Made by a program: the position numbers and the translations under genes. The notes beneath the pieces are model-generated. The model was not told where the DNA came from and ran no database searches. It worked only from the letters and a program-made list of their open reading frames with translations. A stretch of DNA of 64,000 bases from Rhodospirillales bacterium. Its GTDB lineage: Bacteria; Pseudomonadota; Alphaproteobacteria; BOG-932; Roseiterribacteraceae. The stretch lies in the NCBI GenBank assembly GCA_003165335.1, contig PLTD01000237.1:1-64000 (forward strand), in the 5' to 3' direction. Every line of letters starts with the position of its first letter. Position 1 is the stretch's first letter. This document shows positions 1 to 64,000 of this stretch, one piece after another.

Positions 1-19
1 CTTCAGCCGGGGGAAGATG

Positions 20-868
20 TTAAGATTTGAGCTTATAGCCGGTGATGAGCATACGCAGGGTCGCGGCCCAGAGCAGCAAGTTTAAGCCGAGCAGCACGAC
101 GACGCCTTGCAACAGCGGCGCATCGGCATGCCCGATAAATCCGTATCGGAATCCGTCGATCATGTAGAAAAACGGGTTCAGATGGCTGATCGCACGCAGG
201 ACAGGCGGGAACTTGTCGACCGAATAGAATGTGCCGGACAGGAAGGTGAGCGGTGTGATGATGAAATTGGTCACCGCAGCGATATGGTCGAACTTATCGG
301 CCCAGATCGCCCCTATAACGCCAAGCAACGAAAGCATCATCGTCGCCAACAGGCTGAAGATCAGAATTGCAGCGAAATCGTAGATATGGACCGGAAGGAA
401 CAGCGCGATCGCCACGCCCGTAACCACGCCGACGATCAAACCGCGTACGACGCCGCCCAAAGTCCAGGCCAGAGCGAGTTCGACAGGCGATATCGGCGTC
501 ATCAGCACATCGACGATATTGCCTTGGACCTTGGAGATCATGACCGACGACGAAGTGTTGGCAAAGGCGTTCTGAGCCATTGCCATCATGATCAGCCCCG
601 GCGCCAGGAAATTGAAGAAGGATACACCGTCCACCAACCGCGGCGCGTTACCGGCTGCGCTACCCATCGACAGCGAAAACACTGCATAAAACAGCAAGGT
701 GGTCACAACCGGCGCGGCAATAGTCTGAGTGTAGACCTTCGCGAACCGGCGAACCTCCTTCATCAGCAAAGTCCAGAAGCCAATCCAGTTGACGCGACCC
801 ATCACTCGAGCGGCCGGCGGAGCAGCTGATCGCGCGATGGCGATGTCGGATGGCGGCAGAGAATCCAT
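20..868 (-). CDS. ABC-2 type transporter permease
   Basis: A 282-residue inner-membrane permease of the ABC-2 family. It would form the channel of an ABC exporter working with a separate ATPase that is not in view; that gene may lie just left of the window. After a cytoplasmic N-terminus of about 40 residues there are six predicted hydrophobic segments, with the conserved family region around residues 85-110 (a membrane segment rich in Ala and Met) and a C-terminal segment ending shortly before the Lys-Ser tail. The length is normal for the family. It is divergent from recX. The substrate cannot be told from the sequence: the family includes drug, polysaccharide and lipid exporters. Confidence 0.88.
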   Translation of the reverse strand: MDSLPPSDIAIARSAAPPAARVMGRVNWIGFWTLLMKEVRRFAKVYTQTIAAPVVTTLLFYAVFSLSMGSAAGNAPRLVDGVSFFNFLAPGLIMMAMAQNAFANTSSSVMISKVQGNIVDVLMTPISPVELALAWTLGGVVRGLIVGVVTGVAIALFLPVHIYDFAAILIFSLLATMMLSLLGVIGAIWADKFDHIAAVTNFIITPLTFLSGTFYSVDKFPPVLRAISHLNPFFYMIDGFRYGFIGHADAPLLQGVVVLLGLNLLLWAATLRMLITGYKLKS

Positions 869-978
869 TACCCTTGTATAGGTTCGCGACCGCGCACCTG
901 CAATCGGCCCTTGGCAATCCTGCCTTGCACGAGCAGGCTATGCGGATGGCACGATCCCAACCGCGACCGCCGACACGT

Positions 979-1500
979 ATGACAGAGACCTCTGTGGCGG
1001 AGGCGGCGCTTTTCTATCTAAGCCGCTTCGCCTCCTCGTCCGGCAATCTGCGGCGCGTGCTGATGCGAAAGGTGATTCGCTCTGCCGAGCATTACGGGGA
1101 CGACCCGGAACTGATGAAGCCGGTCGTCGATGCGCTTGTTGCCCGATACGCCGAAACCGGCGCAATCAACGACACTTTGTATGCCGACACACAAGTCCGC
1201 AAACTGCGTCGGCGGGGTGGTTCGGCGCGGGTGATACTCCAAAAACTGAATGCCAAGGGCGTTCCAGGCGAAATCATCGCAGAAACGGGCGCAACGCTGA
1301 CAGAGGGCGACGATCGAACAGCGGCGATGCTGTTTGCGAGGCGTCGGCGGCTGGGGCCTTTCCGGACAGAAAACCGGGTGGAGAACCGGCAACGCGACCT
1401 CGCTGCCCTTGGACGAGCAGGCTTCGGCTATCAGGTCGCGGCGGCGATCATCGACGCCGAAGACGCCGACGCACTGGCGGAAATGCTGGCCGGAAATTAG
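979..1500 (+). CDS. recX: RecX family regulatory protein
   Basis: RecX binds RecA filaments and limits recombinase activity. The protein is mostly charged helices with the three-helix repeat pattern of RecX, for example the segment with ALFYLSRFASSSGNLRRVL near its N-terminus and the region around KLNAKGVPGEII in the middle. The open frame extends upstream to position 850, where it would overlap the permease start, but ATG 979 gives a 173-residue protein of normal RecX length beginning just before the first conserved helix. recA is not in the window, so the gene stands apart from its target. Its last codons overlap the stop of the convergent mechanosensitive channel gene. Confidence 0.8.
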   Translation: MTETSVAEAALFYLSRFASSSGNLRRVLMRKVIRSAEHYGDDPELMKPVVDALVARYAETGAINDTLYADTQVRKLRRRGGSARVILQKLNAKGVPGEIIAETGATLTEGDDRTAAMLFARRRRLGPFRTENRVENRQRDLAALGRAGFGYQVAAAIIDAEDADALAEMLAGN

Positions 1501-3743
1501 GCGCTGTTGGCCGGCGGCGGCGCTTCAGGGGTAGGTTCAACACTTTCGGACTTGGTTGGTTTCCCAGACGGCAAGATCACCATGCTCTGCGGAAACGTGA
1601 GCGGTATTTTAAGCTCGTCGAATCGTTTCTTCAGCCGGCGGTTGAATTCGCGGCCGACCGTCCATTGTTGTATCGGCTTGGTCTTGAAGCGCGCCTGGAG
1701 CACGAGGGCGTCACTGCCGAATGAATCGACGCCGACGATCTCGATCGGCGCCAATATCTTTTCGCAGAACGCCATGTCGTTCTGGAGTTCCCTGCCCAAT
1801 GCGGTCACCACCTCGACTACATGGTCCGTATCCTGGGCGTAATCGACTTTGATGTTGAAAACATAATAGGCAAAGTCCTTGGTCATATTATTGACCGAAG
1901 TCACTGCGCTGAACGGCACCGTATGTACGCCCCCCGATCCGTCGCGCAATTTGATCGTGCGGATCGAAAAATGCTCAACCAGGCCGGAATGACCGCCGCC
2001 CAGATCGACCACATCGCCTACCGCAATGGTATTTTCGAACAGGATGAAGACACCGGTGATCACATCCTTGACCAGGGTCTGGGCGCCGAAACCGATCGCC
2101 AACCCAAACACCCCCGCCCCGGCAAGGAGAGGTGTGATATCGAGCCCGACTTCGGAGAGAACGATAAGTATGACGACGACGATCAAGAAGATCAGGAAAG
2201 CATTGCGCAGCAGCGGCAGTAAGGTCCGCACACGCTGGCTTCGCTCGACAGGCGTGCCGTCACGCACTGCACCGACGAGATAGCGTTCGATGATGGCCGA
2301 GACGAATTCCCAGGCGACAACGGCGCTGACTACGACCAGTGCGACGGAAATAAACCGCGCGGTCGCTGCACGCCCTGAAGCTGTCTCGAACCAGTCCAGC
2401 GTGTTGACGCCCCAGGCTTCGACGACCACGAGAACAGCGGCCAGCCAAACTAGAACCGAAAAAGAGGAGCGTACGAGCGGAAGATAGACGTCGACGCGCT
2501 GCTGCAGCCGAGGAAAGCGACTGTCGGTATTGTTGGAATAGGCGACGCCACTGACTATTAGGTTTTCGGCAACCAAAGCCAATAACCGCGCTCCGCCGAT
2601 AACCAGCAGCGACACAACCGTGCCGCGAACAACAAACTCAAAACCGCCCTCGATATCGAAAGCCCAAACACTGAAGGTCGCGATCAGGTAGGCAGACGCC
2701 AGCAAGTGCCAGACATCGGCCAACCGGCGGCGCATCGACCAGAAAGCGGAGGCTTTGAAAGACGCGTCCACACCGTCCGCATCACCCCGAATCCAGCGCG
2801 CGACGGCGTTACGCTTGCGCAGCACTAGTGTGACCAGAATGATCACAATGCTGAGACCGACGACTTTCAACGCGGCCGCGGCCGCTACCCTAGGCAAACC
2901 CAGCAGGCGCAGCGCGGAAATCCCAAACCAGCCGAAAGCCATGATTCCGGTAAGCCAGGAAATCCAGCGATGAAGAAAGCGAGCCGCACGGTCGTTGACC
3001 GGCAGCAAGCGCAAATTGGCATGACCAGGTGCCAATATAAGGCGCGACAACGCCATCGCGACCAATACCAGGAGACTGGCATTGATGATCGTCAAAATGG
3101 CCAGACTGACGACCGCTACCGGGGTCGTCAAAGTCATCAACGAATAGCCGACGATACCGAAAATCCCGACAGGTATTATTCCGAGCAGAAACCTCAGCAC
3201 GCCGCATAGAGTTCGACCGAGCAGACTATTGGTCCTCTGATTCTCAAGCCTACGACGGGGCCCCCGCAAGGCCAGATAGGCTAAAGCAAAACCCGCCGCG
3301 CCCGCCGCAAGCACCATCGCAAGAGAGACCGCCAGATACTCCCAATGAGCGCGTGTCGCAGGATTGCTCAGCTGGTGCGTAAACCAGCGCTCCGCAGCCG
3401 GCAGCCCCACGAAAGCCTCGCCCAACGCTCGAAACTCGTCCCCGCCTTCTTTAATGCGATTGAGCAGATAGTTCAGAAAACGTGACCCGACAGGCTCGGC
3501 CTCGGCCTGCTTGTGCGCTGCCTGCTGCAGGGTCAGAAGATTCAACTGATCAATCAATTTACCCCGGGCAACCGGATCGTTCAGCGTCTGGATCAATTCC
3601 TTAACTTGCGCAGGATCAACTGAAGGCGGCGGCGGCGTCTGTGCACTCGTTACCGCAGCTTCCATGGCCAATTGCGCATTGGCGGTCGGCCCGGGTACGG
3701 CGAAGCAGAGCAGGACAGCGAGTATGGCAAAATAGCGAATCAT
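1497..3743 (-). CDS. MscS-family mechanosensitive ion channel, large
   Basis: A 748-residue inner-membrane channel that would open under membrane tension to release solutes on osmotic downshock. It has a cleavable signal peptide (residues 1-23, ending in ANA), a periplasmic N-terminal region of about 100 residues, and about ten hydrophobic segments. The MscS core lies at roughly 520-700: the glycine/alanine-rich pore helix with [14 protein letters not shown] is clear, followed by the beta domain ([15 protein letters not shown]) and the C-terminal alpha/beta domain. The length, more than twice E. coli MscS, matches the MscK/YbdG-like or YnaI-like large subfamilies. It converges with recX, with overlapping stops, and diverges from msrB. 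Confidence 0.9.
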
Positions 3744-3854
3744 TGTTTCAACTTAGCTTCAAATGACGGTCACAGCGACATATCCGGACAAAACCCGCTC
3801 AGTGCCCTAAAGCTCCCGGTTTACAGTCGGGACGCGCTTACTTATCTTGGAGAG

Positions 3855-4256
3855 ATGAGCGAAAAAATCGAACGATCGGACGACGAGTGGCGCAAGCTGC
3901 TTTCTCCAGAAGAATACCAAATTCTGCGCCAAAAAGGCACGGAACGCGCCTTCACAGGTCATTATTACAAGACCAAGGACAACGGGACATATGTCTGTGC
4001 TGCATGCGGACATGAGTTGTTCAGCGCCGACACGAAATACGACTCCGGGTCCGGTTGGCCCAGTTTCTTTGCGCCGCTGGCCGGTGAATCTGTCGCAACC
4101 GAAACAGACCGCAGCCACGGTATGGTCAGGACTGAGGCCATGTGCGCACGCTGCGGCTCGCATCTGGGCCATGTTTTTGAGGATGGCCCTGCCCCAACCG
4201 GCTTGCGGTACTGCATGAATTCGGTGTCGCTGAAGCTGAAGCCTAAAGACGGTTAA
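3855..4256 (+). CDS. msrB: Peptide-methionine (R)-S-oxide reductase
   Basis: MsrB reduces the R-epimer of methionine sulfoxide in oxidised proteins. The frame is open upstream, but ATG 3855 is preceded by a GGAGAG ribosome site and gives the usual compact 133-residue enzyme. The zinc site is complete (C48-x2-C51 and C97-x2-C100). The catalytic cysteine is C120 in the RYCMNSVSL motif, and GSGWPSFF and [10 protein letters not shown] are the family signatures. No msrA domain is fused. It has no signal peptide, so it is cytoplasmic. Confidence 0.96.
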
Positions 4257-4339
4257 ACCCAGACGTCGATGTGCAGCCTCCCTGTCGGGTGCAGGCTGTG
4301 CTAATATTTGATCGGTGAATCGATACTGGGAGGCGGAAA

Positions 4340-5125
4340 GTGCGATCGGGCGCTGCGCGGACACCATTGATCATTGCGGGAATAGCCGCGCTTTTGACTT
4401 ACGCCATCGCTGGTCATCAGACGCCCTTCGGGTTTCTCCACAAGATCCGTTCGCTGCACCATCACTACGCGCTCGCCAAGCCCGGTCAGGGCGGCAACGC
4501 TGCAGAGGCTGCAACCGAGACTCAAGATGAGGCCGCACGAGATGCCGCTGAGGATCGGGATAGCCGATCCGAAAGCGAGACGCGTTCCCTTGCGCCATTC
4601 GACAGCATAGTGATCGATGACAATGCTAAAGCGACAATTGCCATCGGCGACACCCAGTCCATTACTGTGTCATCACCCGACGGACGGTCCGATAAAATTG
4701 TCACACGCGTTGAGGACGGCAAGCTGCGCATCACGGGTCACGCAGGCGAGGCACTCGTGCGTGTGACGGTCCCCCACCTGCATGCACTTCAGATAAACGG
4801 CGCGGGGGATGTGTCTCTCGACGGACTCCGCGATCCGATATCGATCAAGACAAACGGGCCGGTTCATCTATCTGCAAGCGGTGCGGTCGACTCAGCCGAT
4901 CTGATACTGAACGGCCCCAGCAAACTGCTTTTTACAAAGCTGGAAACCAAGAACATGACCATCCAGTTGAATGGTATTGGGGAGGCCGAGGTGTTTGCGA
5001 CACAAAACCTAAATGCCGAGGTGCATGGCATCGGTCAAGTTCGTTATCTCGGGGATCCGCATACCGTATCTATCATACGCGGCCTGGGCTCAGTCGAGCG
5101 CCTGTCCGTCTCGCGCCAGGGCTAA
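4340..5125 (+). CDS. GIN-domain (DUF2807) cell-envelope protein
   Basis: A 261-residue protein with one N-terminal hydrophobic segment (about residues 8-25), a charged low-complexity linker (about 55-85), and a C-terminal beta-rich domain of the DUF2807 type (head GIN domain). The repeated short strands, such as LHALQINGAGDVSLDGL and LNAEVHGIGQVRYLGDP, are typical of that beta-helix. Such proteins are exported and membrane-anchored with no established biochemical role. The start is GTG 4340, chosen because a GGGAGG ribosome site sits just before it. Its stop is 99 bases before purB, and a short GC hairpin lies between them (5170-5187). Confidence 0.7.
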   Translation: MRSGAARTPLIIAGIAALLTYAIAGHQTPFGFLHKIRSLHHHYALAKPGQGGNAAEAATETQDEAARDAAEDRDSRSESETRSLAPFDSIVIDDNAKATIAIGDTQSITVSSPDGRSDKIVTRVEDGKLRITGHAGEALVRVTVPHLHALQINGAGDVSLDGLRDPISIKTNGPVHLSASGAVDSADLILNGPSKLLFTKLETKNMTIQLNGIGEAEVFATQNLNAEVHGIGQVRYLGDPHTVSIIRGLGSVERLSVSRQG

Positions 5126-5169
5126 GCCCGATACGGCGCATCGCCGGCGAAATTCCGTTATGACTCCTG

Positions 5170-5187
5170 GCGGGCGCTTAGGCCCGC
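5170..5187 (+). other. Short GC hairpin in the purB leader
   Basis: GCGGGC at 5170-5175 pairs with GCCCGC at 5182-5187 around a 6-base loop. No run of T follows, so it is a weak candidate for the 3' end of the GIN-domain transcript. It could also be structure in the purB 5' leader. Confidence 0.3.
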
Positions 5188-5224
5188 GCCATCGAACTCG
5201 CATGAAAGCTGATAGAGACCTCGC

Positions 5225-6520
5225 ATGATTCCTCGTTATAGCCGCGCCGAAATGGCAAACATTTGGGAACCGCAAAACCGTTTCCGCATCTGGTTCGAAA
5301 TCGAGGCCCACGCCTGCGATGCGATGGCAGAACTCGGAACGATTCCCAAGGAGGCGGCTAAAGCGATTTGGGAGCGCGGAGCCTTCGAGCCGGACCGCAT
5401 AGACGAGATCGAGCGCGAAACCCGCCACGATGTCATCGCCTTCCTCACCAACGTCAGCGAACATGTCGGTCCGGAGGCGCGATTTCTGCATCAGGGCATG
5501 ACCTCGTCGGATGTACTCGACACAGCATTTGCGGTGCAGTTGACCCAGGCGGCGGATTTACTGCTGAAAGACCTGGATGCGGTCATAAACGCGATTCGTC
5601 GCCGCGCGCTGGAACATGCCCACACACTGACCATCGGGCGCAGCCACGGCATCCACGCCGAGCCAACGACTTTCGGCCTGAAGCTTGCCGGCCATTGGGC
5701 GGCATTCAAACGCAACCGGGAGCGACTGCTGGCCGCGCGGGCCGAAATTGCCACCTGCGCCATCTCGGGACCGGTCGGGACATACGCCACGGTCGATCCC
5801 AGAGTCGAAGCCCATGTCGCGAAAATGCTCGGATTGACCCCCGAGACGGTTTCGACCCAGGTCATCCCTCGAGACCGCCACGCCCAGTTCTTTGCGACCC
5901 TGGGCGTCATAGCCGCATCGATGGAAAACCTGGCAACCGAGGTCCGGCATTTGCAACGATCGGAAGTTCTTGAGGCGGAGGAATATTTCGCACCGGGCCA
6001 GAAGGGCTCGTCTGCGATGCCGCATAAGCGCAACCCCGTGTTATCCGAAAACATCACCGGTCTGGGGCGGCTGATCCGGGGGTATGTGACGCCTGCTCTT
6101 GAGAACGTCACTCTGTGGCACGAGCGCGATATCTCCCACTCCTCGGTCGAACGCGTGATCGGTCCGGATGCAACCATCGCGCTTGATTTCGGACTGGTGC
6201 GGTTGGCCGGATTAATCGATCGACTGATTATTCACCCCGAAAATATGCGCAAGAACCTCGATTCACTGAAAGGGCTGGTTTTCTCGCAGCGTGTACTTCT
6301 CGCGCTTACCCAAGCGGGCATGAGCCGTGAAGACTCATACCGGACGGTGCAAAGCACCGCGATGCGTGTGTGGGACGAGCGCAAGGATGATTTCCGGAGT
6401 CTCTTGAGCCAAAACCCTCAGGTGACCGGCCTTTTGGCCCCAGAACATCTCGATGCCATTTTCGACTACAGCTACTATACGAGCCATGTAGATACGATCC
6501 TGGCACGACTGGAAGATTGA
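5225..6520 (+). CDS. purB: Adenylosuccinate lyase
   Basis: PurB catalyses two fumarate-releasing steps of purine synthesis: SAICAR to AICAR, and adenylosuccinate to AMP. At 431 residues it matches the compact bacterial form. The fumarase/aspartase-superfamily signature is intact as GSSAMPHKRNP. The HGIHAEPTTFGLK and TSSDVLDTA motifs that frame the active site are present, and the N-terminus MIPRYSRAEMANIWEPQNRF is typical. It is probably transcribed alone or with the GIN gene. It converges on the EAL gene, with only 7 bases between the two stops. Confidence 0.97.
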   Translation: MIPRYSRAEMANIWEPQNRFRIWFEIEAHACDAMAELGTIPKEAAKAIWERGAFEPDRIDEIERETRHDVIAFLTNVSEHVGPEARFLHQGMTSSDVLDTAFAVQLTQAADLLLKDLDAVINAIRRRALEHAHTLTIGRSHGIHAEPTTFGLKLAGHWAAFKRNRERLLAARAEIATCAISGPVGTYATVDPRVEAHVAKMLGLTPETVSTQVIPRDRHAQFFATLGVIAASMENLATEVRHLQRSEVLEAEEYFAPGQKGSSAMPHKRNPVLSENITGLGRLIRGYVTPALENVTLWHERDISHSSVERVIGPDATIALDFGLVRLAGLIDRLIIHPENMRKNLDSLKGLVFSQRVLLALTQAGMSREDSYRTVQSTAMRVWDERKDDFRSLLSQNPQVTGLLAPEHLDAIFDYSYYTSHVDTILARLED

Positions 6521-6527
6521 TGGGGAA

Positions 6528-7358
6528 CTATAACTGCGGGATCTGAACCTGTTCCAAGCGGCGCACCAATCCGGCCGCTGGGACGGGAGCGCCAAAATAC
6601 ATCCCCTGCCCGTAGCGGCATCCTAGAGCCGCCAGCGCATCGGCGACTTCCCGTTCCTCCACACCTTCGGCAACTGCGCTCAGTCCCATCGATTGGGACA
6701 GGCCGATGATCGACCGCACGATAGCCTCGCTTCGCGGCGATCGGACGATTGCCTCGGAAAATGATCTGTCGATCTTGATGCAGTCGATAGGCAAGCGGTG
6801 CAAATAGACAAGACTGGAATAACCCGTGCCGAAATCATCGAGGGCGAAAGTTATACCCATTTCCCTCAGCCGATCCATAATCAGACCGGCGGCGTCCTTA
6901 TCCTTGATCAGTAGCGTCTCAGTGATTTCGAACTGCAGTCGCGTATATCGGCCGCGTCCGGAATCAATCAGAGCAGCTAAGCGATCTATGATTGCAGTGT
7001 CGAGCAAATGCACCGCCGAGAGATTCACGCTGAGCAGTAAGGGGCCCTCTGTCACCGGGCAAGCAGCGAGCGCATCCTCCATTATCTGCCAGGCGCGATC
7101 CAAAATGACTGAATCGATTGCGCGAATCAGCCCGTTGGCTTCGGCGATGCCGACGAATTCGGCTGGTTCGACCAGACCACGAGACGGATGTCGCCACCGC
7201 GCCAGTGCTTCGAATCCGACAAGCGAATAATCGCTGAGATTAACGATGGGTTGAAAAAAAGGCTCAAATTCCAGGGCTTCCAAGCCACCCTGAATCTGGC
7301 CGGCCGGGCTCAGTGCAATATCGGCACAAATTTCGAGAGTTTCGGCATTCACGGCCAT
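6528..7358 (-). CDS. Stand-alone EAL-domain c-di-GMP phosphodiesterase
   Basis: A 276-residue cytosolic protein that is almost entirely one EAL domain, with no GGDEF, PAS or membrane part. The catalytic and metal-binding set appears complete: E50-A-L, N112 (VNLS), E144 (FEITE), D174-D175 (DDFGTGYSS), K195 (IKIDRSF), E231 (AEGVEE) and Q251. It should therefore hydrolyse cyclic di-GMP to pGpG. The short N-terminal extension (1-28) carries no recognisable sensor. No diguanylate cyclase is nearby. The 371-base space upstream offers room for its own promoter. Confidence 0.9.
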   Translation of the reverse strand: MAVNAETLEICADIALSPAGQIQGGLEALEFEPFFQPIVNLSDYSLVGFEALARWRHPSRGLVEPAEFVGIAEANGLIRAIDSVILDRAWQIMEDALAACPVTEGPLLLSVNLSAVHLLDTAIIDRLAALIDSGRGRYTRLQFEITETLLIKDKDAAGLIMDRLREMGITFALDDFGTGYSSLVYLHRLPIDCIKIDRSFSEAIVRSPRSEAIVRSIIGLSQSMGLSAVAEGVEEREVADALAALGCRYGQGMYFGAPVPAAGLVRRLEQVQIPQL

Positions 7359-7729
7359 TGCGTTCAGTGATGATCCATCTGATGTCGTTCAACGTATCGA
7401 TATGGTGGATTTTAATCTATTTTAAATATGCTTTAATTAATCGTGATGCAATTCACGCTCGCCCCGGTGAATTGATAAACAGCTCCCCGGGCATATTGTT
7501 CTCATTCCCAAAACGCAGCAGGGAAAGCCTCACAATCCCGCATCGGAGCCTCGATGATGCTATAGTCGCTTTCAGGGAGCTCGAGGCGCATCTGGATCGG
7601 GCCAATTCTAATCGACATTGCGAAGGATCGAGCCGCCCCTTTGATAGACGAACAGCCTATCTCCTCGACGGTTGAAGATATCGTTCCGCCGTCTCAACAT
7701 TCCGCCCCCGCATCAAAGGCAGGCAGACC
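7359..7729. other. Intergenic region between the EAL and YihY genes
   Basis: 371 bases between two divergent genes, with an AT-rich stretch at about 7405-7445 that is the likely promoter zone. A small inverted repeat, CGTGA-N6-TCACG, lies at about 7441-7456. Open frames crossing it have no ribosome site and no recognisable protein. No gene is called here. Confidence 0.4.
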
Positions 7730-8608
7730 ATGACCCTGCGCAAGAGCGTCATGCTCGTTTGGAAGGCGCTCGATGGAATGTCATCGCGAAACGGGTTCGA
7801 AATTGCTGGCTATATTGCGTTTACGGTTATGCTTTCGCTCTTCCCTTTCATGATTTTCCTCGTTTCGATCGCAGGCTTCTTCGGCGACACCAGCACCGGC
7901 GAGAATTTCATGAATACGATATCGGTTATCGCCCCACCCGAGGTAACTAAAACGCTCCAGCCGGCAATTCAACAGGTGGTGCAGAATCGCAGCGGCAGTC
8001 TTTTGACGATAGGCTTAGCATTGGCACTTTATTCCGCGTCGTCGGCAGTTTCTGCTTTGAGACTGGCGCTCAATCTGGCCTATGGGATCGATGAAACACG
8101 CTCCTTCTGGCTGCGAAAAGCCCAAGATTTTGGCGTCGTCATCGTGGGCTCGGTATTTCTGGTTTTGATCTCCGCAGCAATTATTTTGGGTCCGTGGGTG
8201 TGGAAAGTGATCGCCTGGACAACGATCGTCGATGAAGAGGACCGGAATATCTGGCACGTTGCACGATACAGCTTCACGCTTGTCGTCCTGGCTGGGGGCG
8301 TGGTCGTGCTGCATCGGATTCTGCCGAATTGCAGATTGACCGTGCGTCAGATATTGCCGGGAGCCTTGGCGACAACAATCGCGTGGATCGCCGCTGCCAG
8401 CGTTCTGACCTTCTATTTCGGTCGCATTAGCGATTATACGGCAACCTACGGCAGTTTGGGTGGGGTTATCATCACCCTGTTGTTCTTCTACGTCACCGGC
8501 ATCATCTTTATCTTCGGCGGAGAATTGAACGCGGCCATGATGGCTCACAAGAAAGAAATTAAGGTCGTGCCGAACCAGGAGTTGCAGCCATTACCCCTAA
8601 AATCCTAG
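7730..8608 (+). CDS. YihY/BrkB-family inner-membrane protein
   Basis: A 292-residue polytopic protein of the YihY/virulence-factor-BrkB family. About six hydrophobic segments are seen, with the family region of the first ([19 protein letters not shown]) and the C-terminal loop [19 protein letters not shown] before the last helix. The family once went under the name ribonuclease BN, which is now considered a mis-assignment, so no enzymatic role should be inferred. The gene overlaps the next one (creA-like): the creA ribosome site and start codon lie inside the last ten codons of this gene, which suggests translational coupling. Confidence 0.85.
8577..8592 (+). promoter_or_regulatory. Ribosome site and AUU start of the creA-like gene
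   Basis: AGGAG at 8577-8581 is followed after 8 bases by ATT at 8590-8592. In this reading frame a TAA stop lies at 8560-8562, and there is no ATG, GTG or TTG between it and the conserved coding region. ATT is therefore the best start, and the codons after it encode a clean signal peptide. Confidence 0.6.
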
Positions 8609-9066
8609 TCGCCCTTTCCCTCATCGCGGTCACGATCTCAGCGGCCAACGCGGAGGACATCGGCAGTGTCAATACGACATTCAAAGTCCTCGGGCCGGAT
8701 AACAAGATCGTCGTGCAGGCTTTCGACGATCCCGACATCGAAGGTGTGGCCTGTTATCTTTCAGGCGCTCGAACTGGCGGCATTAAAGGCGGCCTTGGAC
8801 TGGCCGAAGATACCTCGGATGCGTCGATCGCCTGCCGACAGGTTGGACCGATATCCATCAAGAACAAATTCGAGAATGGGGACCAGGTGTTCAGCGAAAA
8901 GCGGTCGCTCCTTTTCAAGCGCTTGCGGGTGGTGCGTTTCTTGGACCAAAAGCGCAACACTCTTGTCTATCTTGCCTATAGCGACAAACTGATAGACGGC
9001 TCACCCAAAAACAGCGTCAGTTCAGTTCCCATCATGCCCTGGCCGAACTCCCTGACTGGCAAATAA
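8590..9066 (+). CDS. creA: CreA-like periplasmic protein with a non-standard AUU start
   Basis: The translated frame is a secreted protein of about 158 residues. It has a signal peptide ([13 protein letters not shown]... ending in ANA) followed by the CreA family body, in which [35 protein letters not shown] and the paired cysteines ([13 protein letters not shown]) are recognisable. CreA proteins are conserved periplasmic proteins of unknown function. No ATG, GTG or TTG lies between the in-frame stop at 8560 and the mature domain. The first GTG (8713) falls inside the conserved domain and would remove both the signal peptide and about 20 conserved residues. I therefore assign ATT 8590. A base error changing an ATG to ATT is the alternative. 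Confidence 0.75.
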
Positions 9067-9145
9067 GACCGTCGGAGCGGAACGAAGGGTCACGGCTTCC
9101 GGTTTCCACCCCACGAACACTGGAACCGAACCGGGTAATATTGAG

Positions 9146-11158
9146 ATGAATAAAACGCTACGCTGGATGTTGGGCGGCGTAGGCGTGCTGACACTTTCGG
9201 CGATTGTTGGAATTTTCTTTTTTCAATGGAGTTGGCTGAGAGTACCCCTGGAATCACGACTGTCGGCGCTGACCGGCAAGCAAGTCCATATCGACGGACC
9301 GATAACGGGTAGCAAATCCTGGGTTCCGCATATTACGCTCAGGCAGATCCGGATTGAGGAGAGTAGCTTCGCCGCCGCCCCCCACGTCGCCGCGATCGAT
9401 ACCATCGAAATCGAGATCGATCTGCGAAGCCTTTTGCAGGGCAAGCTAAATTTCCCGGTGATCGCAATTATCCACCCCGTGCTCGATCTCCTAAGAGTGT
9501 CCGGTGGGAGGGCTAACTGGGATATCGCAGTCGAAGCCAGCGGGCCACAGGACCGCAACGCTATGCCAATTATCGGCAAGCTGAGTATAGAAGACGGCAA
9601 GTTGACTTATCGAGATGTGGCCGGCCACACCGAGATCGACGGCACGATCAAAACGATAGCAGCCACGGGGGGTACGGGCGAAGGGACATTTACCCTTGAG
9701 GGCAACGGTACATACCGCCAGGCTCCTTTTACAATCCACCTTAAAGGCGGCTCGCTGAACGACTTGCGCGAAACTGAAAAGCCTTACGATGTCGATGCCG
9801 TTGCGACCGTCGGCAAGACCAAGGTTGCAATAGTTGGCACAGTCACGAACCCGTTCAAAATGACCGATATGAATTTGAAGCTGACGGCCGACGGCGACAA
9901 TGCCGCCGATCTATATCCGATCTTCGGCATTCCTGCGCCACCCACCCCACCTTATCACCTCGCAGGAACCATGGACCGCGACGGCAAGATTTGGCTGTTC
10001 AAGAACTTTGCCGGCACGGTCGGCAAGAGCGACCTGGAAGGATCGTTGCGGTTCGATGTCGAGGGCCGGGAGAGACTTTTTGTCGGCGGTAATCTTCAGT
10101 CGAAAAATCTGAATTTCGCCGATGTGGGCCTACTAGTCGGCGCACCGGGATCGACAGAGGCTGGACGTCCAGTCTCCGACACGCAACGGGCAATGGCCCG
10201 AAAAGTCGAAGAGACCGGCCGAGTTCTCCCCGACGCCCCTCTCAATCTTAATGAAGTTCGCAATGTTGATGCGGACATTACCTTCAAAGCCGCCCATGTC
10301 GACGCCCAGAACCTGCCGTTGGATAATGTCGATATGCATATGAAACTCGACGATGCCCTCATGAGCCTGACGCCGCTTCGGGTTGGCGTTGCCGGTGGGT
10401 TCATCGACTCGAATATCGTCATCGACGCTCGCAAAGACGTTGTCGCGACCGACTATGACGTTAAATTTCATAAATTCCAGATCGATCAATTCTTTCAAAA
10501 AGCGGGCTTTCCCCAAGGCGGCAGCGGCGAAATAAATGGCCGTATCCGTCTGCACGGGACCGGAAACTCAGTTCGCGCTTCACTCGGAACCGCCGATGGA
10601 CAGGCGAGCGCGATTGTGGACAACGGCAAGATCAGCAACCTGATTGCAAATGTCTTGGGACTGGATGTCGCACGGGCTCTAGGCGTTCTAATCGCAGGTG
10701 ATAGTCAGGTTCCCCTTCGCTGCCTCGTCGCAGACTTCCAAGTTTCCGACGGGATAATGAAGCCCAGAACCTTGGTCCTCGACACCGAAGCCGCTATGGT
10801 CACCGGCAAAGGCAGCATCAGCCTTAGGGACGAACGTCTCGATCTCGATATTATCGGTGATCCCAAGAGAGCGACGCCTATCGCGCTTGGTGGACCGATC
10901 AAAGTCGGCGGGAGCTTCAGCAAGCCCAGTCTAGGATTGGGAACCGAAGCCTATGTCAGAGCGGGTGCTGCAGCTGCACTCGGCGCTCTGCTGACACCGC
11001 TTGCTGCCGTCCTCGGCTTCATCGACAGCGGCGACGGACCAGACGCCGACTGCACAAACCTGGAGCAGACCGCCAAGGCCAAATCGGCTTCGGTTCCGGC
11101 GGGAACTCGCCATGGAGAGGGGGCTGGTACAAAAAAGCCGCTGCCTACCGCCCATTGA
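9146..11158 (+). CDS. AsmA-family envelope protein
   Basis: A 670-residue AsmA-like protein: an N-terminal membrane anchor (about residues 8-28), then a long beta-rich periplasmic domain and the AsmA C-terminal motif region (around residues 490-620, including GSGEINGRIRLHGTGNSV and the stretch DGIMKPRTLVLDTEAAMVTGKG). AsmA and related proteins form periplasm-spanning lipid-transfer grooves or influence outer-membrane assembly. The C-terminal tail after residue 620 is low-complexity and poorly conserved. It stands between the creA-like gene and the efflux operon and shows no obvious operon partner. Confidence 0.82.
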   Translation: MNKTLRWMLGGVGVLTLSAIVGIFFFQWSWLRVPLESRLSALTGKQVHIDGPITGSKSWVPHITLRQIRIEESSFAAAPHVAAIDTIEIEIDLRSLLQGKLNFPVIAIIHPVLDLLRVSGGRANWDIAVEASGPQDRNAMPIIGKLSIEDGKLTYRDVAGHTEIDGTIKTIAATGGTGEGTFTLEGNGTYRQAPFTIHLKGGSLNDLRETEKPYDVDAVATVGKTKVAIVGTVTNPFKMTDMNLKLTADGDNAADLYPIFGIPAPPTPPYHLAGTMDRDGKIWLFKNFAGTVGKSDLEGSLRFDVEGRERLFVGGNLQSKNLNFADVGLLVGAPGSTEAGRPVSDTQRAMARKVEETGRVLPDAPLNLNEVRNVDADITFKAAHVDAQNLPLDNVDMHMKLDDALMSLTPLRVGVAGGFIDSNIVIDARKDVVATDYDVKFHKFQIDQFFQKAGFPQGGSGEINGRIRLHGTGNSVRASLGTADGQASAIVDNGKISNLIANVLGLDVARALGVLIAGDSQVPLRCLVADFQVSDGIMKPRTLVLDTEAAMVTGKGSISLRDERLDLDIIGDPKRATPIALGGPIKVGGSFSKPSLGLGTEAYVRAGAAAALGALLTPLAAVLGFIDSGDGPDADCTNLEQTAKAKSASVPAGTRHGEGAGTKKPLPTAH

Positions 11159-11205
11159 TCTTTTCTCCTGATATTTTTTGCTTTGTCCCCGTCAAGCCGC
11201 CGATC

Positions 11206-11241
11206 GGGTGCTTGCTAATGATTAGCTAGCTACCTATCTTA
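11206..11241 (+). promoter_or_regulatory. Promoter/operator of marR-emrA-emrB, shared with the outer-membrane factor gene
   Basis: A sigma70-like promoter, TTGCTA (11212-11217), 17-base spacer, TATCTT (11235-11240), overlaps a perfect palindrome GCTAATGATTAGC (11215-11227) and TAGCTAGCTA (11223-11232). The same 36 bases occur with two differences, in the same orientation to the gene, upstream of the outer-membrane factor gene (16984-17019). The -10 ends seven bases before the marR ATG, so transcription should begin at or next to that ATG and the message would be leaderless. No ribosome site is seen. Confidence 0.8.
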
Positions 11242-11246
11242 TCGCG

Positions 11247-11693
11247 ATGACCGCCAAGATCGACATGTCCGCGATAAGCTGGCTGCTCGCCGACGCTTCA
11301 CGCCTAATCCGCAAGCTTGCAGACCGCAGGCTGAGCACTATCGGCCTGACGCGCGCGCAGTGGCAGGCGCTCGGCAATCTGCGTAGGCTGGGTCCACTTA
11401 CTCAGGCCGCGCTTGCTGAAATCATGGAAGTGGAAACAGCCACCATCGCCCGCCTGACCGACCGGCTCGAGGCAGCCGGTTGGATCGAACGGCGCCTCGA
11501 TGCGCACGACCGCCGGGTTAAAATCGTTTCGATGACCGACAAAGCCACCGCCATAATGGACGAAGTCGGCGTGATCGGCCAAAAGCTTCGCGATGATATG
11601 CTTGTGGATTTACCCCAATCCGAGCGCGAGCAGCTTGTCACCACCTTGTCGACGATGAAATCCCGATTGATCCGCCTGTTGGAAACGCCATGA
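11247..11693 (+). CDS. MarR-family transcriptional regulator of the efflux system
   Basis: A 148-residue winged-helix regulator. The HTH lies at about residues 50-85 (LTQAALAEIMEVETATIARLTDRL), followed by the wing with the family motif DAHDRRVKI. Helices at both ends provide the dimer interface. It is the first gene of an operon and overlaps the next by 4 bases (ATGA). The palindrome in its own promoter makes autorepression likely, with release on binding a drug-like or phenolic ligand (inference from the family). The predicted mRNA has no leader. Confidence 0.92.
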   Translation: MTAKIDMSAISWLLADASRLIRKLADRRLSTIGLTRAQWQALGNLRRLGPLTQAALAEIMEVETATIARLTDRLEAAGWIERRLDAHDRRVKIVSMTDKATAIMDEVGVIGQKLRDDMLVDLPQSEREQLVTTLSTMKSRLIRLLETP

Positions 11694-12826
11694 CCCAAGC
11701 TCAGATCGAACGCACCACACCGAGTGCACCTGCTCCTGTCACGAATCTGGTTCCCGGATCGCTCAATCGTCGCCTGACATGGCGCCGGATCCTGCTTCTG
11801 GCTGGGCCGATCGTGCTGGTCGTCCTTGGCGGCGGCTATTATTTGTTCAGTGGTCGCATCATTTCGACAGATGATGCCTATATCAAATCGCGGATGCTGT
11901 CGGTGACCGCAACTGTCCCCGGGCAGGTGGTCCAGGTACCCGTCAACGATAACCAAACCGTGAAAAAGGGCGATGTGCTGGTCCAAATTGATCCGGCGCC
12001 CTACCGTCTGAGACTGGCCTCGGCCGAGGCCGATCTTGCTCAGTCAATTCAGAACGCGGATCGTTTGCGGGCGCAGGTGCGGGCGCGTCAGCAGGATCTG
12101 GTTCAGGCCAATGCCGATACCGCTTACAATCAAAGGGAAGTCGAACGGGAAAAGCCTCTGGTGACCAGCGGTGCCGTGGCGCGCAGCTTCAACGACAAGG
12201 CAGAGCGCGACATGATTTCTGCTCAAGCGAAATCGGCGAGCCTCGCTCAGCAAATCCAGGCCGATCTCGCGCAACTAGGCGGCAATATCGATACACCAAA
12301 TACGCTATTGCCCAGCTATCTTGCGGCGCTCGCCGCCCGGGACACCGCGGCTTATAATCTGGATCACGCCACTATCCGGGCCGCATCGGATGGTCGGGTC
12401 GGCGCCGTCACCGTTCGCACCGGCGAATATGTCGCTGCAGGTCAAAGCCTGTTCCCGCAGATAGTCAGCGACGACACTTGGATCGAGGCGAATATCCGCG
12501 AAACGGACCTAACGCATGTCCGCGACGGCCAGCCGGCAACCTTCACGGTTGACGCCTATCCCGGTCACACGTTCAAGGCACATGTTCAAAGTTTTAGTCC
12601 TGCAACAGGATCTGAGCTGTCGGTCCTGCCTGCCGAAAACGCCACCGGTAACTGGGTCAAAATCGTCCAACGACTGCCGCTTAAGCTGACGCCGGAACTA
12701 CATTCCGACGATCCGCCGTTGCGCGCCGGCCTATCGGTCAATGTCGACATCGACACAGGCGTCTACTACCATATGCCTGGATTCCTGCAGGGCTTATTCG
12801 GATCGGGTACGGCAGAAACCAAGTGA
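11690..12826 (+). CDS. EmrA/HlyD-type membrane fusion protein
   Basis: The periplasmic adaptor of a tripartite efflux pump, 378 residues. An N-terminal membrane anchor (about 31-53) is followed by a lipoyl-like half (VPGQVVQVPVNDNQTVKKGDVLVQID), a coiled-coil hairpin (about 105-200), the second lipoyl half (about 225-260) and a beta-barrel domain. The domain order matches EmrA/VceA proteins that partner MFS exporters. Four-base overlaps on both sides (ATGA with marR, GTGA with the exporter) indicate one operon. The matching outer-membrane factor is encoded at 15400-16947. Confidence 0.93.
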   Translation: MTQAQIERTTPSAPAPVTNLVPGSLNRRLTWRRILLLAGPIVLVVLGGGYYLFSGRIISTDDAYIKSRMLSVTATVPGQVVQVPVNDNQTVKKGDVLVQIDPAPYRLRLASAEADLAQSIQNADRLRAQVRARQQDLVQANADTAYNQREVEREKPLVTSGAVARSFNDKAERDMISAQAKSASLAQQIQADLAQLGGNIDTPNTLLPSYLAALAARDTAAYNLDHATIRAASDGRVGAVTVRTGEYVAAGQSLFPQIVSDDTWIEANIRETDLTHVRDGQPATFTVDAYPGHTFKAHVQSFSPATGSELSVLPAENATGNWVKIVQRLPLKLTPELHSDDPPLRAGLSVNVDIDTGVYYHMPGFLQGLFGSGTAETK

Positions 12827-14346
12827 CCGCTCTTGGTTTTGTTCGGCCCGCCGCGACCGAGCCGAACAGGTTGATGATTACATTGATCGCAATGGTCGCG
12901 GTCACCATGCAACTCCTCGACACGACCATCGCAAACGTCGCCCTGCCCCATATGCAGGGTAGTCTGGCCGCAACTCAGGACGAAATCGCCTGGGTTTTAA
13001 CATCCTACATCGTAGCGGCTGCGATCAGCACGCCCGTAACCGGTTGGTTAGCATCGCGCTTCGGTCGCACACGATTATTTGTGACAGCATTGGGCGGCTT
13101 TACGCTGGCTTCGGCATTGTGCGGGGTCGCTGTATCTCTGCCCCAGATCGTCTTCTTTCGTATTCTTCAGGGCTTGTTCGGCGCGGCCCTGGTGCCGCTG
13201 TCGCAGGCCATTCTGCTTGACGCCTATCCCCGCAACGAAATGCAGCGCGCGATGGGTATATTCAGTAGCGGCGTAATGATCGCGCCAATTCTGGGACCGG
13301 TACTCGGAGGCTATTTAACAGACGAATTCAGTTGGCGATGGTGCTTTTACATCAATGTCCCTCTCGGGATCGCCGCGGTCCTGGGAGCGTTGGCCTTCGT
13401 GCCGGAAACGGTCAGCAATGCAAACCGCAAGCTGGATTGGTTCGGCTTCGGCTTCCTATCGCTCGCCATTATGTGCCTTCAACTCGTACTCGACCGCGGA
13501 GAACAACGAGGCTGGTTTCAATCCACCGAAATTCAGATCGAAGGCGCCCTGACGCTGTTTTCGCTCTATATGTTCGTCACCCACAGTGCGACGACCGCAC
13601 GCCCATTCTTCGATATCCGGCTGTTTCGAGACCAAACTTTCGTCGTCTCAACGATCATCATGATGCTGATCTTCGTTGTCTATTACGGTTCGATGGTGCT
13701 GACCCCGCAGATGTTGCAGCAGGAATTTAACTACCCGGTGCTGAGCGCCGGGCTGATAATGGCGCCGCGTGGCATCGGTACGATCGCAGCTATCATGCTC
13801 ACAGGCCCAATCTCCAAGTGGGTCGGCCCACGCCAATTGATCGGCTTCGGATTGTTTGTAAGCGGTGCAACTCTCTACGCAATGTCCGGCTGGAATCTGA
13901 TGACCAGCGCCCATACGATCGTTATCACAGGTCTAATCCAAGGGGCCGGCAGCGGCTTTATCAATGTGCCGATAACTACGATCGCCTTCGCCACGCTAGG
14001 CGCAGAATTGCGGACTGAAGCAGCCGGATTCTACAATCTTATGCGCAATATCGGCAGCGCCATTGGCATCTCGATTGCAGCGTCTCAGTTGGTCGAATCG
14101 ACCCAGACTAATCACAGCTATCTTGCGTCCTTCATGACGCCGTTCCGCCATATGTCGCTGCCCCAGGGCCCATTGGGGATGCATATCCTCAATCTCAGCA
14201 TCACTCAGCAGGCCGCGATGATCGCCTTTATCAATATCTTCTGGCTGCTGGGAATCCTCTGCGTTGCGATCATCCCGCTGGTATTGTTTCTGAAGGTTCC
14301 AAAGGCGCCTCAGCAGGCAAGCCATGCGGCTGCGACCGCGGAGTAA
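12823..14346 (+). CDS. EmrB/QacA-type MFS drug exporter (DHA2 family)
   Basis: A 507-residue inner-membrane proton/drug antiporter with about 14 hydrophobic segments, the DHA2 layout. Family motifs are present: the first helix LDTTIANVALPHMQGSL, motif A near GWLASRFGRTRLF, and motif C near GPVLGGYL. It starts at GTG 12823, which overlaps the stop of the adaptor gene. Substrates are probably hydrophobic toxic compounds. They cannot be read from sequence. Confidence 0.94.
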   Translation: MTALGFVRPAATEPNRLMITLIAMVAVTMQLLDTTIANVALPHMQGSLAATQDEIAWVLTSYIVAAAISTPVTGWLASRFGRTRLFVTALGGFTLASALCGVAVSLPQIVFFRILQGLFGAALVPLSQAILLDAYPRNEMQRAMGIFSSGVMIAPILGPVLGGYLTDEFSWRWCFYINVPLGIAAVLGALAFVPETVSNANRKLDWFGFGFLSLAIMCLQLVLDRGEQRGWFQSTEIQIEGALTLFSLYMFVTHSATTARPFFDIRLFRDQTFVVSTIIMMLIFVVYYGSMVLTPQMLQQEFNYPVLSAGLIMAPRGIGTIAAIMLTGPISKWVGPRQLIGFGLFVSGATLYAMSGWNLMTSAHTIVITGLIQGAGSGFINVPITTIAFATLGAELRTEAAGFYNLMRNIGSAIGISIAASQLVESTQTNHSYLASFMTPFRHMSLPQGPLGMHILNLSITQQAAMIAFINIFWLLGILCVAIIPLVLFLKVPKAPQQASHAAATAE

Positions 14347-14350
14347 TCGG

Positions 14351-14776
14351 CTAAATCTTCATGAAATCGGGATAGCGTTGAGTGAGGGCCGCAATTTCAT
14401 TGTCGGAAATTGCGAACTCGAATCTTTGGCCAAGCTCGTCCTGACGCAGCCCATAGATGTTCAGGAAATGAAACGGCGCTGTCCCGTCCCTTGGGCGTAT
14501 CTCGATGGTCAGGTGGCACAGACAGAAATGCCCCGAGACAGGCTCCAAGGTCGAATCCGCAATGCGTATATCATCCAGCCCGAATTCCTTGAACCGCGCC
14601 ATCCAGGGCACCATGCGGCCAAGCGCCTCGTCCTTCGAACTGAAACCGCCCACGTGACCCAAAGTGAATGAGGTGTAGGGCTCAGCATAATGGCTCGCCA
14701 GAGCCTCAGGGTCGTTTGCGCGCGACGCCCGGCCATAGCTGTCAACGAAGGCCTGGCCTTTGACGATGTCGAACAT
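14351..14776 (-). CDS. SnoaL/NTF2-like protein
   Basis: A 141-residue cone-shaped fold protein of the SnoaL-like/NTF2 superfamily, recognised from the N-terminal helix (FDIVKGQAFVDSYGRASRANDPEALASHYAEPYTS) and the central strands with LCHLTIEI. Members are small enzymes or binding proteins, and the catalytic residues are not conserved enough to assign a reaction. It converges with the MFS exporter (4 bases between stops) and lies on the same strand as the adenosyltransferase and the outer-membrane factor, so it may be co-transcribed from the same efflux operator. Confidence 0.7.
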   Translation of the reverse strand: MFDIVKGQAFVDSYGRASRANDPEALASHYAEPYTSFTLGHVGGFSSKDEALGRMVPWMARFKEFGLDDIRIADSTLEPVSGHFCLCHLTIEIRPRDGTAPFHFLNIYGLRQDELGQRFEFAISDNEIAALTQRYPDFMKI

Positions 14777-14799
14777 TCAAAACCCTTATTAAGCTATTC

Positions 14800-15378
14800 T
14801 CAGCGCTCGCCGCCCGGTCTCCACAGAACATCGCCGGCGCCGGTTTTCAAGTTGATCCAGCGGGCCAGTACGAACAGATGGTCGCTGAGCCGGTTCAAAT
14901 ATTGCAGCACGGGCGCGTTCACATGCTCTATTCCAGCAAGGGTCCAGCATTCGCGTTCCGCTCGGCGTACGACGCTGCGCGCTAAATGGAGATGGGCTGC
15001 AGCTTCGGCGCCACCGGGCAGAATGAAGGACGTAAGGGGCGCAAGATCAGCATTCATCACGTCGATCTCTTTCTCCAACCGCTTAACCTGGGCTGGTGTG
15101 ATGCGCAGGCGGATGTCGCCCGGAGCGTCCTCGCCTGGCATGCAGACATCCGCGCCGAGATCAAACAGATCGTTCTGGATGCGCAGCAGAGCGGCGTTCG
15201 GCTCAGGATCGGTCAACTCCGTCGCCGCCAGCCGGGCGATGCCTATGACTCCGTTCGCCTCGTCGACCGTGCCCATGACCTCGACTCGCAGCGAATCTTT
15301 GGCCACACGCCGGCCGTCGCCCAGACCGGTCTGCCCCTTGTCACCTGTACGCGTGTAGATCTTGTTGAGCTTGACCAT
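14800..15378 (-). CDS. PduO-type cob(I)alamin adenosyltransferase
   Basis: This enzyme converts cob(I)alamin and ATP to adenosylcobalamin. The 192-residue protein has the family's N-terminal ATP-binding motif (KIYTRTGDKGQTGLGDG) and the C-terminal helix with RRAERECW and LNRLSDHLFVLARW. It lies 21 bases after the outer-membrane factor gene on the same strand and before the SnoaL-like gene, so all three may form one transcript. No AdoCbl-dependent mutase is in the window. The B12-dependent methionine synthase near 22 kb uses methylcobalamin instead. Confidence 0.92.
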   Translation of the reverse strand: MVKLNKIYTRTGDKGQTGLGDGRRVAKDSLRVEVMGTVDEANGVIGIARLAATELTDPEPNAALLRIQNDLFDLGADVCMPGEDAPGDIRLRITPAQVKRLEKEIDVMNADLAPLTSFILPGGAEAAAHLHLARSVVRRAERECWTLAGIEHVNAPVLQYLNRLSDHLFVLARWINLKTGAGDVLWRPGGER

Positions 15379-15399
15379 GGGTCCGTGCCCGAATGCCGA

Positions 15400-16947
15400 T
15401 TACTTCGCCGCGACCGGCTGTACAGCCGGGTCGGAAGCGCGGCCTGAGGCAATCATGTTTGTGTCCCATCCCCCACCCAGCGCCTTGTAGATAGCGACGA
15501 GATCGGTCGAAATCATCACCGAACTGCGCGCAACTTCGGTTTGCGAAGCGTACAATCGGCGTTCGGCATCAAGGACGTCGAGAAAACTCGACAACCCGGC
15601 ACGATAGCGCTGCTGCGCCAGCGACAATGAGTTCTCATTGGCTTCAGCAGCACGCTGCAGCGCCCGGACACGAATCTGCTCGGCCTCGTAGGACGAAACC
15701 GCATTCTCCACATCGTGAAGCGCACTGAGAACCGTGGTTTTGTAACTCAGCGCCGCTTCCTTCTGGCGAACCTCCTGCACGGTGATATTCGCATAGGTCA
15801 CGCCATTGAATACCGGAATCGAAAGCGCCGGACCGAAATTGTAGAATTTGCTGCCCCAGTCGCTGAGTTTATTGAAGCGCAGGGCCTGCAGCCCGATCGA
15901 ACCGGTCATCGTCAGACGCGGATAGAGATCCGCAGTAGCGACCCCGATATTCGCCGTCGCGGCATGAAGTTGCGCTTCGGCGCGCCGGATATCCGGTCGA
16001 CGCCGGGCCAGATCAGACGGCATCCCGATCGGCACGCCAGGGGGATTGGGCGGAAGCGGCTTAGCGGCATCGAGTTCACTTTGCAACGCGCCTGGTTCAA
16101 GTGCCAGAAGCAGGCTGAGTGCGTTGATTACATGTGATTTCTGATCTTCGAGCGAGGGCAACTGCGCTTCAGTCGTCGCAACCTCGGCAGATGCGCTTTC
16201 GACATCCAAGTTGCTGGTCTCGCCACCCTGTGCCTGGGCATGTGTTAACTTATAGGCGTCTTGCTGCGCCTTGAGATTGCTCTGCGTAATATCGATGAGA
16301 CGCTGGACACCCCGCAACTCGATGTAGCTACGCGCGACTTCGGCATAGACCGATACCATCGCGTCATTGCGGTCTTCGACCACCGCCTGCGCCTGCGCCT
16401 CCGCAGATTCGACCGATCGGCGCACCCGGCCAAACAGGTCAATTTCCCATGATGCATCGAATCCGGTCTGGAAAAGATCGAAAGGTGGCAGCGTGAATGG
16501 CACTAGACTCGACGGTATGCCGCCTGATCCTGCCTGAGCGGCTGTTTGGGCACCGCTTGAACCGCCAAAAAGGCTGAGTGAACCGTTCTTGGACAAATCG
16601 GTTCGGGCATAGGAACTATCCAGTCCAACTGTCGGAAGATTGCGCGCTCCGACGGCCTGAAGCTGTGCTCTCGCCTCTTGAATGCGCAAAGCCGCCTGTT
16701 GAAGATCGGGGTTTGAATCGCGCGCCCGGTCGATCAGCGACGTCAGTTCAGGATCGTTGAAACTTGTCCACCAGCTGACCGAATCGGGGGAGTCCGACGT
16801 GACCTTGCTTTCCGGTTGGCCTTGCTTGGGCGGGTGCGCAACCCAGGTAGCCGGCGTGACAGGTTTGGGGGCCGTAAAATCAGGACCCACGGTGCAGCCA
16901 GAAACGCTCAACAATGCAAGGAAAGACGAACCGAGAAGCAAACGCAT
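15400..16947 (-). CDS. NodT/OprM-type outer-membrane efflux lipoprotein
   Basis: The TolC-like exit duct of a tripartite pump, 515 residues. It has a lipoprotein signal with a clear lipobox ending in SGC followed by TVGPDF, the hallmark of the NodT group. Two repeated outer-membrane-efflux domains follow, each with a beta-strand pair and long coiled-coil helices (about 60-270 and 280-485). Upstream lies the same 36-bp operator/promoter that drives marR-emrA-emrB. It is therefore very likely the dedicated partner of that pump, although it sits on the other strand beyond two unrelated genes. Confidence 0.94.
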   Translation of the reverse strand: MRLLLGSSFLALLSVSGCTVGPDFTAPKPVTPATWVAHPPKQGQPESKVTSDSPDSVSWWTSFNDPELTSLIDRARDSNPDLQQAALRIQEARAQLQAVGARNLPTVGLDSSYARTDLSKNGSLSLFGGSSGAQTAAQAGSGGIPSSLVPFTLPPFDLFQTGFDASWEIDLFGRVRRSVESAEAQAQAVVEDRNDAMVSVYAEVARSYIELRGVQRLIDITQSNLKAQQDAYKLTHAQAQGGETSNLDVESASAEVATTEAQLPSLEDQKSHVINALSLLLALEPGALQSELDAAKPLPPNPPGVPIGMPSDLARRRPDIRRAEAQLHAATANIGVATADLYPRLTMTGSIGLQALRFNKLSDWGSKFYNFGPALSIPVFNGVTYANITVQEVRQKEAALSYKTTVLSALHDVENAVSSYEAEQIRVRALQRAAEANENSLSLAQQRYRAGLSSFLDVLDAERRLYASQTEVARSSVMISTDLVAIYKALGGGWDTNMIASGRASDPAVQPVAAK

Positions 16948-16983
16948 GAATATTTCCCGACAGGAGGCCAGCGGTATCGGCGC

Positions 16984-17019
16984 TAAGATAGGTAGCTAGC
17001 TAATAGTTAGCAAGCACCC
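16984..17019 (-). promoter_or_regulatory. Promoter/operator of the outer-membrane factor gene, copy of the marR operator
   Basis: Read on the minus strand, this is the 36-base site found before marR with 34 of 36 bases identical: the same -35 (TTGCTA), 17-base spacer and -10 (TATCTT). The two differences fall at the centre of the palindrome, leaving GCTAA-N3-TTAGC arms. From the -10 a leader of about 30 bases precedes the ATG at 16947, so unlike marR this mRNA would have a leader. Confidence 0.8.
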
Positions 17020-17053
17020 GAACTACATCGCAGGCTTAGTCCCAAGGCTGGCG

Positions 17054-18874
17054 CTATGCCGCGACACTTTCAACTTCATGGCCGCGTTGCTTCGGCAACC
17101 AGACAGTAACCGTTGTGCCCTCGCCCTTTACGCTTTTGATCTCCATGGTACCACTGTGCAACTCCACGAGGGATTTGGTGAGTGGAAGGCCAAGTCCGGT
17201 GCCCTGATAGCGCCGCGCCAATGAATTGTCGATCTGACGGAACGGTTGCATTGCCTGCTCCGCTTCCTGTTCCGTCATCCCGATCCCCGTGTCGATTACC
17301 CGAAAGCGGAATCCTCCATCGACTGCTTCACCGGTTAAAACGACACGTTTTCCACTGGGCGTAAATTTGATGGCATTGGACAGAAGATTGAGGAAAATCT
17401 GCCGGATACGGGTCGAATCCCCCTGAATCGACACGGATGTGAGCGGAGCAATAACGTCAAACTTTACGCCGGCGGCATCAGCGGCCTCCGTCATCAGCCG
17501 GGCGCAGATATTCATTAATTCGACCATGTCGACATCCTGCTCATAGAGATCCAGCTTTCCGGCATCTACCTTCGCCAGATCCAGAATATTCCCTATGATC
17601 TCAAGGAGATGCTTCCCGCTGCTGTGAATATCGACGGCAAATTCCTTATAGCGCTGGTCGCCAAGCGGGCCGAACAACTCTTTCTCGAGTATTTCCGAAA
17701 AACCGAGGATCGCGTTCAGCGGCGTGCGCAGTTCGTGGCTCATGTTCGCAAGGAACTCGCCGCGCGCACGATTTGCCGTTTCGGCCAAATCACGCGCTGT
17801 GGCAAGCTCGACGGCTTGTAGAGACAGCCGCGTCTCACGTTCCAGAAGTGTCCCGCTCCAGCGTTCCTCGTCCCGAACAGCTCTCAGGATGAACCAGGTG
17901 AGCACTCCCAGCACCGCCATGCTGATCAGAGCGAAAACGACAATCCAGACGAGTACGTAACGCCAGGGCTGCAACGCGGCGCGTTGCGATCGGCTGACCG
18001 CCAGATAGAGCGGCGTGTCCTGGACCTGTAGGCGAGTCACCACGACGTGGCGAAGGTCCTGGTCATGATCTTCAGTCAAGTAAATCGTGCTATTGCCTGT
18101 CGCTGGGCGCGCTCCGGAACTCCAGCCTGAAAGTACGTTACCGATCATATCGTCGGCCTTTGGCCAACGAGCAATCAACGTAGATTGATCGTTGATTAAC
18201 GATATAGCGGAAGTCGCTCCAAGATCGATTGTCGAAAAATAGCCTTCGAAATAGCTGGTCGAGATCCCAACCAACACCACACCGGCGAAGCCCCCTTGAG
18301 GATCGGTCAGAGGACGGGCGAGATAAATCATCCACTCCCCGTTAAGGCGCGCCAGGATCGGGGTGGACACGAAGAGTTCCTGATCTGGCCGCTCCTTCAA
18401 CGCCAGGAAAAATCCGGTGTTCGCTGCGTTGATATGCGGCGCAGGATACTCTCTGCTGCTGCCCAATATATCGCCATTCGAGTCGACCACCGCGGCGATT
18501 TCGATTTGGGGCAAAAGCTTCTGAAGCCGCAGTAGACTCTCGTGGAACGACTTGGTGGCAGCACGCTCGCGAAGTATCGCGCTTTCCCCAGGTCCTGGCT
18601 TCATCGCCAAATCCGCGATCGAACGGATAAGCACGTCTGCAGCAGAAAATGTCTGAGATGTCCGCTCGGCAGTGATTCGCCCCACGGTGGCGAGTTCACG
18701 ATCCGAGTTTTCAATTGTCTGGTTGTACAAGGCCATCAGAACAATGACGGCAATCGCCAATATGATGACGGCAATAGCAAAGCCGGCAGCAGTCACCTGC
18801 CGTCTGAGCGACGACAGGCTCCTCGCGACCACCGACGGGTTGCTCTCGTTCAAGGTTTCACGCCGTTGAATCAA
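17054..18874 (-). CDS. Membrane sensor histidine kinase with periplasmic Cache-like domain
   Basis: A 606-residue hybrid-free sensor kinase. Membrane segments at about residues 28-50 and 306-331 enclose a 250-residue periplasmic region with the layout of a double Cache small-molecule sensor. A coiled coil then leads to the phosphoacceptor domain (NMSHELRTPLNAI, His380) and the ATPase domain with N, G1 and G2 boxes (LSNAIKF, DTGIGM, GTGLGLPL). No response regulator is adjacent, so its partner is elsewhere. The start is uncertain: the frame opens with TTG 18874, and TTG 18853 or GTG 18832 are also possible, none with a good ribosome site. Confidence 0.88.
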   Translation of the reverse strand: MIQRRETLNESNPSVVARSLSSLRRQVTAAGFAIAVIILAIAVIVLMALYNQTIENSDRELATVGRITAERTSQTFSAADVLIRSIADLAMKPGPGESAILRERAATKSFHESLLRLQKLLPQIEIAAVVDSNGDILGSSREYPAPHINAANTGFFLALKERPDQELFVSTPILARLNGEWMIYLARPLTDPQGGFAGVVLVGISTSYFEGYFSTIDLGATSAISLINDQSTLIARWPKADDMIGNVLSGWSSGARPATGNSTIYLTEDHDQDLRHVVVTRLQVQDTPLYLAVSRSQRAALQPWRYVLVWIVVFALISMAVLGVLTWFILRAVRDEERWSGTLLERETRLSLQAVELATARDLAETANRARGEFLANMSHELRTPLNAILGFSEILEKELFGPLGDQRYKEFAVDIHSSGKHLLEIIGNILDLAKVDAGKLDLYEQDVDMVELMNICARLMTEAADAAGVKFDVIAPLTSVSIQGDSTRIRQIFLNLLSNAIKFTPSGKRVVLTGEAVDGGFRFRVIDTGIGMTEQEAEQAMQPFRQIDNSLARRYQGTGLGLPLTKSLVELHSGTMEIKSVKGEGTTVTVWLPKQRGHEVESVAA

Positions 18875-19037
18875 AGTTCAATGTGACTAGGCGAGCGAAA
18901 ATAGCCGATCTCCCGCAAAATTTTCTCAATCTTGTTACGGCTTGTAGCGCTATCGGATCAGATTTGAGCCGATACAAACAGATGTCGTAGATTTTACTGC
19001 CGCTTAGGTCGGTCGTGTTCGACGCGCAATCCGACCC

Positions 19038-19568
19038 CTATCCATGCCGGGCAAAAAACGGATGTTCTAGAACCTGATATGACGGGTCGGTCTTGTCGTG
19101 TTCACCGAACAGGCAGCCCGTATCGTCCGGCAAGTCCTTGGTCCAAGTGGACGGCCCCATCTGCTTCCAGTCAACTGCGACCGTTCGCCTGGCAAATAAC
19201 CAGCGTCCGTCGACTTTGGCGTAATGATCCAAATAACGCATGCCATGCACTAGGTCGCTCCAGCCGCCGCCCTGCGCGGGCAAAGTATGATAGGCGGTGA
19301 CATAGACCTCGCCTTGCGCACGATCTGCCCCGTCAAGCACGATGAGGTGGTTTTGAACGGCATGTGTGGTTATGCCCAGCCGCGGCATCACGCACACCAG
19401 CCAATCGACATAGCCTGACGCCGGACCGCAATAGCCGCCGCCATGATTATCCTCCATGGCGTCGCTGGTATAGAGGGAGCGCAACAGCGCAAAATCCTGA
19501 CGGTCGACCGACCGGGAATAGCACAGCACCAGGTCGCGTATCGCGTCCTTGTCCACCAAAGCCTGCAT
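19038..19568 (-). CDS. SnoaL/NTF2-like protein
   Basis: A cone-fold SnoaL-like protein (176 residues from the preferred ATG 19568; the frame is open to 19625, overlapping the gene upstream). The N-terminus MQALVDKDAIRDLVLCYSRSVDR is characteristic of NTF2-like proteins that accompany ring-hydroxylating or isomerase steps in catabolic loci. A conserved Asp/His pair appears in the first half. Function is unassigned. It forms a pair with the next, exported SnoaL-like gene. Confidence 0.72.
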   Translation of the reverse strand: MQALVDKDAIRDLVLCYSRSVDRQDFALLRSLYTSDAMEDNHGGGYCGPASGYVDWLVCVMPRLGITTHAVQNHLIVLDGADRAQGEVYVTAYHTLPAQGGGWSDLVHGMRYLDHYAKVDGRWLFARRTVAVDWKQMGPSTWTKDLPDDTGCLFGEHDKTDPSYQVLEHPFFARHG

Positions 19569-19606
19569 CTCGCTTTCCACCCGTAACGGTAATCGCCCAA
19601 CGCCCT

Positions 19607-20131
19607 TCAGACGTAGTCGCTCCATTCCTTGATCTTACCACCCTTGATCACAAAAACGCCGACGACCGGGGTCGGATGCGTCGTGTGCTTGCCCTTGACC
19701 GTACTGTCGATCCGGGAATTCACGACCACCGGACCTCGAGCAAAGGTTTCCAGGATTTTGAGGTCGTACCTCTCCCCGTTGCTGAGAAAGGTCTGGAACA
19801 ACGATATCGCCGCATCGTGCCCGGTCACGGGTTCAATCGTCTCCCCGAACCTGACCAGGCAATCGTCGGTCAAATATTGACCGACCATATTATCGGCATC
19901 CGGCGGGTCGTCCCCCCAGGCTTTGCAGAAATCCTTAACCAACTGGATATTCGCTTTTTCGATCGTGCTGGCGCTTGCGGCGCTTGGCGCATTAGCGGGG
20001 TTTGACCCCGCATTGGGATTGGAAGGTAATGCGGAGCCGCCGGCGTCTGCTGCGCCTGCCGCTCCGGAAGCCGCGACTGCGATCGCTCCCAATCCACCTG
20101 CCACGAACAAATTTCGCCTGGTTACAAGCAT
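19607..20131 (-). CDS. Exported SnoaL/limonene-epoxide-hydrolase-like protein
   Basis: A protein with a likely Tat signal (TRRNLFVAGGLGAIAVAASGAAGA), an Ala/Pro/Asn-rich linker to about residue 55, and a SnoaL-like domain (IQLVKDFCKAWGD...DADNMVGQYLTDDCLVRF...GHDAAISLFQTFL) resembling limonene-1,2-epoxide hydrolase-type NTF2 folds. I start it at ATG 20131 because that places the twin arginine near the N-terminus; the frame opens at 20146. An exported copy of this fold is unusual. It probably shares a transcript with the SnoaL-like gene after it. Confidence 0.72.
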   Translation of the reverse strand: MLVTRRNLFVAGGLGAIAVAASGAAGAADAGGSALPSNPNAGSNPANAPSAASASTIEKANIQLVKDFCKAWGDDPPDADNMVGQYLTDDCLVRFGETIEPVTGHDAAISLFQTFLSNGERYDLKILETFARGPVVVNSRIDSTVKGKHTTHPTPVVGVFVIKGGKIKEWSDYV

Positions 20132-20336
20132 GTCGCCTCGCTCCATTTAGCCTTGGCCTTACCGTCCGCCGAGTATGTTACCAAAGCATTGATCGTAGTG
20201 GCTGATTTTCCCGACACTGAATAGCAATATTTATACACCTGCCGGCCCGCGCTAATCGAACACCCGCAGTCGAAGCGAATTTGCGACCAACAACGATCGG
20301 ACTGTCAAGGCGCTTGCCGCCGAACATGTCCCTCGC

Positions 20337-23300
20337 CTAGACGCTGAAATACTTCGCCTTCGGGTGGTGAACAATCAGGGCCGAGGTCGACTGCTCGGGA
20401 TGAATCTGAAACTCGTCCGAGAGCGCGACGCCAATCCGGCCTGCATCGAGAATTTTGAAGATCGGCGCCTGATCCTCGAGCTTGGGGCATGCCGGATAGC
20501 CGAAACTATAGCGGCTGCCGTGATAGCCCTGAGACAGCAACACCTCTATGTCGCGTGCGTCTTCACCAGCGAACCCAAGTTCTGAACGGATGCGCTTATG
20601 GACGAATTCGGCCATCGCCTCGGCCATCTCCACGCCCAATCCGTGCAGATAGAGATAATCCTGATAGCGGTTTTCCTCGAACCATTCTCGCGCTGTGTCG
20701 CTGGCCTTAGGGCCCATCGTCACCACTTGAAAAGCGACCACGTCGCGCTCGGCAGAATCGATATCGCGGAAGAAATCGGCGATACATTCACCGTCCGCCC
20801 GCGCCTGACGGGGGAGCGTGAAGCGCGTAATTTCGGTCTGTCCATCTTCTTCAAACACGACGAGATCATCGCCCTCGCCTGCCGCCTTCCAATAACCGTA
20901 TGCCGCCTGCGGCTGCAGAATCTGCTGTTGCTCGCAAATGTCGAGCATCCGCTTCATGACCGGGCGCAATTCGCTGCGAGCCCAGGCGAGGAACTCCTCC
21001 AGACTGCGTCCCGCCTTGCGGAATCCCCACTGGAACTGAAACAGCGAGCGCTCGTTCACATAGGGAACCAGCGCCTTGGGATCGACATGCTCGATCAGCC
21101 GTGTCCCCCAGAAAGGCGGTGTCGGCACGGCGACATCCTGGGCCAGCTTGTTGCGGCGAACTTTGGCATAATTTCGGTCAACCGGCGGCGCGGCGTCGGT
21201 CGCCACGCCCAGTTTGCGCTTCTGGTTCGAGGGTTTCCCGACGCGGCGCTTTTGAATTGCAGCAAGATAATCGTCGAAACCATTGGTCTTGACCTTGTCC
21301 ATAAGGCTGAGGCCGTCGAACGCATCGCGCGCATAAGCGACGCGGCCGCTGCCATAGGATTCGACACAATCGTCCTCGACATAGTTTCGAGTGAGGGCTG
21401 CGCCGCCCAGGAAGATCGGAATGTCGATTCCCTCACGGGTAAGCTCGGCCAGATTTTCGCGCATCACCACGGTCGACTTCACCAGCAGTCCGGACATGCC
21501 GATGGCATCGGCTTTGTGTTCGCGCGCCGCTGCCAAAATATTCGCGAGCGGCTGCTTGATGCCGAGATTGACCACGCGATAGCCGTTGTTGGTCAGAATG
21601 ATATCGACCAGATTTTTGCCGATATCGTGGACGTCGCCTTTCACGGTCGCCAGAACGATCGTGCCCTTTTCCTGTCCCTCGGACTTCTCCATGAAGGGTT
21701 CGAGATAGGCGACCGAAGCTTTCATCGTTTCCGCCGATTGCAGAACGAAGGGCAACTGCATCTTGCCCGCGCCGAACAGCTCGCCGACCACTTTCATACC
21801 GTCCAGCAGGATCGTGTTGATTATATCCAGCGGCGGATGGGCCTTCATCGCCTCGGCCAGCTCGTCTTCCAGACCCTTGCGGTCGCCTTCGACAATGCGC
21901 AGCTTCAACCTCTCCTCAACCGTCTCGGGCCGGGCACGCTTTTGCGAGGCCGCAGCCTTCCGGTCCGCGAAATGCGCCAAAAGAGCGTGCAACGGATCGT
22001 AATCCTCGCGTCTGCGGTCGAAGATCAGATCTTCCATGATCTGAATTTCTTCCGGCGGGATCAGATGGAGCGGCGCGATCTTCGACACATGGACGATCGC
22101 CCCGGTCATGCCGGCGCGCACCGCATGGTCGAGAAACACCGAGTTCAGCACGTGCCGTGCCGCTGGGTTAAGCCCGAAGGAAATATTCGATAGGCCGAGA
22201 ATGATCTGCACGTCGGGAAATTCCCGGCGGATAAGGCGAATACCCTCGATCGTCTCCTCGCCCAACTTGCGGTCGTCTTCGTTGCCCGTCGCAACCGTGA
22301 AGGTCAGCGGATCGATCAGCAGATCCGATTGAGGCAGCCCATGCTCGTTGCAGGCAAAATCGACCAGGCGCCGCGCGATCTGCAGCTTATGATCGGCAGT
22401 CTTCGCCATGCCCTGTTCGTCGATCGTAAGAGCAATAACCGCGCAGCCGAATTTTTTCGCCAGGACCAGGCGATCTTCGGCATGCTTTTCACCGTCCTCA
22501 AAATTAATCGAGTTGATGATCGCTTTGCCGCCATAGAGCTTCAACGCCGCCTCGATCACCGGCGTCTCGGTGGAATCGATCACCAGCGGCGCGGTCACAG
22601 CGCCTGTCAGGCGAGTGACGACGGCGTCCATTTCGCCGGTCTCGTCTCGCCCGACAAAGGCAGTGCAAACATCAAGCGCGTTGGAACCTTCTTTGACCTG
22701 TTCCTTCGCCATATCGACACAACCGTCCCAGTCGTGCGCCTCCTGCAACTGCCGCCACTTCTTGCTGCCATTGGCGTTACAGCGCTCGCCGATTGAAAAA
22801 TAGGCGTTTTCCTGCCGCAGTGAGACTTGGCCATACAGCGAGGCCACTGAGGGAACCCACATGGCCTTGCGCCTCACCGGCTCGGGCCGCAGCTTGTTCC
22901 CGGCTAGGCGTCGCAGGACCTGATCCAGGGCATGGATATGCGAAGGCGTCGTGCCGCAGCAGCCGCCGACCAAATTGACCCCATCCTCGGCAATGAATCG
23001 TTCCAGCCAGATCGCCATCTCTTCTGGCGACAACGGATATTTGGTTTGCCCATCGACCAGTTCCGGCAACCCTGCGTTGGGCTGGACCGAAATCAGCCCC
23101 TCCCAGTTCTCCGAAAGAAAGCGGACATGTTCGACCATTTCCTGCGGGCCGGTGGCGCAATTCAGCCCCATCAGCGGCACGTCCAACGAATCGATCACTG
23201 TCGCCGCAGCGGCGATATCGGGCCCGACCAGCAATGTGCCGGTGGTCTCGACGGTCACTTGGACGAAAATCGGCGTGTCGGTCCCGGCCTCCTTGCGCGC

Positions 23301-23825
23301 AACCTTGGCGGCATTTACCGCGGCCTTTATCTGCAGCGTGTCCTGGCAGGTTTCGATCAAAATGCCGTCCACGCCGCCGGCGACCAGACCGCGCGCCTGA
23401 ACGATCAGTCCGGCCTCGAGCCGGTCGTAGGTTATATGACCCAAACTGGGAAGCTTTGTCCCCGGTCCAATCGAGCCCAATACGAAGCGCTCTTTGCCCT
23501 GCCCGTATTTCTCGATCGCCTCGCGCGCCAGTTCACCCGCGCGGCGGTTGATCTCCAGCGCCCGATCCTCAAGCCCCTCGAATTCGCCCAAGGTAATAGG
23601 CGAGCCTCCGAAACTATTGGTCTGAACGATATCAGACCCGGCCTCGAGATAGCCGCGGTGGATTTCATGAACGATATCCGGGCGGGACAGATTCAGAACC
23701 TCGGTGCAGTTCTCTTGCCCCCAGTAATCGCGCTCCACGTCCAGATCCATAGCCTGGACCCGGCTGCCTGTACCGCCGTCACATAGAAGAACGCGTTCGG
23801 CTAGAGCGTCGAGAAGTTTAGCCAC
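20337..23825 (-). CDS. metH: Cobalamin-dependent methionine synthase
   Basis: MetH transfers the methyl group of 5-methyl-tetrahydrofolate to homocysteine through methylcobalamin. All four modules are in one 1162-residue chain: homocysteine/zinc domain (about 1-320, with NCATGP and GGCCGTTPSHI carrying the zinc cysteines), pterin domain (about 340-620), B12 domain (about 640-880, with DVHDIGKNLV providing the cobalt-ligand His), and the AdoMet activation domain (about 900-1160, with the RYSFGYPACP segment). The frame opens at 23864, but GTG 23825, overlapping the metF stop by 8 bases, is the better start. It is the last gene of arsR-metF-metH. Some alphaproteobacteria split metH; here it is intact. 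Confidence 0.97.
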   Translation of the reverse strand: MAKLLDALAERVLLCDGGTGSRVQAMDLDVERDYWGQENCTEVLNLSRPDIVHEIHRGYLEAGSDIVQTNSFGGSPITLGEFEGLEDRALEINRRAGELAREAIEKYGQGKERFVLGSIGPGTKLPSLGHITYDRLEAGLIVQARGLVAGGVDGILIETCQDTLQIKAAVNAAKVARKEAGTDTPIFVQVTVETTGTLLVGPDIAAAATVIDSLDVPLMGLNCATGPQEMVEHVRFLSENWEGLISVQPNAGLPELVDGQTKYPLSPEEMAIWLERFIAEDGVNLVGGCCGTTPSHIHALDQVLRRLAGNKLRPEPVRRKAMWVPSVASLYGQVSLRQENAYFSIGERCNANGSKKWRQLQEAHDWDGCVDMAKEQVKEGSNALDVCTAFVGRDETGEMDAVVTRLTGAVTAPLVIDSTETPVIEAALKLYGGKAIINSINFEDGEKHAEDRLVLAKKFGCAVIALTIDEQGMAKTADHKLQIARRLVDFACNEHGLPQSDLLIDPLTFTVATGNEDDRKLGEETIEGIRLIRREFPDVQIILGLSNISFGLNPAARHVLNSVFLDHAVRAGMTGAIVHVSKIAPLHLIPPEEIQIMEDLIFDRRREDYDPLHALLAHFADRKAAASQKRARPETVEERLKLRIVEGDRKGLEDELAEAMKAHPPLDIINTILLDGMKVVGELFGAGKMQLPFVLQSAETMKASVAYLEPFMEKSEGQEKGTIVLATVKGDVHDIGKNLVDIILTNNGYRVVNLGIKQPLANILAAAREHKADAIGMSGLLVKSTVVMRENLAELTREGIDIPIFLGGAALTRNYVEDDCVESYGSGRVAYARDAFDGLSLMDKVKTNGFDDYLAAIQKRRVGKPSNQKRKLGVATDAAPPVDRNYAKVRRNKLAQDVAVPTPPFWGTRLIEHVDPKALVPYVNERSLFQFQWGFRKAGRSLEEFLAWARSELRPVMKRMLDICEQQQILQPQAAYGYWKAAGEGDDLVVFEEDGQTEITRFTLPRQARADGECIADFFRDIDSAERDVVAFQVVTMGPKASDTAREWFEENRYQDYLYLHGLGVEMAEAMAEFVHKRIRSELGFAGEDARDIEVLLSQGYHGSRYSFGYPACPKLEDQAPIFKILDAGRIGVALSDEFQIHPEQSTSALIVHHPKAKYFSV

Positions 23826-24735
23826 GGCTGTGATCCTGCTTGGAATAAGTGCGATCGGCATCAAGCCCGAGCGCCCTGCATATGTTCAAAACGAGCTCCG
23901 CCCGGTTCAGAGTGTAGAAATGGAACTGACGGATACCGAGAGCAAAAAGTTCATGGCACTGATTGAGCGCTACTCTGGTTGCGGCCGCCTCGCGCGCGGC
24001 GGCGTTGTCATCCAGCCCATCGAACTGAACGCGCACCCTATCGGGTATTTGAGTGCCGCTAGACTTCGCCATCTTGGCGGCATGCGCAAAATTTGTCAGC
24101 GGCAGAATGCCCGGGATGATTGGGGCCGTGATTCCCGCCTTCTGAGCGCGCTCAAGAAACCGGGCATAATAAGCTGACTCGAAAAAGAAATTCGTAATTG
24201 CGCGAGTGGCTCCGGCATCCAGTTTGCGCTTCAGCGCATCGAGATCGGCCTCGGGGCTTTTCGCTTGCGGGTGGCATTCGGGGTAGGCGGCCACGCTGAT
24301 CTCGAACGGATGCAACTTAAGCAGCCCTTCGACCAGTTCATTGGCATAAGCATACCCGCCAGGCGTCGGAACGAAGACGCCGTCAATTCCACCAGGCGGG
24401 TCGCCGCGCAGTGCCACGATATGCCGAATACCGGCCTGCCAATAGGCGTCGGCTATGGCATCGATCTCATCGCGCGTGGCGTTGACACAGGTTAGATGGG
24501 CCGCAGCCGGCAGCCCGATCTCGTTCTGGATGCGGCTGACCACGGCGTGCGTTCGCTCGCGCGTCGATCCACCCGCTCCATAGGTTACAGACATGAATGC
24601 GGGCACAACCGGCGCTAATGTTTCGATCGCATGCCAAAGCTGACGTTCCATCGCCTCGGTCTTGGGTGGAAAGAACTCGAAGCTGACGGCGATCGCAGAA
24701 TCTTTCGCCCGCGGCCGCAATGTTGGGTCGGTCAT
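23818..24735 (-). CDS. metF: 5,10-methylenetetrahydrofolate reductase
   Basis: MetF reduces methylene-THF to methyl-THF, the methyl donor for the metH product encoded next. It is a FAD-binding TIM barrel of 305 residues. The N-terminal FEFFPPKTEAME motif, the GAGGSTRERT segment and the GDPPGG segment are conserved. The frame is open further upstream (to 24885) inside the preceding gene, but ATG 24735, which overlaps the ArsR/methyltransferase stop by 4 bases (ATGA), starts just before the conserved region. Confidence 0.96.
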   Translation of the reverse strand: MTDPTLRPRAKDSAIAVSFEFFPPKTEAMERQLWHAIETLAPVVPAFMSVTYGAGGSTRERTHAVVSRIQNEIGLPAAAHLTCVNATRDEIDAIADAYWQAGIRHIVALRGDPPGGIDGVFVPTPGGYAYANELVEGLLKLHPFEISVAAYPECHPQAKSPEADLDALKRKLDAGATRAITNFFFESAYYARFLERAQKAGITAPIIPGILPLTNFAHAAKMAKSSGTQIPDRVRVQFDGLDDNAAAREAAATRVALNQCHELFALGIRQFHFYTLNRAELVLNICRALGLDADRTYSKQDHSRG

Positions 24736-25724
24736 TGAAACAACTCGAGATTGGGCTCGGCGCGATTGGCCGACAAATGGGTTTCGACCAGCTCCGGTCG
24801 TTCTCCACGCCATAGTTTGACGGTCAATCCACTGCCGGGCAAGCTTACTGGACGGCCGGCCACAAGTCCTGCCGTCTTCAACCAACCGATTATACGCTCG
24901 TCCTGAAATCCCGGCCAGCGATGGGCATGGTCGGCTCCCAGCACCGTTGCATCATGCGGTGCAAAATCGATCAGGATTAATCGCCCGCGCGCTCGCAGCA
25001 CGCGTGCTGCTTCGGCGATGGCGAGTTCAGGCTCGGCAAGAAAATGCAAAACCATATGCGAGAGCACGACGTCGAAGCTGCCGTCGGCAAACGGCAGTTT
25101 CTCTGCCGGCGCCCGTCTTAATGCGCAATTGCGATAATCGGGGCCGTCCAGGTTCGCGCGCGCAACTGCCAGCATTTCGCGCGAGGTATCGACACCTACG
25201 GCGCGATCCACGTTCTGGGCGCAAAGCTGCAGCATCCGGCCCGTACCGGTGCCGATATCGAGCAGGTCGCCGATGCGGCGTTTGGGCAACAATTTCTGTA
25301 TCGCACGCTCGACTTCGCCTTCCGGTATATGAAGAGAGCGAATGGCATCCCACTCGGCTGCATGCCGCTGGAAATAACTCTCTGCGCTCACCGCTCGATT
25401 GCGCTGGATCGCCGCGAGACGTTGACGGTCAAGGGTGCGAATAGGATCGTCGTGATCAAGATATGCAAGCAGCCCACGAGCCAATTGACCGGCGGCATCG
25501 CCCGACACCAGGCGAAAGAACACATGCACGCCTTCCGGCGCACGCTCCAGCAACCCGGCATCGCACAGCAGTTTCAAATGGCGTGAAAGGCGGGGCTGAC
25601 TTTGTCCCAATATTTCCACCATATCGGTAACGCTGAGCTCACTTTCGGCCAGGAGCGCAATCAGCCTCAATCGCGTCGGCTCTGCCAGCCCGCGCAGCGC
25701 CTCTAGGAAGGCCTCGTGTCTCAT
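24732..25724 (-). CDS. ArsR-family regulator fused to a SAM-methyltransferase domain
   Basis: A 330-residue fusion. Residues 1-95 form an ArsR winged helix (LAEPTRLRLIALLAESELSVTDMVEILGQSQPRLSRHLKLL), and residues about 140-300 a class I methyltransferase-like fold (motif I DIGTGTGRMLQL, post-I VGVDTSREML). It lacks the metal-binding cysteines of arsenic sensors. The fusion and its place ahead of metF-metH match the SahR-type regulators that sense S-adenosylhomocysteine and control the methionine cycle. Whether the domain still methylates anything is unknown. A palindrome 15-34 bases upstream of its start is the likely operator. Confidence 0.9.
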   Translation of the reverse strand: MRHEAFLEALRGLAEPTRLRLIALLAESELSVTDMVEILGQSQPRLSRHLKLLCDAGLLERAPEGVHVFFRLVSGDAAGQLARGLLAYLDHDDPIRTLDRQRLAAIQRNRAVSAESYFQRHAAEWDAIRSLHIPEGEVERAIQKLLPKRRIGDLLDIGTGTGRMLQLCAQNVDRAVGVDTSREMLAVARANLDGPDYRNCALRRAPAEKLPFADGSFDVVLSHMVLHFLAEPELAIAEAARVLRARGRLILIDFAPHDATVLGADHAHRWPGFQDERIIGWLKTAGLVAGRPVSLPGSGLTVKLWRGERPELVETHLSANRAEPNLELFQ

Positions 25725-26123
25725 GGTTTACATCCATACATAAGGATATATTTATATGATGATGTTCATAACAGCAAGCTCATTACAGAATAGCTAAACT
25801 TTGAACGGTCAATCCTCGCCGATCCCTTAAACTAGATCGCTGGACCAACATTACCTACGAATGCCCAACGCCCATGGCCCTAGAATTCGCCTGGAAGACA
25901 AATTTAATCGTTCCAGCCATCCCGAAGTTATCCAGCAAACTCCAAAGAACATTGCAACACCGGCAGGTGCACAACCGACGCGAATATTCTCTTCCCTTCA
26001 TTCTGCGAAACTTATTGAGACACCCACAAATATCTGGCAACGTTCGCCGAGTTTTATCGCGCGAACGGGGCGTTCAAACGGCGACAGGCCAAATCCCGCG
26101 CGCAGTTCATCGGGGAGGATGAC
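25725..26123. other. Intergenic region between the methionine operon and the cytochrome-like gene
   Basis: About 400 bases between divergent genes. The left part is AT-rich and holds the ArsR/SahR-like operator. The right part ends in a strong GGGGAGG ribosome site for the next gene. Open frames crossing the region on both strands look like chance: no ribosome sites and no recognisable protein. Confidence 0.4.
25739..25758 (-). promoter_or_regulatory. Candidate operator of the arsR-metF-metH operon
   Basis: An AT-rich imperfect palindrome: CATA arms at both ends and a central alternating ATATAT, with three mismatched pairs between. It lies 15-34 bases upstream of the regulator's own ATG, in an otherwise AT-rich stretch, which is the expected position for autoregulation. 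The pattern resembles SahR-type sites near alphaproteobacterial methionine genes. That similarity is from memory and was not searched. Confidence 0.55.
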
Positions 26124-28340
26124 TTGAAAACACTTGCGATCACGACTCTGCTTGCGTCCGCTTGCCTGCTTGCAGGACTGGGCGGACCTATCACGGCAGC
26201 CCATGCTGCCGACGCCGCCGACAGCGCCATCCAGATCGTCGCCGACGATATAGGGGGCGTGGTCACCTCCGCCAAAGGCCCTGAGGCCGGAGTCTGGGTG
26301 ATAGCCGAAACTAAGGAACTGCCTACACGCTATATCAAGATCGTGGTCACAGACGATAAGGGCCGCTATGTGCTGCCCGGTCTACCTAAAGCCAAATATC
26401 AGCTCTGGGTCCGAGGCTATGGGCTCGTCGATTCCAAGCCGGTCGAAGCGACACCGGGCAACCGGGTCGACCTGACCGCCAGCGTGGCGCCCGACGCCAA
26501 AGCGGCGGCCGAATATTATCCGGCCGCCTATTGGTATGCGATGCTTCAGCCGCCCGCCGAGAGCGAATTCCCCGGCACCGGCGCCACCGGCAACGGCATC
26601 TCGCCCACGATGGTGACCCAGCAGCATTGGCTGGAGAACATGAAAGAGAACTGCATGTTCTGCCACCAGCTGGGCGACAAGGCGACGCGTGAGCTGGCGC
26701 AAACCGGCAATAGCGTTGAGGCCTGGGCTTCGCGCATTCAGATGGTGCGTGCCGACGGTGACCCGGCCATCCATAACAACGGCAAGGACATGTCGCAGCA
26801 GATGCAGAATAGCATGGCCCATTTCGGCCGTGACCGTGCGCTGAAGATGTATGCGAACTGGACCGATGCGATCGCTTCTGGCGCGACGCCCAAAATAACG
26901 CCGCCGCGGCCGGAGGGTGTGGAGCGCAATGTCGTTCTGACCATCACGGATTGGGGCGGCGGCCGCTTCATTCACGACCAGATTTCGACCGACCACCGCG
27001 ATCCGAACGTCAACGCCGGCGGACCGATCTACGGTATGGGCATGCTGCACAGCAATCTTGAGATTCTCGACCCGAAGACATTCAAAACCGAGAGCATCCC
27101 GATTCCGGGCCTGGACGGCTCGGCCCATGACGACAGCGTGCGTATCCACGCCGACGAAATGGACAGTAAAGGCCGTGTCTGGATGCCCACTGTCTCCACC
27201 TCGGGCGACGAGCCGGAATATTGCAAGGACGGCTCGGTACCGTCGTCCAAATACTATCCGCTGAGCGACCATAAGAAGGCGGCGCAGCTCGTGGTCTATG
27301 ACCCGGCGACGAAGAAGGTCGAGAACATCCCGCTCTGCTCGGGCGGCAACCACACCAACTTTACCTTCGACAAGGAAAGCATCCTGTGGATGAGCGGCGA
27401 TACGTCGGTCATATCTTGGTTCAACACCAAGGTGTGGGACGAAACCCATGACCCGAAAAAGGCGTCCGGCTGGTGCCCGATGGTGCTCGACACTTCGGGC
27501 GACGGCAAGATCGACCCCAACCGCGACAACTGGGTAAAACCCGGCGATGCGTTGAAGAATGTGTCGGGTGAGGAAGGCGTCGGACCGATGGCAGTCGAAA
27601 AATCCAAGGAGGCTGCCGCCAAGGCCAATGCCGGCAAGGACACGCAGATCAGCCGCTATCTCTATGGTATGTCGGTCGCGAAGGACGGCAGCGTGTGGGA
27701 AGCGGCCTATGTGCCCTACGTGCCGTCGGCCATCGTCCATCTGATCCCCGGCAAGAACCCGCCGGAAACCTGCAAGACCGAATATTATGAACCGCCGCTC
27801 AAGGACGGGAAATATTCGGCGGTCGGCGCCCGTGGCGTCGGCATCGATTCCGCCGGCGTCGCCTGGGCGGCCTTCTCCTCGGGCCAAGTCGGCGCCTTCG
27901 ACAGGCGCAAATGCAAGGTGACCAACGGCCCGACCGCAACCGGCCAGCAGTGCCCCGAGGGCTGGACCTTCTATGACCTGCCGAGCCCTCATATCGGCGG
28001 CACATTCGCCACTTCGGACTTCGTCTATTCCGAATGGGACGACATGTTCAACGTGGTCGGTTTGGGCAAGGAGACCCACTTCTTCCCGGCGACCAACTCG
28101 GATTCGGTCGTCGCCCTGCCCGAGGGCCAGTCCAAGTTCGTCACATTCCGCGTCCCCTACCCGATGGGCTTCTATACCCGCGGAATGGACTTCCGGATCG
28201 ACGACCCGGCCGCCGGCTGGAAAGGCAAGGCCATGCACGCAACTTATAGCAGCGGCGTACAATGGCACCAGGAAGGCGGCGAAGGCGAATACAGCAAGGA
28301 AGTCGCCTTCCAACTAAGACCCGATCCGCTGGCGCATTGA
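26124..28340 (+). CDS. Exported haem-binding protein with carboxypeptidase-regulatory-like and propeller-like domains
   Basis: A 738-residue secreted protein. After the signal peptide (to about residue 29, AHA), residues 38-120 form a carboxypeptidase-regulatory-like beta sandwich. A single c-type haem motif C177-MF-C180-H181 follows, and the rest is repetitive beta structure of the Vgb-lyase/propeller kind (LYGMSVAKDGSVWEAAYVPY and similar blades). The enzymatic role is unknown; the haem suggests electron transfer in the periplasm. The start is TTG 26124, chosen for the GGGGAGG ribosome site at 26112-26118; an ATG at 26119 is out of frame. It is transcribed alone, with a strong terminator after it. 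Base composition is visibly richer in G+C than the neighbouring genes. Confidence 0.78.
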   Translation: MKTLAITTLLASACLLAGLGGPITAAHAADAADSAIQIVADDIGGVVTSAKGPEAGVWVIAETKELPTRYIKIVVTDDKGRYVLPGLPKAKYQLWVRGYGLVDSKPVEATPGNRVDLTASVAPDAKAAAEYYPAAYWYAMLQPPAESEFPGTGATGNGISPTMVTQQHWLENMKENCMFCHQLGDKATRELAQTGNSVEAWASRIQMVRADGDPAIHNNGKDMSQQMQNSMAHFGRDRALKMYANWTDAIASGATPKITPPRPEGVERNVVLTITDWGGGRFIHDQISTDHRDPNVNAGGPIYGMGMLHSNLEILDPKTFKTESIPIPGLDGSAHDDSVRIHADEMDSKGRVWMPTVSTSGDEPEYCKDGSVPSSKYYPLSDHKKAAQLVVYDPATKKVENIPLCSGGNHTNFTFDKESILWMSGDTSVISWFNTKVWDETHDPKKASGWCPMVLDTSGDGKIDPNRDNWVKPGDALKNVSGEEGVGPMAVEKSKEAAAKANAGKDTQISRYLYGMSVAKDGSVWEAAYVPYVPSAIVHLIPGKNPPETCKTEYYEPPLKDGKYSAVGARGVGIDSAGVAWAAFSSGQVGAFDRRKCKVTNGPTATGQQCPEGWTFYDLPSPHIGGTFATSDFVYSEWDDMFNVVGLGKETHFFPATNSDSVVALPEGQSKFVTFRVPYPMGFYTRGMDFRIDDPAAGWKGKAMHATYSSGVQWHQEGGEGEYSKEVAFQLRPDPLAH

Positions 28341-28360
28341 GGCGCAGTTTTCATAGAGCT

Positions 28361-28392
28361 AAGGGGCGAGGCGCAAACCTCGCCCCTTTTTT
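28361..28392 (+). terminator. Rho-independent terminator of the haem-binding propeller-like gene
   Basis: A perfect 9-bp stem (GGGGCGAGG at 28363-28371 and CCTCGCCCC at 28378-28386) with a 6-base loop, followed by six T. Confidence 0.95.
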
Positions 28393-28549
28393 GTACAGCT
28401 TTGCTTAGAAGAAATCGGCCAGCTTAAGCGCTATCGCAGCGCCCCGGCATTGGATATCCAGATATTCGACTTCGGATGCAGCGCCGAGTCCCCGCATCAC
28501 GAAGACGTCGGCGACAATCCGAGGACTGACACATGGGTTTCGCGTTCCG

Positions 28550-30409
28550 ATGAAGCCACGTTACGGCCACCTGACAAAGGCCCTCAGCGACGAGCGGAAA
28601 CTCTTGCTTATATTGCGGCAGATGGGCGCCGGCAAAGCGGCTTCCCAGCCCTCCCCCGCGGCGCTCCAGCATTTCCATATGGCCGGGGCCGCTCTCGGGG
28701 CGGGCGACTACAAAAAGGCCGTTGCATCCTGTGCCGCTGCCCTCGACCAATCGCCGAATTTCGCCCAGGCCCATGCCATCCTGGGTTTGGCGTTTGGTCG
28801 GCTGGGCTATCGCCGCGCCGAGATTGCGTGCTGCAAGGTGGCTATCCGACTGATGCCGGGCTTTGTGGAGGCGCACCTCGCTTTGGCAGGCGCACTGGAA
28901 GCGACTGCGGAATATGCTGAGGCGGCCGAAGCCATCCAGGTTGCTTTGCAAGTCAAGCCCGACAACCAGCAAGCCTGGATACTCTTCAGCCGGGTTCAGA
29001 CTGCGCTCGGCCGTCACACCGAGGCATCGGCAGCACTCGCCGAAGCGATGGTGCGCGGCCCCAAGAGCGCGACCTTGCTACTCGCCTACGCCAACGCGCT
29101 CCGTGCCGCGAACCAAGCCGAGCGCTCGCTGGACTTCTATGCAGAGGCCTGCGCGCTTGCCCCCGACCTGCCGGAGGGCTGGACCAATACCGGTGTAGCT
29201 CTGCAGGAGGTTGGCCGGGTTCAGGAAGCGATCGATTGCTACCGAAACGCGATCGCTCTTCGCCCGGACGATTCCGACATCCATCGCAACCGGGGCACCG
29301 CCCTGCAGATCGTCGGACATTTTGGCGAGGCGAAGGCGGCCTACCGTGCGGCGCTGGCACTCAACCCCCAGGACGCCGACGCCTGGGGATATCTGGGCGC
29401 GACCCTCATGGAGACCGGTGAGCTGGCTCCGGCAGACGAAGCCTTCACGACCGCGCTCATCCTAGCGCCGGACGACGCCGACACACATTTCAACCGCAGT
29501 CTTTTCCTATTGAAGGCCGGACGACTAAGCGAAGGCTGGTCCGAACATGAATGGCGGTGGCGCGGTATCATGCCGCCGCACGGGATAGAGATACCGCAAT
29601 GGCAGGGCGAGCCGGCCAAAGGCCGCCGCATTCTGCTCCATTGGGAGCAAGGCTTCGGCGATACGCTGCAATTTGTCCGATATGCGCCCATGGTCGCGGA
29701 ACGTGGCCTGCACGTCACGCTGGAAGTGCAGGTTCCTCTAAAGCGTCTGATGGAGAGTCTGGACGGCGTTGAAACCGTGCTGGCCCCGGGTGATCGGAGG
29801 GGCGAGTTCGATCTGCATTGCCCGCTCTTGAGTCTGCCCTTCGCCTTTGGAACCACCTTGGACACGGTCCCGGCTGATATCCCTTACCTGACAGCACCGG
29901 ATGCACTGCTTGCAGACTGGCGCAGGCGCGTCGGGGACGGCGGCCTCAAAGTCGGGCTGGCCTGGGCCGGGAAGTCGGTCGCGGGCGACGTGCGTGCCGT
30001 TTACACCGATAAGCGCCGCTCCATGGCTATCGAAACCCTGGCGCCGCTAGGCGCGATCCCGGGCGTGCGCTGGTTCAGCCTGCAAAAGGACGGATCCTCG
30101 GATTCTGCGCCCTTCGCGATGGACGACTTGATGCCGCAGGCAGCCGACTTCGCCGACACCGCAGCATTGGTCGCTAGCCTCGATCTCGTGATAACGGTCG
30201 ATACGGCGGTTGCGCACTTGGCGGGTGCGCTCGGCAAGCCGGTCTGGATGCTGTCTCGTTTCGACGGGTGCTGGCGCTGGCTGCAAGGACGCGCCGATTC
30301 CCCATGGTATCCCGCCATGCGCATTTACCACCAGACTGCGCAGGGCGATTGGGCTTCCGCAGTGGCGCTCCTGGCCGCGGATTTGCAAGCACTGTCCCAA
30401 TCCGGCTAA
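28550..30409 (+). CDS. TPR protein with C-terminal glycosyltransferase-like domain
   Basis: A 619-residue protein: about nine tetratricopeptide repeats (roughly residues 40-330, for example WTNTGVALQEVGRVQEAIDCYRNAIAL), then a GT-B-like domain (about 360-610) with HWEQGFGDTLQFVRYAPMV and the C-terminal region DLVITVDTAVAHLAGALGKP. This combination is common in alphaproteobacteria and resembles the O-GlcNAc-transferase/FlbA-like or heptosyltransferase-like group. It may glycosylate a surface protein; the target is not evident. It converges with the M3 peptidase gene, with 6 bases between stops. Confidence 0.82.
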   Translation: MKPRYGHLTKALSDERKLLLILRQMGAGKAASQPSPAALQHFHMAGAALGAGDYKKAVASCAAALDQSPNFAQAHAILGLAFGRLGYRRAEIACCKVAIRLMPGFVEAHLALAGALEATAEYAEAAEAIQVALQVKPDNQQAWILFSRVQTALGRHTEASAALAEAMVRGPKSATLLLAYANALRAANQAERSLDFYAEACALAPDLPEGWTNTGVALQEVGRVQEAIDCYRNAIALRPDDSDIHRNRGTALQIVGHFGEAKAAYRAALALNPQDADAWGYLGATLMETGELAPADEAFTTALILAPDDADTHFNRSLFLLKAGRLSEGWSEHEWRWRGIMPPHGIEIPQWQGEPAKGRRILLHWEQGFGDTLQFVRYAPMVAERGLHVTLEVQVPLKRLMESLDGVETVLAPGDRRGEFDLHCPLLSLPFAFGTTLDTVPADIPYLTAPDALLADWRRRVGDGGLKVGLAWAGKSVAGDVRAVYTDKRRSMAIETLAPLGAIPGVRWFSLQKDGSSDSAPFAMDDLMPQAADFADTAALVASLDLVITVDTAVAHLAGALGKPVWMLSRFDGCWRWLQGRADSPWYPAMRIYHQTAQGDWASAVALLAADLQALSQSG

Positions 30410-30415
30410 GCGTCC

Positions 30416-32278
30416 TCACCCCTTCTGCAGCGCGTCCATCTGGTCCAGCAGCATATTCATCCGGGCGATGATCGCCTGATAAGGCGCGGAGCTCGCCATA
30501 TCGAGACCGGCGCGTTTCAGGATGTCATAGGGATAGTCCGAGCCGCCTGACTTCAGCACGTTCAGATAGGTGTCGCGCACCTTGGTGTCGCCGGCGGCGA
30601 TGGCGTGGCTGAAGTAGGCCGCAGCCGACAGCGACGTCGCATACTGATAGACATAGAAGTCGTTGTAGAAGTGCGGAATATATTCCCACTCCACGCCGTA
30701 GAGATCGTCGATCTTCACGACACCCTGCGCGTCGCCGTGATATTTCTTTAAGAGGTCGAGATAGATTTTGGTGAGCGCATCGCCGGTCAGTGCTTCGCCT
30801 TTTTCACCCGCCTCATGTGCTTTCAGTTCGAATTCCGCGAACATCGTCTGGCGGTAAAAGGTGGTGCGGATCGTCTCCATCGCCTGGTTCAGGAAGAACA
30901 TCTTGTCTTCCTTGGTCCGGGCATTGGCGATCTGCTGGTCTTGCAACAGCATCTCATTGGTGGTTGAGGCGATTTCGGCCAGGAAGATCGGGTAATTCGC
31001 CGTTTCGAACGGCTGGTTCTTCTCGGCCAGCACGCTGTGCATCGCGTGGCCCCATTCATGGGCGATAGTCGAGACGCTATCGTAATTGCCGGTGAAGTTG
31101 GCGAGCACATAGGGGTGAACGTCATAGGCGCCGGGGTTCATATAGGCGCCCGGCTTCTTGCCCGGTTGGGGCAGCGCATGCATCCAGCTTTCGGAAAACC
31201 CCTTGGCCAGCATGTCGACATAATCTTTGCCCAAGGGTGCCACCGCCGACAGCGTCATCTTCTTGGCCTCGTCGACCGTGTAGGACTTGTCGCTTTTCAC
31301 CAGCGGCACATACATGTCGTAATAGTGAAGCTCAGGCAGTCCGAGCAGCTTTTTTCTCAGCTCAAAATAGCGGTAGAGCGTCGGCAAACCCTTATTGGCC
31401 TCGTCGACCAGTGCGCGATAGACCGTCTCGGGGATGTTGTGCTTGGCGATCGCAAAGGACACAGAATTGGGATAATGCCGGGTGTGCGCCTCGAAGATCG
31501 TGCCCTCTACATTGCCGCCCAATGTGGCGCCGAAGCTGTTCTTGTACTCTGCCCATTTGCCGAAGAAGGCATCGAACACCTTTTTCCGGTCGTCCCGGTT
31601 GGGCAGGTCGCGGGTCGCAGTATAGCCCTGACTGTCGAGCTTTACCTGCCGTCCATCGGAGAGAGTAACGGTGGGCCACGGCAGGTCTGCGTTGGCGAGC
31701 AGCGTATAAATCCTGCCTGGCGCGCCGCGCACTTCGCCGCTGGCAGCCAGAACCCCTTCCGCCTGGTCGCCCAGCGTGTGGGGCGCAAGCCGAAGCGTGT
31801 CCTTCAGCCCGAAGACGAAGGATTTCAGGGCAGGGTCTGCGGCGATGAACTGATTAATTTTCGTGGCACCGATGGCGACGACCTCCGGATCCATATAGGC
31901 GGATGCAGTGCTGAAATCATTTTCGAGCAACTCAACCCGCTGCAACCGGTCCTGGTTGGAGGCGTTGCGCGTATCCTCGTCGCGCTTAAGACTGGCATAA
32001 GTATCGAGCCGTCCCAGTCGGCGCCTCAGGTCCGAAACGGTGTGAAGCGCCTTAGCCAGGCGGGCGGCGTCATTGCCAAGAGTGCCTTTGAAGCTCGCCA
32101 GCCCCGGCAAAGCCTCGGCGATGGATTTGCGCTCCGCGTCCCAAGCGGTATCGCTGGGGTAAAGCTCGCTCAGGTCCCAGACCAGGTGCGGATCGGGGGG
32201 CGAAGCCGGCGCATCGGCCCCTAGAACCGCAGGCGCCAATAGGGAAAGAGACAAAAGGACCGCGCCGAATTTGATCAT
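30416..32278 (-). CDS. Exported M3-family oligoendopeptidase (PepF-like)
   Basis: A zinc metallopeptidase of 620 residues. The catalytic helix is HEWGHAMHS (zinc ligands His, His, with the general-base Glu) and the third ligand is expected in the ESTTNE-like segment that reads EIASTTNEML. The layout matches oligoendopeptidase F. Unlike the cytoplasmic family members it has a signal peptide (about 1-20, ending VLGADA), so it should act on peptides in the periplasm. Its neighbours do not suggest a specific substrate. Confidence 0.92.
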   Translation of the reverse strand: MIKFGAVLLSLSLLAPAVLGADAPASPPDPHLVWDLSELYPSDTAWDAERKSIAEALPGLASFKGTLGNDAARLAKALHTVSDLRRRLGRLDTYASLKRDEDTRNASNQDRLQRVELLENDFSTASAYMDPEVVAIGATKINQFIAADPALKSFVFGLKDTLRLAPHTLGDQAEGVLAASGEVRGAPGRIYTLLANADLPWPTVTLSDGRQVKLDSQGYTATRDLPNRDDRKKVFDAFFGKWAEYKNSFGATLGGNVEGTIFEAHTRHYPNSVSFAIAKHNIPETVYRALVDEANKGLPTLYRYFELRKKLLGLPELHYYDMYVPLVKSDKSYTVDEAKKMTLSAVAPLGKDYVDMLAKGFSESWMHALPQPGKKPGAYMNPGAYDVHPYVLANFTGNYDSVSTIAHEWGHAMHSVLAEKNQPFETANYPIFLAEIASTTNEMLLQDQQIANARTKEDKMFFLNQAMETIRTTFYRQTMFAEFELKAHEAGEKGEALTGDALTKIYLDLLKKYHGDAQGVVKIDDLYGVEWEYIPHFYNDFYVYQYATSLSAAAYFSHAIAAGDTKVRDTYLNVLKSGGSDYPYDILKRAGLDMASSAPYQAIIARMNMLLDQMDALQKG

Positions 32279-32362
32279 CAGGCTCTCCTGCTAAGGCCGA
32301 ATGCTGCTGAGTGAACCGGTATGCCCAATGAACCGTTTCGGCGCGGACATTCCCGCGGGGCC

Positions 32363-32836
32363 TCAGTCGTCCTTGTAAGTGACGTTCGGACCTTCGGTCA
32401 TGAAACAGCGGTACATCCGGTTGTTCACGCGCCAGCCTTCCGCCGTACGCACCAGGTCGTCGTCATATTCGCCCCACATCGAATAGATCGCGCCGGGATA
32501 TTTCCTGACGCCCAGATGCACCGCATAATAATGCACCTTGGCTTTGGCCGCATCCCCATTCACCGATATACGGAAGTTAATGACATTGTGATGGGTTTGG
32601 CCGCAGTTCGACCCCTCGCCCATATGGATATGCGCCCCGGCAATCAGTGGCCCTGTGCCCGTCATCAACCCGTCGGGCCCAAGTGTGGAGCGGTAATCCT
32701 GCACTGCATCGGGCGTGAAGACTTCGGTCAGCCGGTCGAAATCCTTGGCATCGATAATGTCGCAATAGTTGCAATAGACCAGCCGAATGTCCCGCTCGTC
32801 GTTCAGTTCCTGCAAGGTCAACATCACGTTCCCCAT
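32363..32836 (-). CDS. SnoaL/NTF2-like protein
   Basis: A 157-residue cone-fold protein. The N-terminal helix (LTLQELNDERDIRLVYCNYCDIIDAKDFDRLTEVFTPDAVQDY) and the two internal strands carrying HIHMG and VHYYAVHLG are typical of SnoaL-like proteins. It ends with the strand WRVNNRMYRCFMTEGP. The reaction is unknown. It lies 31 bases downstream of the dienelactone-hydrolase gene on the same strand and is probably co-transcribed with it. Confidence 0.75.
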   Translation of the reverse strand: MGNVMLTLQELNDERDIRLVYCNYCDIIDAKDFDRLTEVFTPDAVQDYRSTLGPDGLMTGTGPLIAGAHIHMGEGSNCGQTHHNVINFRISVNGDAAKAKVHYYAVHLGVRKYPGAIYSMWGEYDDDLVRTAEGWRVNNRMYRCFMTEGPNVTYKDD

Positions 32837-32867
32837 TTTTGATTGATAGCCAGGACGTTATCTGGCG

Positions 32868-33659
32868 CTATGCCGCCGGGGCAAGCTGTTCCTTGAAGAA
32901 GGATAATACCCTATCCAACGCCGCCCGGGTCGGTTCTCCCTCTTTGTCGATCAGATGGTTGGTGACGACGCTGTGCGCCGGCTTCGGGGCGGCAGGGTTG
33001 GCGAATTTCGGATCGATCTCGATGCCTTCGAAACCAGCGCCGAACTCTGCGCGCAGCCGCTCGAAGCGTTCGCCGGGGCAAGCCGGGTCGCCGTAGAAGC
33101 GCAGGCCCAGGATATGCGCCCCATGCTTGTCGATTTTCTCGTGAGCTGCCGCCAATTCGGCCGGTGAGGCATGCAAAGCCGATTTTGCCGCCTTGCCGAT
33201 TGGGAAGGGCAGTGACGGTTGAGACAAAACCGGCGCTAATGTTGGAGAATCAAGCATCATTGCGAGCGCGAAATTGCCGGTCAGACACATGCCGATCGCA
33301 CCGACGCCGGGCCCTCCGCATTCGGCATGAGCATGACGCGCCAGCGCCCGGAGCCAGTCCACTATGGGGCTTGATTGATTGGTCGCCAGAAGACGGAACT
33401 CTCGGCTGATGCAGGCACGCAGCAGCGATTGAGCGATATAGCCCCCACTGACCGGTTTCATCGGTATGCCGAGCAGCAGCGGCATATAGACTGAGAACCC
33501 CGCATCCGCGACGCGCTTAGCGAATTTTGCTACTTGGGGCGTTATCCCTGGTATTTCATGCATCACAACGACCGCCGGTCCCAAGCCTCGGCGGAAAACG
33601 CGTCGCTCGACGCCGGCATAAGAAAACTGCTCGCTCGTGAAACCGGGAACGTCGGTCAT
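32868..33659 (-). CDS. Dienelactone hydrolase-family protein
   Basis: An alpha/beta-hydrolase of 263 residues. The nucleophile elbow is GMCLTG (a cysteine nucleophile, as in dienelactone hydrolase). The later acidic and histidine members of the triad are expected near DPACPGERF and in the loop with AHSVVTNHL. Dienelactone hydrolases open lactone rings during degradation of (chloro)catechols, but the family also contains carboxymethylenebutenolidase-like enzymes of unknown substrate. Its SnoaL neighbour is consistent with a catabolic role. Confidence 0.85.
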   Translation of the reverse strand: MTDVPGFTSEQFSYAGVERRVFRRGLGPAVVVMHEIPGITPQVAKFAKRVADAGFSVYMPLLLGIPMKPVSGGYIAQSLLRACISREFRLLATNQSSPIVDWLRALARHAHAECGGPGVGAIGMCLTGNFALAMMLDSPTLAPVLSQPSLPFPIGKAAKSALHASPAELAAAHEKIDKHGAHILGLRFYGDPACPGERFERLRAEFGAGFEGIEIDPKFANPAAPKPAHSVVTNHLIDKEGEPTRAALDRVLSFFKEQLAPAA

Positions 33660-33755
33660 AAAGGCCTCATGAAGGAAGGTTTTGCCACGCTCTAATCACC
33701 CTTCATTCCCTGGAATTCGCTATACTGCAACCCGATTCCTGCTTGGAGAAATTAG

Positions 33756-34178
33756 ATGGCCGATTTCGCGTGGTTTACGAAAGCGCATCGCTTTGTTTTT
33801 CACCACACTCACGGCTGGATCGGTGGCAATCTCGGGCGGCCGATGGTCTTGATGTACACCATCGGTGCAAAGACCGGTCTCATTAGGCCCGTGCCCCTGC
33901 AATATTACCCCGCAGAACCTGAAGGCATAATGGTGCTGGCCTCTAACAACGGGCAGCCCAAGGCGCCGAGTTGGTACTATAACCTGAAGGCCAACCCTGA
34001 GATCGATGTACTGGCCGGACGACAAAAGCGGCGCGTCCGTGCCGAGGAACTCACCCCTGAAAAACGCGCGCAGGTTTGGCCCGAAATGCGTAAGCAGAAC
34101 CCGGCAATCGAAACCTACGCCGCCAAGGCCGGGCGGACACTGCCGATCATGCTGCTGCGGACGATTAAGGTCTGTTGA
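33756..34178 (+). CDS. DDN-family nitroreductase/quinone reductase
   Basis: A 140-residue split-barrel flavin-type protein similar to the deazaflavin (F420)-dependent nitroreductase (DDN) family: HTHGWIGGNLGRPMVLMYTIGAKTGLIRPVPLQYYP near the N-terminus, the central PSWYYNLKANPEIDVLAGRQKRRVRAEEL, and the C-terminal acidic/basic helix. It may use FMN or F420; the host's ability to make F420 cannot be judged from this window. It is a single gene that converges on the cytochrome gene, with 2 bases between stops. Confidence 0.8.
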   Translation: MADFAWFTKAHRFVFHHTHGWIGGNLGRPMVLMYTIGAKTGLIRPVPLQYYPAEPEGIMVLASNNGQPKAPSWYYNLKANPEIDVLAGRQKRRVRAEELTPEKRAQVWPEMRKQNPAIETYAAKAGRTLPIMLLRTIKVC

Positions 34179-34180
34179 AA

Positions 34181-34822
34181 CTATTGTGTGGCCAGAAAGG
34201 CCGCGAGTTGCCGTTCGGCATCCGGTGTCAGATTTTTTGCATTCTCGTGCATGATTTCATTTGCACGTGAATTGCTCGAAAACGCAGCCAGTTGGCCCTC
34301 GATATAGGACCGATGCTGCCCAGCCAGGCGCGGGAAAGCCCCTCCACCCTGTGCGGCGTCACCGTGACAGCCGCCGCAGGCGGGCACGCCGGTTTCCGGA
34401 ATGCCTTCCTCATAAATCTTCTTTCCCGCAGCCACATCGGTCGGATCACCCGCTTTGCCGGGAACCGGAGTCAGGGCGGAATAATAGGCCGCAACACCTT
34501 CGATCGTCGGGTCGCTGAGGCCGCCTGCCATGCCCCACATATAGGTATGGGCATGAGGATCGGCTCGGGTGTGATCACGGAACGCTTTGAGCTGGACGAT
34601 GAGATAGTCCTTCTGCTGCCCGGCAAGACGCGGGAAGGTGGGAGAAACGCTCCTTCCGTCCATGCCATGGCAGGATGAACACATATGAACAGTGCCCTCG
34701 ACGGCATCCTGCTGTTTATCCGTGGTCGTACAGGCAGAGATCGCAAGTAAGCCGCCAAATACTGCCGCTACAGATGCCAATCGCTGCATCGAGCCAAAGC
34801 GATTCACGTTTCCGTCACCCAT
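34181..34822 (-). CDS. Dihaem c-type cytochrome lipoprotein (cytochrome c4-like)
   Basis: A lipoprotein cytochrome: the signal has a lipobox ending SAC followed by TTTDKQQ, and there are two CxxCH haem sites (CSSCHGMDG and CGGCHGDAAQ). Each sits in a cytochrome c fold with a distal Met expected near FPRLAGQQ and FPRLAGQH. The repeated half-structure is that of cytochrome c4-type proteins. I use ATG 34822, preceded by a GGTGGAG site; the frame opens at 34864. It follows the barrel-type cytochrome gene by 26 bases and is probably in the same FNR-controlled transcript. Confidence 0.88.
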   Translation of the reverse strand: MGDGNVNRFGSMQRLASVAAVFGGLLAISACTTTDKQQDAVEGTVHMCSSCHGMDGRSVSPTFPRLAGQQKDYLIVQLKAFRDHTRADPHAHTYMWGMAGGLSDPTIEGVAAYYSALTPVPGKAGDPTDVAAGKKIYEEGIPETGVPACGGCHGDAAQGGGAFPRLAGQHRSYIEGQLAAFSSNSRANEIMHENAKNLTPDAERQLAAFLATQ

Positions 34823-34848
34823 GACATTCTCCACCGGTGTAATTATGG

Positions 34849-36207
34849 TCAGAACGCGAACCAAGCGAATAAATACAGTGTGTTATTGTCCGCCGCGTTG
34901 TGGCCGGCCCCATCGTAATTCGTCGTGCCGCCGTCGAATTCTTGATAGGCAACATACTGAAGACCGAATTTCACGTTCATCCACGGCCAGAAGGCCGGTC
35001 CGCCATGATTGAACGGGATGTAATCCAATTCTGCGATTATGCCCGCACTGTTCGGGCTGCTGTTTGCTGAACCCGCGTTGTACAGGTTTACGTCGCCTGA
35101 ACCATCTACCCGGAAATAACCCAGCGTCGCGCCATAGGTTTGGTCGTAATAATAAGTCGCTTTGGCGTGCAGGCTGCGCAGATGATTGTGGCTGTTTGAG
35201 GAATTGCCCAAAGCCTGACTGGCGGTCAGCGTCTGGTTCTCGGTTATGAAGCTCCCCTGAAACGAGATGCTGTGCGCATCCGCCAGGAATTGATACTGGG
35301 TGTCGATACCCACATCGACTGCGTGGTCCGTACCGAAACCGGTAACGCGGCCAGGATTGAGCGTTGCGGCCAACCCGAAGAATCCGGCTTCCCAGGAACT
35401 GCGGCCCCATTTCGGCTCTACCGCAACCCGCCAATAGGGGGCGAGATCCTTGATTGAACTGCTGCCGGTCGGATCGACGCCAAGGGTCGTCTGAGTGCGC
35501 GGCGAGATGGTCTTGTAGACACCTGCTTCCGCATAGATCAGACGATCCCAAAAGCCGTAGACATTCGACCCGACGACCTCTGCAGCAAGACCGCCTTCGA
35601 TCAAAGTGGACGCCCCGGGACTGGGTGCAAGGCCGGAGCTCTGAAACGGGTAGCCCCAGGCCGGAGTCGAATTCCAAACATCGGTGACACTCGGATTGTT
35701 ATTGAGACTGAGCCCGTAGACCAGTTCGTCTCCGAACGCCGTGGTCGTATTGGCATAGCGAATGTCGGTGTTGTCCCAGCTCAAACGCTTGCCGATGCCG
35801 TCATAGGTCGCCTGAACGAATGCGCCGATGTTCGGGGTGATTCGTCCACCGTAGAACAAGCTCACCGCATCCAGGGCGAAATTGTTGTTGGCTCCAAATC
35901 CGGGTGCCGCCCCGCCGGTCTGGCCTGCCTGGGTATGTGTGTATGAGGGAATAACCATCATCGCGAGCGGCGGCAGGTCTGTCTGTCCACCGGCAAACGT
36001 ATAGCCGTTTAGTTTGAAAAGACGGCCGTAAGGAGTCAGTTCTGGAAAGCCGTTATGGCAAGCCGCGCATTGTTGTCCCGTCTGTCGGGCAAAGCTCGGA
36101 AGAGCTTTCGCATCATGCACACCCAGAACTGTCCAGGAGAGCAAGATGGCAACGATCAATCGAGACATGATTATCGACAAATGAGGCAGTCTGACGTTGA
36201 GCTTCAT
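34849..36207 (-). CDS. Haem-binding outer-membrane beta-barrel-like protein
   Basis: A 452-residue exported protein from ATG 36207 (ribosome site AAGGGAGAG). A signal peptide is followed at about residues 35-60 by one CxxCH site (CAACHNGFPELTPYGRLFKLNGYTF), then about 380 residues of alternating beta strands ending in a terminal aromatic (FAWFAF), the signature of an outer-membrane barrel. A haem at the barrel's N-terminus suggests electron or metal traffic across the outer membrane (inference). It is paired with a dihaem cytochrome and preceded by an FNR-type box. Confidence 0.8.
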   Translation of the reverse strand: MKLNVRLPHLSIIMSRLIVAILLSWTVLGVHDAKALPSFARQTGQQCAACHNGFPELTPYGRLFKLNGYTFAGGQTDLPPLAMMVIPSYTHTQAGQTGGAAPGFGANNNFALDAVSLFYGGRITPNIGAFVQATYDGIGKRLSWDNTDIRYANTTTAFGDELVYGLSLNNNPSVTDVWNSTPAWGYPFQSSGLAPSPGASTLIEGGLAAEVVGSNVYGFWDRLIYAEAGVYKTISPRTQTTLGVDPTGSSSIKDLAPYWRVAVEPKWGRSSWEAGFFGLAATLNPGRVTGFGTDHAVDVGIDTQYQFLADAHSISFQGSFITENQTLTASQALGNSSNSHNHLRSLHAKATYYYDQTYGATLGYFRVDGSGDVNLYNAGSANSSPNSAGIIAELDYIPFNHGGPAFWPWMNVKFGLQYVAYQEFDGGTTNYDGAGHNAADNNTLYLFAWFAF

Positions 36208-36316
36208 GTGCTCTCCCTTAAGGCGTTGCCTTAAACAGCGGACTTTTCGTCCGATCAACCACGGCCCCGATCAGGACTGCGTCGCAGCAATTTGCTGCAG
36301 TGCGTTAAAAATTGCG

Positions 36317-36330
36317 TTGATCAAGATCAA
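36317..36330 (-). promoter_or_regulatory. FNR/FixK-type binding box
   Basis: TTGATCAAGATCAA, an exact match to the TTGAT-N4-ATCAA consensus of FNR/CRP-family oxygen regulators. It lies about 110 bases upstream of the start of the haem-binding barrel gene and fits control of the two cytochrome genes by low oxygen. Confidence 0.8.
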
Positions 36331-36494
36331 TCGCATGACCCATAATCATATACTTTTGTATATTAGGGAAATCATGGAACACGCAGAACTGCCGATCTGA
36401 CTCCCACCGCAGCTAGCCTATACGGCAGCAACCTTCCAAATTCTGCATAGTTCTAATGGGAATTGATCTAAATATCACAGCTTTGAGAGGCCGC

Positions 36495-36532
36495 AATAAG
36501 GGAAGGAGCTGAAGCGGCAACCTTCCCTTATT
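36495..36532 (-). terminator. Hairpin at the 3' end of groEL
   Basis: AATAAGGGAAGG (36495-36506) and CCTTCCCTTATT (36521-36532) form a perfect 12-bp stem with a 14-base loop, 19 bases beyond the groEL stop. The base of the stem gives a short TTATT run on the groEL (minus) strand, so termination there is likely though the T run is weak. Confidence 0.65.
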
Positions 36533-36550
36533 GGACACGTCTTTTTGCTA

Positions 36551-38194
<1,644 letters not shown>

Positions 38195-38257
38195 TCAAAG
38201 CGCCACTCCACCACGTATCGGCAGGAACAACTCGATCAATCCAGGCAGGTACAGGAC

Positions 38258-38280
38258 GAATTCGCCAATAATGCGAATTC
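38258..38280 (-). repeat. Perfect inverted repeat upstream of groEL
   Basis: GAATTCGC (38258-38265), 7 bases, GCGAATTC (38273-38280): a perfect 8-bp inverted repeat about 100 bases before the groEL start. It is not CIRCE. It has no T run on either strand, so an operator is more likely than a terminator. Confidence 0.55.
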
Positions 38281-38288
38281 GGAAATAT

Positions 38289-38399
38289 CTACTTCTTATG
38301 CGGGGGAGTCAGAAACGAAGGTGCTGCAGGAGCAGATGCCTTTTTGTCTTTTTTGGGCTTTTTAACTTCCCGACTGCTTTTTTTCTGACTCTTGGCCAA
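38289..38399 (-). CDS. Very small lysine-rich basic protein
   Basis: A 36-residue reading frame with a TTG start at 38399, not found by ATG-only searches. It encodes a highly basic protein beginning MAKSQKKSSREVKKPKKDKK, then a short Ala/Pro tail ending PPHKK. Small basic proteins with a near-identical N-terminal pattern are conserved in proteobacteria (recalled, not searched). The function is unknown; nucleic-acid or ribosome binding would fit the charge. It lies directly upstream of groEL on the same strand. The ribosome site is weak (GGAAAA). Confidence 0.6.
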   Translation of the reverse strand: MAKSQKKSSREVKKPKKDKKASAPAAPSFLTPPHKK

Positions 38400-38516
38400 G
38401 ATATTTTCCGATCAAAAATTATTTATCAAATCAGGAGGCTTTTAGATGGTGAATAGAGGCCATCATTATAAGGCCCGATTTGGCTCGATTTGACCGTGGG
38501 AGAAGAAAAATGCGCC

Positions 38517-38684
38517 TTATTGGATCGGCGCAGACACTCGCCGCTCTCGCTCTATGTCGATGGCCTCAAGCTGGGAGGCACAAGCCAAGCGTTGCTCGGG
38601 CTTTGCCAGCCGATTGAGTGCTACAATCCGATCGCGCAACCGATCCAGTTCGTCATCAGACAGCAAGGTAAGACCGGCGCTCAT
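38517..38684 (-). CDS. Small hypothetical protein, charged helix
   Basis: A 55-residue frame starting ATG 38684, 67 bases downstream of the VWA gene stop on the same strand. It encodes a predicted single amphipathic helix with alternating charges (DDELDRLRDRIVALNRL). The ribosome site is poor. I do not recognise the family. It is called because of the strand agreement and the regular helical pattern, not because of homology. Confidence 0.4.
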   Translation of the reverse strand: MSAGLTLLSDDELDRLRDRIVALNRLAKPEQRLACASQLEAIDIERERRVSAPIQ

Positions 38685-38751
38685 TCAAGTTAGTTCTTCG
38701 GTTCGGCCAATAGTTAACTGCCCCGACTATAGGCGCCTATGCCCTGTTAAC

Positions 38752-39945
38752 CTAACGGCTCAAATATTTCATCGCCGCTTCCAGCCCGCCGATGGTCAGT
38801 GGGTGCATGCGGTCGGCGATGATGCGGCGGATGATGCCGGTGGATTGAGTATAGGACCAGGACCGTTCCGGCGTCGGGTTTAGCCAAACCACGCGCTCGA
38901 ATGTCTCGGTGAGACGGGTCAGCCAAGCTTCCCCGGACTCCGCATTCCAATGCTCCACGCTGCCGCCCGGCTGGATGATTTCGTAGGGGCTCATCGAGGC
39001 GTCGCCGACGATTACGACGCGATAGTCAGCGCCGTAAGTACGCAGCAACTCGTCGGTTCCAACCCGGTTGGTGTCGCGACGACGGTTGTCTTTCCACACG
39101 GATTCGTAAAGGCAGTTGTGAAAATAGAATTGCTCAAGATGCTTGAACTCGGATTTCGCAGCCGAAAACAGTTCCGCGCAAATCCGTACGTAATCGTCCA
39201 TCGATCCGCCGATATCGAGCAGCAGCAGTACTTTCACCGCATTGTGACGCTCGGCCTGGAGTTTCAGATCGAGCCAGCCGCCGTTATGCGCAGTCGATCG
39301 AACAGTCCCGGGCAGATCCAACTCGTCCTGCGCGCCGGTACGGGCAAATTTACGCAGGCGGCGCAGCACGACCTTGATGTTGCGGGTGCCGAGTTCGACG
39401 TCGTCGTCCAGGTTTCGGAACTCGCGCTTGTCCCAAACCTTCACCGCGCGACGGTTTCGGCTTTCAGCCTGCCCGATCCGTATTCCCTCGGGGTTGAAGC
39501 CGTAAGCGCCAAAGGGTGAGGTTCCTGCTGTGCCGATCCATTTCGATCCACCCTGATGCCGCCCTTGTTGCTCTTCGAGGCGCTTCTTCAGCGTCTCCAT
39601 AATCTTGTCCCAGCCTCCAAGTGCCTCGATTTGCGCCTTTTCCTCGTCCGATAAAAGTTTCTCGGCCATCTTGCGCAGCCACTCTTCCGGCAGCGCTCGG
39701 GCCTCCACTTCCTCTGGCGTCTCGCCTTCTACGGGCAATGCGCCCCGGAAGACTTCGCCGAACACTCGGTCGAAACGATCCAGGTAGCGCTCGTCCTTCA
39801 CCAAGGCCGCCCGGGCGATATAATAGAAATCATCGACGCTCCACCCAGCCACTCGGGCATCGAGGGCTTCCATCAGCATCAGATATTCCTTGAGGCTGAC
39901 CGGAACTTTGGCGGTGCGCAGGCCGAAAAACAGGCTTGGAAACAT
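38752..39945 (-). CDS. VWA-domain protein, CoxE-like
   Basis: A 397-residue protein with a C-terminal von Willebrand A domain. The MIDAS metal site reads LLLDIGGSMDD, the variant form (DIGGS rather than DxSxS) found in CoxE-type proteins. The N-terminal half is helical and charged. CoxE-like proteins usually act with a MoxR-type AAA ATPase to insert metals or assemble complexes. No MoxR gene is in the window. It lies 3 bases downstream of the epimerase stop, so they may be one transcript. Confidence 0.85.
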   Translation of the reverse strand: MFPSLFFGLRTAKVPVSLKEYLMLMEALDARVAGWSVDDFYYIARAALVKDERYLDRFDRVFGEVFRGALPVEGETPEEVEARALPEEWLRKMAEKLLSDEEKAQIEALGGWDKIMETLKKRLEEQQGRHQGGSKWIGTAGTSPFGAYGFNPEGIRIGQAESRNRRAVKVWDKREFRNLDDDVELGTRNIKVVLRRLRKFARTGAQDELDLPGTVRSTAHNGGWLDLKLQAERHNAVKVLLLLDIGGSMDDYVRICAELFSAAKSEFKHLEQFYFHNCLYESVWKDNRRRDTNRVGTDELLRTYGADYRVVIVGDASMSPYEIIQPGGSVEHWNAESGEAWLTRLTETFERVVWLNPTPERSWSYTQSTGIIRRIIADRMHPLTIGGLEAAMKYLSR

Positions 39946-39948
39946 GGT

Positions 39949-40887
39949 CTAGAGCGATCCTTTCGCCTGCTTATACCATGCGGCGACCTCTTTGAACGCG
40001 TCCTGCTGGGTTACGGGCGGCGTCCAGCCGGTGGCCGCGCGGAACGACTGACCGTTAATCGCCAAAGAACCCAGTAGACTGTCGGCGGTCTCCCTTCGGC
40101 CGACCATCGCGGCAGCTGCCCTCATCAGGGCCGGCGACAATGAAACAAGTCGCGCGGGTTTTCCCAACGCCAGTCCCAACTCGCGGATCAGCGCAGGGGT
40201 GGAAATCGGTGGACCTTCGGTTACGTAGAAAGTCTTCTCCGCCGCACCGGTCGCGGTAAGTGCAATTGCGATTGCGCTCACTAGATTGTCGCGCGCGATC
40301 AGGCTGCGCCGATTTCGCACTGCACCGAACGGCAACGGCACACCCAAATCGACAAGCCTCAACAAGGCGCGAAAATTCGCCTTCACGCCCGGCCCGTAGA
40401 CCAAGGGCGGCCTCAAAACTACCGGCTCCATTCGGTTGGCAGTGTCCCAAAGGGCCTGTTCGCCCTCCAACTTAGATATGCCATAGGGCGTGCGGGGGTT
40501 GACCGGGTCGCTTTCCAGCAACGCATGCTCGTCCGTTGTATCCGCCGCCGCCTTAACCGAACTCAGCAGAACGAATCGCCTAACGCCCGCCGCGTCAGCC
40601 TGCTGCACCAAACGTCTGGTGCCGTCGACATTGACCTTACGGAACTGTGTAAGCGCGTCCCGCTCCCGAGCTGTGACATGAGCGCGCCCGGCAAGATGAA
40701 CGACGCTGTCGATCCCGTCCAACGCCTGCACCCAATCGGTTTGCGGCCCGATCTCGCCGACCGCGATCATGTTCTGTGCTGGATCGCCGCCCTCACGCAC
40801 GGCCAGACGAACCTGGCGGCCCAAGGACCGCAGATGTGCGACCAGCCCGCGGCCGACAAAGCCCGTGGCGCCTGTAACAAGGATCAT
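39949..40887 (-). CDS. NAD-dependent sugar epimerase/dehydratase
   Basis: An extended short-chain dehydrogenase with the Rossmann motif GATGFVGRGL and catalytic Y-x3-K (YGISK). The proper start is ATG 40887; the frame opens at 40917 in the VOC gene. The 312-residue protein is most like UDP-glucose/UDP-GalNAc 4-epimerase-type or WbpV-like proteins found next to WecA-like transferases, such as the one encoded at 41406-42422. The exact sugar is unassigned. Confidence 0.88.
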   Translation of the reverse strand: MILVTGATGFVGRGLVAHLRSLGRQVRLAVREGGDPAQNMIAVGEIGPQTDWVQALDGIDSVVHLAGRAHVTARERDALTQFRKVNVDGTRRLVQQADAAGVRRFVLLSSVKAAADTTDEHALLESDPVNPRTPYGISKLEGEQALWDTANRMEPVVLRPPLVYGPGVKANFRALLRLVDLGVPLPFGAVRNRRSLIARDNLVSAIAIALTATGAAEKTFYVTEGPPISTPALIRELGLALGKPARLVSLSPALMRAAAAMVGRRETADSLLGSLAINGQSFRAATGWTPPVTQQDAFKEVAAWYKQAKGSL

Positions 40888-40900
40888 ATGATCCCAGGTA

Positions 40901-41362
40901 TCATTGCGATGGACCAACCTGCAGCATCTCGACCGTATTCCCGTCAGGGTCGTGCGCGGTCACGACGACGGTCTGGTACTGCTTGATTTCGATGGGTGCT
41001 TCGACGCCCTTCTCACCCGCATCTGTCATCGCCTTCGCGATTTTTTTGGCATCTGGAACCTTGAGCATAATCCAGCCGCCGCCGGGGGCCAGTTTAATCA
41101 CCTTGCCGCTGGGATCGTTGACCAATATGATATTCGACCCCTGCCCGGGCGTCGGCCAATCTATCCCCTGCTCGGCCGCATTGTATTTAGCGCCCTGCTT
41201 CATCCCGAAATATTTGACGTAGAAATCGGTCGATCGTTGGAAATCGGTCACACCGATCTTGACCGACATAAGGGTAATCGGCGCTGCCGGTGCGTCCGCG
41301 GCTCCGGCAGATGCCATCGACCCCATCAGCGCTACCATGGTTGATGCCATCAATCTGATCAT
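40901..41362 (-). CDS. Exported VOC (glyoxalase-like) protein
   Basis: A 153-residue vicinal-oxygen-chelate protein with a signal peptide (residues 1-21, ending SAGAADA). The domain starts with MSVKIGVTDFQRSTDFYVKYFGMK and ends with HDPDGNTVEMLQVG, the standard VOC start and finish carrying metal-site residues. Most VOC proteins are cytoplasmic, so the signal peptide is unusual. Function is unknown. It sits between two polysaccharide genes and overlaps the frame of the epimerase by a few codons. Confidence 0.8.
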   Translation of the reverse strand: MIRLMASTMVALMGSMASAGAADAPAAPITLMSVKIGVTDFQRSTDFYVKYFGMKQGAKYNAAEQGIDWPTPGQGSNIILVNDPSGKVIKLAPGGGWIMLKVPDAKKIAKAMTDAGEKGVEAPIEIKQYQTVVVTAHDPDGNTVEMLQVGPSQ

Positions 41363-41405
41363 TTCATTTCCTCCCCGTTAGCTGTCCATTTACCCCCGCG
41401 GACGA

Positions 41406-42422
41406 TTACACCAAATCCGCAACCGGTGGCCGTGCCATCCATCTCAACAACAGTACCACAAGACCGATCGCCGGCAGGAGCATCCACCATCCCCATATTT
41501 CGGCGAGCCAGGCAAATATCGCGAGCGCCAACTGCACCAAAACTGCCGTCTTGGCGGTATGCCCGTGACTTCGTCCCGATTGTATCGAGCGTTGATAATA
41601 GTGCTCGCGGTGAGCCTGCCAGACGCGCTCACCGCGCCTCGCTCGCTTTAGCAACGTGATCGTCGCGTCAGCCAGATAGTAGAGCGGGATGATAAGTGCG
41701 GGTATTTGACCACCGTCCATCGCCAGACGGATCAGCCCATAGCCCAGCAGATAGCCGATCGGCACACTGCCGATATCTCCGAGGAAAATTTTCGCTGGGT
41801 GCCAATTCCAAAACAGAAATCCCACCGCCACAGCAATAATCATCGCACCGCGAAATGCCTCGAGTTGACTTGGGCCATGTCGCAGCGACACCAGCATGAG
41901 CCCAAACCCCATCGCCGCCGCGCTCCCGCCCGCAAGCCCGTCGATTCCATCCATGAAGTTGAAAAGATTGACAAACCACAGCCAGATTACGGTGGCCACA
42001 AGTCGATCCAACGGCAAAGGCAAAATGCCACCGGAAATCGACAGATCATGCGGCAGAAATGCCATTACCGCCCCGACGGCAATAATTTGAGCGATAATAC
42101 GGGGGCCGGGACCCAACCCCTTACGGTCGTCGATCCATGAAATAGCCATAAGCGTGACGACGCCCCCGATCAGGAGAATCTCAAGCGGATCGTGCAGCCG
42201 CCCGGTGCGCCAAGTCGCCCATCCCCAGAACGGGAGCAAGGCGAGCATCACGCCCCAACCGCCGCCTCGCGGGGTCGGTATTGTGTGGCTGCTGCGTTCG
42301 TTCGGAAGATCCATGATCGAACGACGGCGCAAAATGCTGTGCGTGATCCCGGTTAGGGCTGCGCTCAGCAGCATAGCCGGCAGAAAAATCAACGCTGTGT
42401 GGGACAAGAAATAATTGATCAC
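41406..42422 (-). CDS. WecA/MraY-like undecaprenyl-phosphate sugar-1-phosphate transferase
   Basis: A 338-residue integral membrane enzyme with about ten hydrophobic segments. It carries the metal-binding motif in DDRKGLGPGPR and the NFMDGIDGLAGG loop of the polyprenyl-phosphate N-acetylhexosamine-1-phosphate transferase family. It would start a surface polysaccharide on the lipid carrier. It overlaps the upstream glycosyltransferase gene by 4 bases. Confidence 0.92.
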   Translation of the reverse strand: MINYFLSHTALIFLPAMLLSAALTGITHSILRRRSIMDLPNERSSHTIPTPRGGGWGVMLALLPFWGWATWRTGRLHDPLEILLIGGVVTLMAISWIDDRKGLGPGPRIIAQIIAVGAVMAFLPHDLSISGGILPLPLDRLVATVIWLWFVNLFNFMDGIDGLAGGSAAAMGFGLMLVSLRHGPSQLEAFRGAMIIAVAVGFLFWNWHPAKIFLGDIGSVPIGYLLGYGLIRLAMDGGQIPALIIPLYYLADATITLLKRARRGERVWQAHREHYYQRSIQSGRSHGHTAKTAVLVQLALAIFAWLAEIWGWWMLLPAIGLVVLLLRWMARPPVADLV

Positions 42423-43621
42423 AGGGTTCGGTTCGGTTTGACCATCAATAATTCGCGGTAGACCGCTACCGTCTCGCGGCCCACAGTGACCGCGTCAAGC
42501 CCGTCGGTGACCCTTTTCCTGGCGGCTCGTCCGCAACGAAGGCGAAATTCACCGTCAATGACCATACGCTCCAACGCATTGGCCAAGCGTTCGGGATCGC
42601 CTGGCGGCACCAGCAACCCGGTATCGTTCGCAACGACGATCTCTCTGCATCCAGGGACATCGGTTGCAACCAATGGACGTCCGCATGCAGCGGCCTCCAT
42701 CAGTGTCATCGGTATTCCCTCGCCGCCGAGACTCGCCAATACGGCGACATGCGCACGGCCCCAGACCTGCCGAATGTCGGTAACATGTCCTAACCAATGT
42801 ATTCCGGGTTCGTCTCCCCAAGCCTTCAGTTCCGCCTCGGTGATCGCAGCGGGATTCTCCGGGTCGGATGCGCCGGCCAATAGCAACTGCGCGCTTGATC
42901 CCCGGGACCGCAAGATCCGGAAGGCAGCAACGACATCGGCGACGCCTTTAATCCGGAGCATGCGGGTGGCACAGGCAATAACGACCGGATCGTCTGTAGG
43001 TTCAGGCAATATCTCGTAATGGCCGACATCGACGCCTGAGCCTTTGATCAGCACTATCCGATGTTCCGGCACAACGCGCATGTTCCGCAAGGTTGTCGCA
43101 TCGTCGGGGTTTTCGACCAAAAAACGGACATTCGAGCGCGATGCGATATTTCGCAGCACCGGTATCAATAGCGTACGCAGAATCCTTGCCTTGACCGTTT
43201 CGGCAGCGAACAGAAATCCCAGGCCGGTCAAAGCGTTGACGATACGGGTAACACCTGAAATTCGCGCGGCAATCGAGCCGACGAGAATTGGTTTTTGGGA
43301 AACGTGATGAACGATCGAGGGACGTTCGCGCCGGTATAAGCGCGCAATCTCCAGAATGGAGGCGACACCAGCGATCGGATTGATGCTTCCTCGTCGCCAG
43401 CTGAGTGGATAAAGGGCAAACCCCTCCCCCCTGATCAGTTCGGCGTGAGCGTTCACGCGCGTTGCAACCGACACCTGAAATCCGGCCGCGCGCGCCGCCC
43501 GAGCCTGAGGCAATCGGTGCGCCCAGAAGTACCAATCCTCGGTAACCAGGAACATCAGCTTTGGAGTCCGCCCCGAAGGCGCCGACAGCGCTTGTTCCGA
43601 CGTCGGGCTAGCCAATGCCAT
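42419..43621 (-). CDS. GT4-type glycosyltransferase
   Basis: A 400-residue GT-B glycosyltransferase. The N-terminal half has LMFLVTEDWYFWAHRLPQARAARAAGFQV. The C-terminal half has the E-x7-E-type region (SLGGEGIPMTLMEAAACGRPLVATDVPGCRE) that binds the sugar nucleotide, typical of GT family 4. It probably adds a sugar to the lipid-linked oligosaccharide. It is the middle gene of epimerase-GT-transferase, and its start overlaps the epimerase stop. Confidence 0.92.
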   Translation of the reverse strand: MALASPTSEQALSAPSGRTPKLMFLVTEDWYFWAHRLPQARAARAAGFQVSVATRVNAHAELIRGEGFALYPLSWRRGSINPIAGVASILEIARLYRRERPSIVHHVSQKPILVGSIAARISGVTRIVNALTGLGFLFAAETVKARILRTLLIPVLRNIASRSNVRFLVENPDDATTLRNMRVVPEHRIVLIKGSGVDVGHYEILPEPTDDPVVIACATRMLRIKGVADVVAAFRILRSRGSSAQLLLAGASDPENPAAITEAELKAWGDEPGIHWLGHVTDIRQVWGRAHVAVLASLGGEGIPMTLMEAAACGRPLVATDVPGCREIVVANDTGLLVPPGDPERLANALERMVIDGEFRLRCGRAARKRVTDGLDAVTVGRETVAVYRELLMVKPNRTL

Positions 43622-44582
43622 GATACGCTTTGTACCACTTCACGAAGCGTGGAATTCCTTCGTCGATGCCGATCTTAGGCTCAAATCCGAGATCCCGGCG
43701 GCTGTCTTCTATATCGGCGGCGGTTGCCTTCACATCCCCCGGTTGCATCGGCTTGAAGTGCAGCATCGCCTTACAACCGAGAGCCTGTTCGATAACCTTG
43801 ATAAAGCGCAGCACCGGTTCGGGCTTATTATTGCCCAAGTTATAGAGACGATGCCGGTGTGTCGGATCAGCCGGCTGGTCCAGGGCGGCGAGAATTCCCT
43901 GTACGGCGTCGTCAATATAGGTGAAATCCCGTTCGAGTTTTCCCTCGTTGAAAACCGGAATTGCCTCACCGGCTAGGATCGCAGCGGTAAAGCTGTAATA
44001 GGCCATATCGGGCCTGCCCCAGGGTCCATAAAGTGTGAAGAAACGAAGTCCGGTTGAGGGCAGGCAGTACATTGCGGCATAGCTTTCGGCCAGTAACTCT
44101 CCTCCGCGTTTGGTCGCTGCATAAAGCGAGACCGGATGATCCACTCGGTCGGCGACGGAAAAGGGAAATTTGTCATTGCCGCCATAGACCGACGATGAAC
44201 TGGCATAGACCAGAGGCGGTATCGGATTGAGACCGCGCACGGTCTCAAAGATTGCCACCTGACCTAGAACATTCGCGTGGATATAGGCGTATGGATTTAT
44301 GAGAGAGTAGCGCACACCCGCCTGGGCGGCGAGGTGGATGACGCCGGTTACTTGGCCGGACGAAGCAAAAATTGCCGACAGCCGATCCGGGTCGGCGATA
44401 TCGGCACGATGGAAGGTGAATCCTTTCGCTTCGGCCAAGCGGGCCAGGCGCGCCTCTTTCAGCCTTACGTCATAATAATCATTCACATTGTCGATCCCGA
44501 CGACGTGCTCGCCGCGCGCCAAAAGCGCACTGGCAACATGGAAGCCGACAAATCCGGCAGCGCCGGTTACAACGACTGTCAT
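43608..44582 (-). CDS. UDP-glucuronate 4-epimerase-like protein
   Basis: An extended SDR epimerase with GAAGFVGFHVA at the N-terminus, IDNVNDYYDVRLKEARL (the pattern of glucuronate 4-epimerases) and catalytic YAATK. ATG 44582 gives 324 residues; the frame opens at 44645. It would supply UDP-galacturonate for the polysaccharide made by the two genes that follow it on this strand. Confidence 0.9.
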   Translation of the reverse strand: MTVVVTGAAGFVGFHVASALLARGEHVVGIDNVNDYYDVRLKEARLARLAEAKGFTFHRADIADPDRLSAIFASSGQVTGVIHLAAQAGVRYSLINPYAYIHANVLGQVAIFETVRGLNPIPPLVYASSSSVYGGNDKFPFSVADRVDHPVSLYAATKRGGELLAESYAAMYCLPSTGLRFFTLYGPWGRPDMAYYSFTAAILAGEAIPVFNEGKLERDFTYIDDAVQGILAALDQPADPTHRHRLYNLGNNKPEPVLRFIKVIEQALGCKAMLHFKPMQPGDVKATAADIEDSRRDLGFEPKIGIDEGIPRFVKWYKAYHGIG

Positions 44583-44684
44583 TAAAGGCACCCCCGGACG
44601 CACGAGCCGTCCGGGTCTATTAGGTGCTGAGACCGGCCCCGGCAAGGTCGCGCATGGCCGACCCTAAAAACAGCCGACCAGCGA

Positions 44685-46016
44685 CTAGAACTTATAGGTC
44701 AACCCGACTGTCAAAATGTCGAGCGAAACACTCGATTGTGCTTTGATATTACTGGTCGTTTCGATGGCCGGTATCGTTGTGAAGAACGAGCGAGTGATGT
44801 TGATGTTGCTGTCCGTCACAAAGATATGGGCATAGCTGCCGTCGATCCCGATGTGATCGCTAAAGGCATAGTGGAAACCGGTCGACAGCCAAATGCGATC
44901 CCCGTCCGGTACACGCGTGTCGCGGAACGCGTCCACAGTAGGTGTCTGGTCATATTTGGTGCCCGCCCGTATCTTCCACTGATCATTCAACTGATATTCG
45001 GCTCCGAGCGCGAATGAATAGGTGTCTCGGTAATTCTCAGGAGTAATCAAATCGCCGATTGCCGCAGAAGTCGTGTGAATGTCGATTTGCTTGAAGTTGC
45101 TCCACGTATAGAAATCAAACTCGCCCAAAATTGTTAACTGCGGCGTTATACGCTGCGAGATGCCGGCCTGAATGATGTCCGGCTCGTTCAGCGCGGCAGT
45201 ACCGGTGACCTGCGTGTCGGCAGAGGCCAGAATTCCGGTCAGATTGGCGATCGTTAGCGATCCACGAATATTATGCGTAATTCCATAGCGATAGCTCAGT
45301 CCGATCTTGGTATCGGGCGTCGGCATGATGAGTAAACCGCCGTTGAATCCAGTCGACCAGGTGTGCCCGGTCAAGGTCAGGCGCCCGTCAGTAGCAATCG
45401 AGGGGCCTCCCAGCGCGAATGCGTCAGGTACGGCTGAACGGAGCTTAACGTAAGCATATTGCTCGTCCAGGCCGAGACCGATCGATAACCAATCGTTCAA
45501 TTTCACGGCAATTGTCGGCGCGATATCGATGGTTGCGATATAGCTGTCGATCGAATCGTACCGAGCGAAACTATTTTGGTCGAACTTGGACGCAAAACCG
45601 AAGGGCGCGCTGAGCCCCAACCCTAGCCAGACAGGCGCATCGGGAAGCTGCGCGCTGACATAAAAATCGGGAATCGGGGTAGAGGAGCCAGGGTTGCCGC
45701 CGTTGCCGCCGCCGGGAGTCGAACTCGGCGAAACCGGCGAGTGGTCGACGGTTCCCAGGTCGGTTAATCCGGCGCTCGGAACGATCAAATCGATTCCGCT
45801 GTCCAGCTGGATGCCGGGCAGTTGAGTCATGCCCGCCGGGTTGAAATAGATAGTACTGGCATCATCGGCCGCGGCGACATTTCCGGCCTGTGCCCGGCCG
45901 ACACCTGCGGCAGATTGCTCCTGAATATAAAATCCGGCTGCCGACGCTAAACCTGATGCTGTCCACGCTGACAATGCTATGACCGCGCCAAAACTGCGAT
46001 TTGATCGCGAATTCAT
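44685..46016 (-). CDS. FadL/TodX-family outer-membrane porin
   Basis: A 443-residue outer-membrane beta barrel for hydrophobic substrates. After the signal peptide (to ASA), the mature N-terminus GFYIQEQSAAGVGRAQAGNVAAADDASTIYFNPAGM is the FadL hatch-domain signature, including the NPAG motif. The C-terminus ends in F. The family takes up long-chain fatty acids or aromatic hydrocarbons, which suits the catabolic genes elsewhere in the window. It is a single gene. Confidence 0.93.
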   Translation of the reverse strand: MNSRSNRSFGAVIALSAWTASGLASAAGFYIQEQSAAGVGRAQAGNVAAADDASTIYFNPAGMTQLPGIQLDSGIDLIVPSAGLTDLGTVDHSPVSPSSTPGGGNGGNPGSSTPIPDFYVSAQLPDAPVWLGLGLSAPFGFASKFDQNSFARYDSIDSYIATIDIAPTIAVKLNDWLSIGLGLDEQYAYVKLRSAVPDAFALGGPSIATDGRLTLTGHTWSTGFNGGLLIMPTPDTKIGLSYRYGITHNIRGSLTIANLTGILASADTQVTGTAALNEPDIIQAGISQRITPQLTILGEFDFYTWSNFKQIDIHTTSAAIGDLITPENYRDTYSFALGAEYQLNDQWKIRAGTKYDQTPTVDAFRDTRVPDGDRIWLSTGFHYAFSDHIGIDGSYAHIFVTDSNINITRSFFTTIPAIETTSNIKAQSSVSLDILTVGLTYKF

Positions 46017-46306
46017 TTACCGTTCTCCTTCATTCAAGACTTCGGCAAGCCTCAAACCTGCTCTTAGTCCTGTAAAAACTCGCAAATCTTATTGCGGTGC
46101 ACAAAAAAACAGGTAAATCCTGCTTTCCTACTTAGCTAAGCTTCTTAACTCTAAATTCGCATTCAGCAAAATTGATTTTGCTGCTGTTTACTAAAGTACA
46201 ACCTGTATTGGGAGAGTGGCACTAATATCGCCCAATAACATTTCGACGCAGGTTCCGCAGCGTACGAACTCACATGCTATAATGCTTTCGCTGCACCCAA
46301 ACCAGA

Positions 46307-46323
46307 TTTAGATTAATTCTAAA
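46307..46323 (+). promoter_or_regulatory. Irr/ICE-box-like palindrome
   Basis: TTTAGATTAATTCTAAA: TTTAGA and TCTAAA form perfect inverted arms around 5 bases, centred about 100 bases upstream of the rubrerythrin ATG. It closely resembles the iron-control (Irr) box of alphaproteobacteria. Assigning Irr is by resemblance only. Confidence 0.55.
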
Positions 46324-46376
46324 GAGTGTTGCTTTAGCCAAGACGGCCGCAGTAAGATGACTGCGATACAACCACC

Positions 46377-46399
46377 GGCAGACGGTACAACCGTCTGCC
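46377..46399 (+). promoter_or_regulatory. Perfect 10-bp hairpin immediately before the rubrerythrin ribosome site
   Basis: GGCAGACGGT (46377-46386), loop ACA, ACCGTCTGCC (46390-46399). The hairpin ends 5 bases before the GGAGGA ribosome site (46405-46410). It has no T run, so it is either a DNA operator or an mRNA structure that controls or protects the transcript. Confidence 0.7.
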
Positions 46400-46414
46400 T
46401 TGACGGAGGATACC

Positions 46415-46837
46415 ATGACCGCCCTGAAAGATTCGAAGACCCTCGAAAACCTGAAGGAAGCCTTTGCGGGCGAAAGCCAGGCAAACCGGCGCTATCTTTA
46501 CTTCGCACAGAAGGCCGACGTCGAAGGCTATAATGATGTCGCCGCCGTCTTCCGCTCAACCGCCGAGGGCGAGACCGGACACGCCCACGGCCATCTCGAA
46601 TTCCTCGAAGAAGTCGGCGATCCGGCAACAGGTAAACCGATTGGCTCGACCGACAAGAATTTGGTCGCATCGGTAGCGGGCGAAACTCACGAATACACCG
46701 ACATGTATCCGGGCATGGCTCGTACGGCTCGCGAAGAAGGCTTTGACGAAATCGCCGATTGGTTCGAGACGCTTGCCAAAGCTGAACGCTCTCACGCTGG
46801 TCGTTTCCAGAAGGCGCTCGACAACCTCAACGCCTAA
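46415..46837 (+). CDS. Rubrerythrin-family protein (no rubredoxin domain)
   Basis: A 140-residue four-helix ferritin-like di-iron protein that reduces hydrogen peroxide. The ligand pattern is visible: E20, E53-x2-H56, E90 or E93, and E124-x2-H127. The C-terminal rubredoxin domain of classical rubrerythrin is absent, so an external electron donor is needed; the Fe-S protein encoded next is a candidate. The start ATG 46415 follows a strong GGAGGA site; the frame opens at 46400. It is preceded by the Irr-like box and hairpin and followed by its own terminator. Confidence 0.93.
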
Positions 46838-46869
46838 ACATTCAAGGTTATTTCATAGTCAAGCTAATG

Positions 46870-46905
46870 ACCGGCGGCCTTCGGGTCGCCGGTTTCTTCT
46901 TCTTA
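46870..46905 (+). terminator. Rho-independent terminator with UUCG tetraloop after rubrerythrin
   Basis: ACCGGCGGCC (46870-46879), loop TTCG (46880-46883), GGTCGCCGGT (46884-46893), then TTCTTCTTCTT. It is a strong 10-bp stem (one G-T pair) closed by a UUCG loop. It separates rubrerythrin from the Fe-S gene and could make it more abundant than the downstream genes. Confidence 0.85.
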
Positions 46906-46921
46906 ATTTGAGGGGCTCGAT

Positions 46922-48268
46922 ATGGCTGAGCCGAATAGCGGCGCACCTTTTCGTCACACGATCGACTGGCAAAACCCTGATTTCTACAACCTCGAAAAGA
47001 TCGAGACCGAAATGGAGCGGGTTTTCGACATCTGCCACGGCTGCCGCCGCTGCTTCAATCTGTGCGAGTCATTCCCGACCTTGTTTGACATGATCGACGC
47101 CAGCGAGTCAGGCGAACTCGATGGCGTTCCAAAAGAAAAATACAAAGATGTCGTAGACGATTGCACGCTCTGCGACATGTGCTTCATGACAAAATGCCCC
47201 TACGTTCCGCCGCACGAGTTCAATCTCGATTTCCCACATTTAATGCTGCGTTACCGTGCTGCTGAATTTGCGAAAGATGTACCCTCCTTTGCCGATAGGG
47301 AGTTGGTCGAAACTGATCGGAACGGCAAGTTGGGAGCAGTGCTAAGCCCGCTGATGAATTGGGCATCGGACCGTCACAATGGGTTGACCAGGCCGATAAT
47401 GGAAGCAGTGGCGGGCATTGATCGGAATGCGGATCTGCCGAAATTTGAGAGCCCTACTTTCGTGGCATCGGCTGCGAAGGATGCACCTGTTCGAGACGCC
47501 ACTGCGCCCGCCGCGGGGCGCAAAGCCCTGCTCTATGCAACCTGTTTCGTCAATTACAACAACACATCGATCGGTCGTGCCGCCCAAGCCGTTCTCGCCA
47601 AGAACGGCGTCGAGACCAAAGTGGTGCACCCCGAATGCTGTGGCATGCCGCAACTCGAACTGGGCGATCTCAAGGATGTCGCCGCCCGCGCAGCACGCGT
47701 AGCTGCCTATATGCGGCCGCAGATCGAAGAAGGATACCGCGTCGTCGCTCTCATACCCTCCTGCGCTCTGATGTTGAAATTCGAATGGCCGTTGATTTTG
47801 CCCGATAATGAGGACGTGGCGTTCCTGGCAAAGAATACATCGGATCTCAGCGAATATGTCGTCGATATTGCAAAAAAAGAAGGCTTGGCTTCCGGCCTGA
47901 AACCACTGGAAGGTGGCGTAACACTCCACCTGGCTTGTCATGCGAGAGCTCAAAATATGGGACAAAAGGGCACGGAAATGCTGCGCCTGATCCCGGAACC
48001 CGATGTCGCTGTGGTGGAGCGATGTTCCGGCCACGGCGGCTCCTGGGGAGTCAAGAAGGGCAATTTCGAAAAGGCCTTGAAGGTCGGCAAACCCGCAGCG
48101 CGGCAAGCCGCAAAGAATGCAAAGGCTTACGTCGCATCAGAATGCCCGTTGGCGGCGATGCATATCCTACAGGGCGTCGAAACGATCGAAGGCGCGGCCA
48201 AGCCAACTAAAGCACACCCGATCGAACTGCTCGCCAAAGCCTATGGCCTGACGGATACTTCCCTTTGA
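46922..48268 (+). CDS. Fe-S protein with two CCG domains (HdrB/GlpC-like)
   Basis: A 448-residue soluble redox protein. Near the N-terminus are two four-cysteine motifs, CHGCRRCFNLC and CTLCDMCFMTKC, for two [4Fe-4S] clusters. Residues about 190-430 hold two CCG-type domains (PECCGMPQLELGDL and the variant ERCSGHGGSWG, plus the HLACHARAQNMG segment). This is the layout of heterodisulfide-reductase-related and GlpC/LldE-like subunits. With rubrerythrin and DUF3501 it forms a conserved-looking triad and may feed electrons to rubrerythrin. The next gene overlaps its stop (TGATG). Confidence 0.9.
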   Translation: MAEPNSGAPFRHTIDWQNPDFYNLEKIETEMERVFDICHGCRRCFNLCESFPTLFDMIDASESGELDGVPKEKYKDVVDDCTLCDMCFMTKCPYVPPHEFNLDFPHLMLRYRAAEFAKDVPSFADRELVETDRNGKLGAVLSPLMNWASDRHNGLTRPIMEAVAGIDRNADLPKFESPTFVASAAKDAPVRDATAPAAGRKALLYATCFVNYNNTSIGRAAQAVLAKNGVETKVVHPECCGMPQLELGDLKDVAARAARVAAYMRPQIEEGYRVVALIPSCALMLKFEWPLILPDNEDVAFLAKNTSDLSEYVVDIAKKEGLASGLKPLEGGVTLHLACHARAQNMGQKGTEMLRLIPEPDVAVVERCSGHGGSWGVKKGNFEKALKVGKPAARQAAKNAKAYVASECPLAAMHILQGVETIEGAAKPTKAHPIELLAKAYGLTDTSL

Positions 48269-48855
48269 TGAAGCCCCATCGGATCACCCGCGAAGACATC
48301 ATGCCGATGGCGGATTATGCCGCTATCAGACAGGAGCAGCGGCGGCGCATTTCGCAGGCGAAGCGATCGCGTCGTGTGGAAGTCGGTCCCTACTCGACCT
48401 TTTATTTCGAAAACTACGATACGATGTGGCATCAAATTCATGAGATGCTGTTCGTCGAAAAGGGTGGAGACGCTCAGATTCAAGATGAGCTGGATGCCTA
48501 CAACCCTTTAATCCCAAATGGCAATGAGCTTGTAGCGACAGTCATGTTTGAAATCCCCGAGGCGGCTAGGCGGACAGCCGTGCTCCATATGGTCGGGGGA
48601 ATCGAACATCACATGCTTATGTCTATCGGCGACGATACTATCCGTGGCGAGCCCGATGCCGACCGAGAAAACACAAGTTCGGAAGGCAAAGCTTCATCCG
48701 TCCAATTCGTTCGCTTTACGCTAACACCAAGCCAGAAGTCAGCTTTCAAGGCGCGCGAAGCAGTTGTGAGGATAGGCTTCGATCATCCGCGCTATGGTCA
48801 TTTGGCCGTAGTTCCGCCCGCTGTTCGGGAAGCACTGGCGCTGGACCTAGTCTGA
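48268..48855 (+). CDS. DUF3501-family protein
   Basis: A 195-residue cytosolic protein of the uncharacterised DUF3501 family, recognised from the N-terminus MKPHRITREDIMPMADYAAIRQEQRRRISQAKRSRRVEVGPYSTFYFENYDTMWHQIHEML and the C-terminal DHPRYGHLAVVPP. ATG 48268 overlaps the Fe-S gene's stop, so the two are translationally coupled and probably work together. No catalytic motif can be named. It is always worth reading with its Fe-S partner. Confidence 0.88.
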   Translation: MKPHRITREDIMPMADYAAIRQEQRRRISQAKRSRRVEVGPYSTFYFENYDTMWHQIHEMLFVEKGGDAQIQDELDAYNPLIPNGNELVATVMFEIPEAARRTAVLHMVGGIEHHMLMSIGDDTIRGEPDADRENTSSEGKASSVQFVRFTLTPSQKSAFKAREAVVRIGFDHPRYGHLAVVPPAVREALALDLV

Positions 48856-48931
48856 TTTAAGTAGGTCGCGTTTGTGCAGCAACCAAGCCTGCGCCAAATT
48901 GTCCTTGCACGTACTAAACGATTCGCGTATC

Positions 48932-48964
48932 AGAAGAAAAAACGGGCCGCACAAAGGCGGCCCG
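48932..48964 (-). terminator. Rho-independent terminator on the minus strand
   Basis: An 8-bp GC stem with a 6-base loop and, on the minus strand, TTTTTTCTTCT. No annotated gene ends here; it supports the small RNA above. Confidence 0.85.
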
Positions 48965-49080
48965 AGTTTAGGGAGGAAACGCCGCGTAAAAGCAGGCGTC
49001 GGATATGGCGGGGAAGATGCCATATCGATTCTCAATATATTGCAGCTGCGAAGAAACGTCAAGCGGGCGAACCGCTTTTT
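48935..49080 (-). ncRNA. Candidate trans-acting small RNA with CU-rich loops
   Basis: Reading the minus strand there are successive hairpins. The first (arms 49061-49066 and 49072-49077) is short. The next, GATATGGC/GCCATATC (49002-49009 and 49019-49026), has a CU-rich loop ATCTTCCCC. Then comes ACGCC/GGCGT (48979-48983 and 48995-48999), a single-stranded TTTCCTCCCTAAA, and a terminator: CGGGCCGC/GCGGCCCG (48943-48950 and 48957-48964) followed by TTTTTTCTTCT. Exposed CCUCC-type segments can pair with ribosome sites, as in several alphaproteobacterial small RNAs. The 5' end is not defined. Confidence 0.6.
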
Positions 49081-49228
49081 CGTGTGCGATGCGGTAACAT
49101 TTTCTTTTAATTAATGAATTTTATCTTGCACCGCACAACCCGTCTTTCTCAATTCGTACCGCCACCCTATCACAATCCCTATCCCGAAATAGCGATGTGC
49201 GCTCTGCCGCTCACCCGAGAGACCGATT

Positions 49229-49579
49229 GTGGCCGATAACGACCGCCCAATAGAACCTTGGTTTTTCGAAATTGAGGCGCCCTGCCCTCTAAATGATGAA
49301 GATCAGGCCCGAATCGACGTTCTGAATGCGGCCGGTCGCGCTATCGTAACGCGCATGGTCGAACATATAGCGATAGACGAAGATGTTCCCGCTGAAGCGA
49401 TGACGCCGGGATTCGCCGATCGCGCGATCGACCGCGCACGTGATGCTATACATACAGCGCGAAACGCCGGTCCGAAAACGCGACCAAAAACCGACCTAGA
49501 AGAGCTAGCATTCCGCTATATGGATGCCATGCGGCTGTGGCTGCGAATTTATCGCGCGGCGCGGAACACAATAAACTAG
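49229..49579 (+). CDS. Hypothetical small acidic protein
   Basis: A 116-residue protein, not recognised. It is acidic in its first half (LNDEDQARIDVLNAAGRAIVTRMVEHIAIDEDVPAEAM) and basic in its second, with an amphipathic helix near the end (LAFRYMDAMRLWLRIYRAARN). It has no signal peptide or membrane segment. Its good codon pattern and same-strand position just ahead of the PQQ dehydrogenase gene (47 bases) make it likely real. Confidence 0.6.
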   Translation: MADNDRPIEPWFFEIEAPCPLNDEDQARIDVLNAAGRAIVTRMVEHIAIDEDVPAEAMTPGFADRAIDRARDAIHTARNAGPKTRPKTDLEELAFRYMDAMRLWLRIYRAARNTIN

Positions 49580-49626
49580 CTGGACATTAAGCCCAGCCGC
49601 GAGACGATATGTCGAAGGGGGGAACG

Positions 49627-51795
49627 ATGGGCGTGACTACATTTCATATTTATCGCCTGACGGCAGCTGCGGCCCTTATTTTGTTAGCAAGCGGATTCGA
49701 CCGTGCGACCGGCGATCCAACTCCAACAATCGTTTCTGAAATGCGCATCGTTCAAGCCGAAAGCGAGCCGCAAAACTGGCTCACAACAGGCCGCACCTAC
49801 GATGAGAGCCGCGACAGTTCTCTCGACCAAATCAACGATGGTAATATCCCTAAACTGGGTCTGGCCTGGTACTACGACCTGGACACCGATCGCGGACAAG
49901 AATCGACACCGCTCGCAGTCGACGGCGTACTTTATACGACGAGCGCCTGGTCCAAGGTCCAGGCCTTCGACCCAACGACTGGCAAGTTGCTCTGGCAGTT
50001 CGATCCTCTAGTCCCACGCCGGACTGGTGTCAAAAGCTGCTGCGACAGCGTCAATCGCGGTGCAGCCTATTGGAACGGAAAAATCTACGTCGGGACAATC
50101 GACGGACGTTTGATCGCAGTCGACGCGAAATCCGGGCGCGAGGTTTGGTCCACAGTCACCGTCGATCAATCCAAGTCATATACGATCGGGGGGGCGCCGC
50201 GAATCGTCAAAGGTCGAGTGATCATTGGCAACGCCGGCGCAGACTATGCCGTTCGCGGATATGTCTCAGCCTATGACGCAGAAACCGGAAAACTCGACTG
50301 GCGCTTTTACACCGTCCCGGGCGAGCCCGGAAAAAAAGACGGCGCGGCGTCGGATCCAATATTGGAAAAACTGGCCGCTAATACCTGGTCCGGCCAGTGG
50401 TGGAACGAGACCGGCGGCGGCGGCGGCGGAACTGTATGGGATTCGATATCTTACGATCCGGACCTGGACCTGCTCTATATCGGCACGGCAAATGCGGATT
50501 ATTGGAACAAGGCCTACCGTTCTCCCGGCGACAAGGACAATTTGTTCACCGCCTCGATCGTGGCTTTGAAACCCGAAACCGGCGAATATGTTTGGCATTT
50601 CCAGGAAACGCCTGGTGACAGTTGGGATTACGACGCAACGCAGAACATGATTCTTGCCGACCTGACCGTCGGCGGAAAAGCACGTAAAGTGCTCATGCAG
50701 GCATCGAAGAACGGCTTTTTCTACGTACTCGACCGTGCCACCGGTAAGCCGGTTTCGATCAAGCCGTTTGTCCCGATAAATTGGGCGACAGGAACAGATC
50801 CGGATACAGGCCGGCCGCTAATCGCTCCCGACGCTCACTACGACAAGACCGGCAAGCTGTGGGCCGCCCAACCGGGCTCAATCGGCGGTCATAACTGGCA
50901 GCCGATGGCGTTTAGCAAGGCAACGGGGCTGGTCTATATTCCGGCGCAAGAAGTCGGCGGTGCTTATGTCACCGAGAAAGACTTCAAACCACGGAGCGTC
51001 GGTGTCAATTTGGGTGTCGATTTCGTTCAGGCAGGTCTCCCGGACGACGCCCAACAGGTCAAGGCGATCAAAGCGCAGATGAAAGGCTATCTACTTGCCT
51101 GGAACCCTATTGCTCAAAAGGAGGTTTGGCGCGCACCTCATCCTGATTATTATAACGGGGGTGTACTCGTCACCCGGGGCAATATCGTCGTGGAAGGCGA
51201 TAATGACGGTTTCCTTAACATCTACGATGCGAAGACTGGACGTCATCTTTGGTCGTTCGATGGCGGCAGCGCCATTCTCGCCGCCCCGATCGCCTATGAA
51301 GTTGGCGGGCGCGAATATATCAGTGTGCTTGCCGGCTACGGGGGGTCGTCAGGACTCTATGCCGGAGAAGCAAATTGGGGGCCGAACGGGCCAAGGCACA
51401 ACAAGAGCCGAGTTTTGACATTCGCGCTCGGCGGTACAGCCGCTCTCCCTGCGCGCGCACCATCCGATGTCGCAAAGCAATTGGAGCCACCTGCTCAATT
51501 CGCCGATGCGGCGACAATAGCGGAGGGTGCACAGCACTTTGCCCATAGCTGTCTGTATTGTCATGGTGGTTCTGCAAAGGGTACGGGAATCATACCGGAT
51601 CTGAGGCACAGTCCCCTCCTCGGCAGTAAAGAAGCCTGGAGCAGCATTGTCAGGGAGGGCGTCCTGTCCGACAAGGGCATGGTGAGCTTTCGCGATGCCT
51701 ACAGCGCAGAGGAAATCGAATCCATCCGAGCCTATGTGGTCGAGCGGGCACTGATCGAAAAGCGCTTGGCGACTGCTGATAGAGCCCCAAATTGA
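49627..51795 (+). CDS. Quinohaemoprotein (PQQ-dependent) alcohol dehydrogenase
   Basis: An exported PQQ enzyme of the methanol/ethanol-dehydrogenase family with a fused cytochrome c (type II quinohaemoprotein), 722 residues. The start is ATG 49627, with an AAGGGGGG site before it; the frame opens at 49609. The eight-bladed propeller (residues about 50-580) carries the vicinal disulfide CC in SCCDSV that sits over PQQ, the tryptophan-docking repeats (for example GQWWNETGGGGGGTVWDS), and a C-terminal CLYCHGG haem site. It oxidises primary or secondary alcohols in the periplasm. The kinase gene after it overlaps its stop. Confidence 0.93.
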   Translation: MGVTTFHIYRLTAAAALILLASGFDRATGDPTPTIVSEMRIVQAESEPQNWLTTGRTYDESRDSSLDQINDGNIPKLGLAWYYDLDTDRGQESTPLAVDGVLYTTSAWSKVQAFDPTTGKLLWQFDPLVPRRTGVKSCCDSVNRGAAYWNGKIYVGTIDGRLIAVDAKSGREVWSTVTVDQSKSYTIGGAPRIVKGRVIIGNAGADYAVRGYVSAYDAETGKLDWRFYTVPGEPGKKDGAASDPILEKLAANTWSGQWWNETGGGGGGTVWDSISYDPDLDLLYIGTANADYWNKAYRSPGDKDNLFTASIVALKPETGEYVWHFQETPGDSWDYDATQNMILADLTVGGKARKVLMQASKNGFFYVLDRATGKPVSIKPFVPINWATGTDPDTGRPLIAPDAHYDKTGKLWAAQPGSIGGHNWQPMAFSKATGLVYIPAQEVGGAYVTEKDFKPRSVGVNLGVDFVQAGLPDDAQQVKAIKAQMKGYLLAWNPIAQKEVWRAPHPDYYNGGVLVTRGNIVVEGDNDGFLNIYDAKTGRHLWSFDGGSAILAAPIAYEVGGREYISVLAGYGGSSGLYAGEANWGPNGPRHNKSRVLTFALGGTAALPARAPSDVAKQLEPPAQFADAATIAEGAQHFAHSCLYCHGGSAKGTGIIPDLRHSPLLGSKEAWSSIVREGVLSDKGMVSFRDAYSAEEIESIRAYVVERALIEKRLATADRAPN

Positions 51796-53753
51796 CAGAG
51801 CCGCACAGATCGCCGGAAGTCAGTCGCTATACACAGCTGCTTGAGGCGGTCGGCGCTGCTGTAATAACCGTCGATGCCGATCATCGGATCGTGGAATTCA
51901 ACAGCGAGGCTGAGCGCGTTTTCGGATATTTAAAGAGCGAAATTTCCGGCCAATCGATTAATGTTCTTCTGCCCGAAGGCAGCCGCTCCGATCACGATGG
52001 ATATATCAAAACTTTCGCTGCCGAGGCTGTGCAGAGACGCCTCATGCGGGAACGCGCAGACGTCCAGGGGCGCAACAAGGACGGTCGGTTTTTCGACGCG
52101 GAGGTCTCGATTGCAAAAATCGAAATAGCCGGACAACCACTATATATGGCGATCGTTCGTGACGTGAGCGTTCGCAAAAAGCTTGAGCGGGATTTGCGCG
52201 AAAGCGATAGGCATTTGCGACAGGCCCAGCATTTGGCCGGCTTAGGCAGTTGGGAGCAGGACATGGTGACAGACAAGGTCACTTGGTCGGCACAAATTTA
52301 TCAGATGTTCGATGTTGATCCGGATACACAGCAGCCGAGCAGTGAGCTTTTCTTCTCCAAACTTCACCCTGACGACCGGGTGCATCTGCGGGAACGCTTC
52401 AACAAGGCCCTAGCCAATCGGTCGACGATCATGTCCACCGATGTTCGGGTCATCCGGAGCGACGGAACCAAGCGCATATTGCACGAGCTGGCGGAATTGA
52501 TTTGGAGCAGTGACGGACAGCTTCTGCGCCAGATCGGAACTTTGCAGGACGTAACCGAGCAGAGGGAAACAGCCGCCAGATTGCTCCAAAGCGAGCGACT
52601 TTTGAACCGTGCCCAGGAACTCGCCCATTTGGGCAGCTGGGATCACAATGAGGCAACCGGCGAGATCAACTGGTCGGAAAATTTCTTCAAGGTTCTGGGC
52701 CTTGATTCGCGCCTCGACACCCCTTCGAATGAGCTTTTCTTGTCGGTCGTTCCTCTGGAAGACCAAACGACCATTCGCGAAACCTATAAGAGAGCGATTT
52801 CGGACCGGATTCTTAGCGCCACATACGACACGCGAATTATTCGCCCCGATGGCGTGGAGCGCGTGCTTCGCAATACCGTTGAATATTTTTGGTCCGAAAA
52901 CGGCGACCTACAGCGCGTCAGCGGCACGAGTCAGGACATTACCGAGCAATTGGTGGCGGAGACCAAGCAAAAGGCAGCTCTCGCAGCAGCGCAAAGCGCC
53001 GACAAGGTAAAATCGGAGTTCTTGGCAAATATGAGCCATGAACTGCGTACGCCGCTAAATGCGATCATCGGCTTTGCGGAGATACTCACGACAGCAAAAC
53101 TCTCGCCCTCCTTGAGCGAACGGGATCGCGAATACGCCCAGGACATTCGCGACAGCGGCTTGCATCTATTGGATATCATAAACGACGTACTCGATTTCTC
53201 TCGCCTCGAAGCCGGAAGCGCCGACATACGAGACGAGACGATCGACACGCGGGCCCTAGCAGCCTGGGTCGTCAAAATCTTGGGTGACAAGGCTCACGCA
53301 AAAAACCTTCGTCTCACCACGGATATCCAACCGCAGGCCACACAATTCCGCGGCGACCTCAGATTGATACGCCAAGCGTTGCTGAACATCGTCGGCAACG
53401 CGATCAAATTCACCGTCTCGGGTGAGATATCATTGTCGGTCAGAAGATCCGACGACGGCGGTCTCGTTTTGGCCGTAAGCGATACAGGCATCGGCATGCG
53501 ACCGGAGGACATTCCGGCAGCGCTTACGCCCTTTACGCAACTGGAGAACTCGCTGCAGCGCCAATACGAAGGCGTCGGCCTGGGCTTCCCTCTCGCCAAG
53601 CGGTTCGTCGAACTCCACGGCGGAGTTCTCGACGTAGCGAGTGAACTTCAAAAAGGCACGACTGTTACAATCGGTGTACCCGCATGGCGGTGCTCCGATC
53701 AGGAATCTGAACGTCGGCTCCATTCACCGATGATTACGATTGGACCAACCTAG
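51792..53753 (+). CDS. Soluble multi-PAS histidine kinase, coupled to the PQQ dehydrogenase
   Basis: A 653-residue cytosolic sensor kinase with no membrane segment. Three PAS-type domains lie at about residues 14-125, 150-260 and 280-390, then the phosphoacceptor domain (NMSHELRTPLNAIIGF, His416) and the ATPase domain (GNAIKF, DTGIGM, GVGLGFPL). The start is TTG 51792, overlapping the PQQ dehydrogenase stop (TTGA), so the two are co-translated. No response regulator gene follows. The ligand and redox sensitivity of the PAS domains cannot be told from the sequence. Confidence 0.92.
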   Translation: MTEPHRSPEVSRYTQLLEAVGAAVITVDADHRIVEFNSEAERVFGYLKSEISGQSINVLLPEGSRSDHDGYIKTFAAEAVQRRLMRERADVQGRNKDGRFFDAEVSIAKIEIAGQPLYMAIVRDVSVRKKLERDLRESDRHLRQAQHLAGLGSWEQDMVTDKVTWSAQIYQMFDVDPDTQQPSSELFFSKLHPDDRVHLRERFNKALANRSTIMSTDVRVIRSDGTKRILHELAELIWSSDGQLLRQIGTLQDVTEQRETAARLLQSERLLNRAQELAHLGSWDHNEATGEINWSENFFKVLGLDSRLDTPSNELFLSVVPLEDQTTIRETYKRAISDRILSATYDTRIIRPDGVERVLRNTVEYFWSENGDLQRVSGTSQDITEQLVAETKQKAALAAAQSADKVKSEFLANMSHELRTPLNAIIGFAEILTTAKLSPSLSERDREYAQDIRDSGLHLLDIINDVLDFSRLEAGSADIRDETIDTRALAAWVVKILGDKAHAKNLRLTTDIQPQATQFRGDLRLIRQALLNIVGNAIKFTVSGEISLSVRRSDDGGLVLAVSDTGIGMRPEDIPAALTPFTQLENSLQRQYEGVGLGFPLAKRFVELHGGVLDVASELQKGTTVTIGVPAWRCSDQESERRLHSPMITIGPT

Positions 53754-53779
53754 ACCAGATGTTCGCCTGAGATAGGGGC

Positions 53780-53858
53780 GACCCGTCTCACAATATGCAG
53801 GTTAACGAGGGTTGCGCTGGATGGTCCGGCGCCGAGCCTCATGCATAGGAGACGGGTC
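53780..53858 (+). repeat. Inverted repeat bracketing the 5' region of the IS110-type transposase
   Basis: GACCCGTCTC (53780-53789) and its exact complement GAGACGGGTC (53849-53858) enclose 59 bases that contain the left subterminal repeat, and end directly at the transposase ATG (53859). In RNA this would fold as one long-range stem that hides the ribosome site. Confidence 0.6.
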
Positions 53859-55074
53859 ATGGAGCAGATTATCATTTATGTCGGTCTTGATGTGCACAAA
53901 GATACGATATCCGTCGCGTTGGCGGAGGGTGGTAAGCGGGGAGAAATGCGCGAGCATGGGAAGATCGCGAACACGCCGACTGCCATGAAGACGCTGGCCG
54001 CGAAGCTGGCCGGTGGCGGTCGTGAACTTCGGTTTTGCTACGAGGCTGGACCGTGCGGCTACGGTATCCAGCGACAACTTACGGCACTGGGGCACGACTG
54101 CGCCGTGGTGGCTCCGTCACTGATTCCGCGCAAACCGGGCGACCGGATCAAGACCGATCGGCGCGATGCGATCAAGCTCGCCAAGCTGCACCGTGCTGGT
54201 GAGCTGACCGCGGTGTGGGTTCCAGATCAGACCCATGAGGCGGTCCGCGATCTCGTGCGTGCGCGCTTGGCGGCAGTCCGTACGTTGCGTCAGGCTCGCC
54301 AGCAACTGTCCGGTTTCCTGCTGCGCCATGGTCATCATTACAATCGACCCACCTGGACGCTGATGCACCGGCGCTGGTTGGCAGGTCTCAAGTTCGAGCA
54401 AGCGGTGCATTATATCGTGCTGGAAGATTGTATCGCGACCGTTGAGGCGGCGGCGGCAAGGCGCGACCGTCTGGAAGCCCATATCGAGGCGGTGCTGCCG
54501 GACTGGTCGCTCGCCCCGGTGGTCCGGGCGCTGCAACCCCTGCGCGGCGTGGCTCTGGTTGCGGCGGCGACGCTGATTGCTGAACTCGGCGATATCACCC
54601 GCTTTGCCAACCCACGCCAGCTCATGGCGTACCTCGGCCTGGTGCCATCCGAGAACTCGAGCGGCCGCACGCGGCGCCAGGGTGGCATTACCAAGGCTGG
54701 GAACGGTGCGGCCCGGCGGATGCTGATCGAAGCTGCCTGGAGCTATCGGTTCCCGGCGCGGATGAGCCGAGAGCTTCTGTTGCGACAGGAGAAGCTGGCC
54801 AAGCCAATCCGCGACACGGCGTGGAAGGCTCAGGAGCGGCTGTGCCGGCGTTACCGCCAGCTCGCCCGGGCAGGAAAGCTGCCGACGGTGACAACCGCCG
54901 CGATCGCGCGCGAGCTGTCAGGCTTTGTCTGGGCGATCGCCAAACAGGTGAAGGCGACCGGCGCTTGATGCGCTGAGCTTGGCATCGGGCTTTATAAGGA
55001 GGTCACCAACCGCAACAACTCATCCAAAACTGGGCAAGGCTGGAGGCACGGTCACGGCCAGGAGAACCCTCGTT
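53804..55074. mobile_element. IS110-family (IS1111-like) insertion sequence
   Basis: The transposase gene is flanked by inverted copies of AACGAGGGTT at 53804-53813 and (reverse) 55065-55074. The match extends to CTGG on the inner side after 3 unlike bases (AACGAGGGTT-N3-CTGG). Short subterminal inverted repeats are a mark of the IS1111 branch of IS110. The exact ends are not defined, as this family makes no target duplication. The non-coding ends hold about 50-100 bases each and are the expected place for the element's guide (bridge) RNA. Confidence 0.8.
53859..54968 (+). CDS. IS110-family transposase (DEDD recombinase)
   Basis: A 369-residue transposase. The N-terminal RuvC-like domain has the catalytic D11 in YVGLDVHKDT, the Glu in FCYEAGPCGYG and the Asp pair in TDRRDAIKLAKL. 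The C-terminal domain carries LQPLRGVALVAAATLIAELGDITRF and the conserved serine region (YLGLVPSENSSGRTRRQGGITKAGNG). The frame is complete with no stop, so the element may still be active. ATG 53859 is preferred; the frame opens at 53841. Confidence 0.95.
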   Translation: MEQIIIYVGLDVHKDTISVALAEGGKRGEMREHGKIANTPTAMKTLAAKLAGGGRELRFCYEAGPCGYGIQRQLTALGHDCAVVAPSLIPRKPGDRIKTDRRDAIKLAKLHRAGELTAVWVPDQTHEAVRDLVRARLAAVRTLRQARQQLSGFLLRHGHHYNRPTWTLMHRRWLAGLKFEQAVHYIVLEDCIATVEAAAARRDRLEAHIEAVLPDWSLAPVVRALQPLRGVALVAAATLIAELGDITRFANPRQLMAYLGLVPSENSSGRTRRQGGITKAGNGAARRMLIEAAWSYRFPARMSRELLLRQEKLAKPIRDTAWKAQERLCRRYRQLARAGKLPTVTTAAIARELSGFVWAIAKQVKATGA

Positions 55075-55318
55075 CCCACTACCAGCCGGATCTCATCCGA
55101 TGCTGGCTTCTAGACAGAGGAAGCTCCGCGACGCATTACCGGTCCGGCGGTAACCAACCCGCGTATCAGAGCATGATCAACCGTCGTTTCTTGATCGTGC
55201 CTCCTGCCCTGTCCAGTGGCGGCCACGCAGAATAGCTTGTCGAACAAGCAAGGAATTACCGTGCCTGCTACTTGAAACGGCGAACATGAGAGTGGATTGA
55301 TGCCGACATAAGAGTCCT
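54969..55318. other. Non-coding region between the IS110 transposase and the IS630 transposase
   Basis: Contains the right end of the IS110/IS1111 element (repeat at 55065-55074). Just outside it is a 10-bp interrupted hairpin, CCAGCCGGAT (55082-55091) with ATCCG-AT-GCTGG (55095-55106). A perfect palindrome GCTTGT-CGA-ACAAGC lies at 55235-55249, and the left IS630 repeat at 55291. No coding frame is convincing. Confidence 0.5.
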
Positions 55319-56442
55319 ATGCGGGATTCCCAGACGTTTTGTGCCGTGCGAGTCTGCGGGATGCGTACAGGCGTCATCGTCCATCTGAATCCGACTGATC
55401 GCAAGCGCCTGCTGGCGATCGTCGACAGCCGCAACAGCCAGCAAAAGCACGTGTGGCGCGCGCGGATCGTGCTGGGGACCGCCGACGGGCTGGGGACAGT
55501 GGCGATCATGCGCACGGCCGGCGTCAGCAAGACGGCGGTCTGGCGCTGGCAGGCACGGTTCATGGAGGAGGGCGTCGAAGGTCTGCTGCGCGACAAGACC
55601 CGGCCGCCCGGCACGCCTCGCCTACCGGAGGATGTGGCCGACCGGGTCGTGGCCCTGACGCTCGGCGATCCGCCCGGCGAGACGACGCACTGGACCGGTC
55701 GGCTAATGGCCAAGGTGGCGGGCCTGGGCCTGTTCTCGGTGCAGCGGATCTGGCGGGCCCACGGCCTGGCACCGCACCGCATCCGCACTTTCAAGCTGTC
55801 CAACGATCCGAAGTTCGCCGCCAAGGTCCGCGACATCGTCGGTCTCTATGTCGATCCGCCCGCCCATGCCGTGGTGCTCAGCGTCGACGAGAAGTCGCAG
55901 ATCCAGGCCCTGGACCGTACCCAGCCGGGCTTGCCTATGAAGAAGGGTCGGGCCGGAACCATGACCCACGATTACAAGCGCAACGGCGTGACCACCCTGT
56001 TCGCCGCCTTGGACGTGCTGGAGGGAGGGCAAGGTCATCGGCCGCTGCATGCAGCGCCACCGGCATCAGGAGTTCATCCGCTTCCTGAACGCCGTCGAGC
56101 GCGAGGTCCCGGCCAGCAAGACGGTCCACGCCATCGTCGACAACTACGCCACTCACAAACATCCCAAGGTGATCGCGTGGCTGGGGCGTCATCCGCGTTG
56201 GACCTTCCACTTCACGCCAACTTCGGCCAGCTGGCTCAACGCCGTCGAGGGTTTCTTCGCCATCCTCACCAAGCGGCGCCTGAAGCGCGGCGTCTTCAAG
56301 GGCGTCGTCGATCTCCAGGCCGCCATCAATCGCTTCGTCCTCGATCACAACCAGCAGCCAAAGCCCTTCACCTGGACCGCCGATCCCGACAAAATCATCG
56401 CCGCCGCTACCCGTGGGCACCAAGTGTCGGATTCAATCCACT
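55291..56442. mobile_element. IS630-family insertion sequence, decayed
   Basis: Terminal inverted repeats: left AGTGGATTGATGCCGACA (55291-55308) and, reversed, right TGTCGGATTCAATCCACT (56425-56442). They match at 16 of 18 bases. A TA dinucleotide, the IS630 target, abuts the right end (CACTAG); the left end reads GA, so the target is not perfectly preserved. It encloses one broken transposase gene. It lies about 210 bases after the IS110-type element. Confidence 0.85.
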
Positions 56443-56444
56443 AG
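55361..56444 (+). pseudogene. IS630-family DDE transposase, frameshifted
   Basis: The N-terminal helix-turn-helix half and first catalytic Asp (VVLSVDEKSQIQ) are in one frame up to about 56025. The second Asp (AIVDNYATHKHPKV) and the final Glu (SASWLNAVEGFFAIL) continue in another frame from 56049 to the stop at 56444. At the junction the bases GAGGGAGG (56021-56028) look like a tandem duplication of GAGG, and removing one copy joins the two frames as LDVLEGKVIGRCMQRHRHQEF. The 4-bp insertion, not a slippery site, is the likely cause, so this copy is inactive. The stop codon lies in the right inverted repeat. Confidence 0.88.
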
Positions 56445-56508
56445 CGTTTCCACGACTTGGATCAGGGGCACCTCTTTGCGCTCCCCCTCTTACTGGTTCC
56501 GGCCCCCA

Positions 56509-57309
56509 TCAGAGCCTACTGATAAATTTCCAATAGGATACCGGCGCTATCCGCTCGATAATTGACGCGAATTTCGCATCCGACCCAACAACGATGCGTG
56601 GAAGACGGCGCTCTATTCCATTCACGATAATTTCGCCGGCTTGCTCGGGCGGCATTTTCAACAGCCTCTGAAACCGCCTTTGCATTTGCGCCAACTCGCT
56701 TGGCGATAATTCTTTTGCCATGCGCGCACTCTTGGCTATCGAGGTCGCGACGCCGCCGGGGTGAACGGTCGTTACGCCCACTTCGTCGCCTTCAAGTTCG
56801 TGCCTAAGCGCTTCGGAAAAACCCCGAACGGCAAACTTGCTTGCCGAGTAAGCCGACTGTCCTGGAGGCGCAATTAAGCCGAACAGACTTGATATATTTA
56901 CCAACTGCGCTTCACCGGCAGATTTCAATAATGGGAGGAACGCCCGTGTCATCCGTACGACGCCCCAGAAATTGATATCGAACAGCCACTCGAAATCGGC
57001 TTCGCTCACCTCTTCGAAATTGCCGCCCAAGGCTACGCCGGCATTGTTTATCAACATGTTTGCGCCGCCATGAGTTGCGAGCACTACATCGGGAAACGCG
57101 GCGACAGCCTTGGCATCGGAGACATCGAGGCGATGACAACTGACGCGTAACGCGCCGTGATTCATAAGACTAGCGGTCTCTGCCAGACCCGCTTCGTTTA
57201 TGTCAGCCAAAGCCAAATGGCATCCGCGCCGCCCAAGCGAGTGAGCAATCGCCCGGCCGATGCCGCTCCCGGCACCAGTAACGACCGCAGTTTTACCGGC
57301 GAGATTCAA
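56509..57309 (-). CDS. Short-chain dehydrogenase/reductase
   Basis: A classical SDR of 266 residues. It has the cofactor motif TGAGSGIGRAIA, NNAG (in MLINNAGVALGG), the catalytic Ser (NISSLFG) and Y-x3-K (YSASKFA). It probably oxidises or reduces a ketone or alcohol in the pathway served by the upstream Baeyer-Villiger enzyme. It starts at TTG 57309, overlapping that gene's stop (TTGA). It is the last gene of GST-BVMO-SDR. Confidence 0.92.
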   Translation of the reverse strand: MNLAGKTAVVTGAGSGIGRAIAHSLGRRGCHLALADINEAGLAETASLMNHGALRVSCHRLDVSDAKAVAAFPDVVLATHGGANMLINNAGVALGGNFEEVSEADFEWLFDINFWGVVRMTRAFLPLLKSAGEAQLVNISSLFGLIAPPGQSAYSASKFAVRGFSEALRHELEGDEVGVTTVHPGGVATSIAKSARMAKELSPSELAQMQRRFQRLLKMPPEQAGEIIVNGIERRLPRIVVGSDAKFASIIERIAPVSYWKFISRL

Positions 57310-58844
57310 TTTCTACCCTTTCCCGGTCCTGATCTTCGGTCGCAAGAACCCGCCGCGAATTCCAAGGCTCCATCCTCGATCGGTCCGATTCGGTGAGAGA
57401 TTAGGTCCAAAAGATAGTTTTGACGCACTCGCCAAGGCCCCTTCGAACCCTGATGAGGCAGAACAGCTTGTGCCCGCCGGACATAGCCTGATGTGAAATT
57501 CAGGAGGGGCTTTTTCGTGACCGATGAATCCCGCAGCCGAGGCGTACAACTCGCATAGCCGCACCGTTCCATATGGGTCAGCAAGCGGCAAACCGCTCGA
57601 GCGGTCAGATCGCATTTCAGCGTCCAGGATGCATTGATATATCCGAATGCGAGAGCGAGGTTCGGTACGTCGCTCAGCATCATGCCCTTATAGACCGTCT
57701 TCTCTGCCAGTTCGGCGCGAACGCCGTCGACGAGAATATCCATCCCACCAGCCAATTTCATATTCAGACCGGTTGCGACGACTACGATATCCGCCAGGAT
57801 TTCTCTGCCCGATATCAGCCGAATTCCCGTTCCCGTGAAGGTTTCAATCGTATCGGTGACCATCGAAACCTGTCCTGCCCGTATCGCCGAGAACAGGTCT
57901 CCATCTGGCGCCAGACATACGCGTTGATCCCATGGATCGTACGAGGGCGAGAAGTGCGTTTCGACATCGTAATCCGGGCCCAGCGCCTTACGGACTCCTG
58001 AGACGATCGCGTGCTTAGCCTGCTTCGGCAATCGGCGTGCAAGACTGTAGGTGAGCGAACCGACGATCACGTCCATCCAGCGCAAAAATCCCTTCGCCAG
58101 CCACTCTGGCGCATTGCGTCGAAACCACCCCATACCGCTATCGCTGGCCGGACGAGATACGACATAACTCGGTGACCGCTGAAGCATGGTCACGTGGGCA
58201 GCCGTTTTTGCCATTGCCGGAACCAAGGTAACTGCGGTCGCTCCGCTTCCGATAACGACAACGCGGCGCCCGTCATAATCGAGATCTTGTGGCCAAAATT
58301 GCGGATGGACCAACCGCCCCGAAAAGCTCTTAACCCCTGGAAAATCGGGCATATAACCCCGTGCATATTCGTAATAGCCGCTGCATAAATAGAGGAACAC
58401 GCAGCTTATCTGGCTGATGCCCGAACTCTCCCCAGACCTAATGTCCAAGGTCCACAATGCTTCCGCCGACGACCAGGAGGCGCGAACGACCCGGCTGCCG
58501 AAGCGAATTTCCCGGTCGATCCCGTAATATTCCGCCGTCTCCTGAATATAGCTGCGTATCGAAGCGCCATCGGCAATGACCTTCTCGTCTTGCCAGGGCC
58601 GGAACGGAAAGCCCAGCGTGTGCATAGCGGAGTCCGAGCGAATACCGGGAAAGCGAAATAGATCCCAGGTCCCGCCGATTGCATCGCGTGCCTCCAGAAT
58701 GCAGAAGCGCTTACCTGAACGGCGGGTCTTAAGGCGATAAGCGGCATCGACACCGGATAAGCCGGCGCCGACAATGACGACGTCAAAATGCTCGAGGTCC
58801 TGCTTGCTCGACATATAGCGTTCGGTTTCGATGTTCGTGTCCAA
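57306..58844 (-). CDS. Type I Baeyer-Villiger monooxygenase (flavin-containing)
   Basis: A 512-residue FAD/NADPH enzyme. The FAD-binding GAGLSG is near residue 25, and the diagnostic Baeyer-Villiger fingerprint FSGRLVHPQFWP (F-x-G-x3-H-x3-W-P) lies at about residues 173-184. It is followed by the NADPH-binding GSGATAVTL. Such enzymes insert oxygen next to a ketone to give an ester or lactone, as in steroid, terpenoid and cyclic-ketone degradation. The substrate here is unknown. An internal start (ATG, MSSKQ...) is possible. It lies 5 bases after the GST gene. Confidence 0.94.
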   Translation of the reverse strand: MDTNIETERYMSSKQDLEHFDVVIVGAGLSGVDAAYRLKTRRSGKRFCILEARDAIGGTWDLFRFPGIRSDSAMHTLGFPFRPWQDEKVIADGASIRSYIQETAEYYGIDREIRFGSRVVRASWSSAEALWTLDIRSGESSGISQISCVFLYLCSGYYEYARGYMPDFPGVKSFSGRLVHPQFWPQDLDYDGRRVVVIGSGATAVTLVPAMAKTAAHVTMLQRSPSYVVSRPASDSGMGWFRRNAPEWLAKGFLRWMDVIVGSLTYSLARRLPKQAKHAIVSGVRKALGPDYDVETHFSPSYDPWDQRVCLAPDGDLFSAIRAGQVSMVTDTIETFTGTGIRLISGREILADIVVVATGLNMKLAGGMDILVDGVRAELAEKTVYKGMMLSDVPNLALAFGYINASWTLKCDLTARAVCRLLTHMERCGYASCTPRLRDSSVTKKPLLNFTSGYVRRAQAVLPHQGSKGPWRVRQNYLLDLISHRIGPIEDGALEFAAGSCDRRSGPGKGRN

Positions 58845-58849
58845 TGCGG

Positions 58850-59485
58850 TTAGCTCGGGTTTAGGCGACGCAAGTCATAGCTGCCGCCGCGCGCGATCGC
58901 GCGCTGATACGCGGGGCGCGCCTGCATCAAGCCAAGGTAACGGGTTAGCGCAGGGTAGCCTCCCAGCATTTCGTTAAGCGACGCACCTTCGAGAAGAAAA
59001 GTAAGCTGGAAATCGGCGCCGGTCAGCTCGTCCCCAACCACAAAGTCCCGTCCGGTCATTTCCGTTTCCAGGAAACCGAAATGCTTATCGACCTCGCCAT
59101 GGACACGGCCATGAAGCGGCACCCCTGCTTCTCCCAGCATACCGACATAGATGTTGAGGATATAAGGCAGCATCACCGATCCCTCGATCAGGTGCATCCA
59201 CTGCAGATAACGGACCCAATCCTCTGTACCGACCGCCGGGCGAAGCTTGCCGTTGCCGTACACCTCAAGAATATATTCGATGATCGCCCCGGATTCGGCG
59301 ATCGTGCGCTCTCCGTCGGTAATCACCGGCGCTTTACCCAGACCGTGCAGCGCCTGGTATTGCGGCGGCGAAAACATGCCGTTTGCGCGCGGATAGAGCT
59401 TGAGCGTGTAATCGATGCCCAATTCCTCAACCAACCACACAACCCGCTGCGACCGGGAATCGGCCAGATGATGAACCGTGATCAT
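58850..59485 (-). CDS. Glutathione S-transferase
   Basis: A 211-residue cytosolic GST from ATG 59485 (frame opens at 59506). The thioredoxin-like N-terminal domain has the SRSQRVVWLVEELGIDYTLKLYPR strand-helix and the cis-Pro/glutathione segment KAPVITDGERTIAESGAIIEYIL. The C-terminal domain is all-helical. It may conjugate or isomerise an intermediate of the pathway. It is the first gene of the leftward catabolic operon. Confidence 0.93.
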   Translation of the reverse strand: MITVHHLADSRSQRVVWLVEELGIDYTLKLYPRANGMFSPPQYQALHGLGKAPVITDGERTIAESGAIIEYILEVYGNGKLRPAVGTEDWVRYLQWMHLIEGSVMLPYILNIYVGMLGEAGVPLHGRVHGEVDKHFGFLETEMTGRDFVVGDELTGADFQLTFLLEGASLNEMLGGYPALTRYLGLMQARPAYQRAIARGGSYDLRRLNPS

Positions 59486-59623
59486 AAGCGCTCTTCCCCA
59501 ACCCATTAGAACCGACGATTTACATATACTATTTTTCGGGGTGGCGACCCCACCCCGCGAGTTCTAGTATTCGCAAAACGTTTGACCCGGTGCATCGCGC
59601 CGTTTGGAGCATGGGAGGAGCTT
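59486..59623. promoter_or_regulatory. Divergent promoter region of the catabolic operons, with an inverted repeat
   Basis: 138 bases between the GST and Coq4-like starts. It contains a perfect inverted repeat CGGGGTGG (59537-59544), 5 bases, CCACCCCG (59550-59557). There is no T run on either strand after the repeat, so it reads as an operator for a regulator, for example of the TetR type. No regulator gene is in the window. The ribosome site GGGAGGAG of the rightward operon lies at its right edge. Confidence 0.55.
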
Positions 59624-60460
59624 ATGGACGACATTCCCTATCTTTTGCGCGGAATCACCCAGCTCGGCACAGCCAGCAGTACGCTGATAAGCTCGTCCAA
59701 ATATCTCGACAATCCACGCCTGCGGGACTGGGTTGCGGCAGAACTCCTGCGGCGCAATGGGCCGGACCTTCCGACGCCCTCCGGTGCGTACCGCCTTGGC
59801 GAGATTATGCGGGACATTCAGAACCCGGCAGAGGTCAACGCGCTTATCGCCGAGGAACGCCGGAAATGGCCGGCCTTGGACCGCTGGTTCGCAGAGCGCC
59901 GCGTATCGACCTACACCCGAGAGGATCTGAAGCAATATCCGCCGGGCTCGATCGCCGCGATTATGTACAAGCAACTCGCCGACAATGACTATCAGGTCAA
60001 TATCGTGCCGCCTTACGAGCCCAAGGACGATAATGATTTCTGGCGGCTGCGTTCGGGTCAGACCCACGACTGGGAGCATATCCTTGGCGGCGGTGGGTTC
60101 GATTCAATAGGGGAACTGGTGCCCGGCTTCATGCGGCTCAGCTCCTATTACAAATATTTCTCACCCGAACTCGCCAATGAACTGGCGGTGCGGCAATTCT
60201 TCCTATCCTTCCGTTTCATCTCGCGCACGGCGCTCCATTATCCCCACACCTGGGCCGCGACCTGGGACGCGATCGACCGCGGCCGGCAGGTTGGCGAAAA
60301 TTCCGAGCCGTTCTTCCTTATCAACTACGAAGACTCATTCCATCTGAGCCCCGAGGAGGCCCGTGAGAAACTCGGTATCCGCAATGTGCGTGAGGTCGAC
60401 ACCAAGATCATCTCGAAGGTTTGGGACGCCAAGATCTCGCCCGCCGAGGCGGGCCTATGA
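59624..60460 (+). CDS. Coq4-like protein
   Basis: A 278-residue protein related to Coq4, the ubiquinone-biosynthesis protein. The zinc-like motif HDWEHILGGGGFDSIGE (H-D-x2-H with a later Glu) is the family's active-site signature. The C-terminal half has RQFFLSFRFISRTALHYPHTW. In mitochondria Coq4 removes a carboxyl group from a quinone precursor; as the first gene of a catabolic operon it may do a similar decarboxylation or act on a different aromatic or terpenoid substrate. ATG 59624 has a strong GGGAGGAG site and overlaps the next gene by 4 bases (ATGA). Confidence 0.85.
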   Translation: MDDIPYLLRGITQLGTASSTLISSSKYLDNPRLRDWVAAELLRRNGPDLPTPSGAYRLGEIMRDIQNPAEVNALIAEERRKWPALDRWFAERRVSTYTREDLKQYPPGSIAAIMYKQLADNDYQVNIVPPYEPKDDNDFWRLRSGQTHDWEHILGGGGFDSIGELVPGFMRLSSYYKYFSPELANELAVRQFFLSFRFISRTALHYPHTWAATWDAIDRGRQVGENSEPFFLINYEDSFHLSPEEAREKLGIRNVREVDTKIISKVWDAKISPAEAGL

Positions 60461-62235
60461 CCGACAAAATAGTCCGTATCGGCGGCGCGACCGCCTTTCG
60501 CGCTGACAGCGCGATGGCGGTGCCGCAGCTTCTGGCGAGCGGCAACGTCGATTACCTGGTCTTCGACAATCTGGCCGAGGGGTCCATCGGCGCTTTCGGC
60601 CAGATGGCGGCGAAGGACCCGGCCGGCGGTTTCGCCGCCGAATTCGCCGAGATCTATCTGACCCCGTTCCTCGGCGAAATGCTCGCCAAGAAGGTCAAGG
60701 TCATCACCAACGCTGGCGCGCTCAACCCACGCGGCTGCGCCGAGGCGATTGCCAAGGCCGCGGCCGACATCGGCCTCCATCCCCGCGTCGCCTTCGTCGA
60801 GGGTGACGATTTGCGCTCCCGCGCCGACGAATTCCGCGCTGCCGGGCACCGCGACATGTTTTCCGGCGCGCCTTTCCCCGACAGGCCGGTCACCAGCATC
60901 AACGCCTATATCGGCGCCTTCCCCATCGCCGCCGCGCTGGCCAAGGGTGCCGACATAGTCGTCACCGGTCGCGTGGTCGACAGCGCGCTAACGCTGGGGC
61001 CGCTGATCCATGAGTTCGGCTGGAAACATGACGACCTGGACCTGCTGGCAGCGGGCACGGTCGCGGGGCATCTGCTGGAATGCGGCACGCAGGTGACCGG
61101 CGGCACCTTCACCGATTGGCGCGACGTGCCGGACTGGGCCAACATCGGCTATCCGATCGGCGAATGCCGCGCCGACGGAACCTTCGTGATGACCAAGCCG
61201 CCCGGCACCGGTGGGCTTGTCTCGGTCGGCACGGTGGCCGAGCAGATGCTCTATGAGGTCAGCGACCCCGCCGCTTATTTCGTGCCCGACGTCACCTGCG
61301 ATTTCACCGGCGTCACACTCGAACAGATCGCGCCCGACCGCGTACTGGTATCGGGCGCGCACGGCCTGCCGCCGACCTCCACCGCCAAGGTCTGCCTGAC
61401 CTATGAGGACGGGTGGCGCTGCATCGCGCTCCAGCCCATCATGGGCATCGAGGCCCCGGCCAAGGCCGCACACCAGGCGGCCGCACTGTTCGAACGCACC
61501 CGCGACATGCTGCGTGCCCGCAATCTCAGCGACTGGAAACGCACCTATGTCGAGCTGCTGGGCACCGAGGCCACCTATGGCAGCCGCGCCCGCCGCGGCG
61601 ACGCGCGCGAGGTGATCGCCAGAATGATCGTCGACCACGACGAACGCGCCGGAGCCGAACTGTTCGCCCGCGAGCAGATCTCATCCATCACTACAATGTC
61701 GGTCGGCACCTCCATTGGGCTGGGCACCTCGGCCGCGCCGCTGCTGAACCTGTTTTCCTTCCTGCTGCCCAAGGACCAGGTGCAGGCGACCATGACCATC
61801 GACGGCGTGAGCGAACCGGTCGCCGTACCCACCTTCGGCGGCTACGAAGCCCGGCAATCCGCGCCGGAAACCCCGCCGCCGCCCGAAATGAACGGCGCAT
61901 CCGTCGATGTTCCCCTCATCCGCCTGGCCTATGGCCGTAGCGGCGACAAGGGCGACTTGTTCAACGTCGGCATCATCGCGCGGCGACCCGGATACCTACC
62001 CTATATCCGGGCGGCGCTGACGCCCGACGCGGTCGCCGACTGGTACGCCCATGTGTTTTCGTCGGACGAAAAGCCCCGCGTCGACTGCTTCGAAGTTCCC
62101 GGTGTCAACGCGCTGAATTTCGTCCTGCACGGCGCGCTGGACGGCGGCATCACCTCATCCCCCCGCCTGGATAAAGTCGCCAAGGCGATGGCCCAGCAAC
62201 TGTTGGAATTCCCGATCCCGATCCCGCGCGGGTAG
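60457..62235 (+). CDS. AtuA-like acyclic-terpene-utilisation protein (DUF1446)
   Basis: A 592-residue protein with an N-terminal DUF1446/AtuA domain (about 5-440; MTDKIVRIGGATAFRADSAMAVPQLL, then the GAHGLPPTSTAKVCLTYEDGW region) and a C-terminal AtuA-like domain (about 490-590; VDVPLIRLAYGRSGDKGDLFNVGII). AtuA is needed for acyclic terpene use in Pseudomonas but has no proven reaction. ATG 60457 overlaps the Coq4-like stop. Its codon use is much richer in G+C than genes to the left of 56 kb. Confidence 0.93.
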   Translation: MTDKIVRIGGATAFRADSAMAVPQLLASGNVDYLVFDNLAEGSIGAFGQMAAKDPAGGFAAEFAEIYLTPFLGEMLAKKVKVITNAGALNPRGCAEAIAKAAADIGLHPRVAFVEGDDLRSRADEFRAAGHRDMFSGAPFPDRPVTSINAYIGAFPIAAALAKGADIVVTGRVVDSALTLGPLIHEFGWKHDDLDLLAAGTVAGHLLECGTQVTGGTFTDWRDVPDWANIGYPIGECRADGTFVMTKPPGTGGLVSVGTVAEQMLYEVSDPAAYFVPDVTCDFTGVTLEQIAPDRVLVSGAHGLPPTSTAKVCLTYEDGWRCIALQPIMGIEAPAKAAHQAAALFERTRDMLRARNLSDWKRTYVELLGTEATYGSRARRGDAREVIARMIVDHDERAGAELFAREQISSITTMSVGTSIGLGTSAAPLLNLFSFLLPKDQVQATMTIDGVSEPVAVPTFGGYEARQSAPETPPPPEMNGASVDVPLIRLAYGRSGDKGDLFNVGIIARRPGYLPYIRAALTPDAVADWYAHVFSSDEKPRVDCFEVPGVNALNFVLHGALDGGITSSPRLDKVAKAMAQQLLEFPIPIPRG

Positions 62236-62268
62236 TACCACCGCCCCTTTCACAGGTGACATATCCTG

Positions 62269-63624
62269 ATGTCGATCATCCACCAGCTAACGCGGCGCAG
62301 AGCCCTGCAGACCGGTGCCGCAGCCCTCATGAGCGGGATGCCTTCCTCTTGGGCCAAAGCAGATACCGACACCCCCGAATCCCTCGCGCGGGACGCCTAT
62401 ATCTGGGGCTATCCCCTTGTCCTGTTCGGCCGGTATCTGGACACCTACAGGGCCCAGGGAAATCCGCTGAACCAGTTCCTGGTGCAGACCGTGCTGTCGA
62501 CGCCCACTACGCCGGGCGGCGGGCCGAATGTCGATACGATTTATGGCTATACCTGGCTCGACCTGCGGGCCGGGCCGCAGATCTTGTACGTGCCCGACGT
62601 CAAGGATCGCTATTATTCAATCCAGCTCATCGACATGTATTCCGACACATTCGCCTATGTCGGGCGGCGCGCGACGGGCACCAAAGCGGGCGCCTATGCG
62701 ATCGTCGGGCCGCATTGGAAAGGGTCGCTGCCCAAGGGCGTGACGCCAATCCACGCGCCGACCAACGATGTCATCACCTTCGCGCGCACCTTCGTCATGG
62801 ACGAGGCCGACATGCCGGCCGTGCGCGATATCCAGGGCCAATATGCCTTCGGGGATTTAAGCGATTTCCCGCACGCCGTCCGTTTTCCCATCGTGAAACA
62901 GGAAGTGCCGCTCCCGATGATACTGGACCTGTCGGGCAGCGGCGCGGGCTTTTATGACGAACTCTGCGCGCGGCTGGCCGCCGCCCCGCCCCGGCCCGAG
63001 GAACGCGCCGCCTTGAAGCGCTTCGCGAAAATCGGCATCGCCCCCGGCAACCGCCCCTCAACCGCCCCAGCCTTGAAGGCCGTGTTCGAGGCTGCGATAC
63101 CCGTGGCGGACAAGCTCATCAAAACGGCGCAATACGGCATTCTTGTCAACGGCTGGTTCGTCAATTTCAGCATGGTCAGCTTCCCGAAGGACCCGCTGCA
63201 GCGCGCCTCGTCGGTCAAATACGGACCGGGCGGGCATGTGCCCGAGGAAGCGCTGTATTTCAACTTGGAAAAGGGGCCGGACGGTCAGCCCTTGAACGGC
63301 GCGCACAAATACGCACTGCGCTTTCCCAAGGGCGGCATGCCGCCGGTCGACGCCTTCTGGTCTCTGACTGTCTATGGCCCGACTATGCATCTGACCGAAA
63401 ACCCCATCGACCGCTATGCGGTCAGAGGCCAAACGCCCGGCCTTGCATTCGCTCCGGATGGGTCACTGGAAATTCAAATTCAGCACGCGATGCCCGCCCA
63501 GGGCAAAGCCAATTGGCTGCCTGTCCCCGAAGGTGTTTTCCGCCTTGTAATGCGGACTTATCAGCCAAAGAAGGAAGTGCTGACACAAGCCTATAAGCTT
63601 CCATCGCTCGCTCTCGTCTCCTAA
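62269..63624 (+). CDS. Exported DUF1254/DUF1214 protein
   Basis: A 451-residue secreted protein. It starts with a twin-arginine-type signal (TRRRALQTGAAALMSGMPSSWAKA). A DUF1254 domain (about 60-190) and a DUF1214 domain (about 330-430; YALRFPKGGMPPVDAFWSLTVYGP) follow. Such proteins are common in environmental bacteria; no reaction is known. It lies 33 bases after the AtuA-like gene and is probably in the same operon. Confidence 0.9.
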   Translation: MSIIHQLTRRRALQTGAAALMSGMPSSWAKADTDTPESLARDAYIWGYPLVLFGRYLDTYRAQGNPLNQFLVQTVLSTPTTPGGGPNVDTIYGYTWLDLRAGPQILYVPDVKDRYYSIQLIDMYSDTFAYVGRRATGTKAGAYAIVGPHWKGSLPKGVTPIHAPTNDVITFARTFVMDEADMPAVRDIQGQYAFGDLSDFPHAVRFPIVKQEVPLPMILDLSGSGAGFYDELCARLAAAPPRPEERAALKRFAKIGIAPGNRPSTAPALKAVFEAAIPVADKLIKTAQYGILVNGWFVNFSMVSFPKDPLQRASSVKYGPGGHVPEEALYFNLEKGPDGQPLNGAHKYALRFPKGGMPPVDAFWSLTVYGPTMHLTENPIDRYAVRGQTPGLAFAPDGSLEIQIQHAMPAQGKANWLPVPEGVFRLVMRTYQPKKEVLTQAYKLPSLALVS

Positions 63625-63738
63625 CGACCCGTTCGAACTAGCTGGAGTAGAATCGATCGTTGCCGCTATGCGGTCGAAGTTGTAGCGTTCAAACCAAATC
63701 TCGGTAGTCAAAAGACGCCGGTTTCAGGGAGGAAGCTA

Positions 63739-64000
63739 ATGCTTGACCTAGTGATCAAAGATGGCCTCGTCATCGACGGTACCGGTATAGAACGCCGAGA
63801 AGCAGACGTCGGGGTACGCGACGGTCGCATCGTTGCCATCGGCAATGTGACTGAATCGGCGCGCGAGACGATCGCCGCCGACGGACGGGTCGTGTCCCCG
63901 GGCTTTATCGATGTGCATACGCACTACGACGCACAGGTCTTCTGGGACCACAGCCTAAGTCCCTCCTCCTATCATGGTGTCACCACCGTGGTCGCCGGCA
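63739..64000 (+). CDS. Amidohydrolase, D-aminoacylase-like, cut by the window end
   Basis: The first 87 residues of a metal-dependent amidohydrolase. It starts at ATG 63739 after a GGGAGGAAG site. The N-terminal beta-sandwich (LDLVIKDGLVIDGTGIERREADVGVRDGRIVAIG) leads to the metal-binding HTH in GFIDVHTHYDAQVFWD, as in N-acyl-D-amino-acid deacylases. The rest lies beyond the window. It follows the DUF1254 gene by 114 bases and may belong to the same operon. Confidence 0.88.
   Translation, partial: MLDLVIKDGLVIDGTGIERREADVGVRDGRIVAIGNVTESARETIAADGRVVSPGFIDVHTHYDAQVFWDHSLSPSSYHGVTTVVAG

Follow-up and report, generated by a model that had tools for sequence, protein, structure and literature searches.

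The αr8 family of small RNAs (sRNAs) entered the literature in 2005, when it was described as a probable small RNA (PMC1273637). The family is recognised by the core 5'-UUUCCUCCCU-3', a single-stranded segment with a weak hairpin on its 5' side and a Rho-independent terminator on its 3' side, and its usual place is the N-formylglutamate amidohydrolase (FGase) locus (PMC12559287). In Caulobacter crescentus, SisA-D pair through this 10-mer, with Hfq, and repress targets including a TonB-dependent receptor, and the sponge CrfA counters them in carbon starvation (PMC12559287). In Sinorhizobium meliloti, PhaR (AniA) and NtrC control MmgR, which in turn limits both PHB and phasins (PMC8401924, PMC12542648, PMC7143759). 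Taken as a whole, the literature on the family points to carbon/nitrogen status, PHB and control during carbon starvation (PMC12559287, PMC12542648, PMC7143759).

The locus described here lies in a window (the whole stretch of DNA analysed) of 64,000 nucleotides. An original prediction from the letters alone had proposed a small RNA on the minus strand that forms three hairpins, leaves UUUCCUCCCU exposed and finishes with an intrinsic terminator, and each of these elements lies exactly where it had been placed (Table 1). The Rfam covariance search that the prediction had proposed as a check, run on the short stretch at an E-value threshold, returned RF00519 (suhB) at 48929-49004 over the whole model (model positions 1-77) with 40.9 bits and an E-value of 3.6e-7, although this score is 0.1 bit below the gathering score of 41; at the gathering threshold, the whole window gave no match. 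The syntenic orthologue in the congener G002 reached 43.5 bits and two paralogues in the window's own genome (G000) reached 55.1 and 45.4 bits, all above the gathering score, and three strong αr8 copies are found in this genome. Among 142 sampled alphaproteobacterial genomes, RF00519 matches were found in 90 (E up to 0.01) and exceeded the cut-off in 67.

The 10-mer of the window copy is identical to the published αR8 core (PMC12559287), with a short hairpin (stem GACGCC/GGCGTT) just upstream and a Rho-independent terminator directly downstream at 48964-48937. The sRNA has a terminal T6 run, and an hfq gene is present in the genome. Two other Rfam families scored below their gathering scores, namely Hrs13 (RF02631; 28.5 bits against a gathering score of 52) and RyhB (RF00057; 20.3 bits, E 0.22, against 55). 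The αr14/NfeR1-type rhizobial sRNAs work through exposed anti-Shine-Dalgarno loops, a principle like that proposed below, and the Rfam search of the stretch gave no match to these families. Judged by its sequence, the stretch is a member of the αr8 family (MmgR/SisA, suhB RF00519), a known family and not an undescribed sRNA. New here is that an uncultured lineage close to Roseiterribacter carries three copies, that the 5' hairpin, which presents a second loop rich in C, is specific to the clade, and that a dyad is conserved in the promoter spacer. In a separate observation, G000:C218:22110-22190 (-) gave a weak RF00519 match of 31.7 bits, a doubtful and possibly diverged fourth copy.

Table 1. 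Predicted features of the αr8 locus in the window
Feature	Position	Strand	Basis or detail
Predicted αr8 (MmgR/suhB) sRNA	48937..49027	-	~91 nt; RF00519 match, promoter, terminator; ends inferred
Predicted sigma-70 promoter	49034..49062	-	consensus scan; -35 TTGACG (49062-49057), 17-nt spacer, -10 TATATT (49039-49034)
Dyad TTCGCAGCTGCAAT (YGC-N4-GCR) in -35/-10 spacer, candidate operator	49041..49054	-	recurrence in family copies
5' hairpin GATATGGC-ATCTTCCCC-GCCATATC, C-rich loop	49002..49026	-	fold
5' hairpin arms	49002-49009/49019-49026	-	loop ATCTTCCCC
Middle hairpin, stem GACGCC/GGCGTT	48977..49000	-	fold; arms 48979-48983/48995-48999
Signature 10-mer UUUCCUCCCU, single-stranded anti-Shine-Dalgarno seed	48970..48979	-	exact αR8 core match
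Intrinsic terminator, 8-bp all-GC stem, 6-nt loop, T6	48937..48964	-	sequence scan

The locus resembles MmgR in its GGCGUUUCCUCCCUAAACU-type core, the preceding hairpin, the intrinsic terminator, and a promoter of its own whose -35/-10 region holds or adjoins a dyad. It differs from MmgR, which is a single copy, in having three strong copies in the genome, with the window copy away from the FGase gene, and in its 5' hairpin, which is not that of MmgR and has the loop CUUCCCC. The dyad also differs, being GC-N4-GC in the window and GC-N3-GC in MmgR. The presence of several paralogues at separate loci with the same 10-mer is shared with SisA-D. TonB-dependent receptor mRNAs are known targets for SisA and predicted targets here. 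The promoters of the Caulobacter siblings have no common motif, whereas most copies here share the spacer dyad.

The minus strand of a 96-nt interval folded at -39.4 kcal/mol, compared with -21.9 ± 2.8 kcal/mol for dinucleotide shuffles (z -6.3, 0/200 as good). The plus strand of the sRNA interval, which contains inverted repeats, folded nearly as well (z -6.1), so folding alone cannot set the strand. The minus strand was assigned because of the T-run, the minus-strand -35/-10 and the strand of the Rfam match, and family match, promoter and terminator all agree with a small RNA on the minus strand as originally predicted. In the fold, the loop ATCTTCCCC of the 5' hairpin was unpaired (p=1.0), and this hairpin was almost invariant across 7 copies within the genus. 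The middle hairpin kept its stem in the copies compared, with a loop of variable length. The predicted exposure of an anti-Shine-Dalgarno sequence was borne out: TTTCCTCCCT was located at 48970-48979 on the minus strand, and the 10-mer was unpaired with p ~1.0 except for its first two bases, which are closing pairs of the middle hairpin, and was identical in all copies compared. An unpaired TTTCCTCCCTAAAC lies between the middle hairpin and the terminator on the same strand, and the GC arms of the terminator (48943-48950/48957-48964) are followed by TTTTTTCTTCT. The original prediction had staked the sRNA on its conservation in related genomes, and the sRNA is kept in congeners. The stems are nearly constant within the genus, and the compensatory changes that had been proposed as a check amounted to one pair, in the terminator stem of the paralogue C126; the alifold covariation term was unfavourable, and variation in the genus was too small for covariation to prove the stems.

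Hairpins in an intergenic region, together with a terminator-like hairpin on the plus strand at 49061-49077, would also fit a mere bidirectional or convergent terminator region of the neighbouring genes with no independent RNA. However, no minus-strand gene was found to end here, as the original prediction had remarked, a promoter lies 7 nt ahead of the 5' hairpin, and the unpaired 10-mer, invariant across the family, is unexplained by terminator function alone; we consider a bare terminator region extremely improbable. A small protein gene, either the 71-aa minus-strand ORF at 48847-49062 or plus-strand ORFs of 78-80 aa, has in its favour that the frames are open, but conservation tracks the RNA structure and not codons, which leaves a coding function with next to no chance. 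The 71-aa ORF was rejected, as it is broken by a 1-nt indel frameshift in a 92%-identical orthologue.

With a probability of about 0.88, we propose that the locus encodes one of three strong αr8 copies of its genome, an Hfq-dependent trans-acting sRNA of ~91 nt that blocks Shine-Dalgarno sites and whose expression is probably set by carbon/nitrogen status. A housekeeping-type promoter (49062-49034) would give an RNA ending at the terminator (48964-48937). Its unpaired UUUCCUCCCU would pair with purine-rich AGGGAGGAAA-type Shine-Dalgarno sites, and this pairing, by analogy with the relatives in Caulobacter where it was shown, would block ribosome entry and lower target expression. The mRNAs that it is likely to target are predicted to encode uptake receptors of the outer membrane, dehydrogenases of the periplasm and a PHB phasin.

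The promoter had gone unremarked in the original prediction. TTGACG-17-TATATT has 10/12 consensus matches, which as a single match is no better than chance in a 3-kb region, and TTGACG/TATAT is kept in the orthologues of G002 and of a second congener, G001. The promoter ends ~7 nt ahead of the 5' hairpin, and because it places the start ~7 nt downstream, at this hairpin, the RNA would start at ~49027 and be ~91 nt long. A dyad of the TTCGCAnnTGCR/TCGCAnnTGCR type occupies the same place in 8 of 9 family copies despite diverged flanks. Across αr8 loci, the N4-type dyad was found in 9/32 (shuffle mean 2.8), and the PhaR-type box YGCRNYGCR, scanned over the ~115 nt preceding the 10-mer, was found in 21/32 across the class (shuffle mean 2.7, maximum 8). 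The canonical GC-N3-GC box YGCRNYGCR was not found in the window promoter, whose spacer CGCAGCTGCA is GC-N4-GC, the spacing of this clade and one base wider. The window copy has a YGCRNYGCR box only far upstream, near 49086. Direct PhaR control of this copy, considered as a candidate, is not claimed, as this box lies outside the promoter.

The host genome contains phaR and two phasin genes in addition to hfq. Phasin promoters of the same genome and genus carry canonical N3 PhaR boxes (loci L068, L072 and L073; e.g., TTGCACTGCAACAT), and PhaR-phasin control appears intact in the genus. The same TTCGCAGGTGCA dyad was observed ahead of an αr8 gene in a different family (G069; L012 ~1420-1480, +), which suggests a second conserved type of regulator. 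Expression of the window sRNA is probably set by carbon/nitrogen status via the promoter-spacer site, rather than by oxidative stress. Control through this dyad is the weakest part of our best explanation, since the dyad is GC-N4-GC and not the N3 of known PhaR boxes.

The only genomes to fit the clade pattern were Rhodospirillales bacterium TMPK1 (Roseiterribacter gracilis; PMC11164329) and three MAGs, RYN_451, RYN_452 and BOG_genome_mining.73. The window copy lies between fadL/rubrerythrin/Fe-S protein/DUF3501 genes and a PQQ dehydrogenase gene, a synteny kept in G002. From these neighbours the original prediction had read a stress role. The corresponding explanation would be an sRNA dedicated to oxidative stress/iron and co-regulated with the rubrerythrin-DUF3501 module, and the module does adjoin the sRNA in both the window and G002. 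However, in G001 the orthologous sRNA adjoins the same OmpP1/FadL gene without the rubrerythrin/Fe-S/DUF3501 module between, and the sRNA lies on the strand opposite to the module with its own promoter. Unrelated genes flank the remaining αr8 copies. The paralogue C161 lies beside SDR and OPT-like transporter genes (the transporter named by eye) and is syntenic in G002 and G001; the paralogue C126, found in its own genome only, neighbours an NAD-binding oxidoreductase gene; and in the sister genus Roseiterribacter, G003 (TMPK1) and G004 have one strong copy, beside the FGase gene. A stress role read from the neighbours was therefore not supported, and we regard a dedicated oxidative-stress sRNA as very unlikely. 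The placement beside oxidative-stress genes looks incidental because the functions linked to this known family are carbon storage and nutrient uptake.

Linkage to the FGase gene was not found in the window, and the genome's own FGase genes, on C92 and C116, lack an αr8 match; this linkage is usual in single-copy genomes and is not demanded of extra copies. The simplest reading of the αr8 copies in the window's genus would be that they were duplicated and moved, the redox module being a neighbour by chance. Within the module, a GC hairpin followed by TTTCTTCTTCTT was observed at 46870-46905 (+), between the rubrerythrin gene and the gene for the Fe-S (CCG domain) protein, and because it intervenes, rubrerythrin may be transcribed apart from the DUF3501 pair.

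On the plus strand, reading on from the DUF3501 stop (48855), the terminator-like hairpin reached first is the one at 49061-49077, beyond the sRNA, and the same arrangement was observed in G002 (AAGCGGAAAACCGCTTTTTTT). Because no terminator lies between, the 3' UTR of the Fe-S protein-DUF3501 mRNA would be antisense to the whole sRNA. Such a 3' UTR, as a perfect antisense of the sRNA, might act as an αr8 sponge or transcriptional interferer, which we consider unlikely. If this coupling were true, the redox genes would be linked to the carbon regulon in species having the module.

Sites complementary to the trans-acting sRNA were screened as AGGGAGGA N3-11 ATG, with 34 sites in its own genome compared with 4 for the reversed control, 32 in G002, and 7 each in G003 and G004. 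Hfq-assisted pairing with Shine-Dalgarno sites is, by analogy, consistent with these 34 complementary sites and the hfq gene of this host, where anti-Shine-Dalgarno complementarity is expected at some level as in any genome using such sites. With genes of >= 60 aa and estimated gene totals of 4900 (G000) and 5300 (G002), TonB-dependent receptors stood behind AGGGAGGA sites in 3/25 genes of G000 (expected 0.23, hypergeometric p 0.0014) and 4/25 genes of G002 (expected 0.30, p 0.0002), two sets that are not independent as they have an orthologue in common. The AAGGAGGA sites, a closer fit to the ribosome, numbered 12 in G000 and 16 in G002, and by coordinate comparison 0 stood before TonB-dependent receptors (Fisher p 0.04). 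A PQQ dehydrogenase gene on C53 has 13 bases matching the sRNA. The phasin gene on C212 and its G002 counterpart carry the shorter complementary site GGAGGAAAC at the Shine-Dalgarno position, a type of site with only 13 and 20 occurrences in the two genomes, with a predicted duplex of -18 to -20 kcal/mol. TonB-dependent receptors, PQQ dehydrogenase and phasin are put forward as predicted targets. Separately, AGGGAGGA-type Shine-Dalgarno sequences were ~5x commoner in the multi-copy genus (G000, G002) than in the single-copy sister genus (G003, G004), and an amidohydrolase gene with its start at 63739 (+) is preceded by a AGGGAGGAA Shine-Dalgarno sequence complementary to the sRNA seed (63726-63741).

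These results place a set of αr8 sRNAs, with three strong copies, in the genus sister to Roseiterribacter, and the window's genus shows a shift away from the FGase locus seen in that sister genus. TonB-dependent receptors and phasin are predicted as conserved αr8 targets beyond Caulobacter and Sinorhizobium. The locus also serves as a warning that the role of a trans-acting sRNA is not readable from its neighbours.
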